From: a virus
Length of the DNA: 37,301 bases
Direction: 5' to 3' (one strand)
IMG/VR virus record: IMGVR_UViG_3300042554_002316
Location: 1 to 37,301 of that record
Shown: piece by piece, positions 1 through 37,301 of the stretch
Position numbering within the stretch: the stretch's first letter is position 1
Layout of the letters: every line of letters begins with the position of its first letter
Position numbers and translations under genes: made by a program
Notes under the pieces: model-generated
The model's database searches: none
The model's input: the letters and a program-made list of their open reading frames with translations, nothing else
Told to the model about the DNA's origin: nothing

Positions 1-1
1 C

Positions 2-20
2 ATAATGACAAGTTCTATCC
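2..20 (-). other. partial attC-like site (one arm) at window edge
   Basis: Read on the minus strand, the stop codon of the first gene is followed by an inverse-core box (positions 12-19, GATAGAAC) and then an arm shared with the site at 36801-36826 (13 identical bases, 2-14). The box is the reverse complement of the core box at 376-383 that opens the same cassette, as expected for the two ends of one gene cassette. The partner arm would lie outside the window. Confidence 0.6.
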
Positions 21-21
21 A

Positions 22-345
22 CTAACGCTTCGTGCAGATGCTCACTTGCTGCGTACTCGGCGAGACGGCCAGCAAGTCGAATCCGCCATATGACGAAATC
101 CAGTGCCAGCCGAGATCGGACGCCCAAACGTCTACCTCGCATCCGTCGCTCGTCGCCTTGATGCCGCCCATAGTGTTGACCTGTGAACCGTATGGAAAAT
201 GCTTGCTGGCCGCAGGCCATTCAGACTCGGGAACGATTATGTCCCAGTCTCTCGGTCGCGGCCCGACGCCACACATAAACTTCGCAGCACCGCCTACCAC
301 CCACGCCTTGTGTTCGTTCGTCAACACGCGAACGAGCGTCGGCAT
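22..345 (-). CDS. cassette-borne minimal nucleotidyltransferase-fold protein
   Basis: About 107 aa. It carries the signature of the DNA polymerase beta-like nucleotidyltransferase fold: a GG pair near residues 18-19, then D-W-D about 14 residues later (RDWDI), then a third acidic position in VDVW. These are the family's metal-binding acids, so transfer of a nucleotide to a protein or small-molecule acceptor is a reasonable family-level inference; the substrate is unknown. A longer reading from 423 exists, but it would begin inside the attC site at 376-465, so the ATG at 345 is preferred. The purine-rich GGGAG touches that ATG directly, so the start remains uncertain. The gene is alone in its cassette. 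Confidence 0.7.
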   Translation of the reverse strand: MPTLVRVLTNEHKAWVVGGAAKFMCGVGPRPRDWDIIVPESEWPAASKHFPYGSQVNTMGGIKATSDGCEVDVWASDLGWHWISSYGGFDLLAVSPSTQQVSICTKR

Positions 346-375
346 CTCCCGAAGCGACTCGTATCGAAATGCCGG

Positions 376-465
376 GATAGAACCAAGCGATGCAACGGAC
401 GGCCCTGCTACGTCATGTGTCATGGTGAGTCCTCCGGTGGCCGCCGTTGATCTTCCGCGTTCTGT
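376..465 (-). other. attC-like recombination site 1
   Basis: On the plus strand, AAC (381-383) begins an arm whose segments 389-391, 393-398 and 400-404 pair with 439-452. G392 and A399 are left unpaired, and the second arm ends in GTT (459-461). Paired arms with extrahelical bases on one strand and AAC/GTT boxes are the defining layout of integron attC sites. The core boxes (GATAGAAC at 376-383 and GTTCTGT at 459-465) differ from each other but match the far ends of their own cassettes. The loop holds the alternative ATG at 423. Confidence 0.75.
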
Positions 466-468
466 GGA

Positions 469-825
469 CTACTTGCCGTCGCTCGGCGGGGCCGGGAGCG
501 GCATCCAGTGGGTCGGCTGGTTTACGTCGGGCATGCAGGCCAAAGGGTCATGCCATTTTCCGTTGAACAGATAGCCCTTGCCGATGTCTCGCCTACCAGC
601 CCAGCCAACCATCACCACCTCATACTCGTCCGGCAGCCGCTCCGTCACCGGAATCCAACGCGGAATCTTTTCCCACAATGCCCGCATGGCATTGTCAGTG
701 AGCGTGTCAGTCTCGTCGTATGTCCATTCCGCTCCACAGTGGTCGCAGACTCCGCTTCCGGTGTACCCAAAGTGCGGGTATGTCCCCGTGCGGCACAGTG
801 GACATTCAATCCTGTTCTCGCTCAT
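469..825 (-). CDS. cassette protein with N-terminal zinc ribbon and DUF551-like C-terminus
   Basis: 118 aa. The N-terminus has CPLC and CDHC pairs about 20 residues apart, a likely zinc ribbon. The C-terminal half (WIPVTERLPDEYEVV and then THWMPLPAPP) matches the DUF551 pattern often found in phage and mobile-element proteins; its function is unknown. The ATG at 825 lies between the preceding attC and the zinc ribbon and has GAGG 7 nt upstream. The open frame extends to 948, but that stretch is attC sequence. A cassette-specific accessory role is inferred from position only. Confidence 0.75.
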   Translation of the reverse strand: MSENRIECPLCRTGTYPHFGYTGSGVCDHCGAEWTYDETDTLTDNAMRALWEKIPRWIPVTERLPDEYEVVMVGWAGRRDIGKGYLFNGKWHDPLACMPDVNQPTHWMPLPAPPSDGK

Positions 826-855
826 GTTGTGTCCTCGTCGTCCCACTCTACGCTC

Positions 856-911
856 ACAGAACCAGCGGATGAAGCGGACGGCGAAGCCGCCGCTTATCCT
901 GCGTGTTATGC
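856..911 (-). other. attC-like recombination site 2 (short, tight loop)
   Basis: The plus-strand arm 867-882 pairs with 886-899 across a 3-nt loop; G871 and A878 are the only unpaired bases. Boxes are ACAGAAC (856-862) and GTTATGC (905-911). This is the cleanest example in the window because the hairpin is compact. Its G and A bulges sit 11 and 18 nt after the first A of the AAC box, exactly as in sites 1 and 3. Confidence 0.8.
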
Positions 912-1118
912 GTCCTTCTTCGGCCATGGCATCAAGTCGCCCGCCCACAGCGAATGCTCAAACTCCTTGCCGCGTCCGTTCCTCTTTCCGAATCGCACCA
1001 CAAACTTGCAACGGAGGCGGCCCGCAGGAAGCCACTTGCGAACGACAACCCCGTCCCTGTCCTTGAACTTCTTGTCCAGCGGCGACAGGAAGTGATCTGG
1101 GTCTTTAACGCGAACCAT
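906..1118 (-). CDS. small basic cassette protein, SH3/KOW-like
   Basis: 70 aa, beginning MVRVKDPDHF and ending in a WAGDLMPW segment. Alternating hydrophobic/charged strands (VRVKDPDHF, DGVVVRKWL, RCKFVVRFG) suggest a small beta-barrel similar to phage and cassette SH3/KOW-like proteins; I cannot name a family. The ATG at 1118 has GAGGGAG just upstream and lies outside the preceding attC. A reading from 1208 would start inside that attC's loop. The 3' end overlaps the core box of site 2. Confidence 0.6.
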   Translation of the reverse strand: MVRVKDPDHFLSPLDKKFKDRDGVVVRKWLPAGRLRCKFVVRFGKRNGRGKEFEHSLWAGDLMPWPKKDA

Positions 1119-1146
1119 GTCTCCCTCAATCGGCTCCCACTCGCCC

Positions 1147-1236
1147 GCATAACCAGCGGATGCAGGAGACATCGCCTTGTCGTCCTGCGGTTTCGTTTCG
1201 TCTCTCATGCGATGCTCCTGATCCTGCGTGTTCTGT
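1147..1236 (-). other. attC-like recombination site 3 (large terminal loop)
   Basis: The plus-strand arm 1158-1175 (GGAT, G1162, CAGGAG, A1169, CATCGC) pairs with 1209-1224, leaving G1162 and A1169 unpaired. The loop is 33 nt. Core boxes are GCATAAC (1147-1153) and GTTCTGT (1230-1236). GCATAAC is complementary to GTTATGC at 905-911, the other end of the same cassette. Confidence 0.8.
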
Positions 1237-1238
1237 TT

Positions 1239-1547
1239 TCACCGATACATGCGATTCACACCGGCCTGAACGGTGGCCGGCCATTCGCACTCGTCGCCGA
1301 TGTATCCGATTTCTTCCAAGTCCGCGACGTCGTCACTGTCGTGATACGCTGTCGCCTCGATATAGCAATGGGCGACACCTCCGGAAACACTCCACCCTTT
1401 GATCTCGCCCTCCATCTCGCCCTCCGTCCATTTTCGAGGAGTTGGAAGGTCTACGGTCGTTCCGATTGGCATGAGAAACGGCATGTCTACTTGCACCCAT
1501 CTCGTTGCGAGCCCGTACACAAGTCCGTCTGCCCTTTTTTCAGTCAT
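1239..1547 (-). CDS. hypothetical cassette protein
   Basis: 102 aa from the ATG at 1547, acidic toward the C-terminus, with no recognised motif. Upstream in-frame ATGs at 1607 and 1634 give up to 131 aa, but they run back through attC site 4, whose core box is at 1564-1570, so the later start fits the cassette layout better. The stop codon directly abuts attC site 3, typical of a single-gene cassette. Function unknown. Confidence 0.6.
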   Translation of the reverse strand: MTEKRADGLVYGLATRWVQVDMPFLMPIGTTVDLPTPRKWTEGEMEGEIKGWSVSGGVAHCYIEATAYHDSDDVADLEEIGYIGDECEWPATVQAGVNRMYR

Positions 1548-1563
1548 GACAACGCGACACCAA

Positions 1564-1648
1564 ACAGAACCAAGCATTCGAACAGACCCGGCATCTTCCT
1601 GTGTCATATCAACGTCCTTTCTCGGGCTGCTCAATGCAGCCGTTCTTC
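1564..1648 (-). other. attC-like recombination site 4
   Basis: Plus-strand arms 1576-1590 and 1623-1635 pair (ATT/AAT, GAACAG/CTGCTC with one mismatch that is T-G on the minus strand, CCCG/CGGG). C1579 and A1586 fall at the same unpaired offsets as in sites 1-3. Boxes are ACAGAAC (1564-1570), matching the far end of the neighbouring cassette, and GTTCTTC (1642-1648). This is the last complete site before the prophage. Confidence 0.65.
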
Positions 1649-1655
1649 GATCCCG

Positions 1656-1973
1656 TCACCTGTCCGCCATTCGGATGGTATGCGCGGCCATCTGCTCGGG
1701 GTCGATCCTGCCGAAGTAGATCACGAACACGATGTTGGCGTCAGCCCCGTGTCGTTCCTGCAGAATCGCGCCCAGTTGCGTGAGCATCCGCCCCGCGGAG
1801 AACGTGAACCGCGAGAACGCCACCCGTAGGAACGTGGTCGGCGGGTCGGCCGTCTCGAACTGATCGAAAAACACCTGGGCCGGTGCGTGCTTGAAGCCGG
1901 CGGGCCGGTACAGCGAGTCGCACGCGTCTCGAATCTGTTCGGCAGTGAGCCCGGCCAGCATCGGCGCCTCCAT
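1656..1973 (-). CDS. hypothetical protein at cassette/prophage junction
   Basis: 105 aa, starting MEAPMLAGLTAEQ at the ATG at 1973 with GGAAACAG upstream. No recognised domain; it looks like a compact alpha/beta protein with a helical start. Its stop lies 7 nt before the inverse-core box of attC site 4, which suggests a cassette gene. It also stands back-to-back with the phage early promoter, the usual place for a phage regulator or moron. I cannot decide between the two. A longer frame to 2174 would run through the promoter region and is not preferred. Confidence 0.6.
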   Translation of the reverse strand: MEAPMLAGLTAEQIRDACDSLYRPAGFKHAPAQVFFDQFETADPPTTFLRVAFSRFTFSAGRMLTQLGAILQERHGADANIVFVIYFGRIDPEQMAAHTIRMADR

Positions 1974-1995
1974 GCTGTTTCCGCGGGATTCTAGC

Positions 1996-2018
1996 GGTTT
2001 TCCGGAAAACCGGAAAAC
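1996..2018. promoter_or_regulatory. 16-bp perfect palindrome plus half repeat (operator candidate)
   Basis: GGTTTTCCGGAAAACC at 1996-2011 is a perfect palindrome followed at once by GGAAAAC (2012-2018). It sits between the divergent gene at 1656-1973 and the early promoter, where a phage repressor would bind. A similar string, GAAAACCCGGAAAA, lies at 36372-36385 upstream of the Cro/CI-like gene. Confidence 0.6.
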
Positions 2019-2022
2019 ACTC

Positions 2023-2051
2023 TTGACGTCCTGTACGCACAACCGTACAAC
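2023..2051 (+). promoter_or_regulatory. early promoter with internal operator dyad
   Basis: TTGACG (2023-2028) and TACAAC (2046-2051) are separated by 17 bp, a good vegetative-sigma spacing. Between and over the -10 lies the inverted repeat TGTACG (2032-2037) / CGTACA (2044-2049), so a dimeric regulator bound there would block RNA polymerase. It would drive the leftmost early operon. Confidence 0.65.
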
Positions 2052-2185
2052 CTCCCCCCGTGACGCCCATGTGGGCGACACCGCGACGCCCAGCGATCGC
2101 GAAAAGGATTCTGAAAGGCGAGGGACTGCCACGATGACCGCACGCAGGATCACCGGCGTGGCGTCCCGCATCACGGGAGCCAGCC

Positions 2186-2854
2186 ATGCGAAACCGAATC
2201 GCGGACTTTCTCACCAGATTCGAGGACGGGCCGCACGACGATCCGCAACTCGACGAACGGGCGGCAACGGAGTTTGCCCGATGGACGCCGCAGCAGCGGC
2301 GACTCCGCAGACTGTTCGCACGGATGCAGCGACGGAGGATCCGCCGATGGCTGCGGATGCAGTCGGCACCGGTCGCCATGGAGGGCGCCCGGGATGCTGA
2401 CGTTGCGACGGAAACTCGGCGAGCGGATCGTCGTGATACCGCCGGACTCGGGGCCGGTGGTCGTCACAGTCGTGGACATCGACCCGCGGAGCGGCCGTGT
2501 GTGGCTGGGATTCGAGGCCGATGCGGATACGACGATTCTGCGCGAGGAGGTCCGCAAGCGGATGCTGGCGGAGCATCATCCGCCGACGGCCAAGTAGGCC
2601 CGATTGCCGCGGCCTACCACGACCGCCATCCCGGGGACGCTGAGGCAGACGCGGCAATCGCCGCCATGCGGGACGAATCGTTCCTGCGGCGTGGCGACGT
2701 TGTCGTAGTCTCCGATCCGTCTCGTGGATTCGACCGGCAGTCCGCTCGGGTCGTCAACGCCCTGCCGGCCCGGCAACTGGTCGTCGAAACGCTGTCCGGA
2801 CTAGAGCTGGTGATCGCCGAAGGCGACGTAATCGCGTGGGAGTGCCAGCCATGA
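2186..2854 (+). CDS. ORF overlapping csrA; early phage protein(s), boundaries uncertain
   Basis: One open frame of 222 codons with no internal stop. Residues 1-60 are charged and arginine-rich. The middle (about 70-137) coincides with csrA in another frame and looks like a shadow. The last 62 residues, from the internal ATG at 2666 (MRDESFLRRGDVVVV), look like a genuine small SH3/KOW-type protein. Either this is one protein fully containing csrA in another frame, or a separate gene starts at 2666, in which case the upstream reading has no stop of its own. The end overlaps the next start (ATGA). Confidence 0.4.
   Translation: MRNRIADFLTRFEDGPHDDPQLDERAATEFARWTPQQRRLRRLFARMQRRRIRRWLRMQSAPVAMEGARDADVATETRRADRRDTAGLGAGGRHSRGHRPAERPCVAGIRGRCGYDDSARGGPQADAGGASSADGQVGPIAAAYHDRHPGDAEADAAIAAMRDESFLRRGDVVVVSDPSRGFDRQSARVVNALPARQLVVETLSGLELVIAEGDVIAWECQP
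2394..2597 (+). CDS. csrA: phage-encoded carbon storage regulator CsrA
   Basis: 67 aa. It starts MLTLRRKLGERIVV, the hallmark N-terminal strand and R/K-rich RNA-binding surface of CsrA/RsmA. Next come a short insertion, VTVVDID, RVWLGFEA (the strand equivalent to VRIGV in other CsrA proteins) and LREEVRKRM, equivalent to the conserved REEI helix. Family members bind GGA motifs in mRNA leaders as homodimers and block or stabilise translation. Here it sits among the first early genes, so it may redirect host translation or tune phage mRNAs; this is inference. The PPDSG insertion between strands 1 and 2 lengthens the protein slightly. Confidence 0.85.
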   Translation: MLTLRRKLGERIVVIPPDSGPVVVTVVDIDPRSGRVWLGFEADADTTILREEVRKRMLAEHHPPTAK

Positions 2855-3066
2855 GCACACGCCGCGCGCGGCCGCCGATCCGCCCGAAAGTCGGCCCGCT
2901 TGTCGAAGCCGACATCCTGCGGCTTGTGCGGTCCGTCGAAAGTCTGTTTGCCACGGAATCGAATGTGTCGGCGTGCACGTATCGGCAAGACCCGATTGTG
3001 CGAACGCTGCTAAAGCAAGCCGCTGAACGTGTCGGAGACCTGTTCCGCACGAGGGCCGAGGAATGA
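2851..3066 (+). CDS. small early phage protein, unknown function
   Basis: 71 aa beginning MSTRRARPPIRPK. The ATG overlaps the previous stop by 4 nt (ATGA). A basic N-terminus is followed by two predicted helices (EADILRLVRSVESLF; DPIVRTLLKQAAERVGDLF). No family recognised. The tight overlap on both sides indicates translational coupling within the early operon. Confidence 0.65.
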   Translation: MSTRRARPPIRPKVGPLVEADILRLVRSVESLFATESNVSACTYRQDPIVRTLLKQAAERVGDLFRTRAEE

Positions 3067-3182
3067 TCGCAGTCGGATGGTTTGTCGTCGGCTTTGCGGC
3101 CGGCGTGGTGGTTGTCTCCGTCGCGGTGGTCGCGGCGGTGTGGTTTGCGTACCTGTCAGCCGGAAAGGGATGCGATGACTGA
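3063..3182 (+). CDS. very small single-span membrane protein
   Basis: 39 aa. Residues 2-31 form one long hydrophobic segment rich in Val, Ala and Gly, so it should be an inner-membrane peptide with a short polar tail ending GKGCDD. Start and stop overlap both neighbours (ATGA at 3063; the next ATG at 3175 lies inside it). Function unknown; small membrane peptides in early operons are sometimes exclusion or signalling factors. Confidence 0.55.
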   Translation: MIAVGWFVVGFAAGVVVVSVAVVAAVWFAYLSAGKGCDD

Positions 3183-4008
3183 GACGACGACGATGACGAC
3201 CAGGGAGCCGGCCAAGCGGTCGGTGTTGATGACGATCGCGGCGCGGTACGGGATGGAACCGGCCGCATTCGAGGCCACGGTTCGCGGTACATGCGGCCTC
3301 GCCGGTGCGACACGCGAGGAGTTTGCCGCGTTCGTGCTTGTCGCCAACGAGTACCGGCTCAACCCGCTGACCAGAGAAATCTATGCGTTTCCAAAAAAGG
3401 GTGGCGGCATTCAACCAATCGTGTCTGTCGACGGATGGCTGAACCTTGCAAACAGCCACCCGCAGTTCGACGGGCTGGAAGTCGAGTTCGAGCACGACGC
3501 CGCCGGGAAGCTCGTCTCGGCGACGGCCCGCGTTCACCGGAAGGACCGGAGCCACCCGATCGTCGTGACGGAGTATCTGGCGGAATGCGTCCGATCGACC
3601 GACCCGTGGAAGATGGCCCATCGGATGCTCCGCCACAAGGCGGCAATCCAGGGCATTCGCTACGCGTTCGGCTTCTCCGGAATCATGGAGCCGGACGAGG
3701 CCGAATCCATCGCGGTGCGCGAGCCGGCCACGCCGGAACCCCGCGCCGTGCAGCAACTGCCGCCGCTGTCGGAGGCGGAGTACCAGCGGCTCCTGCCATC
3801 GTGGCGAACGGCGGTTGAGTCGGGCCGGAAGTCGGCGACCGACGTTCTCGGGATGATGCAGACGAAATGGGCGATCACGGACGGGCAGGCCGACGCCATT
3901 CTCGCGCTCGGGGCCACGGTCGCACCGGATGGGGAAATCGTTGACGCGGTGCCGGCCACCGTCGGCGACGCGTGGGAACCGCCGGTCGAGACGGAAGGGG
4001 GTAACTGA
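3175..4008 (+). CDS. recT: RecT/Bet-family single-strand annealing recombinase
   Basis: 277 aa. The core (residues about 45-175) has the RecT/Bet pattern: FVLVANEYRLNPLTREIYAF, then GGGIQPIVSVDGW, and a C-terminal basic stretch WKMAHRMLRHKAAIQGIRYAFG. Such proteins coat single strands left by a 5'-3' exonuclease and anneal complementary DNA in phage homologous recombination. The next gene is the YqaJ-type exonuclease, its usual partner. The ATG at 3175 is chosen because it overlaps the small membrane-protein gene and precedes a polar MTETTTMTTREP leader; the upstream in-frame extension overlaps that gene. Confidence 0.9.
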   Translation: MTETTTMTTREPAKRSVLMTIAARYGMEPAAFEATVRGTCGLAGATREEFAAFVLVANEYRLNPLTREIYAFPKKGGGIQPIVSVDGWLNLANSHPQFDGLEVEFEHDAAGKLVSATARVHRKDRSHPIVVTEYLAECVRSTDPWKMAHRMLRHKAAIQGIRYAFGFSGIMEPDEAESIAVREPATPEPRAVQQLPPLSEAEYQRLLPSWRTAVESGRKSATDVLGMMQTKWAITDGQADAILALGATVAPDGEIVDAVPATVGDAWEPPVETEGGN

Positions 4009-4010
4009 CC

Positions 4011-5759
4011 ATGGAAACCGTGACACTGGCCCAGGGCTCCCCGGAATGGCTGGCCCACCGGGCGAAGCATTTCAACGCGTCCGACGCCCCGGCGATGCTC
4101 GGGGTGTCGCCGCACAAAACCCGCCGGCAACTGCTCGCGGAGGTGCGGACCGGGATCACGCCCGAAGTCGATTCCGCCACGCAACGGCGGTTCAACAACG
4201 GCCACCGGCTGGAGGCCCTCGCCCGGCCGCTGGCCGAAACGATGGTCGGGGAACCGCTCTACCCGGTGACTGGGACCAACGGCCGCTACTCCGCGAGTTT
4301 CGACGGCCTTACGCTGGGGGGAGAGACGGCGTTCGAGCACAAGGCATTGAACGCGGAGTTGCGGGCCACGCTGACGACAGAATGCGCCGACATCCCGCTG
4401 CACTACCGGGCACAGGTCGAGCACCAACTGTTGGTGAGCGGTGCCACCCGGTGCCTGTTCATGGCAAGCGACTTCGACGCCTCGGGGGCGCTCGTCGAGG
4501 AGCATCATCGGTGGATCGAATCTGACCCTGTGCTCCGCAAGCGGATCGTGGACGGGTGGGAGCGGTTCGCGGCCGACCTGGAGCACTTCGAGCCGGCCCC
4601 GGCCACGCCCGCGGCCCCGGTAGGGGAAGCCCCGGAAACCCTGCCAGCCCTGCGGATCGACGTTGAAGGGCGCGTGATCGCGTCGAATCTGATCGCGTTC
4701 CGGGAGACGGCCATTGCCGCGATCCGGACCGTAAACCGCGAACTGACGACCGACCAGCACTTCGCGGACGCCGAACTGTCGGTGAAGTGGTGCCGGGAAG
4801 TCGAAACCCGGATCGAGGCCGCAAAAATACACGCGCTTTCGCAGACGGCCAGCATCGACGAACTCTTCCAGACGCTGGACGACATCGCCGCCGAGTCCCG
4901 TCGGGTGCGGCTCGACCTGGAGCGGCTCGTCAAGGCCCGGAAAGACGAAATCCGGGCCCGGATCGTGCTCGACGCCCAGCGGGCGCTCGCGAAGCACATG
5001 ACCCAACTGGCCGCCGAAACGGAACCCCACGCGCTGCCGCCGGTGGCGGCGGACTTCGCGGGCGCAATCAAGGGAAAGCGGTCGCTGGCCGCCATGCACG
5101 ACGCCGTCGACGCCGCCCTCGCCGCGGCCAAGATCGCGGCCGACGCCGCGGCCCGGGTCGTGCGGACGAATGCGGCACTCCTGCGGGAGCGTGCAGCCGG
5201 CCGGGACTTCCTGTTCCACGACGCCAACCAGTACGTCGGGCGGCAGCCGGCGGAATTCGCCGAGTGGGTCGAAATGCGGATCGAGCGGCACCGGCTCGCG
5301 GAAGAAAGCCGCATTGCCCGGGAGCGAGCGGCGATTGAGGCCGCCAGCCAACGGCTGGCCGAATCCGCGGCAGCGGCTGCGACGCTCCACGCCCCGACGC
5401 CGGTGCCCGCCACCACCGACGGCTACGCGTACACATCGGCCCGCGCCGATCACCCCGCGTTCGCGCCTCCAACGGCCGGGCCGGGGGCGCCGGCGGCGAC
5501 TCGAGACGAAACAGACCAGGGCGCCGCCCTTTCGCTTGGCGACATAAACGCCCGGCTCGGGATCACCATGTCGGCCGCGTTCGTGGCGCACACCCTCGGC
5601 ATCACGCCGGCCGGGAAGGCGCGGCGGGCGCTTCTGTTCACCGAACGGCAGTTCGCCGCCGTCTGCCAAATGTTGATCGCGCACGCGGAGGCCGTCCGGA
5701 TGCGGCACTCCGAAGGGACCGGAACCCACCGAATCGGAGGGACGAATGGCAACCGTTGA
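4011..5759 (+). CDS. YqaJ-type phage exonuclease with long C-terminal extension
   Basis: 582 aa. Residues 1-190 are a YqaJ/lambda-exonuclease nuclease domain: QGSPEWLAHR start, SDAPAMLG, E68 in NGHRLEALA, D98 in FDG, the E109-H-K111 (ExK) pair, and an AQVEHQL glutamine motif. These residues bind the two metals that degrade the 5' strand. Residues about 205-480 are largely helical and coiled-coil, similar in character to DUF1351, and residues about 505-575 form a helical domain (GDINARLGITMSAAF). Stand-alone YqaJ exonucleases are about 200-330 aa, so the extension is unusual. It pairs with the RecT-like gene 2 nt upstream. Confidence 0.85.
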   Translation: METVTLAQGSPEWLAHRAKHFNASDAPAMLGVSPHKTRRQLLAEVRTGITPEVDSATQRRFNNGHRLEALARPLAETMVGEPLYPVTGTNGRYSASFDGLTLGGETAFEHKALNAELRATLTTECADIPLHYRAQVEHQLLVSGATRCLFMASDFDASGALVEEHHRWIESDPVLRKRIVDGWERFAADLEHFEPAPATPAAPVGEAPETLPALRIDVEGRVIASNLIAFRETAIAAIRTVNRELTTDQHFADAELSVKWCREVETRIEAAKIHALSQTASIDELFQTLDDIAAESRRVRLDLERLVKARKDEIRARIVLDAQRALAKHMTQLAAETEPHALPPVAADFAGAIKGKRSLAAMHDAVDAALAAAKIAADAAARVVRTNAALLRERAAGRDFLFHDANQYVGRQPAEFAEWVEMRIERHRLAEESRIARERAAIEAASQRLAESAAAAATLHAPTPVPATTDGYAYTSARADHPAFAPPTAGPGAPAATRDETDQGAALSLGDINARLGITMSAAFVAHTLGITPAGKARRALLFTERQFAAVCQMLIAHAEAVRMRHSEGTGTHRIGGTNGNR

Positions 5760-6240
5760 CCACGCCACGCAATCAGACATGTCGGACATCGAGCGGCGAT
5801 TTTGCCGGGAGGTGCGCGACCTGGAGCGGAAATGCGAAGTTCTGGAGGCCGAGCACGAGGTGGCCAAGGCCCAAGCGTCGATCGCAAAAAAGAAACTCGA
5901 CGAGGCCGTCGCGTCGCTGCGGGCAACGATCCGCCGCGGGCCGAGCACCCAGACGGAACTCCTGTTCGCGTCGGAGGGGTGGGGAAAAACGCCGATCGAG
6001 CACGCATTGACGCTGTCGGGGAAGCAACTGGAGATCCTCCGCGAAGCCGAGGTCGCGACCGTTGACGACTTTGAGGCATTGCGGGCCGGGAAAATCCAGG
6101 GCTACCCGCGCGGCCTTCTCGACCTTCCTCGCGTCGGTCAGGCGACGGTCGACAAATGGGAAGACGAAATCCTCGACTGGATCGGCCGGAAGGAGCAGGA
6201 ATCCAACACCGTGGCGAATGAAACCGACGGTGACGAATGA
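5746..6240 (+). CDS. coiled-coil protein with helix-hairpin-helix-like C-terminus
   Basis: 164 aa. Residues 12-65 form a charged coiled coil. Residues about 85-150 contain LSGKQLEILREAEVATVDDF and then GLLDLPRVGQATVDKW, which resemble paired helix-hairpin-helix motifs that contact DNA backbone. It starts 14 nt inside the exonuclease gene with GGAGGG upstream. A DNA-binding accessory role in phage recombination or replication is plausible but unproven. Confidence 0.7.
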   Translation: MATVDHATQSDMSDIERRFCREVRDLERKCEVLEAEHEVAKAQASIAKKKLDEAVASLRATIRRGPSTQTELLFASEGWGKTPIEHALTLSGKQLEILREAEVATVDDFEALRAGKIQGYPRGLLDLPRVGQATVDKWEDEILDWIGRKEQESNTVANETDGDE

Positions 6241-6509
6241 GACGCCTACTGATCCGCTACCTGTTCGGAATCGACATCGTCGAATCACTGGAAACGATGG
6301 AGGCAGAGCGCGACGCGGCCCGGGACGTCGCTGACGACCTGAGGCGCGATTACGACTGCATGCGGAAACTGTTCGAGACGACACGGAAGCTCCTCCACAC
6401 GCTCCGGGACGTCAACCGGGAGTTGGATGAGCGGAACACCTATCTGGAATCGCTCCACGGCATGACGCCGGGCGAGCGATTGGAACGGGCGAGCGAAGGG
6501 GGGCTGTAA
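6237..6509 (+). CDS. small coiled-coil protein
   Basis: 90 aa, beginning with a hydrophobic/basic patch (MRRLLIRYLFGIDIV) followed by an almost continuous charged helix (residues 17-70) likely to form a coiled coil. ATGA overlap with the upstream gene indicates coupling. No family recognised. Confidence 0.65.
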   Translation: MRRLLIRYLFGIDIVESLETMEAERDAARDVADDLRRDYDCMRKLFETTRKLLHTLRDVNRELDERNTYLESLHGMTPGERLERASEGGL

Positions 6510-6512
6510 CGC

Positions 6513-6662
6513 ATGCCAGCACGAAACATTGTGGACGTTCAGCGCGTCAAAGAGCTTCTCGCCAAAGGGCTCACGCAAACGCAGGTCTGCCTGCGGCTCG
6601 GGATTGCGAAGTCTGCCGTTTCGCGGATCGCGAGCGGTACGGATCGGAGGGCTGGAAAATGA
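6513..6662 (+). CDS. very small helix-turn-helix protein
   Basis: 49 aa. Residues about 10-40 (VKELLAKGLTQTQVCLRLGI, then AKSAVSRIASG) fit a compact HTH of the resolvase/Cro type with an S/T-x-x-x-x-I recognition helix. It starts 3 nt after the preceding stop and overlaps the next gene by 4 nt. It could bind the nearby iterons or an early operator; no direct evidence. Confidence 0.65.
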   Translation: MPARNIVDVQRVKELLAKGLTQTQVCLRLGIAKSAVSRIASGTDRRAGK

Positions 6663-7057
6663 GCGACTACTGGCCCGAACGAGTCGACTTCGGCCCACTG
6701 TTCCGTCCTACCCAACCGGCGCCACCGGCTGAGGCCGGGATGGCCGCCGCCGCCGCCTGTCTGGCCAAGGCAGAGCAGACGGTGGGCTTTGACGCCGGCC
6801 GGGCCCGGGAAGCCGTGCTGGCGTTGCTCGCGGATGGCCAGCCCCGATCCGGCGAGGAACTGGTGGACCACTGCCAGCGGATCGGGATGGTGCCGCACGA
6901 CGCCCGGGCATTCGGGCCCGTGTTGAAGTCCCTCGCCGGGGGCGGGCTCATCGAGGCCGTGGGGTTCGTGGCGCGGGCGAAGGGGCACGGCACGGCCGGG
7001 GGAAGGCTCTGGAGGATCACGGGAAAGGGGGCCACAAATGGCGACGGGAACGGTTGA
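6659..7057 (+). CDS. winged-helix-like DNA-binding protein
   Basis: 132 aa. Residues about 45-125 read as a winged helix: AREAVLALLADGQPRSGEEL, then FGPVLKSLAGGGLIEAVGFV, then a wing GHGTAGGRLWRIT. This pattern (helix, GEELVDHC, FGPVLKSL recognition helix, beta wing) is common in small phage replication or regulatory proteins. It overlaps the replication-protein gene by 20 nt, so it probably acts with it. Confidence 0.6.
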   Translation: MSDYWPERVDFGPLFRPTQPAPPAEAGMAAAAACLAKAEQTVGFDAGRAREAVLALLADGQPRSGEELVDHCQRIGMVPHDARAFGPVLKSLAGGGLIEAVGFVARAKGHGTAGGRLWRITGKGATNGDGNG

Positions 7058-8000
7058 CCACTACATGCCAATGTTCGGGCGAGACTTCCTGGCCTCGACG
7101 GCGGGATGGACTGCGGCCGAGCGGGGCCACTACTTCGTTCTGCTCATCGTCCAGTGGGAGCAGGGGGCTATCCCCGATGGCCTCGACCGCCTGGAGCTCG
7201 TCTCGCCCGGCGTCACGGCCGCGTGGGCGATCCTAGAGCCAAAGTTCCCGGCCGGGGACGACGGTCTGCGGCGAAACCGCCGGCTTGAGGAGCACCGGGT
7301 GAAGGCCCAGGAGCTCAAAGACGCGAGATCCGAAGCCGGAAAACGCGGCAACGATGCCAGATGGGATCGCAAGCGGATCGCAAACGGATCGCAAAGCGAT
7401 CGCAAACGGATCGCAAACGGTGTCGCAAACGGTGTCGCAAACGGATCGCCTCCATCTCCTTCCCCAAATAGGGAAGAAAGACAATACGCGCGCGCCGCCG
7501 GCGTGCCGCCGGTCGAAGCGGCCGGAGGAAGCCCGGAGCCGCGGGCGGTGGAAAACCCGGGAGACAGCCCCGCGGCCGGGCCGGGGGCGCCCGGCAACCA
7601 CGCGGCGGTGCCCGGCCGGGGGCGCATGGCGGCGGAGCCGGGGGCGGGGAACACTCGCCGGACGGGCGAAGACGACTGGCGCCGGCCCGGGTGGGTTCAC
7701 GACGAATGGGCCCGGATCGTGGCGGCGTGGAACTCCACCGATCGGGCGGTGCCCTGGACGCTCGCCACGCCGCCCAACGGATTCGCGGACCTTGCCGCGT
7801 GCCCGGGGTGGGTCGAGACGGCGCTGGCCGCCGTGGCCATGCTGCCGGACTGCCGGCGATTCTCGCGGCCCGTGCCGTGGACGCAATTCGTCCGCGACCT
7901 GGACCGGATCATCGCTGGGGAATTTCGTGATCCGGCCACCGAACGCCGGGAACTGGCCGCGGCCGGGGGCCGGCAGCAGAAACGGGGGAACATGCGATGA
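7038..8000 (+). CDS. DUF1376/YdaU-type phage replication protein
   Basis: 320 aa. Residues 8-75 match the DUF1376 (YdaU) pattern: YMPMFGRDFLASTAGWTAAE, then GHYFVLLIVQWEQGAIPDGL, a domain found at the N-terminus of phage replication-initiation proteins. Residues about 105-140 are encoded by the iteron array and read as a low-complexity RKRIANG/VANG linker. The C-terminal third (from about 215, DDWRRPGWVHDEWARIV onward) is a separate helical domain. The following gene may be a helicase loader, supporting a role at the origin. Confidence 0.75.
   Translation: MATGTVDHYMPMFGRDFLASTAGWTAAERGHYFVLLIVQWEQGAIPDGLDRLELVSPGVTAAWAILEPKFPAGDDGLRRNRRLEEHRVKAQELKDARSEAGKRGNDARWDRKRIANGSQSDRKRIANGVANGVANGSPPSPSPNREERQYARAAGVPPVEAAGGSPEPRAVENPGDSPAAGPGAPGNHAAVPGRGRMAAEPGAGNTRRTGEDDWRRPGWVHDEWARIVAAWNSTDRAVPWTLATPPNGFADLAACPGWVETALAAVAMLPDCRRFSRPVPWTQFVRDLDRIIAGEFRDPATERRELAAAGGRQQKRGNMR
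7365..7450 (+). repeat. iteron array, candidate phage replication origin
   Basis: Five 11-bp units of GATCGCAAACG type (starts 7365, 7376, 7387, 7398, 7409), then two 12-bp units GTGTCGCAAACG (7420, 7432), then a partial unit. The 11-bp period is not a multiple of three, so the repeat is kept at DNA level, not protein level, and equals about one helical turn. It is followed by a locally A-rich stretch (about 7463-7485) with a TTCCC/GGGAA inverted repeat. Iterons inside the initiator gene resemble lambda O. Confidence 0.7.
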
Positions 8001-8590
8001 CGCGAACGTGGCAGCAAAACAGCGACGCCATAAACGGGCTATGGCCGCAATGCCAGTGGACCGACGAGGAAATCGAACTGTGGCGGTCGGACCTTTCCGC
8101 ACTCGACCAGGACGTGCTCTTCGAGGCCATTCGGGAAGTGAAGCGGTCGCGGGATTCCCTGTACCCGCAACTCGTGTGGGTGCACACGGCCTACCGCACG
8201 CTGTTCGCGGCCAAGCGGGCGGCCGAACGGCCCGCCCGGGACATGACGCCGGCATTCTGTGGCGAGCGGCTCGAAATCGACGTGCAGGAAAGCGGGCGAC
8301 TGGCGGCGGAAATTGCCGCTGAGATCGAGCACGCGACGCCGGCGGACGTCGACGCCATCCTCCGGAAGATCCACGAATGCACCGACCGGATGGACGCCGC
8401 CACCGGTTGCCGGTTGGCGTGGCGGGCCGCCGCCCGGCGGAATCACCCCGGGGAATCGCGACCGACTTCCAGCGGCGCCGTGCGGCCGAGTCCGCGGACG
8501 ATGCGCGCGGTCGGGCACGACGACGACCTGGAGTCACGCCGCGCGGAGCAGCTTCGGCTGCTGCGGAATGTTCACGAGCCGATCGGGTAG
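7997..8590 (+). CDS. possible replicative helicase loader
   Basis: 197 aa. The N-terminal 75 residues (WTDEEIELWRSDLSALDQDV, then AIREVKRSRDSLYPQLVWVH) resemble the small helical domain of phage helicase loader/inhibitor proteins such as G39P, with a W-D-E/A-I/YP pattern. The rest is charged and helical without a clear motif and has no Walker box, so it is not a DnaC-type ATPase. Position directly after the DUF1376 protein supports a replisome-assembly role. It overlaps its upstream neighbour by 4 nt. Confidence 0.5.
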   Translation: MTRTWQQNSDAINGLWPQCQWTDEEIELWRSDLSALDQDVLFEAIREVKRSRDSLYPQLVWVHTAYRTLFAAKRAAERPARDMTPAFCGERLEIDVQESGRLAAEIAAEIEHATPADVDAILRKIHECTDRMDAATGCRLAWRAAARRNHPGESRPTSSGAVRPSPRTMRAVGHDDDLESRRAEQLRLLRNVHEPIG

Positions 8591-8631
8591 ACTGTCGGCG
8601 CCAGTTCACCGAATGTCGCATGGAGGCGGCT

Positions 8632-9105
8632 ATGTTGATTGGTATCGACCCTGGACCGCGCGAGTCCGCATTCGTCGTGTGGGATGGCGCACGAGTGGTC
8701 CGGGCTTGCGACATGGCCAACGCAGAGTTGGCCGAATACCTCGATTCGGCATCATCGCCGGTTGCGTGCGAGTGGATCGAATCTTTCGGGATGGCCGTCG
8801 GCCGGGACGTGTTCGAGACGGTTTTCGCGATTGGCACGTTCAGCCAGCACGCCCGCCTGCGGCTCGTGCCCCGTCGCGACGTGAAGATGCACCTTTGCCA
8901 GTCCGTGCGCGCGAAGGACGGGAACATCCGGCAAGCACTGATCGACCGGTTCGGTGAGGTCGGCACGAAGAAAAACCCGGGGCCGCTGTTCGGAATCAGC
9001 CAGCACCGATGGGCCGCGCTTGCCGTCGCGGTCACGGCGCACGACCTGCCGGCCACGGACCATGAAGCCACGTTTCACGCCCCCGTCGCGGAGTCCGCGG
9101 CATGA
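8632..9105 (+). CDS. RuvC-like Holliday junction resolvase
   Basis: 157 aa. It starts MLIGIDPGPRESAF: the GIDPG strand with catalytic D6 is the signature of the RuvC/RNase H fold. Further acids are E47/E50 in ACEWIES and D96 in KDGNIRQAL, followed by SQHRWAALAVA, the usual C-terminal helix with H125 where many RuvC proteins have D or H. GGAGG 5 nt before the ATG at 8632 decides the start over the longer upstream reading. It would resolve branched DNA made by recombination before packaging. Confidence 0.8.
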   Translation: MLIGIDPGPRESAFVVWDGARVVRACDMANAELAEYLDSASSPVACEWIESFGMAVGRDVFETVFAIGTFSQHARLRLVPRRDVKMHLCQSVRAKDGNIRQALIDRFGEVGTKKNPGPLFGISQHRWAALAVAVTAHDLPATDHEATFHAPVAESAA

Positions 9106-9593
9106 TGGTGTCGGACCACACCGCCGCGGACGTGATCCGGCATGTGGCCCTCGCCGCGGCCCGATACGCCATCCAGTCCGGCGGCGACCCGGACGAAATT
9201 TCCCAGCGCGTGCTCGTGACCATCGGCGACGCGGTCCGCGAGGGCCGGGCGGACTGGGCCCTGACCGTCGTGGCGATCCGGAACGCCGTTGCCTCGATTG
9301 CCCGGCACGACCGGCGGGCGCGTCGATGCCCCTCGGTTCCGGTGATCGTGGCCCACGCGGGATTGCCAGCATCCGAAGCGATGGCAGAGCAGAGGCGGAT
9401 CGACCTCCGGCTTGATATCGACGCGTGTCTGGCCAAGGAAGGCGAAAACGTGCGGCGGTTGTGTTCGCTGTTGGAAACCATGACGGTCGCCGAAGCCGCC
9501 GTCGTCATGGGCGTGCCGCGATCGACGCTCCGCGGCTGGCTGGCGTCGCTCCGCGAACGGATGGAGGCGCGGGGCTTGGGGGTGGATGGATAG
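9102..9593 (+). CDS. sigma-factor-like HTH protein, possible late regulator
   Basis: 163 aa. Residues 5-75 resemble a degenerate sigma region 2 (DEISQRVLVTIGDAV). Residues about 115-157 (CSLLETMTVAEAAVVMGVPR, then STLRGWLASLRERM) are a clear sigma-region-4-type HTH. It is the last early gene and lies just before the candidate late promoter at 9733-9760, where lambdoid phages place late-gene regulators. Role inferred from position and fold. Confidence 0.65.
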   Translation: MMVSDHTAADVIRHVALAAARYAIQSGGDPDEISQRVLVTIGDAVREGRADWALTVVAIRNAVASIARHDRRARRCPSVPVIVAHAGLPASEAMAEQRRIDLRLDIDACLAKEGENVRRLCSLLETMTVAEAAVVMGVPRSTLRGWLASLRERMEARGLGVDG

Positions 9594-9732
9594 GTGGCAA
9601 AAGGTACTACCGGAAGGTCGACGCGGCCCCTACGGCCTACGGATCGCCGACCTGTTGAGGCAGACTTGTCCCACCGCGAAAAAACGACGTTCGGCACGCG
9701 GAATTATTCTGGATTGGCACGCCGTTTTTTTC

Positions 9733-9760
9733 TTGACTACGCTAGACGCTCGTATAGAAT
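9733..9760 (+). promoter_or_regulatory. late promoter candidate
   Basis: TTGACT (9733-9738) and TAGAAT (9755-9760) are separated by 16 bp, preceded by a run of seven T. It lies in the longest early/late gap (9594-9816, 223 bp) and is followed by an uninterrupted plus-strand run of structural genes. The rest of the gap holds a weak inverted repeat (AGGTCG/CGACCT around 9615-9655) and nothing else I can identify. Confidence 0.65.
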
Positions 9761-9816
9761 AATGGTGTAACGCGAGCGAATGAGACTCGCGGAAACGAAA
9801 ACGGAAACCCGCGACC

Positions 9817-10089
9817 ATGACCACGACCGCGACCACCTGGAAAAAAGGCGACGAAGTGAAGTTGACCACGACGACCGCCGGCCCGGAGCTGCTTCAGATT
9901 GTCGGCTTTCGCCGGACCGGCGCCGCGCAGTACGTCGTGCTCGCGGACGCGCAAACCGCCGCCAAAATCCGGACCGGCGAAGTCGACTCAAAAATCGTGG
10001 TCCTGACCGGAATCGGCGGACGCGTTCGCGAGATTGAGACCCAGCGATTCCACCGGCTCGCCGCCCGCGGGCTCGCGGTTCACGCCTGA
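9817..10089 (+). CDS. small phage protein, SH3-like
   Basis: 90 aa. Beta-strand-rich pattern with WKKGDEVKLTTTTAG, QYVVLADAQ and SKIVVLTG, consistent with a small barrel. First gene after the candidate late promoter. Family not recognised. Confidence 0.6.
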   Translation: MTTTATTWKKGDEVKLTTTTAGPELLQIVGFRRTGAAQYVVLADAQTAAKIRTGEVDSKIVVLTGIGGRVREIETQRFHRLAARGLAVHA

Positions 10090-10121
10090 GCCTACGACAC
10101 CCCACCAAAGCAAAACGAACC

Positions 10122-10613
10122 ATGTCAAAAATCGAAATCCTCGGAATGGCGGAAGAGGGGAAGTGCGATCACTGCGGGGCGAACTGCCCGCGTCGACGCG
10201 TCGCGGTTCGGTCGCGATTCGCCGACGGCTCCACGGGGGAAGTCGAGTTTTGGGGTGTCGTCTGCGCCGGCTCGGCCCGGTACGGTCGCCGGACTGCGGC
10301 GAACGGAAACCGAGTTCGGCAAGACGCGGAACACGCCGACCGCGTCGCCGAAATCGATCGGATCGACCGTGAGCGGCGGTTCGCCTACCGAGTCGCCGGA
10401 GAAGTGCCGGCCGATGGCGGGCCGCGCAACGCGGCGAACCTTCGCTACCGCCGAACCGGCCGGCCGATCGTCGGGAGCTACTTCCTTGCCGACGACGATG
10501 GGCGAATTGTCCGAGTCGATGGAACCGATCCCGCGGACGTGAAAATGTTCACCGACCGCGGATTTACGATCCCCGTGTCCTCGCCGGTTCAACCGATCGC
10601 TGTCCCCGCCTGA
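10122..10613 (+). CDS. zinc-ribbon-like phage protein, unknown function
   Basis: 163 aa. The N-terminus has CDHCGANC (C15, C18, C22) and a further C near residue 48 in FWGVVCAGS, suggesting a metal-binding knuckle. The rest is arginine-rich and beta-rich (SYFLADDDGRIVRVDG). No family recognised. Confidence 0.6.
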   Translation: MSKIEILGMAEEGKCDHCGANCPRRRVAVRSRFADGSTGEVEFWGVVCAGSARYGRRTAANGNRVRQDAEHADRVAEIDRIDRERRFAYRVAGEVPADGGPRNAANLRYRRTGRPIVGSYFLADDDGRIVRVDGTDPADVKMFTDRGFTIPVSSPVQPIAVPA

Positions 10614-10630
10614 CCCACCGCACCAACGCC

Positions 10631-10831
10631 ATGCCCCGCATCCGCACCGAAGACTATGTCCGGCCCACCACCGCGGCGAAAATCGCGGGCGTGAACCGGT
10701 CCCGAATCGACCAGCTGCTGACGGCCGGAACGCTCGACTATGTCGAGATCGACGGTCACCGATTCATCAAGCGGAAGGACGTCGAAGCCTTCCGCGACCA
10801 GCGCCGCCAACCACCGCAACGCGAGGAGTGA
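10631..10831 (+). CDS. AlpA/excisionase-type HTH protein
   Basis: 66 aa. PTTAAKIAGVNRSRIDQLLT, then YVEIDGHRFIKRKDVEAF, is the helix_turn_helix_17 (MerR-like/excisionase) layout: a recognition helix plus a small wing ending in a K/R-x-x-D-V-x-A-F helix. Such proteins are excisionases or transcriptional regulators. It lies far from the integrase gene, so a recombination-directionality role is only one option. GAGGAG for the next gene overlaps its 3' end. Confidence 0.7.
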   Translation: MPRIRTEDYVRPTTAAKIAGVNRSRIDQLLTAGTLDYVEIDGHRFIKRKDVEAFRDQRRQPPQREE

Positions 10832-10836
10832 CCACC

Positions 10837-11511
10837 ATGCCCGATATGCCGAACCTCCGGCCAAACCCGCTGCTGTTCGACAAGCACGAGCCGGTCATCG
10901 ATCCGGACGTGATCAAAAAGGCGCACACTACCCTTGTCCGCGAGCGGAAACGCGACATCCGCGACTTGCGCCGCCGCGAGTCCGCAGCCGATGCCGTCTC
11001 GGGCCTGCACCTCGACGGACGCGAGATATTCGGACTGACCAAAGGCCAGTTCTCCCTAACCGACATGATCGACGCCATACTCGCGATCACCGGGCCGGCG
11101 GAACTGCACGTCTCGACCTGGACGGCCGCCAACACCGACGTGTCCAAGATGCTCGATATGATCGGGTCCGGCCGGCTGACGGCCGCGAGATGGCTCGTCG
11201 ACGTCACGTTCGTCCGCCGTGCGCCGCAACTCGCGGCCAGGATCCGCGAGGCGTTCGGGGCCGACGCCATCCGCGTCACCCGCACGCACGCAAAATTCTC
11301 CGTGGTGCGGAATGCGACGTGGTCCGTGGTCGTTCGCACGAGCATGAACCTAAACCATAACCCACGGCTCGAGGACTTCACGGTCGCCCACGATCCGGAA
11401 CTCGCTGCGTTTCTACTGGAGGCCATGAATGACGTCTGGAAAACGCAAAAACGGCACATCGCTGACGGAACGCACACCGCCGCCACGGACTGGTGGCACA
11501 AACACGGCTGA
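10837..11511 (+). CDS. phospholipase D-like (HKD-type) protein
   Basis: 224 aa. Residues 150-185 hold THAKFSVV (H-x-K) followed by SMNLNHNPRLEDF (S-x-N-x-N...R-x-E), the phospholipase D/nuclease superfamily pattern. The usual D five residues after the K is not conserved (R or N in that position), and only one half motif is present, so a dimer or an inactive fold is possible. The ATG at 10837 with GAGGAG 8 nt upstream is preferred over GTG at 10828. It lies just before the terminase genes; a DNA-binding or nuclease role is inferred. Confidence 0.65.
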   Translation: MPDMPNLRPNPLLFDKHEPVIDPDVIKKAHTTLVRERKRDIRDLRRRESAADAVSGLHLDGREIFGLTKGQFSLTDMIDAILAITGPAELHVSTWTAANTDVSKMLDMIGSGRLTAARWLVDVTFVRRAPQLAARIREAFGADAIRVTRTHAKFSVVRNATWSVVVRTSMNLNHNPRLEDFTVAHDPELAAFLLEAMNDVWKTQKRHIADGTHTAATDWWHKHG

Positions 11512-11794
11512 GCCGGAACCGCCGGCCGCCATCGCGGTCGTGCAGTGGCTTGTGAGTGGCGCGAGCGAAACCGACGTTCTCGAAGCGCTGCGCGTGAAGT
11601 ACCCGGGCGGCGACGCTCGCGAAACCATGGCCGCAGTTCGGGCCCACTTCGCCGCCGAAGGCAACCCCGATTCCGACGCGCTCCGCGGGTGGGTGCTGAT
11701 CGCGTACCGCGAGCTATACCGCCGGATGCTCGAAGTGGGCGACTTCGACGGGGCCCGAAAAGTCCTCAAAAACATCACCGAGACCGGATTGTGA
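11429..11794 (+). CDS. terminase small subunit (probable)
   Basis: 121 aa. Basic N-terminal tail, then IAVVQWLVSGASETDVLEAL and DALRGWVLIAYRELYRRML, a helical pattern consistent with a small DNA-recognition subunit. Identification rests mainly on position directly before the large terminase (4-nt overlap). GGAGG 6 nt before ATG 11429 supports a start 83 nt inside the preceding gene. Confidence 0.6.
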   Translation: MTSGKRKNGTSLTERTPPPRTGGTNTAEPEPPAAIAVVQWLVSGASETDVLEALRVKYPGGDARETMAAVRAHFAAEGNPDSDALRGWVLIAYRELYRRMLEVGDFDGARKVLKNITETGL

Positions 11795-13902
11795 CGCTGT
11801 TCGGCGGGGCAACACGAACCGAGCCGGCCAAGCATGCCAAGCGGCACGCCGCGCACCGCCAGCGCGACGCCGAACGGGACAAGGCGGCCAGTCTGGCCGG
11901 CCGCGACATCGGCGAACTGCCACCGGTCGCCGACGCCGCACGAAAGGAAGCCTGCCGGCTGAACTTCCGCCTGTTTTGCGAAACCTACTACTCCGACCAG
12001 TTCTATCTCGCGTGGTCCGACGATCACCGCGAGGTCATTGCGGCCCTGGAGGCCGCCGTCCTGCGCGGTGAACTGCTCGCGTTCGCCATGTCCCGCGGCA
12101 GCGGCAAAAGCGCGCTGATCGAGGCGGCGGGGGCGTGGGCGCTCGTCTACGGGCACCGGGAGTTCGTCGTCATCATCGGCGCCACCGAAGAGCACGCCGC
12201 CCAAATGCTCGAAAACATCAAAGTCGCGTTTGAAACCCGCGACCTGCTGGCGGCCGACTTCCCCGAGGTCTGCTATCCCATCGCCAAGCTAGAACGCATC
12301 AACAACCGGGCACGCGGCCAGCTGTACCGCGGCAAGCCCACACATATTCACTGGAAGGGGGAAGACGTCCAACTCCCGACCATTCCGGGCTCGCCGGCAT
12401 CGGGCGGAATCATCCGCGTCCGCGGCATCACCGGGAGCATCCGGGGTATGGCCGTCACGCGCGCGTGCGACGGACGAAAAATCCGGCCGTCGCTCGTGCT
12501 CGTCGATGATCCGCAGACCGACAAAAGCGCCCGCAGCCCGTCGCAGGTGGCCCAACTGGAAAAGGTGTTCAAGGGCGCGGTACTCGGGCTCGCCGGGCCC
12601 GACGTGCAAATCGCTGGGCTCGTCACCGTGACCGTCGTCGCCCCCGACGATCTTGCCGAGCGGCTCCTGGACCGCGAGCGCAACCCGGCGTGCCATGGCC
12701 GCCGGATGAAAATGGTCTACGACTGGCCGACGGAGATCGAACTCTGGGAAAAGTATGCGGAACTCCGGAAGGCCGGGCAGCGAAGCGGCGCCGGCACCGG
12801 TGACGCCGACAAGCTCTTCGCCGACAACCTGGAGCGGATGACCGCCGGCTGCCGCGTCGGCTGGCCGTCGCGGATGAAGCCTGGAGAAATCCACGCCATC
12901 CAGTCCGCCTACAACCTCCGCATCGACAAGGGCGAAGCCGTATTCGCGGCCGAGTACCAAAACGAACCGCTGCCGGTCGTCGACCGCACGACCGAGGAAC
13001 TGACCGCCCCGGAGATCGCCGACAAGCTCAACCGCTACCCGCGGCAGTTCGTGCCGCTCGGGTGCCAATACCTGTCGATGTTCATCGACTGCCAGCAGCA
13101 CGTCCTGTACTGGGCCATCTGCGCGTGGGAGGAAAACTTCACGGGGTTTGTAATCGACTACGGCGCGTATCCCGAGCAGCGGCGGCCGTATTTCACCGTC
13201 CGCGACATCACCAAGACGCTTACGGACGTCAGCAAGGCCAAGAGCATCGAAGGGGCCATCATGGAGGGCCTCGAATCGCTCACCGCTCGATATCTTGGCC
13301 GCGAGTGGAAGCGCGAAGACGGCGCCACCATGCGGATCGAGCGGTGTCTGGTGGACGCGAACTACCGCTCCGACACGATCTACCAGTTCTGCCGCGAGTC
13401 GTCGCGGGCCGGCGTGGTCATGCCCAGCCACGGCCAGGGCGTGAAGGCATCGAGTCTGCCGTTCGCCATGTACGCCAAGAAACCCGGCGACCGCGTCGGG
13501 CACTACTGGCGTGTGCCAAACGTCGCCAAAAAAAGGATCATTCGCCATGTGATGATCGACACGAACTATTGGAAATCGTTCGTCCACTCGCGGCTCGCGG
13601 TGCCGCGCGGAGATCCCGGGTGTCTGTCGCTTTTCGGCGAGCACGCGGAAACCCATCGCATGATCGCGGATCACCTTGTCGCCGAGTACCGCGTCACGAA
13701 CACCGCCAAGGGCCGCACCGTCGAGGAATGGCAGGCCCGGCCCGGAAAGCCCGATAACCATTGGCTCGACTGCCTCGTCGGGTGCGCCGTCGGGGCGTCG
13801 ATGCAGGGGGCCACGCTTGAAGGGGCCAGCGGCTTCCGGCCGGCCAGGAAAAAACGGGTTTCGTTCGCCGCCATGCAACGCCAACGGAGGGGCGCAGGAT
13901 GA
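11791..13902 (+). CDS. terminase large subunit
   Basis: 703 aa from the GTG at 11791, which overlaps the previous stop (GTGA). The ATPase domain has Walker A SRGSGKSA (101-108) and Walker B SLVLVDDPQ (D239-D240). The C-terminal half has the nuclease-like strand MFIDCQQHVLYWAICAWEE and a later GKPDNHWLDCLVGCAVG segment. It powers DNA packaging through the portal and cuts concatemers. About 700 aa is at the upper end for this family. Confidence 0.9.
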   Translation: MTLFGGATRTEPAKHAKRHAAHRQRDAERDKAASLAGRDIGELPPVADAARKEACRLNFRLFCETYYSDQFYLAWSDDHREVIAALEAAVLRGELLAFAMSRGSGKSALIEAAGAWALVYGHREFVVIIGATEEHAAQMLENIKVAFETRDLLAADFPEVCYPIAKLERINNRARGQLYRGKPTHIHWKGEDVQLPTIPGSPASGGIIRVRGITGSIRGMAVTRACDGRKIRPSLVLVDDPQTDKSARSPSQVAQLEKVFKGAVLGLAGPDVQIAGLVTVTVVAPDDLAERLLDRERNPACHGRRMKMVYDWPTEIELWEKYAELRKAGQRSGAGTGDADKLFADNLERMTAGCRVGWPSRMKPGEIHAIQSAYNLRIDKGEAVFAAEYQNEPLPVVDRTTEELTAPEIADKLNRYPRQFVPLGCQYLSMFIDCQQHVLYWAICAWEENFTGFVIDYGAYPEQRRPYFTVRDITKTLTDVSKAKSIEGAIMEGLESLTARYLGREWKREDGATMRIERCLVDANYRSDTIYQFCRESSRAGVVMPSHGQGVKASSLPFAMYAKKPGDRVGHYWRVPNVAKKRIIRHVMIDTNYWKSFVHSRLAVPRGDPGCLSLFGEHAETHRMIADHLVAEYRVTNTAKGRTVEEWQARPGKPDNHWLDCLVGCAVGASMQGATLEGASGFRPARKKRVSFAAMQRQRRGAG

Positions 13903-14090
13903 CGACGGCCAGCCGGGATGACGTCGGTATCGCATGCCCGCGGTGCGGGTGCCGTGACCTGCGGACAACGAAGACCATGCGGGTCCGCGAGGGAATGATC
14001 CGCCGGTATCGCGCGTGCCGCCACTGCGGACGCACGATTACCACGCACGAATGCACCACGCGGCGTGAAGCCGCCCGGCGGCGAGCCTGA
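13899..14090 (+). CDS. zinc-ribbon protein
   Basis: 63 aa. CPRCGC at residues 13-18 and CRHCGR at 40-45 form a typical four-cysteine ribbon with a basic linker, resembling small transcription-factor ribbons. Overlaps the terminase stop (ATGA). Could assist packaging or regulate late genes; not determinable. Confidence 0.65.
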   Translation: MTTASRDDVGIACPRCGCRDLRTTKTMRVREGMIRRYRACRHCGRTITTHECTTRREAARRRA

Positions 14091-14195
14091 TTCCTATATG
14101 TAGGAACATCCGGGAAAATCCGGAATTCGCGCCGCCAGTTTCGGCGCAAACGGCGTTTCTTACTTCCAGGGGATCATCCTCTGGAGCGCCGCACG
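14091..14195 (+). promoter_or_regulatory. inverted-repeat-rich gap before head genes
   Basis: This 105-bp gap holds TTCCTA/TAGGAA (14091-14106, 4-nt spacer), GCGCCG/CGGCGC (14129-14147, 7-nt loop) and an imperfect palindrome around 14167-14187. The first overlaps the end of the upstream gene region and the second could be a weak terminator or processing hairpin; no T-run follows. No good promoter is visible. Confidence 0.35.
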
Positions 14196-14396
14196 GTGCC
14201 TGACGAAACCATTGCCGACGCCATCCGCGAGAACGCCGCCGGCCCCGTGAAGGCCAGCGGCGACTCCATTTCCGTCGAGCAGCATTCCATCCAGGACCAG
14301 ATCGCGGCCGACCGCTACCTCGCCAGCAAGGCCGCGGCCAAGCAGCGCCACCGCGGGCTGCGGTTTTCCCGCATCGTCCCCCCGGGGGCCGAATGA
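14196..14396 (+). CDS. head-tail joining protein, gpW-like
   Basis: 66 aa from a GTG start. SGDSISVEQHSIQDQIAADR followed by RHRGLRFSRIVPPG mirrors the lambda gpW plan: a short beta hairpin, a helix, then a basic tail. It sits in the same slot between large terminase and portal. gpW-type proteins plug the portal and prepare the head for tail attachment. The stop overlaps the portal ATG. Confidence 0.65.
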   Translation: MPDETIADAIRENAAGPVKASGDSISVEQHSIQDQIAADRYLASKAAAKQRHRGLRFSRIVPPGAE

Positions 14397-15853
14397 TGGG
14401 ATGGTTCTCCGGGCTCTTCGCGTCGCCAAAGCGGGCCGTACAGCGGGCCGTGCGCGTGATCCGCGCCAGCTACGACGCCGCCCGCACCACCGACGACAAC
14501 CGCCGCCACTGGGCCAACGTCGACAACCTGTCCGCCAACGCGGCCCTGTCGCCGATGGTGCGCGAAACGCTCCGCACCCGGGCCCGGTACGAGGTCGCGA
14601 ACAACTGCTACGCCGCGGGCCTCGTGCGCACGGTCGCCAACGACCTGATCGGCACCGGGCCCACCCTGCAGATCATCGCCCCCGACGACCATGACGCCAA
14701 CCCGATCGAACGGTCGTGGGCATCGTGGGCCAGAAAAATCAAGCTGGCCCGGAAACTCCGCTGCATGCGGCAATGCCTGAGCCGCGACGGCGAGGCGTTC
14801 GCCGTGCTGTTCACCAATCCCAAGATCGACCACCCGGTCAAGCTCGACCTGCGGCTCGTGGAGGCCGAACAGGTCACCACGCCGGGGCTCGTGCGGGAAA
14901 ACGCCGTGGACGGCATCATCTTCGACGAGCACGGAAACCCGCTGGAGTACCACATCCTCCGGACGCATCCGGGCGACGTCCTCCACACGATGGCGTACGA
15001 CACCGTCCCGGCGGAATACGTCATCCACTGGTTTCGCCTGGAGCGCCCCGGGCAACGCCGCGGCGTTCCGATCCTCGCCCCCGCGCTGCCGCTGTTCTCC
15101 AAGCTGCGGCGGTTCACGCTCGCCGTCCTCGGGGCCGCGGAAGCCGCCGCCATGCAGGCGGGCGTGCTCTACACCGACGGCGCCCCAAACGACGACGACG
15201 TCGAGGGTGAGGCGTTCGAGTCGGTCGAGTTCGAGCGGAACATGTTCACCACGCTGCCCGGCGGTTACCGCCTGGAGCAGTTGAAGGCCGAACAGCCCAC
15301 GACGACCTACTCCGAGTTCAAGGCCGAACTGATCGACGAGGCGGCACGGTGCGAAAACGTGCCGTCCAACATCGCGCGCGGCAACTCCTCCGCCTACAAC
15401 TACGCCAGCGGCCGGCTGGACAACCAGATGTTCGGCCGGTGCCAGCACGTCGACCACTCCGAAGTCGAAGAGGAAGTGCTCGACCGGATTCTGGCCGCAT
15501 GGATCGACGAGGCCGCCCGCGAGCCCGGCATCTTCCCGGACGCATTCCCGCCGATGGCGGAGTGCAGCCACGAATGGTTTTGGGACGGCCGCGAGCATGT
15601 TGACCCGGCCAAGGAAAGCAACGCCCAGGCCACCCGGCTCGCCAACCTCACGACCACGCTCGCGGAAGAGTGGGCCAACCGGGGCCGCGACTGGGAGAAG
15701 GGCGTCCGCCAAATCGCCCGGGAGCGTGCCGTACTCGCCGAACTGGGCCTGCAACTGCCCGACGCGACGCAGGTGACCACGGCCGCCAACACGGCCAGCA
15801 CGCTCGCCGACATCGCCGACCAATCCGCCGCCACCCCCGGGGGACGCCGCTGA
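14393..15853 (+). CDS. portal protein, lambda family
   Basis: 486 aa. The N-terminal RTTDDNRRHWANVDNLSANA, then VRETLRTRARYEVANNCYAA and ANDLIGTGPTLQI, is the typical lambda-B-type portal opening. The middle contains WFRLERPGQRRGVPILAPAL and the C-terminal region has NIARGNSSAYNYASGRL. Portal dodecamers form the DNA gate of the head. It overlaps the protease-capsid gene by one base (TGATG). Confidence 0.9.
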   Translation: MMGWFSGLFASPKRAVQRAVRVIRASYDAARTTDDNRRHWANVDNLSANAALSPMVRETLRTRARYEVANNCYAAGLVRTVANDLIGTGPTLQIIAPDDHDANPIERSWASWARKIKLARKLRCMRQCLSRDGEAFAVLFTNPKIDHPVKLDLRLVEAEQVTTPGLVRENAVDGIIFDEHGNPLEYHILRTHPGDVLHTMAYDTVPAEYVIHWFRLERPGQRRGVPILAPALPLFSKLRRFTLAVLGAAEAAAMQAGVLYTDGAPNDDDVEGEAFESVEFERNMFTTLPGGYRLEQLKAEQPTTTYSEFKAELIDEAARCENVPSNIARGNSSAYNYASGRLDNQMFGRCQHVDHSEVEEEVLDRILAAWIDEAAREPGIFPDAFPPMAECSHEWFWDGREHVDPAKESNAQATRLANLTTTLAEEWANRGRDWEKGVRQIARERAVLAELGLQLPDATQVTTAANTASTLADIADQSAATPGGRR

Positions 15854-17946
15854 TGGCAAACCGTGCCCGCCGCCGCCGCCGCGACCGGATGATCCTTGCC
15901 GGGGCCGCCGTGCCGTTCACGCTCGACGCCCACGCTGCTGTCCAGATCGAGGCGGCAGCGCCGGAGGCCGGCGACGCCACCGCCCCGGCCCGGGTCCGCA
16001 TCGACGCCTACAGCGGCGGCGTGATGACCGTCAGCAACCTGGGCCCGGTCGTCGTCGACGTCACCGGCATCGACGCCGAGAGCCGGGTCGTGCTCCTGTC
16101 CGGCCACGAAAACACGCTCACCGCCACGCTCGGGAGTGCCACCGTCCAGGTCGTCGACGGCCAGCGGCTGCTGGCCACCGGCGAGATTGCCCGCACGAAT
16201 CCGATCGCGGCCACCGCCATCGACCTGAGCCGGGCCGGCGTGCCGCTCCAGGCGTCAATCGGTGCCGAGCCAATCGAGCCGCCGATCCGGATCCGCGGCG
16301 GCGACACCGTCACCGTCAACGGCCGGGCCATCACGGCCGGCCCCGGCGGGTTCCTGCTGTACCGCCGAACCCGTCTTCGCCATATCGCGATTCTGCCCAA
16401 CGGGGCGGACGCTCGTACCAGTGTTTCCATTGCGGCCGCCGCCGCCAACCAGGAGGGTGCAAACGTGGATTTCCAGAAGTGGGTCGAGTCGCTCGGTTAC
16501 GTGTACGCGGACCTCACGCCGGAGCAGACCGCCGTGCTGCAGGACGTCTACGACCGAATCGTGGCGGCCGAAAACGCCGACAACACCGCCGAGGGTGAAA
16601 CCGCCCCGGCCCCGGTCGCCGCCACGGCCGCGCCGGACATGGTCGCCGCCTACCGGGCGGAACTCGCCGCGGAATCCACCCGCGTCGCCGCCATCCGCGC
16701 CGTCTGCGGCGATCGGCACTGCAACATCGCGGCCCAGGCCATCACCGAAGGGTGGGACTCGGCCCGCACGACCTCTGCCGTGCAAGAAGCGGTCCGCGCG
16801 TCGCGGCCGCGTCTGCCGGCGATCCACACGAAGGAGTCCGGGAGCGTGAACACCCAGATCATCGAGGCGTCGCTGTGCATGGCGGCCGGTCTCGACGTCG
16901 AAAAGTCCTACAACGAGGAAACGCTGGACCGTGCCAGCAAGTTCCGCCGGCGCGGCCTGCGGTGGCACGCGGAGCAGATCGCCGCGGCCAAGGGCCACGC
17001 CATCGAGGCCGACCCCGGCACGATGGAGTGGATTCGGGCCGCGTTCTCCACGAGCGAACTGTCCGGCGTCGTCGGGAACGTAGCCAACAAGGCGCTCCAG
17101 GACGCGTTCGCCATGGCGCCCTCGGTCGCCGAACAGATCACGGCCACCCGGTCGCACGCGAACTTCCAGCCCAACACCGTCTACAGCCTCGCCCTAAATG
17201 GCGAACTGCAGCCGGTCGCGAAGGACGGTGAACTGAAGCACCTGCGGATGAGCGAGGAGAGCCGGACGCGGCAGGTTGAGACCCGTGGTGCGATCCTGAG
17301 CATTTCGCGGCACGACCTCATCAACGACGACCTCAACGCGTTCGCGGACAACGCCAAGGCCCTCGGCCGAAAGGCAGTCCACAGCCGCGAAAAGACCCTG
17401 TTCGCCGCCCTCAACGCGACGGCCAACGGTTCGTCGTTCTTCACCTCCGCCCGAGCCAACTACTTCGAGGGTGCGGCCACCAACCTGCAGTCCTCCAGCC
17501 TCGCGACGGCGGTGCAGATGTTCCGCGATCAGGTCGGCCCGGACGGTCTGCCGGTGATGGTGGACCCCACCATCCTGCTCGTCCCGACGGCCCTGGAACA
17601 GGCCGCCAAGGAGTTGATGAACAGCCAGTACGTCGTCGGGCCGACTTCGGCCAAGACGCCGTCGGCCAACATCTGGCAGGGCTCGTTCCAACCGCTGGTC
17701 TCGCCGTGGCTCTCGAATTCGACCCTGACCGGGGCGAGCTCGACCGCATGGTATCTGCTCGGCAACCCGGCCGACCTCGCCGCCCTGGAGATCGCGTACC
17801 TGAACGGCCTCCAGACGCCCACGGTCGAGTTCTTCGGTATGGACACCACCCCCGACGTGCTCGGTGTGTCGTGGCGGGTGTTCTGGGACTTCGGCGTGGC
17901 CCTCGCCGAGTACCGGGCCGGCGTCAAGAGCAAGGGGGCGGCGTGA
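15853..17946 (+). CDS. prohead protease-scaffold-major capsid fusion
   Basis: 697 aa in one frame. Residues 1-195 form an HK97-type maturation protease domain with H85 in LLSGHENTL and S135 in LQASIGAEP, 50 residues apart, close to the spacing of the HK97 catalytic pair. Residues about 205-325 are helical and acidic, like a scaffold. Residues about 332-697 form the major capsid protein (SELSGVVGNVANKALQ, FADNAKALGRKAVHSREKTL, GTDTTPDVLG-like C-terminal turns). In-frame internal starts at GTG 16465 (AGGAGGG upstream) and GTG 16846 (AAGGAG upstream) could give shorter products, like lambda C/Nu3. Confidence 0.85.
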   Translation: MANRARRRRRDRMILAGAAVPFTLDAHAAVQIEAAAPEAGDATAPARVRIDAYSGGVMTVSNLGPVVVDVTGIDAESRVVLLSGHENTLTATLGSATVQVVDGQRLLATGEIARTNPIAATAIDLSRAGVPLQASIGAEPIEPPIRIRGGDTVTVNGRAITAGPGGFLLYRRTRLRHIAILPNGADARTSVSIAAAAANQEGANVDFQKWVESLGYVYADLTPEQTAVLQDVYDRIVAAENADNTAEGETAPAPVAATAAPDMVAAYRAELAAESTRVAAIRAVCGDRHCNIAAQAITEGWDSARTTSAVQEAVRASRPRLPAIHTKESGSVNTQIIEASLCMAAGLDVEKSYNEETLDRASKFRRRGLRWHAEQIAAAKGHAIEADPGTMEWIRAAFSTSELSGVVGNVANKALQDAFAMAPSVAEQITATRSHANFQPNTVYSLALNGELQPVAKDGELKHLRMSEESRTRQVETRGAILSISRHDLINDDLNAFADNAKALGRKAVHSREKTLFAALNATANGSSFFTSARANYFEGAATNLQSSSLATAVQMFRDQVGPDGLPVMVDPTILLVPTALEQAAKELMNSQYVVGPTSAKTPSANIWQGSFQPLVSPWLSNSTLTGASSTAWYLLGNPADLAALEIAYLNGLQTPTVEFFGMDTTPDVLGVSWRVFWDFGVALAEYRAGVKSKGAA
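16451..16467 (+). promoter_or_regulatory. internal ribosome binding site and GTG start
   Basis: AGGAGGG at 16451-16457 lies 7 nt before an in-frame GTG (16465) inside the protease-capsid gene. It is stronger than the start signals of most genes in the window and falls exactly between the protease and scaffold domains (residue 205). It should produce a scaffold-capsid protein of about 493 aa without the protease. Confidence 0.65.
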
Positions 17947-18005
17947 TCGCCCCCCGGCTCGCCTGAACCACCAACCACCACCACCACCAGAAGGGAAACT
18001 TCGCC

Positions 18006-18335
18006 ATGTCGATCGCAGACTACGTTTCGGGACCGGACACCATCGACTACACGCCGACGGCGGACACCGTCGCCGGCACCGTGGTCGTGCAGGGCACGCA
18101 AGTCGGCATCACCAAAATCGCAATCGCCGCCAACAAGCTGGGCACGCTCCATGTGCAGGGCCTGTTTGACGTCGACTCCGCCAGCGGCACCACGTTCGCC
18201 GCCGGAGCCCTCGTCTACTGGAACGCCGGATCCGCCAAGGCCACGTCGACGAACACCGACGTGCTCATGGGCCGGGCCGCCGTCGCCAAGACGTCGGGCC
18301 AACTCAAGGTCCGCGTCCGCATCGGCTGCGCCTGA
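18006..18335 (+). CDS. capsid decoration protein, DUF2190-like
   Basis: 109 aa. GPDTIDYTPTADTVAGTVVV, then GVTKIAI-like and GTLHVQGLFDV strands, ending LKVRVRIG, matches the DUF2190 family of head-stabilising (cement) proteins. It follows the capsid gene as expected. Preceded by AGAAGG and followed by the strong hairpin at 18358-18402. Confidence 0.8.
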   Translation: MSIADYVSGPDTIDYTPTADTVAGTVVVQGTQVGITKIAIAANKLGTLHVQGLFDVDSASGTTFAAGALVYWNAGSAKATSTNTDVLMGRAAVAKTSGQLKVRVRIGCA

Positions 18336-18357
18336 GCGCCCGCCGCTGCATGAAATC

Positions 18358-18402
18358 CGACGGGGCGCCGCGCGAGCCCAAGCCCGGCGCGGCGCCCCGT
18401 CG
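18358..18402 (+). terminator. 16-bp perfect hairpin after capsid/decoration genes
   Basis: 18358-18373 and 18387-18402 are perfect reverse complements (16 bp, all but two pairs G-C) across a 13-nt loop. No T-run follows, so it may be a Rho-assisted terminator, an attenuator or an mRNA-stabilising 3' structure that keeps capsid mRNA more abundant than tail mRNA. It lies in the 95-nt gap before 18431. Confidence 0.6.
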
Positions 18403-18430
18403 ATCGGACTCGTAACCGTGGAGTGTCGAC

Positions 18431-18799
18431 GTGCCGACCGAGACATGCACCAACGACTGCGCAGCGTATGGCCGCCGCCCGGCTTCGCTGCCGCTTGAGT
18501 TCGTGCAGGGCGACGACTTCGCGTTCACGGCCGTCGTAAACCGCAATTTGACGGGGCACACCCTCGCGGCCTCAATCGTCAACGCCTCCACCGGCACGAC
18601 GGTCTGCACGTTCACGACGACCAGCACGCCGGTCACCGTAAACGGCGACACCCACACCCGGGTCGGATTCAGCCTGAGCGACGCCCAGACCGCCCTGGTG
18701 ATCGGGCCGCAGCCCTATCGATGGTCGTTTCGCTGGACGACCCCCGGCGGCGACACCCGAACCATCCTGGCCGGCCGCGTTGTGGCCATGAGGCGGTGA
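18431..18799 (+). CDS. fibre/baseplate-associated protein
   Basis: 122 aa from GTG. LEFVQGDDFAFTAVVNRNLT, then RVGFSLSDAQTALVIG and YRWSFRWTTPGGD, resembles the beta-sandwich N-terminal module of phage baseplate/fibre proteins (DUF2479/BppU-like). It precedes the fibre gene by 1 nt. Medium confidence in family. Confidence 0.55.
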   Translation: MPTETCTNDCAAYGRRPASLPLEFVQGDDFAFTAVVNRNLTGHTLAASIVNASTGTTVCTFTTTSTPVTVNGDTHTRVGFSLSDAQTALVIGPQPYRWSFRWTTPGGDTRTILAGRVVAMRR

Positions 18800-18800
18800 C

Positions 18801-20369
18801 ATGACCAGCAGCAACTGCACCGCATGCAACGACATCACCGTTTCGGTCGAGTGCGCGACCGCCAATTCGGAGGTGATCGTCCAGGTAGCCGAAAACTCCG
18901 GGCCCGCGTCCACCGACGCGCTTCCCGAAGGGTCGACCAACCTCTACCACACGGCCAGCCGGGCCGCCGCGGCCGCACCGGTGCAGAGCGTGGCCGGGCG
19001 AACGGGAGCGGTGACGCTGGCCGTGGCGGACGTGTCGGGGGCGGTCAGCACGACCGACGCCCGGATGACCGACGCCCGCGAGTGGTCGGCCGCAACGGCG
19101 ACCCAGGCCGAGGCCGAGGCCGGCACATCGACCAGCCGGCTCGCGTTCAGCCCGCTGCGGGTGTTCCAGGCCGTCGCCGCGTGGTGGGCCGGGTCGGCCG
19201 CCAAAACGAAACTGGACGGCATCGCCACGAATGCCACGGCCAACGCCACCGACGCCCAACTGCGGGACCGATCGACGCACACGGGAACCCAGGCCGCCGG
19301 CACGATCACGGGCCTCGCGCCGGTGGCGACCAGCGGCTCCGCCTCCGACCTCACGACCGGCACGGTCGCAACAACGCGGCTCGGGAGCGGGACGGCGTCG
19401 GCCTCGACGTACCTGCGCGGCGATCAGACGTACGCGGCTCCGGTGACGAGTCTCAACAGCGCGGCCGGCGCCGTCACGATGCCGACGATGGTCGAGTTCA
19501 CGCCGACGACCAGCACGGCGAGCGGGGCGACAAAAACCGATTACAGCGGCTACGCCGTGTGGGAATGGACGATCCCGTCTGCCGCACAGTACGCGATCGT
19601 CGAGCTGCTCGGCGCTGGGGCTGGCGGCGGTAGCGGCCGCCGCGGCGCGGCGGGCAGCAACCGCGGCGGCGGAGGCGGCGGCGGCGCGGGGCCGTTCCGG
19701 CGCGTAGTGTGGAGACTCGCAGATTTGCCGTCCAGGTTGATCAGTGTTCAACTGGGGGCCGGGGGGGCCGGGGGCGCGGCAGTCGGAACCGACGACACGA
19801 ACGGAAACCCAGGCTCCCAGCCGGGCGCGGCGTCGGTAATTCAGAGCGGAGCGGCCCCTTTCACGGTCCTGCTTCGCACCTCTTCTCCAGGTAACGGCGG
19901 CGGCGGAACGACGAGCGGCGGCAGCGGCGGCGGCGGCGCACAGTCGTCGTCGTCCGACCCGTTCGGCGGATCGCCTGGCGGGGCGGGCGGCGTCGGCGCC
20001 GCCGGGACGGCAGGAACCGCTGCACAATGCGAAGCGAGCAGCGGCGGCGGTGGCGGCGGCGGGCTGGACACAGCCAACACGACGCGAGCCGGTGGCGCTG
20101 GCGGTGCCTCGGTGTGGATCGGAGCCTCGGCCGGCGGAACCGCGGGCACGGCGGGCGGCGGCAACGGCGCCTCTGGCACGACATTCGGCGCTTCGATCTG
20201 TGCCACAGGCGGCGGCGGCGGCGGCAGCGCGACGGCCGCGGCCGGCGGCAACGGCGCCAACGGCGGCCGCGGCGCTGGCGGCGGCGGCGGCGGTGCATCG
20301 ACGAACGGTTTCGCCAGCGGGGCCGGCGGAAACGGTGGGGATGCGGTGTGTCGAATAATCCTGTTTTGA
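18801..20369 (+). CDS. tail fibre/adhesin with glycine-rich C-terminal domain
   Basis: 522 aa. The N-terminal half carries trimeric-fibre style repeats (SVAGRTGAVTLAVADVSG; HTGTQAAGTITGLAPVATSG; STYLRGDQTYAAPVTSLNS). From about residue 265 there are many poly-Gly runs of 4-9 residues in a domain ending GGNGGDAVCRIILF, the layout of glycine-rich receptor-binding tips (polyproline-II sandwich adhesins). It probably contacts the host surface. The GGC-rich coding repeats make this stretch prone to slippage and domain exchange. Confidence 0.75.
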   Translation: MTSSNCTACNDITVSVECATANSEVIVQVAENSGPASTDALPEGSTNLYHTASRAAAAAPVQSVAGRTGAVTLAVADVSGAVSTTDARMTDAREWSAATATQAEAEAGTSTSRLAFSPLRVFQAVAAWWAGSAAKTKLDGIATNATANATDAQLRDRSTHTGTQAAGTITGLAPVATSGSASDLTTGTVATTRLGSGTASASTYLRGDQTYAAPVTSLNSAAGAVTMPTMVEFTPTTSTASGATKTDYSGYAVWEWTIPSAAQYAIVELLGAGAGGGSGRRGAAGSNRGGGGGGGAGPFRRVVWRLADLPSRLISVQLGAGGAGGAAVGTDDTNGNPGSQPGAASVIQSGAAPFTVLLRTSSPGNGGGGTTSGGSGGGGAQSSSSDPFGGSPGGAGGVGAAGTAGTAAQCEASSGGGGGGGLDTANTTRAGGAGGASVWIGASAGGTAGTAGGGNGASGTTFGASICATGGGGGGSATAAAGGNGANGGRGAGGGGGGASTNGFASGAGGNGGDAVCRIILF

Positions 20370-20376
20370 GAAAAAA

Positions 20377-20781
20377 ATGCCAACCGTCCCTCTCGCCATC
20401 CTCAACGCTGCTGGTCAGGTCGTGACATTCGTCCGGCCAGACGTTCCGCCGCTATGGGGGCCGCCGCCAGGATGCACGGCCATTCCTGCCAATCAACTGC
20501 CGGCCGGCTGGCAGTACGCTCCCGACGACCGGCCTGTCCCGCCGACGATCACCGCCAGGCAAGCCCGCCTCTGGCTGATCCGTCACGGGATCGCGCTCGC
20601 CCAGGTCGATGCGGCGATCGCGTCGATCCCCGACGCGATCACGCGCGAGAGCGTCCGCGTCGAGTGGGAGTACGGCACGGAGGTCCACCGAGACAGCCAG
20701 TGGCTGGCCGCCCTCGGCCCGGCCCTCGGCCTCGACGCCGCCACGCTCGACGCCGCGTTCCGGGAGGCCGCAGGGCTATGA
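20377..20781 (+). CDS. tail fibre partner/assembly-like protein
   Basis: 134 aa. The C-terminal module ITARQARLWLIRHGIALAQV, then RESVRVEWEYGTEVHRDSQW and LGLDAATLDAAF, is a helical unit seen at the end of many phage fibre or fibre-assembly genes. Placement directly after the fibre supports a chaperone or attachment role. Overlaps the next gene (ATGA). Confidence 0.6.
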   Translation: MPTVPLAILNAAGQVVTFVRPDVPPLWGPPPGCTAIPANQLPAGWQYAPDDRPVPPTITARQARLWLIRHGIALAQVDAAIASIPDAITRESVRVEWEYGTEVHRDSQWLAALGPALGLDAATLDAAFREAAGL

Positions 20782-21179
20782 CCGACATCTTGCGCACCGC
20801 ATCGACATGGCTTGAAGCCCGCCGGCACGCCGTCGCCACCACCGACGTCGTCTATCGCCGCGACGACCGCTCGGTCTGTGTCCGCGCGACGATCGGCCGC
20901 ACCGAATACCAGCAAGACGACGGGGCCGGCGTCATCATCCGGGCGGAAAGCCGCGACTTTCTCATCCGGGCCCGTGACCTCGTCATCGACGGCCTGCGCG
21001 TGCTCCCGGAAGCGGGCGACCGAATCGAGGAAACCGCACACGGCACGCTGTTCGTCTACGAAGTCCTTCCCGTCGGGAGCCTCCAGCCCCACTACCGGTA
21101 TTCCGACCCGTACCGGCAAACGCTCCGGATCCACACCAAACTCATCGGCGAGGAAGGGGGCAGCGTATGCCAGCCGTAG
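20778..21179 (+). CDS. head-tail connector-like protein
   Basis: 133 aa. VRATIGRTEYQQDDGAGVII, then RDFLIRARDLVIDGLRVLPE and GDRIEE, is a beta-rich pattern typical of stopper/joining proteins, where DRI in the second half is common. Start at ATG 20778 within the upstream stop; it ends 13 nt inside the next gene. Confidence 0.6.
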   Translation: MTDILRTASTWLEARRHAVATTDVVYRRDDRSVCVRATIGRTEYQQDDGAGVIIRAESRDFLIRARDLVIDGLRVLPEAGDRIEETAHGTLFVYEVLPVGSLQPHYRYSDPYRQTLRIHTKLIGEEGGSVCQP

Positions 21180-21598
21180 CCGCCGACATTGCCGCCGCCA
21201 TCCTCGCGGACCTCACCGGCCACACGTTTTCGCCGCCGATCACGGCCGCCCGGAAGTATTTGCCGGACCTCGACCTGCGCGCCATGGACGGCGTCCGCGT
21301 CACCGTCGTGCCGCGGTCCAACACGATCACCAACGCCGACCGCTCCCGGGTCGCCAACGAAATCGCCGTCGACGTGGCGGTGCAGAAAAAACTGTTGGCG
21401 GTGAGCCCGGAGGAAGTGGACCCGCTCATGGAACTGGTGCAGGACATCGCCGACTTCCTGACCCGGCGACCGCTGCCCACCGTGCCCGGGGCGTCATGGC
21501 TCCGAATCGCCAACCAGCCGATCTACGCGCCGGAACACCTCCAGGACAAACGGCTGTTCACCAGCGTGCTCACCGTCACCTACATCGTCCACCGCTAA
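21167..21598 (+). CDS. tail terminator/completion-like protein
   Basis: 143 aa. Alternating strands and helices (VRVTVVPRSNTITNADRSRV, then EIAVDVAVQKKL and PLMELVQDIADFL), ending in LFTSVLTVTYIVHR. The pattern of a small alpha/beta protein with a terminal beta strand fits gpU-like tail terminators, and its slot after a connector agrees. Family assignment is tentative. Confidence 0.5.
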   Translation: MPAVAADIAAAILADLTGHTFSPPITAARKYLPDLDLRAMDGVRVTVVPRSNTITNADRSRVANEIAVDVAVQKKLLAVSPEEVDPLMELVQDIADFLTRRPLPTVPGASWLRIANQPIYAPEHLQDKRLFTSVLTVTYIVHR

Positions 21599-21610
21599 GA
21601 GGAAACACCC

Positions 21611-21982
21611 ATGGCCAACACCAATGCCCCCGCGGCCGCCGCCGCGCAGTTCGCCACGATCGCCGACCAAGTGGCCACGTTCATAAACAAGGCCCGGGAC
21701 ACCGCCGCCGACGGCCTGAGCTGGATGGAGTTCGGCGAACTGCTCCTGTCGCTCCTGCGGCTCGTGCTCACGACGCTCGACTCAGTCCAGACGCTTTCCG
21801 GGGCGGAAAAAAAGGCGATCGCCTTGGGCGCAGTGGAACGGCTGTTCGATGCCGTGGCCGACAAGGCCGTGCCCGCGCCGGTCTACCCGCTGTGGCTGAT
21901 CGTCCGCCCGGCCGTCCGGTCGCTCGTCGTCGCGATCGCATCCGGGGCCATCGAAAAGCTCCTCCCGCTGGTAAGGGCCTGA
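21611..21982 (+). CDS. helical, partly hydrophobic phage protein
   Basis: 123 aa. Two amphipathic/hydrophobic stretches (GELLLSLLRLVLTTL around residue 43; LIVRPAVRSLVVAIASGAIE near the C-terminus) separated by a KK-containing turn. It may associate with membrane, so a holin-like role is possible, but the segments are not clean transmembrane helices. First gene of the membrane/secreted block. Confidence 0.5.
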   Translation: MANTNAPAAAAAQFATIADQVATFINKARDTAADGLSWMEFGELLLSLLRLVLTTLDSVQTLSGAEKKAIALGAVERLFDAVADKAVPAPVYPLWLIVRPAVRSLVVAIASGAIEKLLPLVRA

Positions 21983-21983
21983 C

Positions 21984-22250
21984 ATGCCGCTGCCCACCAT
22001 CCAACAGGTCCGGACGCTCGCCCAGTGGTCGCCGCTGCTCGGGTTCGCGCGCCGCTGGTCGGCCGAGCCCGACGCCGGCCGGCAGGGCAACATCGTCGCC
22101 GACGCGCTCGAGTGGGCGGCCAGCCAGACAGCGGGCCGGATCGACGACCAACTCGCCAAGCACATCGCCGCCGTCCTGCGGACGCCCGAGGGCGCGGCCC
22201 TCGTCCGTCTGCTCATCGACCTCGCCGCGCAGATGGAGGCTAGATCGTGA
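21984..22250 (+). CDS. small helical phage protein, unknown
   Basis: 88 aa, mostly amphipathic helices (QQVRTLAQWSPLLGFARRWS; HIAAVLRTPEGAALVRLLID). No motif recognised. Tight spacing with both neighbours; GTGA overlap at its end. Confidence 0.55.
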   Translation: MPLPTIQQVRTLAQWSPLLGFARRWSAEPDAGRQGNIVADALEWAASQTAGRIDDQLAKHIAAVLRTPEGAALVRLLIDLAAQMEARS

Positions 22251-22486
22251 CCGTGATCCAGTACGCCCAGGTGGCCCTCGCCGTCGGCTGTCTCGTCTAC
22301 GCCGCCGCCCTCATCTGGCAGCGGGTCCGGGGCCGGCTCACGCGCCGCGAGCGGACGCCCGTGGATGACCTGCGACTGGTAATCGACCTTGCCGCCCGGC
22401 TGCGCGACCAGCGAAAGCCCGACGCCGTCGCCGTCTGCCAGAAGCTCCTCGACGAACTGCTGAAGCCGGAGGCACCGCAGTCGTGA
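22247..22486 (+). CDS. single-span membrane protein with cytoplasmic tail
   Basis: 79 aa from GTG. Residues 5-25 (YAQVALAVGCLVYAAALIW) form one transmembrane helix followed by a basic turn (QRVRGRLTRRER) and a helical charged tail. This is an N-out/C-in bitopic layout by positive-inside logic. A holin or antiholin-like function is possible from context. Confidence 0.6.
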   Translation: MTVIQYAQVALAVGCLVYAAALIWQRVRGRLTRRERTPVDDLRLVIDLAARLRDQRKPDAVAVCQKLLDELLKPEAPQS

Positions 22487-22866
22487 TCCGCGTCGCCGTC
22501 CTCATCGCCGTCGCCCTGGTCCTGCTTGCAGGCGTCCCGCAGGTCGAATCCTGCGCCGCCCGGCGGACCGTCGTCGTCGGACCGGCGACCGCCGCGGTCT
22601 ACGTCTACGAAAAGGACTCCGGGCCGATTCCGGCCGGCGTCACCGTGGCCCTCGATCGGCTCAACCGGGAGCGGCGAGTCGTGGCGACGCTCCTGGAGGA
22701 CGACACCACCGACGGGTCCGGCGACGTCCCGGACCAGTACCGCGCCGCCCTGGAGGCCGCCCGCAAGGCCGGTCTTCCCGCCGTCGTCGCGCTGGCCGGC
22801 CAGACCGTGCTGCGGGTGACGCTGAAGCCCGCAAGCGAGGCCGCCGTCATGGAGGCCGTGCCGTGA
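22483..22866 (+). CDS. exported protein with signal peptide
   Basis: 127 aa from GTG. Residues 1-25 are a signal peptide (MIRVAVLIAVALVLLAGVPQ then VESCAA); the cysteine is not in a strict lipobox. The mature part is an alpha/beta domain (VVVGPATAAVYVYEKDSGPI ... PQYRAALEAARKAGLPAVVA). Periplasmic location is expected; a spanin-like role is speculative. Confidence 0.55.
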   Translation: MIRVAVLIAVALVLLAGVPQVESCAARRTVVVGPATAAVYVYEKDSGPIPAGVTVALDRLNRERRVVATLLEDDTTDGSGDVPDQYRAALEAARKAGLPAVVALAGQTVLRVTLKPASEAAVMEAVP

Positions 22867-23759
22867 AGATCCACCCCCGCCTCATCGACGTCTTTCCCGA
22901 CGAACACGACGGCTACCCCGACCATCTCGCGGCCGAGGACACGACCGACGCCCTGCGCGACGCCTGCGGCGACGCCTCACGCGACTTCCCGGACGCCCTG
23001 TGGATCGAGCCGCGTGATTGGGAAGCGAAAGCCCGCGAGAACGATGCGGCCAAGACGTGGGCGATGAACTTCCTCGACCGCTACACCAACCAGGGGCCGG
23101 GGGACGGCCGCCCGGGCACGCATGAGTGCACCGCCCACAGTTTGCGGGCCAACTTCGAGGCCGCCCGCAACCGGGCCCGCGGGGTCATCTACCGGGACGG
23201 GCCGCGGGCCGGCTACCGCTATGCAGAGTCGGGCCAGTACGGATCGGTCTGGCTGTCGCCGCTGTCGGTCTACGCCGAAGCCAACCCAAAGCGCTGGGGC
23301 GGGGCAAACGTCCGCAGCGTGCTCGAAATCGCCGTCCGCCGCGGGATGCTGCCGGACCGGCTCCAGCCGGCCGAATACGGGCTCCGCCACGCCATGGCGG
23401 GAACCAGCGGCCGGGGCAACGACAACCAAACTGGGGATTCGTGGGTGGCCCTAAATCGGTTCCCTGCCGGGTGGGAAGAAACCGCCCGACTGTTCCGGCC
23501 GTTGGAGGTGATTTTCCCGGCCAGTTACGAACAGGCCGTGTGTTGTGTCCTCCACGGGATGGTCCTCAGCGTCGGCCGCAACGGCCACGCGGTGCCGTGG
23601 GCCCGGTGGATCCCCGGACAACGGCTCATGGCCTACCCCGATTCCTACGACCTGACGCGGTACGACTCCGAGCGGACCTCCAAATCCGCGTGGCGGGGAT
23701 CGTTCGCCATCGCGTCGTGCACCCTCCCCGACGACTGGAGCCGGCCGGCCGCCGGGTGA
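22863..23759 (+). CDS. papain-like cysteine peptidase-fold protein
   Basis: 298 aa from GTG. TNQGPGDGRPGTHECTAHSL places Q77 before C89, and RNGHAVPWARWI supplies H242, the Gln-Cys...His order of papain-fold enzymes. No signal peptide. It could be a peptidoglycan-peptide hydrolase (endolysin), a virion protease, or a non-catalytic structural protein of that fold. No other clear endolysin exists in the window, and the neighbours are membrane or exported proteins, so a lysis role is favoured but unproven. Confidence 0.6.
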   Translation: MKIHPRLIDVFPDEHDGYPDHLAAEDTTDALRDACGDASRDFPDALWIEPRDWEAKARENDAAKTWAMNFLDRYTNQGPGDGRPGTHECTAHSLRANFEAARNRARGVIYRDGPRAGYRYAESGQYGSVWLSPLSVYAEANPKRWGGANVRSVLEIAVRRGMLPDRLQPAEYGLRHAMAGTSGRGNDNQTGDSWVALNRFPAGWEETARLFRPLEVIFPASYEQAVCCVLHGMVLSVGRNGHAVPWARWIPGQRLMAYPDSYDLTRYDSERTSKSAWRGSFAIASCTLPDDWSRPAAG

Positions 23760-24574
23760 AAACCATGAAATCCGCGTTCCTCGCGCTCCTGTTCGCCGCG
23801 GCCTGCACCATCGCCGCCGCCGGCCCGTGCGACAACTGCCACGGCGCCCGGGTCGTCGGCCCGGGCCCGGTGCGGTTCGCGTGCCCCGTCTGCGGCGGGT
23901 CGGGGGAGGCGGCAACGCCAGTGGCGCCCCCCGCCCCGGCCGCGCCAACCATTCGGGATTCCCGAACCGTTGCCGCCGCCGCCCCCGGACCCCGGCCGGC
24001 CGTCGCCCGCCTGGAGGCCCGCGTCGGGGACGAATTGCACGGCGGGTCCGGCGTCCTCGTGGCAGTGAGCGGATCGCATGGGCTCGTGGTCACCAACTGG
24101 CACGTCGTGCGAAGCGTCAAGGATTCCTTGACGGTTCACTGGCCGGACGGAAAGCGCGGGGCCGGACGCGTGCTCAAGACCGACCAACTCTACGACCTCG
24201 CCGCCGTCCTCGTGCCCCGGCCGGCCGCCGAGCCGGTGACCATCGCGGCCCAGGCCCCGCGGGTCGGCGACCGGCTGACGATCGCCGGCTACGGCGGTCG
24301 GCCCTACGTCTACCGCGAGGAGTCTGGGGCCCTGACGGAGTACCTGACGCCGGGCCGCGGCGGGACCAAGGAACTGATCGAGTGCCGGGCCACGGCCCGC
24401 AAGGGCGACAGTGGCGGCCCGATCTTCAACGCCGACGGGCACTTGGCCGGCGTGCTCCTCGGGGCGAACCCGGGGGAAACCGTCGGGCCATGCTCGACGC
24501 GGGTCCGCACCTTCCTCGCCGGCGTACGCTGGCCGGGGGCGGACTGCGCGGACGGGAGGTGCGCCGCGAAATGA
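23756..24574 (+). CDS. secreted trypsin-like serine protease with zinc-finger-like N-terminus
   Basis: 272 aa. Signal peptide at residues 1-22, then CDNCHG and CPVCGGSG (DnaJ-type CxxCxG spacing), a Pro/Ala linker (51-80) and a trypsin-fold domain with H116 in VVTNWHVV, D147 in LYDLAAV and S219 in RKGDSGGPIF. The triad is complete, so it should cleave proteins in the periplasm or outside. Start GTG 23756 (GTGA overlap) or ATG 23765, three codons later; both keep the signal peptide. Secreted trypsin-like proteases are unusual in phage genomes. Confidence 0.75.
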   Translation: MKTMKSAFLALLFAAACTIAAAGPCDNCHGARVVGPGPVRFACPVCGGSGEAATPVAPPAPAAPTIRDSRTVAAAAPGPRPAVARLEARVGDELHGGSGVLVAVSGSHGLVVTNWHVVRSVKDSLTVHWPDGKRGAGRVLKTDQLYDLAAVLVPRPAAEPVTIAAQAPRVGDRLTIAGYGGRPYVYREESGALTEYLTPGRGGTKELIECRATARKGDSGGPIFNADGHLAGVLLGANPGETVGPCSTRVRTFLAGVRWPGADCADGRCAAK

Positions 24575-24888
24575 CTCCCAAGCCAGACCTCACCGATTAC
24601 GTCTGGGAACGGCTCGCCGCGCACCCGATCCGCCGGGCGATGCTCGGCCGCGAGCGGTGCGACGCCATCGCCACCGTTGCCCAGGCCAAGCTCGCGCCCG
24701 ACGGACTGCTGGCCGCACGTTACTGGGGCCCGGTCCTTAAACGAACGCTCATCGCCGACGTCGAGCGGCAAGTCCGCGACGAGTACGACCAGCGATCCGG
24801 GTTCGCCTTTACCACCATGCTCGTCATGTGGGCCATCGGAATCATCGTGCAAATCGTCGTGCAGCGCTGGCTGGAGCCGAGCGAATGA
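24571..24888 (+). CDS. C-terminally anchored membrane protein
   Basis: 105 aa. Residues 1-75 are soluble and helical; residues about 80-98 (FAFTTMLVMWAIGIIVQIVV) form one transmembrane span near the C-terminus. ATGA overlap upstream. Could be a holin-like or lysis-timing protein; no family recognised. Confidence 0.6.
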   Translation: MTPKPDLTDYVWERLAAHPIRRAMLGRERCDAIATVAQAKLAPDGLLAARYWGPVLKRTLIADVERQVRDEYDQRSGFAFTTMLVMWAIGIIVQIVVQRWLEPSE

Positions 24889-25190
24889 CCCAGCAAACCC
24901 GCGACATCGTCGACGTCGGCCTGCGGATCGCCCGCGAATTCGGGTTTCCGTGTGTCGTGCTCGCCGTCCTCGGCTACTGGGGCCAGCTGGCCGCCGTCGC
25001 CCTGCACGCCACGGTCCTCGTGCCGGTCGTGGAATCGCACACCGCGTTTCTCCGGACGACGTCCGAAACGCTCTCCACGCTCTCGCGAGCGCAGGAGCGG
25101 CAGGCGGACACGCTCGACGAACTGGCCGCCGGCCAGCGCGAACTCCAGCACGCGATCGGCCGCGACGCCCCGGATGGAGGCCGCCGATGA
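24885..25190 (+). CDS. small membrane protein with coiled-coil tail (holin-like candidate)
   Basis: 101 aa. Residues 16-46 hold one long or two short hydrophobic helices (FPCVVLAVLGYWGQLAAVAL), then a charged helical tail (SETLSTLSRAQERQADTLDE). One-span-plus-coil proteins of this size occur as holins, antiholins and hemolysin-XhlA-type partners. ATG 24885 overlaps the preceding stop. Confidence 0.55.
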   Translation: MTQQTRDIVDVGLRIAREFGFPCVVLAVLGYWGQLAAVALHATVLVPVVESHTAFLRTTSETLSTLSRAQERQADTLDELAAGQRELQHAIGRDAPDGGRR

Positions 25191-25828
25191 GTGCCACGGT
25201 GACCATCGTCGACCAGACGTCAGACGTCCGCCGGGCCATGCGCCGGGCGACGTTCAAGAACCTCGGCCACGCCGGGGCGAGTCTGCGGATTGCGGCCCGC
25301 CGGATGATCCGAACACGGCAAACGGCCAGCGACCCGGGCCAGCCGCCAAACACCCGCCGCGGCGCCCTGCGGAACTCGATCCTCTACGCCGTGGAGGGCG
25401 ACCACACAGTGGTCATCGGCCCTGCCGCCCACCTAATTTCCGACGTGGCCAGGGTGCACGAACACGGCGGCACGCAACGGCCGCGGTCGCTCCGCGGCCA
25501 AACAAAGGAAACCCTGCTCGCCGCCGGCACCAATTGGGAACTGCACGTCGGCGGCCATGGCCCCATCGGCGACTCCGCCGGCACGGCCTACATCAAATTC
25601 ACCACGCAAGCGCAGGTCGACAGAAGCGTGCAGTACATCGAATCCGCGCCGCCAGACGCGTTCGGCAACACGCGCAAAGCGCGACTCCAATCCGAGAAAC
25701 GCCGGGTGCGCGCCCTGGTCGCCGCGCAAGGCGGCGTCGCCACCTACCCGCAACGCCCATTCATGGGACCGGCCCTCATGGAAAACGTCGACCGGCTTCC
25801 GAAATTCTGGGCCAACAGCGTTCAGTGA
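25187..25828 (+). CDS. tail completion/HK97 gp10-like protein
   Basis: 213 aa. Residues 30-60 (NLGHAGASLRIAARRMIRTR), then PPNTRRGALRNSILYAV, HEHGGTQ, and the terminal YPQRPFMGPALMENVDRLPK are the typical arrangement of virion-morphogenesis/HK97 gp10-type neck proteins. It lies just before the tail tube gene, as expected. Confidence 0.75.
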   Translation: MSATVTIVDQTSDVRRAMRRATFKNLGHAGASLRIAARRMIRTRQTASDPGQPPNTRRGALRNSILYAVEGDHTVVIGPAAHLISDVARVHEHGGTQRPRSLRGQTKETLLAAGTNWELHVGGHGPIGDSAGTAYIKFTTQAQVDRSVQYIESAPPDAFGNTRKARLQSEKRRVRALVAAQGGVATYPQRPFMGPALMENVDRLPKFWANSVQ

Positions 25829-25868
25829 CCACCGACCGTAACCCAAACCCCCCAAGGAGGGACCGCAG

Positions 25869-26333
25869 ATGACGCGAATCGGACTCGACTGCAAGCTCTA
25901 CCGCAACACCGGCACGTATGCCTCGCCGGTGTGGAACGAAATGCCCAACGTCTCAGACGTGACGATCCCGCTTTCCAAAAGCGAGGCCGACACGAGCACC
26001 CGGGCATCCAAGTGGAAAACCCGCAAGGGCACGCTCAAGGACGCGTCGATCGACTTCCAGTTGAAGTACGTGCCGGGCGACGCCGACTACGCCGCGCTGC
26101 TCGCATCGTACATCGACGGCAGCACGATCGAACTGCTGGCACTGGACGGCCCCATCGGCACCACCGGATCGCAGGGGCTGCGGGCGGTGTGCGAGGTGTT
26201 CAACTTCCAAGAGGGTCAGGCCCTCGAATCGGCGGTGACGTTCGACGTGTCGGCCAAGCCGGCACCGGCGTTCGACAGCGGAGGCGCTGCGATCACGCCG
26301 ACGTGGTTCACAGTCGCCGGCGGGGGTGCATGA
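25869..26333 (+). CDS. major tail tube protein
   Basis: 154 aa. Beta-rich (DVTIPLSKSEADTSTRASKW, DASIDFQLKYVPGDADYAAL, LESAVTFDVSAKPA), the plan of siphovirus tail tube subunits. AAGGAGGG upstream (25853-25860) gives one of the strongest ribosome sites in the window, consistent with a highly made structural protein. Located between the completion protein and the tail chaperones. Confidence 0.8.
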   Translation: MTRIGLDCKLYRNTGTYASPVWNEMPNVSDVTIPLSKSEADTSTRASKWKTRKGTLKDASIDFQLKYVPGDADYAALLASYIDGSTIELLALDGPIGTTGSQGLRAVCEVFNFQEGQALESAVTFDVSAKPAPAFDSGGAAITPTWFTVAGGGA

Positions 26334-26830
26334 TGCCGCACACGTTCCAGGATACGGCCGGGCGCGTTTGGTCTGTGTCGATCGGCACCGACACGGTCAA
26401 GCGCGTCCGGTCCCTTCTCTCCGTCGACCTCATGGAGTTCGTCGAAGGGACGCTCATGGGGAAACTCATGGCCGACGTCGTCCTGTTCGTCGACGTGCTC
26501 TATGCCATCTGCAAGCCGGAAGCAGATGCCCGGGGCATCACCGACGAACAGTTCGGTCAGGCGATGAGCGGCGAAGTTCTTCAAGCCGCGGAGGAGGCAC
26601 TGGCCGAGGGGCTTTTTACTTTTTCCCACCCGTCCCGCCGCGAAGCGGCGCGGACGGCGTGGGAGAAAATGAAGAACCTGCGGACGCGGGCCTGCGAACT
26701 GGCGACGGTGCGACTGCGGGATCCACGGATCGACCGGATGTTCGAGGAACAACTGGAAACGACCGGCCTCGAATCACCGCGGCCGACGCCTGGAAACTCC
26801 TCTGGCAACTCGCCGGGGTCGTCGGCGTAA
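26330..26830 (+). CDS. tail assembly chaperone G-like
   Basis: 166 aa. Small helical protein beginning MMPHTFQDTAGRVWSVSIGT with GTDTVKRVRSLLSVDLMEFV, in the slot between tube and tape measure. Its C-terminus (TTGLESPRPTPGNSSGNSPG) is low complexity, where the minus-one frame encodes a conserved-looking domain, as in lambda G/GT. Chaperones of this kind coat the tape measure during tail assembly. Confidence 0.75.
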   Translation: MMPHTFQDTAGRVWSVSIGTDTVKRVRSLLSVDLMEFVEGTLMGKLMADVVLFVDVLYAICKPEADARGITDEQFGQAMSGEVLQAAEEALAEGLFTFSHPSRREAARTAWEKMKNLRTRACELATVRLRDPRIDRMFEEQLETTGLESPRPTPGNSSGNSPGSSA

Positions 26831-27123
26831 CCCCGGGGCCGCTGACGCTCCGGGAACTGTTCTGGATGGCGGATGGAAGGAGGCGCGACGAGTGGAAACG
26901 AACGGCTCGCGTGTGCAGCGTGCTCGCGAACATCCATCGCGACCCCAAATCACACCCGCGACCGTTCACCGATGACGAATTCAACTATTACGCCCCGCCA
27001 CCGCCGCCAGAGCAGCGGATCACGGCCCCCATTACGGTCCTGAAAAGCATTTTCGTACCCAGGGAATCAACAAGGCCATGTCGTCCTCCGCCATCCGCGC
27101 CGGCGCCGCCTACATCGAATTGA
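26761..27123 (+). CDS. GT-type extension of tail chaperone (minus-one frame)
   Basis: In the -1 frame relative to the upstream gene an open stretch encodes AADAWKLLWQLAGVVGV, then PGPLTLRELFWMADGRRRDE and CSVLANIHRDPK, a pattern common in phage proteins placed just before the tape measure. The first ATG in this frame (about 26866) lies inside the conserved part, so the domain cannot start there. Production by -1 frameshifting from the G-like gene is the simplest explanation. No canonical X-XXY-YYZ heptamer was found; CCGGGG (26813) is a weak candidate. Confidence 0.6.
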   Translation, partial: DRPRITAADAWKLLWQLAGVVGVTPGPLTLRELFWMADGRRRDEWKRTARVCSVLANIHRDPKSHPRPFTDDEFNYYAPPPPPEQRITAPITVLKSIFVPRESTRPCRPPPSAPAPPTSN

Positions 27124-28652
27124 CGCTCCGCGACCGTGTGTCCAAGCCCCTACACAACGCGTCCGTAGCGCTCAAAGACTTCGGGAACGCCGTCGCGTGG
27201 CAGGGGGCCAAGCTCGCCGCCATGGGGGCCGCCATCACCGCGCCGCTCGCGGCCATGGCCCATTCGTTCGCGTCCTCCGCCCTGGAGGCGGGCCGGTTCG
27301 CCAACAAGCGCGACGCGGCCGCGGTGTTCAACTATGTCAACGCCCTGCAACGGCTCAACAACGCGTTCGGCGAACTGCGGGACGCCGTCGGGTCGGCCGT
27401 GCTGCCGCTCATGGCCCGCTGGCCCAATGCGCTGGCCCGGATCGTAACCCAGGCGGCCGCATGGGTCCGGCAAAACCGCGGGCTGGTGCAAAGCATCGCC
27501 AAGATCGGGAGTGTTCTGGTCGTCGCCGGCACCGTCATCGGGGTCGTCGGCAAGGGAATCGCCGGCCTTGGCGGCGTGCTCGGGGTGCTCGCCGGCATCG
27601 CGTCTACGGTGGCCACGGCGGTCGGCATGCTCGGGAGTGCCATGGCGCTCCTGCTCACGCCGATGGCGCTCGTGATCGGGGCCGCCGTCGCCCTTGGAAC
27701 AGTGATCCTCCAGCAGACCGGGATCGCCGCTCAGGGCATCCAATGGCTGCAGGACACGTTTACCGAACTGCACGACGAAGCGCTGAAAACGTGGAAGGGA
27801 ATCGGCGACGCGCTCGCCACCGGCGATATCAGGTTGGCCGCCGAAATCCTCTGGCTCCACATCAAAATGGAATGGCAGAAGGGGGTGAACTTCGTCAACC
27901 AACTGTGGATCAGCGCCAAACAATTCTTCGTCAACCTATGGAACGACGCGGTCTTCGGCGTCGCCATGATGTTCACCGACGCGTGGGCCGCGGTCGAAAG
28001 CGCGTGGACGGAAACCGTGGCGTTCATGCAACAGGGCTGGCTGACGTTCACCGGCTTCCTGTCAAAAAATCTCAACTGGGCCGTCGGCGAAATGGAAAAG
28101 ATGTGGGTGAAGTTCCGCAAATGGCTCGGCGAGGACATCGACGTCAATGCCCGCGTCAAGGAAATCGACGACACAACCAAGCGAGCCGGCGAAATCCTCG
28201 ACCAACAGACCACCGACAAAAAGGCGCAGACGGAAAAACGCCGGCAGGATCGTCGCAAGGACATCGAGTCCACCCGCCGTGGCACCCAGGACGCCCTCGG
28301 CGTCGACCTCGTCACCGACCAACAGCGACGACAGGACGAATTCGACCAACAGCGCAAGGCCAGCGAACAGGCGCTCACGAGCGCCAAGAACGATCTAACC
28401 AAGGCACGCGACAAAGCCGCCACGCAACGGGCGGACTACGAAAAACGCAATCCGCCGCCGCCCGACCTGCCGGTCGTCCTCGGGAATGAGCAGCAGAAGC
28501 TGGAAAGCAAGGGCTCGTTCAACGCGCTGGCCGTTCGCGGACTCGGGGCCGACTCGGTGGCCGAGCGCACGGCCAAGGGCGTCGAACGCGGCGCCGAACT
28601 CCTCAAAAACATCGACAACCAAATCCGAAAGGGAGGGGCCGTATTCGTATGA
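27078..28652 (+). CDS. tape measure protein (short)
   Basis: 524 aa. N-terminal helical segment (SKPLHNASVALKDFGNAVAW), a long hydrophobic Gly/Ala/Val region (residues about 150-215) typical of tape measures, Trp-rich helices (residues 225-345), then a charged coiled coil (residues 355-470). It sets tail length; at the usual scaling about 80 nm is expected. It overlaps the GT frame by 46 nt. Confidence 0.85.
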   Translation: MSSSAIRAGAAYIELTLRDRVSKPLHNASVALKDFGNAVAWQGAKLAAMGAAITAPLAAMAHSFASSALEAGRFANKRDAAAVFNYVNALQRLNNAFGELRDAVGSAVLPLMARWPNALARIVTQAAAWVRQNRGLVQSIAKIGSVLVVAGTVIGVVGKGIAGLGGVLGVLAGIASTVATAVGMLGSAMALLLTPMALVIGAAVALGTVILQQTGIAAQGIQWLQDTFTELHDEALKTWKGIGDALATGDIRLAAEILWLHIKMEWQKGVNFVNQLWISAKQFFVNLWNDAVFGVAMMFTDAWAAVESAWTETVAFMQQGWLTFTGFLSKNLNWAVGEMEKMWVKFRKWLGEDIDVNARVKEIDDTTKRAGEILDQQTTDKKAQTEKRRQDRRKDIESTRRGTQDALGVDLVTDQQRRQDEFDQQRKASEQALTSAKNDLTKARDKAATQRADYEKRNPPPPDLPVVLGNEQQKLESKGSFNALAVRGLGADSVAERTAKGVERGAELLKNIDNQIRKGGAVFV

Positions 28653-29440
28653 GCGGAACCGCCAGGATCGTCGAAGCGTTCGACTCGGGCCGCGCCACGT
28701 CGGCGGACAGCGAAACCGAAGAGCTGCACTACATCGTCACCGGCGAAGACGATGAGTCCGACGTCATTGCCCTGGTCGCGATAACCGCACCGACGACGAT
28801 CGGCCCGATGGTGCGCATGTCGATCGACGTGACGCCCCTCGGCAATGACGTGTGGGATTGCGTGGTCGCCTACGAAGGCAAACCGGACGAAACGCAATGG
28901 ACGTTCGAGACGGGCGGGGCCACCGCCCACATCACGCAATCACTCCAGACGATTGCCCGCCACGCGGCCGCCGGCCAGACGGCTCCAAACTTCAACGGGG
29001 CCATTGGTGTCAATGGCGACTCGATCGACGGCACGGACATCACTGTCCCCGTCTACAACTTCACCGAGACGCGGAAGATGCTCGCATCCACCGTGACCGG
29101 CGCCTACAAACTCGCCCTCTTCAACTGCACGGGCAAAATCAACAACGCCACGTTCAAAGGGTTCGCCGCCGGGGAAGTGCTGTTTCTGGGTGCGAGCGGC
29201 TCGAAAACGGGCTCCCAGCATTGGGAAATCGCGTTCAAGTTCGCGGCCAGCCCCAACGTGACCAGCCTGTCTGTGGGAAACATCACCGTCGCCGCCAAAA
29301 AGGGGTGGGAATACCTCTGGGTGCGGTTCCGCGACGAAAACGACGGCGCCGCCAACGCGCTCGTCAAGCGCCCGGCCGCGGCCTACGTGGAACGGGTGTA
29401 CGAGTCCGCCGACTTCTCCACCCTCGGGATCGGCACATGA
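28649..29440 (+). CDS. tail protein, distal-tail position
   Basis: 263 aa, beta-rich (VVAYEGKPDETQWTFETGGA; NFTETRKMLASTVTGAYKLA; GWEYLWVRFRDEND). No named family recognised. Its place directly after the tape measure, with ATGA overlaps on both sides, is that of a distal tail (Dit-like) or minor tail protein. Confidence 0.6.
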   Translation: MSGTARIVEAFDSGRATSADSETEELHYIVTGEDDESDVIALVAITAPTTIGPMVRMSIDVTPLGNDVWDCVVAYEGKPDETQWTFETGGATAHITQSLQTIARHAAAGQTAPNFNGAIGVNGDSIDGTDITVPVYNFTETRKMLASTVTGAYKLALFNCTGKINNATFKGFAAGEVLFLGASGSKTGSQHWEIAFKFAASPNVTSLSVGNITVAAKKGWEYLWVRFRDENDGAANALVKRPAAAYVERVYESADFSTLGIGT

Positions 29441-30192
29441 ACGGCGACGCGTTCAAGCGAGCCCGGCCCGGGGAGCGGCTGACCTTCTCAGCCGCGGCCT
29501 GGAATGCGTGCCTCGATGCCGCGGATGCCCATCGGCAACGCCCCAACGGCGCCGGCGCCATCCAGCAATTCCGCCAAGCCGATATCGTGCTCGTTCGCAA
29601 CGGCAGCGGCAACACCGTGCCGCGGTTCGGCATCCTCGGCATCGACGGCGCCATCGTCACGCCGACGGATTCGCTCCCGGAATTCCACAGTCAGGTGGCC
29701 GTCCGCGGGATCACACCGGCGGCGAGCCACTTGGGGAAATTCGTCGTCTGCCTGGAGCCCCTGGACGCCAACCAGATCGGCCGGGCGTGGATTGCCGGCG
29801 TCTGCCACGCCCAGGTCGAGGTCGCCGGGGATGCCGCCCACTTCTGCGACGTAATTTCCGGCGACCGCACCAAGCTGAAATCATCGCCGGCCGGATCGGC
29901 GCGGATTCTGTACCGCGACGGCAACGGGGCCGGCACCAAATGGTGCTGGATCCGGCTTGGCGACTCGTCCGACGGAATACGATACGGCAAAACCACCGCC
30001 GCGTGGAACAAAAACACGCTCGCCACGATCGAGCTGTGGGAGGAAGGCGGCCCGAATGCGGAAGCCAAGAAGACGCCGGCCGACACGCTCGCGGATTGCG
30101 TCAACAAAATGGCGGACATTCCGTCCGGCACAGGCGTTCACGTCGCCCGCGGCCCGTTCGGGGCGTGGTATCTCATCTCTGCGGAGTGCTGA
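29437..30192 (+). CDS. tail-tip/baseplate-like protein
   Basis: 251 aa. Beta-rich with AWNACLDAADAHRQRPNGAG near the start, FRQADIVLVRNGSGNTVPRF, and a terminal GPFGAWYLISAEC. The opening resembles N-terminal segments of planctomycete phage structural proteins. Exact family unknown; structural role inferred from position. Confidence 0.55.
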   Translation: MNGDAFKRARPGERLTFSAAAWNACLDAADAHRQRPNGAGAIQQFRQADIVLVRNGSGNTVPRFGILGIDGAIVTPTDSLPEFHSQVAVRGITPAASHLGKFVVCLEPLDANQIGRAWIAGVCHAQVEVAGDAAHFCDVISGDRTKLKSSPAGSARILYRDGNGAGTKWCWIRLGDSSDGIRYGKTTAAWNKNTLATIELWEEGGPNAEAKKTPADTLADCVNKMADIPSGTGVHVARGPFGAWYLISAEC

Positions 30193-30195
30193 CGC

Positions 30196-31308
30196 GTGGT
30201 CCTGCTCCCGTGCTCTAACTGCTGCCAGCCCCCTTGCACCTGCCCGGCGTGCACTTGCTGCCAGTGTGTTTCGTGGCAGGCGTTTTTCGACTATTACGCG
30301 ACATACCTGTACGGCCAAAAGGGTTACTGGATTCGGCCTGACGAGGACTTGTCGCTCTACGATGGCCTGTATCGTGCCGGAGTGTGCAACCTGACGCGGG
30401 CCCACGAGTCCAAATCCGCATGCGTCACGGCTTGCCAAGAGTCTTTGGCGCCGTGGGGCGGCGAACCGTATCCCGGGTTTTGCTCCGAGGACGGCGGGCC
30501 GTGCGGCGACATTTATATTTTTGGCGGCGGATGGTCGGCTCCGCTCGTCGACGGTGTATTGGCAACACCGGAGATATTGGAAGAGCTTTGCCCAAGCGGG
30601 GCGAACCCGCCTGACTTCACTGGCGACGGCCTGACGCATTACGCCGGCACTCCGCAGTTCACCGGGGCCGGCACTCCCGATATCGCCCGGCTTGTTTTCA
30701 AGTCTGGTCAGAGCACCGGCGACCCGATCGCCGACGCTTTGTTCGCGCGCGGAACCCGAAACGACCTGCCTGCCGTGCCGTGGCAGGAAGCCGACGACTG
30801 TGGGTCGTGCGGCACCCCACCGGCCTACGAATACGACTGCGATTCAGCGACCGACGACAAAAGGTTTTACGCCAAGACGGTCACATGGGCGCACACATAC
30901 CCAGCCGCCCCATATACGCCGCACGAGCCCGCATGCCCGTTGCCAGCAGACCCTTACACGGGAATCACGTCCGACCCGCTCGGCCTCTGTCCGCCGCAGA
31001 ATTGCAAGGAAGTCACCATCACGGTAACGCGCACGGACAGGTGCGCGAGTGGAGACGTTGTCACGGTGTGGAAAGCCATTGTGTACGTCTGCCCGTGCCT
31101 GCCGTTTCCAATCATCGGTGTGGACTATGCCACCGGCGACCTATGGCAAGCGGCATACGGCTATGACAGCGAAGCGGACTGCATCGCCGAATGGGACAGC
31201 GCCCACTGCATCGGCAACCAGTGGAAGCAGGTGCGGCACGAAATCGACGGCACCGCCCGGGAGTTGATGCCGCAAAACTGCTGCACCGCCGGCGGGGGGA
31301 AATGCTAA
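30196..31308 (+). CDS. cysteine-rich tail-associated protein
   Basis: 370 aa from GTG with 29 cysteines (about 8%), nine of them in the first 24 residues (CSNCC, CTCPACTCCQC). Remaining domain is mixed beta with CCTAGGGKC at the end. Such a density suggests metal clusters or many disulfides in an exposed tail-tip protein. Local base composition is less GC-biased than neighbours (for example around 30511-30530), hinting at a separate origin. No signal peptide seen. Confidence 0.65.
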   Translation: MVLLPCSNCCQPPCTCPACTCCQCVSWQAFFDYYATYLYGQKGYWIRPDEDLSLYDGLYRAGVCNLTRAHESKSACVTACQESLAPWGGEPYPGFCSEDGGPCGDIYIFGGGWSAPLVDGVLATPEILEELCPSGANPPDFTGDGLTHYAGTPQFTGAGTPDIARLVFKSGQSTGDPIADALFARGTRNDLPAVPWQEADDCGSCGTPPAYEYDCDSATDDKRFYAKTVTWAHTYPAAPYTPHEPACPLPADPYTGITSDPLGLCPPQNCKEVTITVTRTDRCASGDVVTVWKAIVYVCPCLPFPIIGVDYATGDLWQAAYGYDSEADCIAEWDSAHCIGNQWKQVRHEIDGTARELMPQNCCTAGGGKC

Positions 31309-31751
31309 TGGCCGGCACCGCCGTCGTCACGTTTCGCGGCCAGCCAGACGACGCCATGGTACTCGCCGCCCTGCGGCAAGTGCTCGGCGACGACACCGAG
31401 TCCGAGGGCCGCATAATCCTCACCGTGCAGCGCAAGCCCAAGCCGCTCGGCTACGGCCCGGGGACCGAGTTGAAAAAGTTTCTACGCCGCTGGCTAGGGA
31501 TCGTCGCCACGCCTGATTGCCCATGCAATCGCCACGCGGAGGAAATGGACCGAAACGAAGCCCGGCAACCCGGGTGGTGTGAGGCCAATATCGACACAAT
31601 CGTCGGCTGGCTACGCAATGAGGCCGCCCGACGCAAACTGACGTTCGTTGACGCCGCCGGCCGTCTGGTGGTCACGCGCGCAATCGCCAGCGCCCGCAGG
31701 ACACCGCGCCCACCGACATCCGCCGCGCCCCAAACACGCACAAAAAACTGA
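31308..31751 (+). CDS. conserved small protein with CxC motif
   Basis: 147 aa. GPGTELKKFLRRWLGIVATP is followed by DCPCNRHAEEMDR and GWCEANIDTIVGWLRNEAAR, a pattern with C-x-C, a distal W-C and a helical end that I associate with planctomycete proteins of unknown function. ATG 31308 is chosen because GGGGGGA lies about 7 nt upstream; ATG 31302 in the same frame has it only 1 nt away. Confidence 0.6.
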   Translation: MAGTAVVTFRGQPDDAMVLAALRQVLGDDTESEGRIILTVQRKPKPLGYGPGTELKKFLRRWLGIVATPDCPCNRHAEEMDRNEARQPGWCEANIDTIVGWLRNEAARRKLTFVDAAGRLVVTRAIASARRTPRPPTSAAPQTRTKN

Positions 31752-31799
31752 CCTTTACACACCGCGCGACGTCGCACGAAGCTGGCCCTGGAGGTTCGC

Positions 31800-32063
31800 A
31801 TGCCAAACAAACTGACCGTAACGCAGATGGTCGCGGCCGCCGTTCATCCCACCAAATTCGGCTACCAGTCCTGGATCGACCGGCTCCCGCCTGACCTCAA
31901 AGCCGAATTCGAGCAAGCCCGCGAGGACTGGAACCCCAGCATCATCCGCCAGGCCGCCTACGCCCGTGCGGTCATCGAGGTCGCGCGATTGCGTGGCGTG
32001 GACGCCCTCCCCACTTTCGACACGGTGTGCCGATGGCTACGCGCCAAGCAAAACAGAGCGTGA
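31800..32063 (+). CDS. small helical protein, possible DNA-binding
   Basis: 87 aa. Helices around YQSWIDRLPPDLKAEFEQAR and RQAAYARAVIEVARLRG, ending DTVCRWLRAKQNRA, which could be an HTH recognition helix. GGAGG about 7 nt upstream of ATG. The 48-nt gap before it contains a GCGACGTCGC palindrome near 31769. Function unknown. Confidence 0.5.
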   Translation: MPNKLTVTQMVAAAVHPTKFGYQSWIDRLPPDLKAEFEQAREDWNPSIIRQAAYARAVIEVARLRGVDALPTFDTVCRWLRAKQNRA

Positions 32064-33121
32064 CCACTACCGTTGCGGCACTCGCGGCCGACGACCGGCT
32101 GCAGGCCGACGCCGAACTGGCCCGCTTGCGAGCAGAAAACGCCAGCCTGCGCGGCCGCTACAAGGCCGCCCTCGCGGCGCTGGACGCCGAGAAAACGCGC
32201 ACCGCGTCGCTTGCCGGGCTGAAAGACCTGCCCTGCAAACGGTTCGGAAAAGCCCCGGCCGCCCGGCGTCGCACGACGGCCACCGCCATTGCCGTCCTGT
32301 CCGACTGGCACGTCGAGGAAACGGTCACGTTCGAGCAGACCAGCGGCGCCAACCGGTTCGACCTCGCCACGGCCGACAAGCGACTCGCCGAACTGGCCGA
32401 GCGGCTCGCCACGCTGATCGAGCACGAGCGCCGGCTGGTCAAAATCGACAGGATCGTGCTGGCATGCCTGGGGGACTTCATTTCCGGGCACATCCACGAG
32501 GAACTCGCCGAAACGACGGCCCTGCCGCCAATGGACGCCATGCGCTGGGCCGCCGCCCGGATCCGCGGGCTGATCGACATGGCGGCGGACATGGCCCGGG
32601 AGGTGGTCGTCGTCACGCAGCCGGGCAACCACGGCCGTTCCAATCACGGCAAGCCGCGGATGGCCACCGAGCACCAGCACAGTTTCGAGCAAAACGCGTA
32701 CCTCATCATGCGGGAGCACGAAACCCGCCGGAACGTCCGCTGGGAAATCGCCGAGGGATACCTGGGCTACCTCGACCTCGACGGATTCACGGTCCGCTAT
32801 CACCACGGGCATTCGATCGGCCGGTATCAGGGCGGCATCGGCGGGATTACCATCCCGGCCAACAAGGCCATCGCCGCATGGAACCGCTCGCGGCGGGCGG
32901 ACCTGGACCTGTTCGGACACTGGCACCAATGGGGATGGCTCCGCGGCCGGTACGTGAGCAACGGGAGCCTCGTGGGCATGAACGCATTCGCCCTGCGCAT
33001 CCGCGCCGAAGCAGAGGCCCCATGCCAATCGCTCGTCATCGTGGACGGCGAGCGCCGGGAATGCACCCGCGCCATGCCGGTGTGGTGCGACCGCGACCTC
33101 CGCGCAAAGGTGCGACCGTGA
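32033..33121 (+). CDS. calcineurin-like metallophosphoesterase
   Basis: 362 aa. A coiled-coil N-terminus (residues 15-60) precedes a metallophosphoesterase domain with all five blocks: SDWHVEE (D-x-H), LGDFISGH (GD), QPGNHGR (GNH), YHHGHS and GHWHQWG (G-H-x-H). Enzymes of this fold hydrolyse phosphodiesters with two metals; SbcD/Mre11-like nucleases are one branch. The coil suggests partner binding. Start is ATG 32033; GTG 32027 is an alternative. Confidence 0.8.
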   Translation: MATRQAKQSVTTTVAALAADDRLQADAELARLRAENASLRGRYKAALAALDAEKTRTASLAGLKDLPCKRFGKAPAARRRTTATAIAVLSDWHVEETVTFEQTSGANRFDLATADKRLAELAERLATLIEHERRLVKIDRIVLACLGDFISGHIHEELAETTALPPMDAMRWAAARIRGLIDMAADMAREVVVVTQPGNHGRSNHGKPRMATEHQHSFEQNAYLIMREHETRRNVRWEIAEGYLGYLDLDGFTVRYHHGHSIGRYQGGIGGITIPANKAIAAWNRSRRADLDLFGHWHQWGWLRGRYVSNGSLVGMNAFALRIRAEAEAPCQSLVIVDGERRECTRAMPVWCDRDLRAKVRP

Positions 33122-33522
33122 GCGCCGCCGGCTCCATCCGACGCCCGTGGGTCTACATCGCCAGTCCCTACACCCAGGGCGACCAAGCCATAAACACGCG
33201 GTTCCAACTGCGCATGTGGGACGCCCTGTTGGATATTGGGGTGGTTCCGATCGCCCCGCTGTGGTCACACTTTCAGCACCTGCACAACCCACGGCCGTAC
33301 CGCGACTGGGTGGAATACGACAACGAACTGATCGGGCGGTGCGACGTGTGCCTGAGACTCGCCGCGACCGACGAGCAGACCGGATACCGGCAGCAAGCAT
33401 CCGATGGCGCCGATGCCGAAGTCCGTCTGTTCCAGCGGCTCAGGAAACCGGTGTTCACGTCCTTCGCCGACCTCATGGCATGGCTCGACACGCTGACGGA
33501 GACAACCGATGCGGTGCGATGA
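33118..33522 (+). CDS. nucleoside 2-deoxyribosyltransferase-superfamily protein
   Basis: 134 aa from a GTG overlapping the previous stop. PWVYIASPYTQGDQAINTRF opens the Rossmann-like domain, with PIAPLWSHFQHLH, DNELIGRCDVCLRL and SDGADAEVRLFQR later. This matches DUF4406/DUF1937-type relatives of nucleoside deoxyribosyltransferases, which act on nucleosides or nucleotides. It pairs with the dNMP kinase-like gene next door. Confidence 0.7.
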   Translation: MSAAGSIRRPWVYIASPYTQGDQAINTRFQLRMWDALLDIGVVPIAPLWSHFQHLHNPRPYRDWVEYDNELIGRCDVCLRLAATDEQTGYRQQASDGADAEVRLFQRLRKPVFTSFADLMAWLDTLTETTDAVR

Positions 33523-34093
33523 ACTTGCCGGGCTGCAAATAATCGGGCTGGCCGGAAACATCGGCAGCGGCAAAAGTCTGGCCGCCGCCATGGTGCCGGG
33601 GGCAGTCGCACTCCAGTGGGCCGACCCCATCTACCGCGGGCTCGCGGCCATGCTGGACGTCCCCGAGGACATCCTCCGCGACCGCACCAACCGCGAGCGG
33701 CCCGTCACGGTGTCCGGTCTGGACATCGTTTCACGGCATTTGGCCCGCACCCTCGGCACCGAATGGGGCCGGGACATGGTGCACCCCGACCTGTGGGTCC
33801 GGCTGACCGCGGCCCGCGTGGCGAAAATCGCCACCGGAACAGGCCGCACCCAGTTCGCGATCTGCGGCACCCGGTTTCTCAACGAACTGGCGACCGTCCG
33901 CGACAACGGCGGGGAAGTCTGGTGGATCGAGCGGCCGGGGACGGTCACCGGGCCGCACACGAGCGACCGGACGCTCGTCCGCGAGCACTGCGACCGCGTC
34001 CTCGTCAACGACGGCACGCTCGAACAGCTGCGGCACCGCATCGAAGCGGCGTGGGCGGCCTACCAGGAGAAATCCCTATGTCGGGCTGGCTGA
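33509..34093 (+). CDS. deoxynucleoside monophosphate kinase-like protein
   Basis: 194 aa. P-loop GLAGNIGSGKSLAA at residues 13-26, a middle lid-like region, then AICGTRFLNELATVRDNGGE and WWIERPG, the pattern of phage dNMP kinases. It would feed dNTP synthesis during replication. Overlaps the upstream gene by 14 nt. Confidence 0.75.
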   Translation: MRCDELAGLQIIGLAGNIGSGKSLAAAMVPGAVALQWADPIYRGLAAMLDVPEDILRDRTNRERPVTVSGLDIVSRHLARTLGTEWGRDMVHPDLWVRLTAARVAKIATGTGRTQFAICGTRFLNELATVRDNGGEVWWIERPGTVTGPHTSDRTLVREHCDRVLVNDGTLEQLRHRIEAAWAAYQEKSLCRAG

Positions 34094-34224
34094 TCGCGCT
34101 AACGGGCCTGATCTACGCGTTCGTCGCGCTCGACCTGTGCATGCACGGCAAGCATGGGCTCGGCATCGCGTACGCCGGCTACGCGTTCGCCAATATCGGT
34201 CTCTACATCGCTGCCACGAGGTGA
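34078..34224 (+). CDS. small two-span membrane protein
   Basis: 48 aa. Two hydrophobic stretches (GWLIALTGLIYAFVALDLCM and IAYAGYAFANIGLYIAA) separated by HGKHGLG. Overlaps the kinase gene by 16 nt. Unknown role. Confidence 0.6.
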   Translation: MSGWLIALTGLIYAFVALDLCMHGKHGLGIAYAGYAFANIGLYIAATR

Positions 34225-34228
34225 CGCC

Positions 34229-34897
34229 ATGTCCGCCGTCCGCGACCTGCCGCCGGAAACGTGCGCCTGGATCGAATCGGTTATTGCAGAACTGGAAGAG
34301 GCCGAAATCACTGTGCAACTCGTGAACGCCACACAAGCCGACTGCCACGGCTCGCCGGTCGGCGGCTACTTCGACGAGGACCAGGGCGAATTCGTCGTCG
34401 CAACCGGCGGCGATACCGCCATCTGGCTGTCGGTGTTCCTGCACGAATACATGCACTTCCGCCAGTCTCAGGCCGCCACCGCCGCATGGACGGCCAAACT
34501 CTCCGGGACCGCGTGCCCGCAACAGGCGTTCGACGCATGGCTCGCCGGTGTCGTCGAGATGACGCCGGACCAACTAAGGGCGGCCGTTGGCCTCGTGCTG
34601 GCCATGGAGCGGGAGTGTGAAACGATGGCCCTGGACACGCTTTCGCGAACCCCGGAACTGCCGCTCGAACGCTGGTGGTACACGAGGGCAGCCAACGTGT
34701 ACCTGGGCCTCTACGGTGTCGTCATGCGCACGCGCCGCTGGTACGAACGCTCGCCGTATTCGTCGGCCGAGCCGCTGACCCACGTTCCGGGCGACCGTCT
34801 CTTGTCGGTCGACGAAGCCATGCGGCCGTCGCCAGCATTCGCGGGAGCGATCACGCGGGCGTGCTACCTGCCGGCCGGGCTGCGGGTCGTGGGGTGA
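34229..34897 (+). CDS. HExxH metallopeptidase-like protein
   Basis: 222 aa. SVFLHEYMHFRQS gives H72-E73-x-x-H76, the zincin motif; a downstream acidic helix (MERECETMALDTL, around 128-140) could supply the third ligand. No signal peptide, so a cytoplasmic or virion enzyme is likely. It closes the late operon. Could be a structural-protein maturation or host-directed peptidase; substrate unknown. Confidence 0.6.
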   Translation: MSAVRDLPPETCAWIESVIAELEEAEITVQLVNATQADCHGSPVGGYFDEDQGEFVVATGGDTAIWLSVFLHEYMHFRQSQAATAAWTAKLSGTACPQQAFDAWLAGVVEMTPDQLRAAVGLVLAMERECETMALDTLSRTPELPLERWWYTRAANVYLGLYGVVMRTRRWYERSPYSSAEPLTHVPGDRLLSVDEAMRPSPAFAGAITRACYLPAGLRVVG

Positions 34898-34918
34898 TCG
34901 CCAGTTCCTCGGGGCACT

Positions 34919-35155
34919 TCAATCGTGGTGCCACCACCGCAACATGCGAAGACACAGCATCCACGCGCCCGCGGCGCCGATCGTGTAACACCCATTCACC
35001 GCCGTTTCAGTAATGCCGCCGTCCGCACGCTCCGAGTAACCGGCCACGCACAACCCAACCCCAAAAAGCAGCGTCAACCACGCCAGAATGCTCTGAAACT
35101 TCAGGCCCTTGCCGGTCTTCTCGATCGTAACGTGCCCGCGAATTCTTCCCGCCAT
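34919..35155 (-). CDS. small membrane protein near integrase
   Basis: 78 aa. Basic start (MAGRIRGHVTIEKTGKG), then two hydrophobic segments (ILAWLTLLFGVGLCVAGYSE and NGCYTIGAAGAWMLCLRMLR). Minus strand, convergent with the late operon end, and transcribed with or near the integrase. Could be an exclusion (lysogenic conversion) protein; not proven. Confidence 0.55.
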   Translation of the reverse strand: MAGRIRGHVTIEKTGKGLKFQSILAWLTLLFGVGLCVAGYSERADGGITETAVNGCYTIGAAGAWMLCLRMLRWWHHD

Positions 35156-35289
35156 GCTGTTCTCCGCATTTCGTGGTGCAAATAATACGGCCGCCAGTAA
35201 AGCCTACCGCACCCGGGGGGGCAGTCTATGGGCCAGAGGGGATTCGCCAAACGGCTACGTCCGGGGACGCTATCGGCACGAACGGCCGC

Positions 35290-36192
35290 CTATGCCGACC
35301 GTGCCGGTGGTTCCGGCTCATCGGGCCGGAAGACGCGGGGAAGCGATTGCCACGCCTTCGGGCGGCGGGAATCGACCACGCGAGGGTCGAGATACGACCG
35401 CCGTGTGATCCGATCGGTGGAGTGACCCAGGTACGACGTCGCATCGAGGCCGGCCGCGGCCAGATGGCTGGCCGTGGAACGCCGCAACGCGTGAAACTGA
35501 ACGTCGCGGCCGTCGCCAAGGCCGGCCCGCCTTGTGATGGTCTTCCAGCGTTTGCGGAGGGCCGTGCCGCTGGCCGCCCACCAAAACACCGTCGGGCCGT
35601 TGTGGCACGACACGGCATCCACGAGGTCGCATGCCTCCGGCGACAGTTCGTAAACCCGTTCCTGCCGACCCCCTTTGCGAACGCCGGCCGGCACCACGAG
35701 CGTGGGCCGCTGCCAGCAATGACGCGGAGTGTTGAGGATGGCGGAAATCCGCTCCCCGGTTTCCAGCCCAACGGCCACAAGAGCGGGAAAAAACACCCGG
35801 GCCGGAACCGGGCCAACCCACCCGGACGCGAGCCGCGCGGCCGCGGCTAGGCGGGCAAGCTCATCGGCCGTGAAGGCCCGCGGCGTGCCCTGCGGCACAA
35901 GCTCAGGCGCCACCGTCGGCCGCAGCCGCACAAGGCCACGGCCCTGCGCCAAATTCCACAGCGCCAGAATCCCGGACCGCTCGCGGGCGACCGAGTTCGG
36001 GCTTTTCTTCGCGGCCATCGCCGTGAGCCACTGACTGACGACGAGGTCGTCCAGGTCGTCGAGCACGGCCGGCCGGCCTAGCCATCGGCCGAACTGTGTG
36101 ACGGCATGCCGTAGAAGGCGGACCGACTCGGGTGAGCGGCCGCGGAGCCGAAGGGGAACGTAAACCGTCGTCAGAAAGGTGTCGAGCGTCAT
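35290..36192 (-). CDS. int: tyrosine-family integrase
   Basis: 300 aa. Core-binding domain (residues 1-90) and catalytic domain with R148 (ETGERISAI), K173 (VRKGGRQ), H234 and R237 (FHALRRST), H257 (YLGHSTDR) and Y267 (RRSYLDPR), a full R-K-H-R-H-Y set. It cuts and rejoins attP and attB. GAGGAGG 8 nt before ATG 36192. It lies at the right end, divergent from the regulator. It lacks the extra alpha-helical insertion of integron integrases, so it is a phage Xer-like enzyme, not IntI. Confidence 0.9.
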   Translation of the reverse strand: MTLDTFLTTVYVPLRLRGRSPESVRLLRHAVTQFGRWLGRPAVLDDLDDLVVSQWLTAMAAKKSPNSVARERSGILALWNLAQGRGLVRLRPTVAPELVPQGTPRAFTADELARLAAAARLASGWVGPVPARVFFPALVAVGLETGERISAILNTPRHCWQRPTLVVPAGVRKGGRQERVYELSPEACDLVDAVSCHNGPTVFWWAASGTALRKRWKTITRRAGLGDGRDVQFHALRRSTASHLAAAGLDATSYLGHSTDRITRRSYLDPRVVDSRRPKAWQSLPRVFRPDEPEPPARSA

Positions 36193-36339
36193 GGTGCGTG
36201 CCTCCTCTGTGGGTATAGGTCACGCTTCCGTGCGGTGAGTCCCCTCCGTGGTCGGTCGTCCGGTTTTTCCGTTGGTGCGGATTGGCCGCCGCACCGTTGG
36301 TCGTGGGATGGTTCGCTCCTGTCCCCGCCACTTTCAACC

Positions 36340-36367
36340 GTTGCAATCCTGTCCGGGGGATTGCAAC
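36340..36367. promoter_or_regulatory. operator-like inverted repeat upstream of regulator
   Basis: GTTGCAATCC (36340-36349) and GGATTGCAAC (36358-36367) are perfect reverse complements around an 8-nt spacer. They lie in the 228-bp gap between the integrase start and the Cro/CI-like start. CAACCGT occurs on both sides (36335 and 36364) and also in the early promoter (2041-2047). No strong -35/-10 is evident here. Confidence 0.6.
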
Positions 36368-36419
36368 CGTCGAAAACCCGGAAAAGCCCAGGAACTCCAG
36401 GAATCGGAGGGCCGGCACC

Positions 36420-36695
36420 ATGGCAACGGTCGCGGAGAGACACGTTGGCGGACGGCCCCGGACACGGGAGCCGTCGGCACTGTTTCTGCGGGTGCAGGCG
36501 ATGGCAAAGCGTCGCGGGATCCCGCTAGATGAACTTGCCGAGCGGGCCGGAATTCGCCGGGCGACCATCTACGAACTGAGCGACCCGCGGGTTTCCACTG
36601 CCCGGGCAATCGCCGACGCCCTAGGCGTCACGCTCGACCGCTTGACGCGGGACGAGCCTGCATCGAAACGAACGACCCGCCAGCGGTCGGCGTGA
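36420..36695 (+). CDS. Cro/CI-type HTH regulator
   Basis: 91 aa. LFLRVQAMAKRRGIPLDELA, then RAGIRRATIYELSDPRVSTA and RAIADALGVTLDRL, is an HTH_3 (Xre/Cro/CI) domain. It has no C-terminal dimerisation or LexA-like protease part, so it is smaller than lambda CI. GGAGG 9 nt before ATG 36420. It probably controls the integrase and early promoter through the operator repeats nearby. Confidence 0.8.
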   Translation: MATVAERHVGGRPRTREPSALFLRVQAMAKRRGIPLDELAERAGIRRATIYELSDPRVSTARAIADALGVTLDRLTRDEPASKRTTRQRSA

Positions 36696-36721
36696 CCGCT
36701 GATCCCGTCTTATCCCGGTCC

Positions 36722-36782
36722 GCATAACGCCGTCCCATGCGGTATCGCGGCCGCGTGGCGTGGGTTTCGTGCGGCGTTATCC
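36722..36782. other. long inverted repeat at prophage right end
   Basis: ATAACGCCG (36724-36732) and CGGCGTTAT (36772-36780) pair perfectly, with a second stem CCCATGC/GCGTGGG inside and a CGCGGCCGCG palindrome at the tip. It could be an attP arm, a terminator for the regulator or a degenerate attC. Its outer stem is continuous and lacks the two-bulge pattern of the other sites, so I do not count it as an attC. Confidence 0.5.
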
Positions 36783-36800
36783 GGCGAGGGCTGCGCTATA

Positions 36801-36826
36801 CGGGTCTGGATAATGACAAGTTAGGC
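36801..36826 (-). other. orphan attC arm beside prophage
   Basis: CGGG-TCTGGA-TAATGACAA-GTTAGGC has the second-arm spacing of the other sites (6-base L segment 10-15 nt before GTT) and a core box GTTAGGC matching 37152-37158. A complementary first arm (TTA, TCCAGA, CCCG) is not found in the neighbouring 150 bp on the prophage side or at the left junction. The site appears broken by the prophage or by later deletion. Confidence 0.55.
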
Positions 36827-37129
36827 CATGAAGCACGAAATGATCCACCCTATGCCGGTCACGACAGAAGCCGTCCCTACGGCCTTCAACATTCCGGCCG
36901 CAAATGGCTCGTCTGATTTCTTCCCGCCGGGTGTGGCTACGAAGCGAACCAACGAAGCCAGCCCCGCAGAGTGTGCCGCGCCGATGGCCGGTAGCCCGAG
37001 CGGCACGACAAACCACCCCCACATTATCATCACACAAAGGCCGTTCGCTACGATTGCCAGCAACAGCAGCACGACTGACGACACGAACTTGTGAAGGTCG
37101 TTCCAATTCGGTTCTTGTTCGCTACTCAT
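36821..37129 (-). CDS. cassette-borne multi-span membrane protein
   Basis: 102 aa. Four hydrophobic stretches (VSSVVLLLLAIVANGLCVMI; FVVPLGLPAIGAAH; AGLASLVRFVA; VVTGIGWIISCFM) after a short polar N-terminus MSSEQEPNWND. GGAGG 5 nt before the ATG at 37129. The cassette runs from the core box at 37151-37158 to its complement at 36820-36827. Function unknown; small membrane proteins are common cargo of chromosomal integrons. Confidence 0.7.
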   Translation of the reverse strand: MSSEQEPNWNDLHKFVSSVVLLLLAIVANGLCVMIMWGWFVVPLGLPAIGAAHSAGLASLVRFVATPGGKKSDEPFAAGMLKAVGTASVVTGIGWIISCFMA

Positions 37130-37151
37130 GAAATCCTCCGTGAAGTGGTGG

Positions 37152-37240
37152 GCCTAACAAAGCCTTGCAGCCGACTCCTAGCAGCGTCTTGCGTCATAGT
37201 TGAATCCTTGGTGCGGAGCGGCTGAAGGCAGCCGTTCTCT
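37152..37240 (-). other. attC-like recombination site 6
   Basis: Plus-strand arm 37164-37178 (CTT, G37167, CAGCCG, A37174, CTCC) pairs with 37215-37227 (GGAG, CGGCTG, AAG), leaving only G37167 and A37174 unpaired. AAC is 37156-37158 and GTT 37234-37236. The unpaired bases lie 11 and 18 nt after the first A of AAC, as on the left flank, more than 35 kb away. Confidence 0.8.
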
Positions 37241-37301
37241 CACTCTTCCGCCGATTGCGGCCTGTACGAATGGGCCTCGTAAGTACGCGGGCGACGCACC
37301 C

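Follow-up and report, generated by a model that had tools for sequence, protein, structure and literature searches.

How does a phage genome come to carry integron-like gene cassettes, and which recombinase could move them? The question is raised by IMG/VR record IMGVR_UViG_3300042554_002316, a whole virus record of 37,301 bases, which was analysed in full and is referred to here as the window. Family profile matches identified genes for a terminase, a major head/protease protein, tail and tape-measure proteins, and RecT/RecE-like proteins, together with a tyrosine integrase and an HTH repressor. The terminase and major head proteins are less than 30% identical to those of the best-scoring isolated phages, and isolated phages gave no DNA match to the cassette array. 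Rfam and tRNA scans of the window returned nothing. It is probable that the window contains a phage cassette array that bears an attI site, has no IntI of its own, uses host IntI in trans, and is transcribed from a phage operon.

attC sites, cassettes, and an attI-like site in the window

The structural attC scan identified five attC sites in the whole record, all on one strand (Table 1). The scan had zero hits on the opposite strand of the window, and dinucleotide shuffles produced 0.03 hits per strand at threshold 10. At each of the four left-flank sites, the folded strand forms a hairpin with two bulged bases on one side. These sites, with their AAC/GTT core boxes, paired arms, and extrahelical bases 11 and 18 nt downstream of the first A of AAC, had been noted in a preliminary description of the sequence, and the fold, the scan, and a covariance model agree with its coordinates exactly. 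The end cores that it had paired (12–19 with 376–383, 459–465 with 856–862, 905–911 with 1147–1153, and 1230–1236 with 1564–1570) are exact reverse complements, and complementary end cores are present in all five window cassettes. The same property extends to other phages, since the end cores match fully in 125 of 148 viral cassettes, compared with 24% expected by chance from shuffling.

The covariance model was trained on 60 attC sites, all from other viral contigs with the window left out. It called the same five window sites with E-values of 1.5e-22 to 4.1e-13, and nothing more at E ≤ 1. At least five such calls had been named in the preliminary description as the support to look for; the fifth is the site at 37152–37240. 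In the attC alignment, 10 of 17 base pairs vary on both sides. The covariation score of this alignment, the sites of which were initially chosen by pairing score and are thus biased toward paired cells, is 0.336, compared with 0.092 in shuffles and at most 0.077 with the partners slid. The exchange of pair types is not forced by this choice, and one pair occurs as CG in 18, AU in 16, GC in 14, and UA in 12 sites.

Table 1. Coordinates of the cassettes, recombination sites, and neighbouring phage genes in the window (a slash in a crossover marks the point of exchange)
Feature	Positions	Strand	Details
End of attI-like site (ATAATGACAAG/TT), record start	2–14	+	crossover 12/13; same 13 bases as 36810–36822
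Cassette 1	13–459	+	end cores TTCTAT and ATAGAA match
Cassette 1 ORF, weak nucleotidyltransferase match	22–423	-	phrog_1614, E 0.003; start codon within attC1; leader MTHDVAGPSVASLGS
attC1	377–465	+	crossover 459/460; fold, scan, covariance model E 2.3e-22
Cassette 2	460–905	+	end cores TTCTGT and ACAGAA match
Cassette 2 ORF, DUF551 protein	469–825	-	PF04448, E 5.4e-11
attC2, short-loop type	856–911	+	crossover 905/906; fold, scan, covariance model E 3.7e-15
Cassette 3	906–1230	+	end cores TTATGC and GCATAA match
Cassette 3 ORF, no family match	906–1208	-	start within attC3; leader ...MSPASAGY
attC3	1147–1236	+	crossover 1230/1231; fold, scan, covariance model E 1.5e-22
Cassette 4	1231–1642	+	end cores TTCTGT and ACAGAA match
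Cassette 4 ORF, no family match	1239–1607	-	start within attC4; leader MTQEDAGSVRMLGS
attC4, final site ahead of conserved phage left end	1564–1648	+	crossover 1642/1643; fold, scan, covariance model E 4.1e-13; G006 homology resumes at 1641
Conserved phage left-end gene, co-directional with cassette genes	1656–1973	-	97% identical in G006, 70% in G007
Phage tyrosine integrase, not IntI-like	35290–36192	-	PF00589; no TIGR02249 match at E ≤ 1
HTH repressor-like gene	36303–36695	+	PF01381, phrog_8
attI-like module, about 113 bases	36710–36822	+	crossover 36820/36821; conserved in 11 viral contigs; resembles planctomycete attI
Cassette 5	36821–37234	+	end cores TTAGGC and GCCTAA match
Cassette 5 ORF, membrane protein	36821–37129	-	phrog_2169, E 2.7e-12
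attC5	37152–37240	+	crossover 37234/37235; scan, covariance model E 1.5e-16

The fifth attC with its cassette at the right end, an attI-like site, and the antisense orientation of the genes relative to attC were missed in the preliminary description. The attI-like module is located at the head of the array, and its assignment as a putative attI is based on sequence conservation and on its likeness to planctomycete attI sites beside IntI. Several of the contigs sharing the module have unrelated sequence upstream, and those that run on contain a different cassette directly after G/TT, the slash marking the crossover. The window opens with 12 attI bases and runs past a second attI into another cassette. 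Thus, it is slightly longer than one phage unit and probably mixes variants. The attI sequence at both window ends, together with the 91% identical ends of the related record G007, leaves room for tandem prophages or mixed assemblies.

Position of the array in related phages

The integrase of the window is 98–100% identical to those of six contigs (L002–L007). The homology of L002–L006 to the window (92–99%) stops at the end of the attI-like site, at position 36822 or 36823, and where a contig runs on, a different sequence follows ACAAG/TT. The source contig of L007, G006, contains four other cassettes, after which homology to the window returns at 96–97% identity. The more distant phage G007 likewise has other cassettes and then rejoins the left end of the window. 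Both breakpoints are located exactly at G/TT. The array of G007 (L062) is at the same place but has no recognisable 13-base attI end, and judging by its sequence, the head site is different or decayed.

Phage genes flank the array on both sides in G006, G007, and G066. In the last of these, the array is positioned between the portal/terminase genes and the replication genes. In 14 of the 37 array contigs that are 15 kb or longer, more than 4 kb separates the array from each end; in 11, it is located within 1 kb of a contig end, compared with 2.5 expected, an excess that fits assemblies breaking at variable cassettes. Contigs L027, L018, and L029 of related phages start inside or just before an attC, as if the assembly breaks at the array. 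The preliminary description regarded the array as a non-phage structure on the left flank. This view does not hold, since in related records the array sits between the integrase/repressor end of the phage and its left end, and we conclude from these comparisons that the cassettes are part of the phage genome rather than host DNA beside a phage.

Because cassettes are present at both record ends, we initially read the window as one prophage, or several in tandem, inserted into a cassette array of the host chromosome, so that the cassettes would be host DNA at the two ends. The attC type and attI core, which are those of planctomycete integrons, agree with such an arrangement, as does the fact that all the viral records compared are linear metagenome contigs. 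We now regard it as unlikely, and dropped it given G006, G007, and the internal arrays: G006 and G007 run from the integrase end through the cassettes to the phage left end without a break, and the positions of the arrays in G066 and in the 14 contigs named above are internal. Furthermore, the viral cassettes are oriented unlike the chromosomal cassettes examined, and a related prophage in the planctomycete genome G027 is inserted in a tRNA gene and not in an array.

Recombinase and host

No IntI above the NCBIfam cut-off was found in any of 50 array-bearing viral records, some of which are incomplete and could hide an intI gene, and the window has none. The integrase of the window has no TIGR02249 match at E ≤ 1. 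There is no intI beside the attI-like site; the preliminary description had proposed looking for one near the array. Because intI was searched for and is absent, the array is not a complete integron. With five attC sites and intI absent, it falls under the definition of a CALIN (at least two attC sites, no intI nearby) and belongs with the phage-borne CALINs known before. The part of the earlier claim that concerned integron-type cassettes with attC sites is upheld by the fold, the scan, the covariation, and the covariance model, whereas a complete integron is not present. The absence of an integrase gene and of further cassettes was to count against the claim; intI is indeed lacking, yet a fifth cassette and an attI-like site were found, so that the finding survives in modified form.

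A scan of bacterial genomes for the attC core identified 17 loci, mostly in Planctomycetota. IntI scored above the cut-off in 9 of the 16 genomes with this attC type, and the viral attC covariance model recognises sites in the arrays of these genomes. In Planctomycetaceae chromosomes, this attC type occurs together with a true IntI and an attI core that resembles the viral one. The attI cores beside intI are GCTATACTGGGCAAGAGAATTACAAG/TT in G027 and GCTATACTGGGCAGGAGAAATACAAG/TT in G033, compared with GCTATACGGGTCTGGATAATGACAAG/TT in the window. These two host cores are identical to that of the window in 22 of 28 bases, and out of 5,734 GTT-anchored windows they rank highest. The 24-nt attI spacing is the same as that of the window in three of the four planctomycete genomes compared. 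None of 16 host genomes yielded the complete 113-bp attI, and hits to the core, for which a wider search was made, exceeded the background in G027 alone.

The first cassette at the chromosomal attI of G027 is of the viral DUF551 type (L157). Its attC is 97% identical to attC2 of the window, and its start shares 90% identity with the start of window cassette 2. The genome also contains a prophage, the RecT of which is 73–74% identical to the RecT of the window; across 118 genomes of the order to which G027 belongs, no other match reached this threshold. The prophage is bounded by a 55-base direct repeat overlapping a tRNA-Arg gene, and has no clear attC or attI. The presence of this RecT-related prophage in IntI-bearing G027 indicates that relatives of the window phage enter bacteria that make IntI. 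The RecT gene of the prophage contains one in-frame TAG (G027:C154:31977-32798), and one in-frame TGA is present in the integrase relative at G013:10005-10859.

The arrangement that we favour is that of a tailed temperate Planctomycetota phage, the array of which is bounded on one side by the attI-like site, at the integrase/repressor end, and on the other by the left end of the phage. During infection or lysogeny, host IntI would act in trans on the folded attC hairpins and exchange cassettes at G/TT. Near-identical phages would thus come to carry different accessory genes, as is seen in their cassette variation and G/TT breakpoints. The proposed host enzyme has a competitor in the tyrosine integrase of the phage itself, which would then be a non-IntI integron integrase. 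It is encoded about 0.6 kb from the attI-like site, and the clade to which the window integrase belongs is among the best attI matches. We nevertheless consider this role very improbable. Contigs G014–G017 have the attI module without an integrase match, although several contigs are fragments, and the match in G013 is only 34% identical and contains an in-frame stop. Most contigs with close relatives of the integrase have no adjoining array, and the G027 relative is consistent with a conventional phage integrase that targets a tRNA gene. As some contigs with the attI module had no match to the window integrase, the module is not a property of one phage integrase, and the candidate was dropped on account of module-bearing contigs without its close relatives. 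It is scarcely credible that the hairpins are terminators, or repeats of another kind that homologous recombination has spread among phages. The similar attC arms of different cassettes could recombine homologously, but the breakpoints are exactly at G/TT at both ends, the end cores match within a cassette and not between random cassettes, the bulges have canonical positions, and the same sites are present in IntI-carrying chromosomes.

Inverted cassettes, their expression, and known systems

A canonical cassette consists of a single sense ORF followed by attC at the 3' end, a plan from which these cassettes deviate. In each of the five window cassettes the ORF is antisense to attC; across 148 viral cassettes, the longest ORF runs antisense in 109 and in the sense direction in 8. 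The start codon is located inside attC in 81 of the 109 antisense ORFs. Of 17 chromosomal cassettes, 5 are antisense and 9 sense, and starts inside attC are rare among them. Pfam matches (DUF551, methylases, HNH) were obtained solely for antisense ORFs, and sense ORFs had none. Of 93 starts inside attC, 62 have a Shine-Dalgarno-like motif ahead of them, compared with 29% of other ATGs. Long-loop attC sites contain the start in 77 of 95 cases and short-loop sites in 2 of 14, and codon phases at the core box are distributed 64/15/0. As read from these sequences, the conserved attC arm is a translated N-terminal leader such as M...SxASxGS. The attC loop would thus provide the Shine-Dalgarno motif and start codon of the inverted gene, and the attC arm its N-terminal leader.

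The cassette genes are co-directional with the adjacent phage gene, either left-end or primosomal, in the window, G006, G007, G008, G009, G018, and G066, which suggests expression from a phage operon. Where an attI was found in these contigs, it is at the end far from the adjacent phage gene. The genes upstream of the array in G013 are mostly co-directional with the cassette genes. The antisense orientation of the genes relative to attC, with starts in the attC loop, likewise points to transcription from the neighbouring phage operon rather than from a Pc promoter at attI. The scan for sigma-70-like promoters, the model of which may not fit this phylum, identified none in positions 1–2400.

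The viral cassettes encode DNA methylases, HNH proteins, and DUF551 proteins, the last being the commonest family (14 of 110 cassette proteins, including that of window cassette 2). The cassettes of the window itself are mostly without an assigned function. The cassette at attI encodes a C5 cytosine methylase in one of two near-identical phages and an N6/N4 methylase in the other. An anti-restriction role was proposed earlier for phage cassettes (PMC9892861), and the likely use of the array is the fast swapping of anti-restriction and other host-interaction genes. More broadly, we lean toward the view that Planctomycetota phages keep a pool of inverted cassettes of their own, distinct from that of the host, in which attC serves as ribosome-binding site and leader, and that they combine expression from phage operons with a borrowed IntI and swap genes against host defences.

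Integrons and CALINs have been described in 21 phages, and phage attC sites were shown to be substrates of IntI1 (Qi et al. 2023, PMC9892861). Those phages resemble the ones studied here in having attC cassettes, often without IntI and some with methylase genes. A Shewanella prophage contains a CALIN that starts with an attI site, and the virulent phages TJE1 and PH101 have cassettes in the usual orientation (Qi et al. 2023, PMC9892861). The arrays described here differ in that one attI module is common to an entire lineage of planctomycete phages, that near-identical phages differ in their cassettes with breakpoints at G/TT, and that, unlike in TJE1 and PH101, the genes are antisense to attC and start inside it. 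Sedentary chromosomal integrons are known in Planctomycetota (PMC2426708, PMC8352920). They share with the viral arrays the attC type, according to the covariance model, and a similar attI core, but carry IntI, and the chromosomal cassettes examined are mostly sense (9 of 17). A literature search mainly at the level of titles and abstracts, which most subscription papers fell outside, found no description of an IntI-less attI array in a lineage of phages, of cassette turnover between near-identical phages, or of inverted cassettes with the gene start in attC.

Genes of class 1 integrons (IntI1, attI1, 59-base elements) are normally in the sense orientation, with attC at the 3' end and a Pc promoter at attI. 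The phage arrays have in common with them the attC hairpin with two extrahelical bases, the end-matching cores, and, presumably, insertion at attI, whereas in the phages it is the 5' end of the gene that carries attC. An inverted cassette, the hairpin of which also provides the leader and the start of translation, is unlike the textbook form, and one may ask whether folding of attC, binding of IntI, and translation influence each other. The arrays suggest that viruses use integron recombination routinely, beyond chance capture, and offer a natural system for following cassette turnover among near-identical genomes. They also point to phages as carriers of cassettes, such as those for methylases and DUF551 proteins, into chromosomal integrons.

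Two further overlaps between genes and recombination sites were observed in the window. The ORFs of cassettes 3 and 5 both end in TAA (906–908 and 36821–36823), and each of these stop codons falls within the G/TTA core box of the adjoining recombination site. The loop of attC5 (37129–37200, minus strand) contains the ATG of a 23-codon ORF, MTQDAARSRLQGFVRPTTSRRIS, the stop codon of which overlaps, as ATGA, the start of the membrane-protein ORF; from its sequence, this overlap looks like translational coupling.
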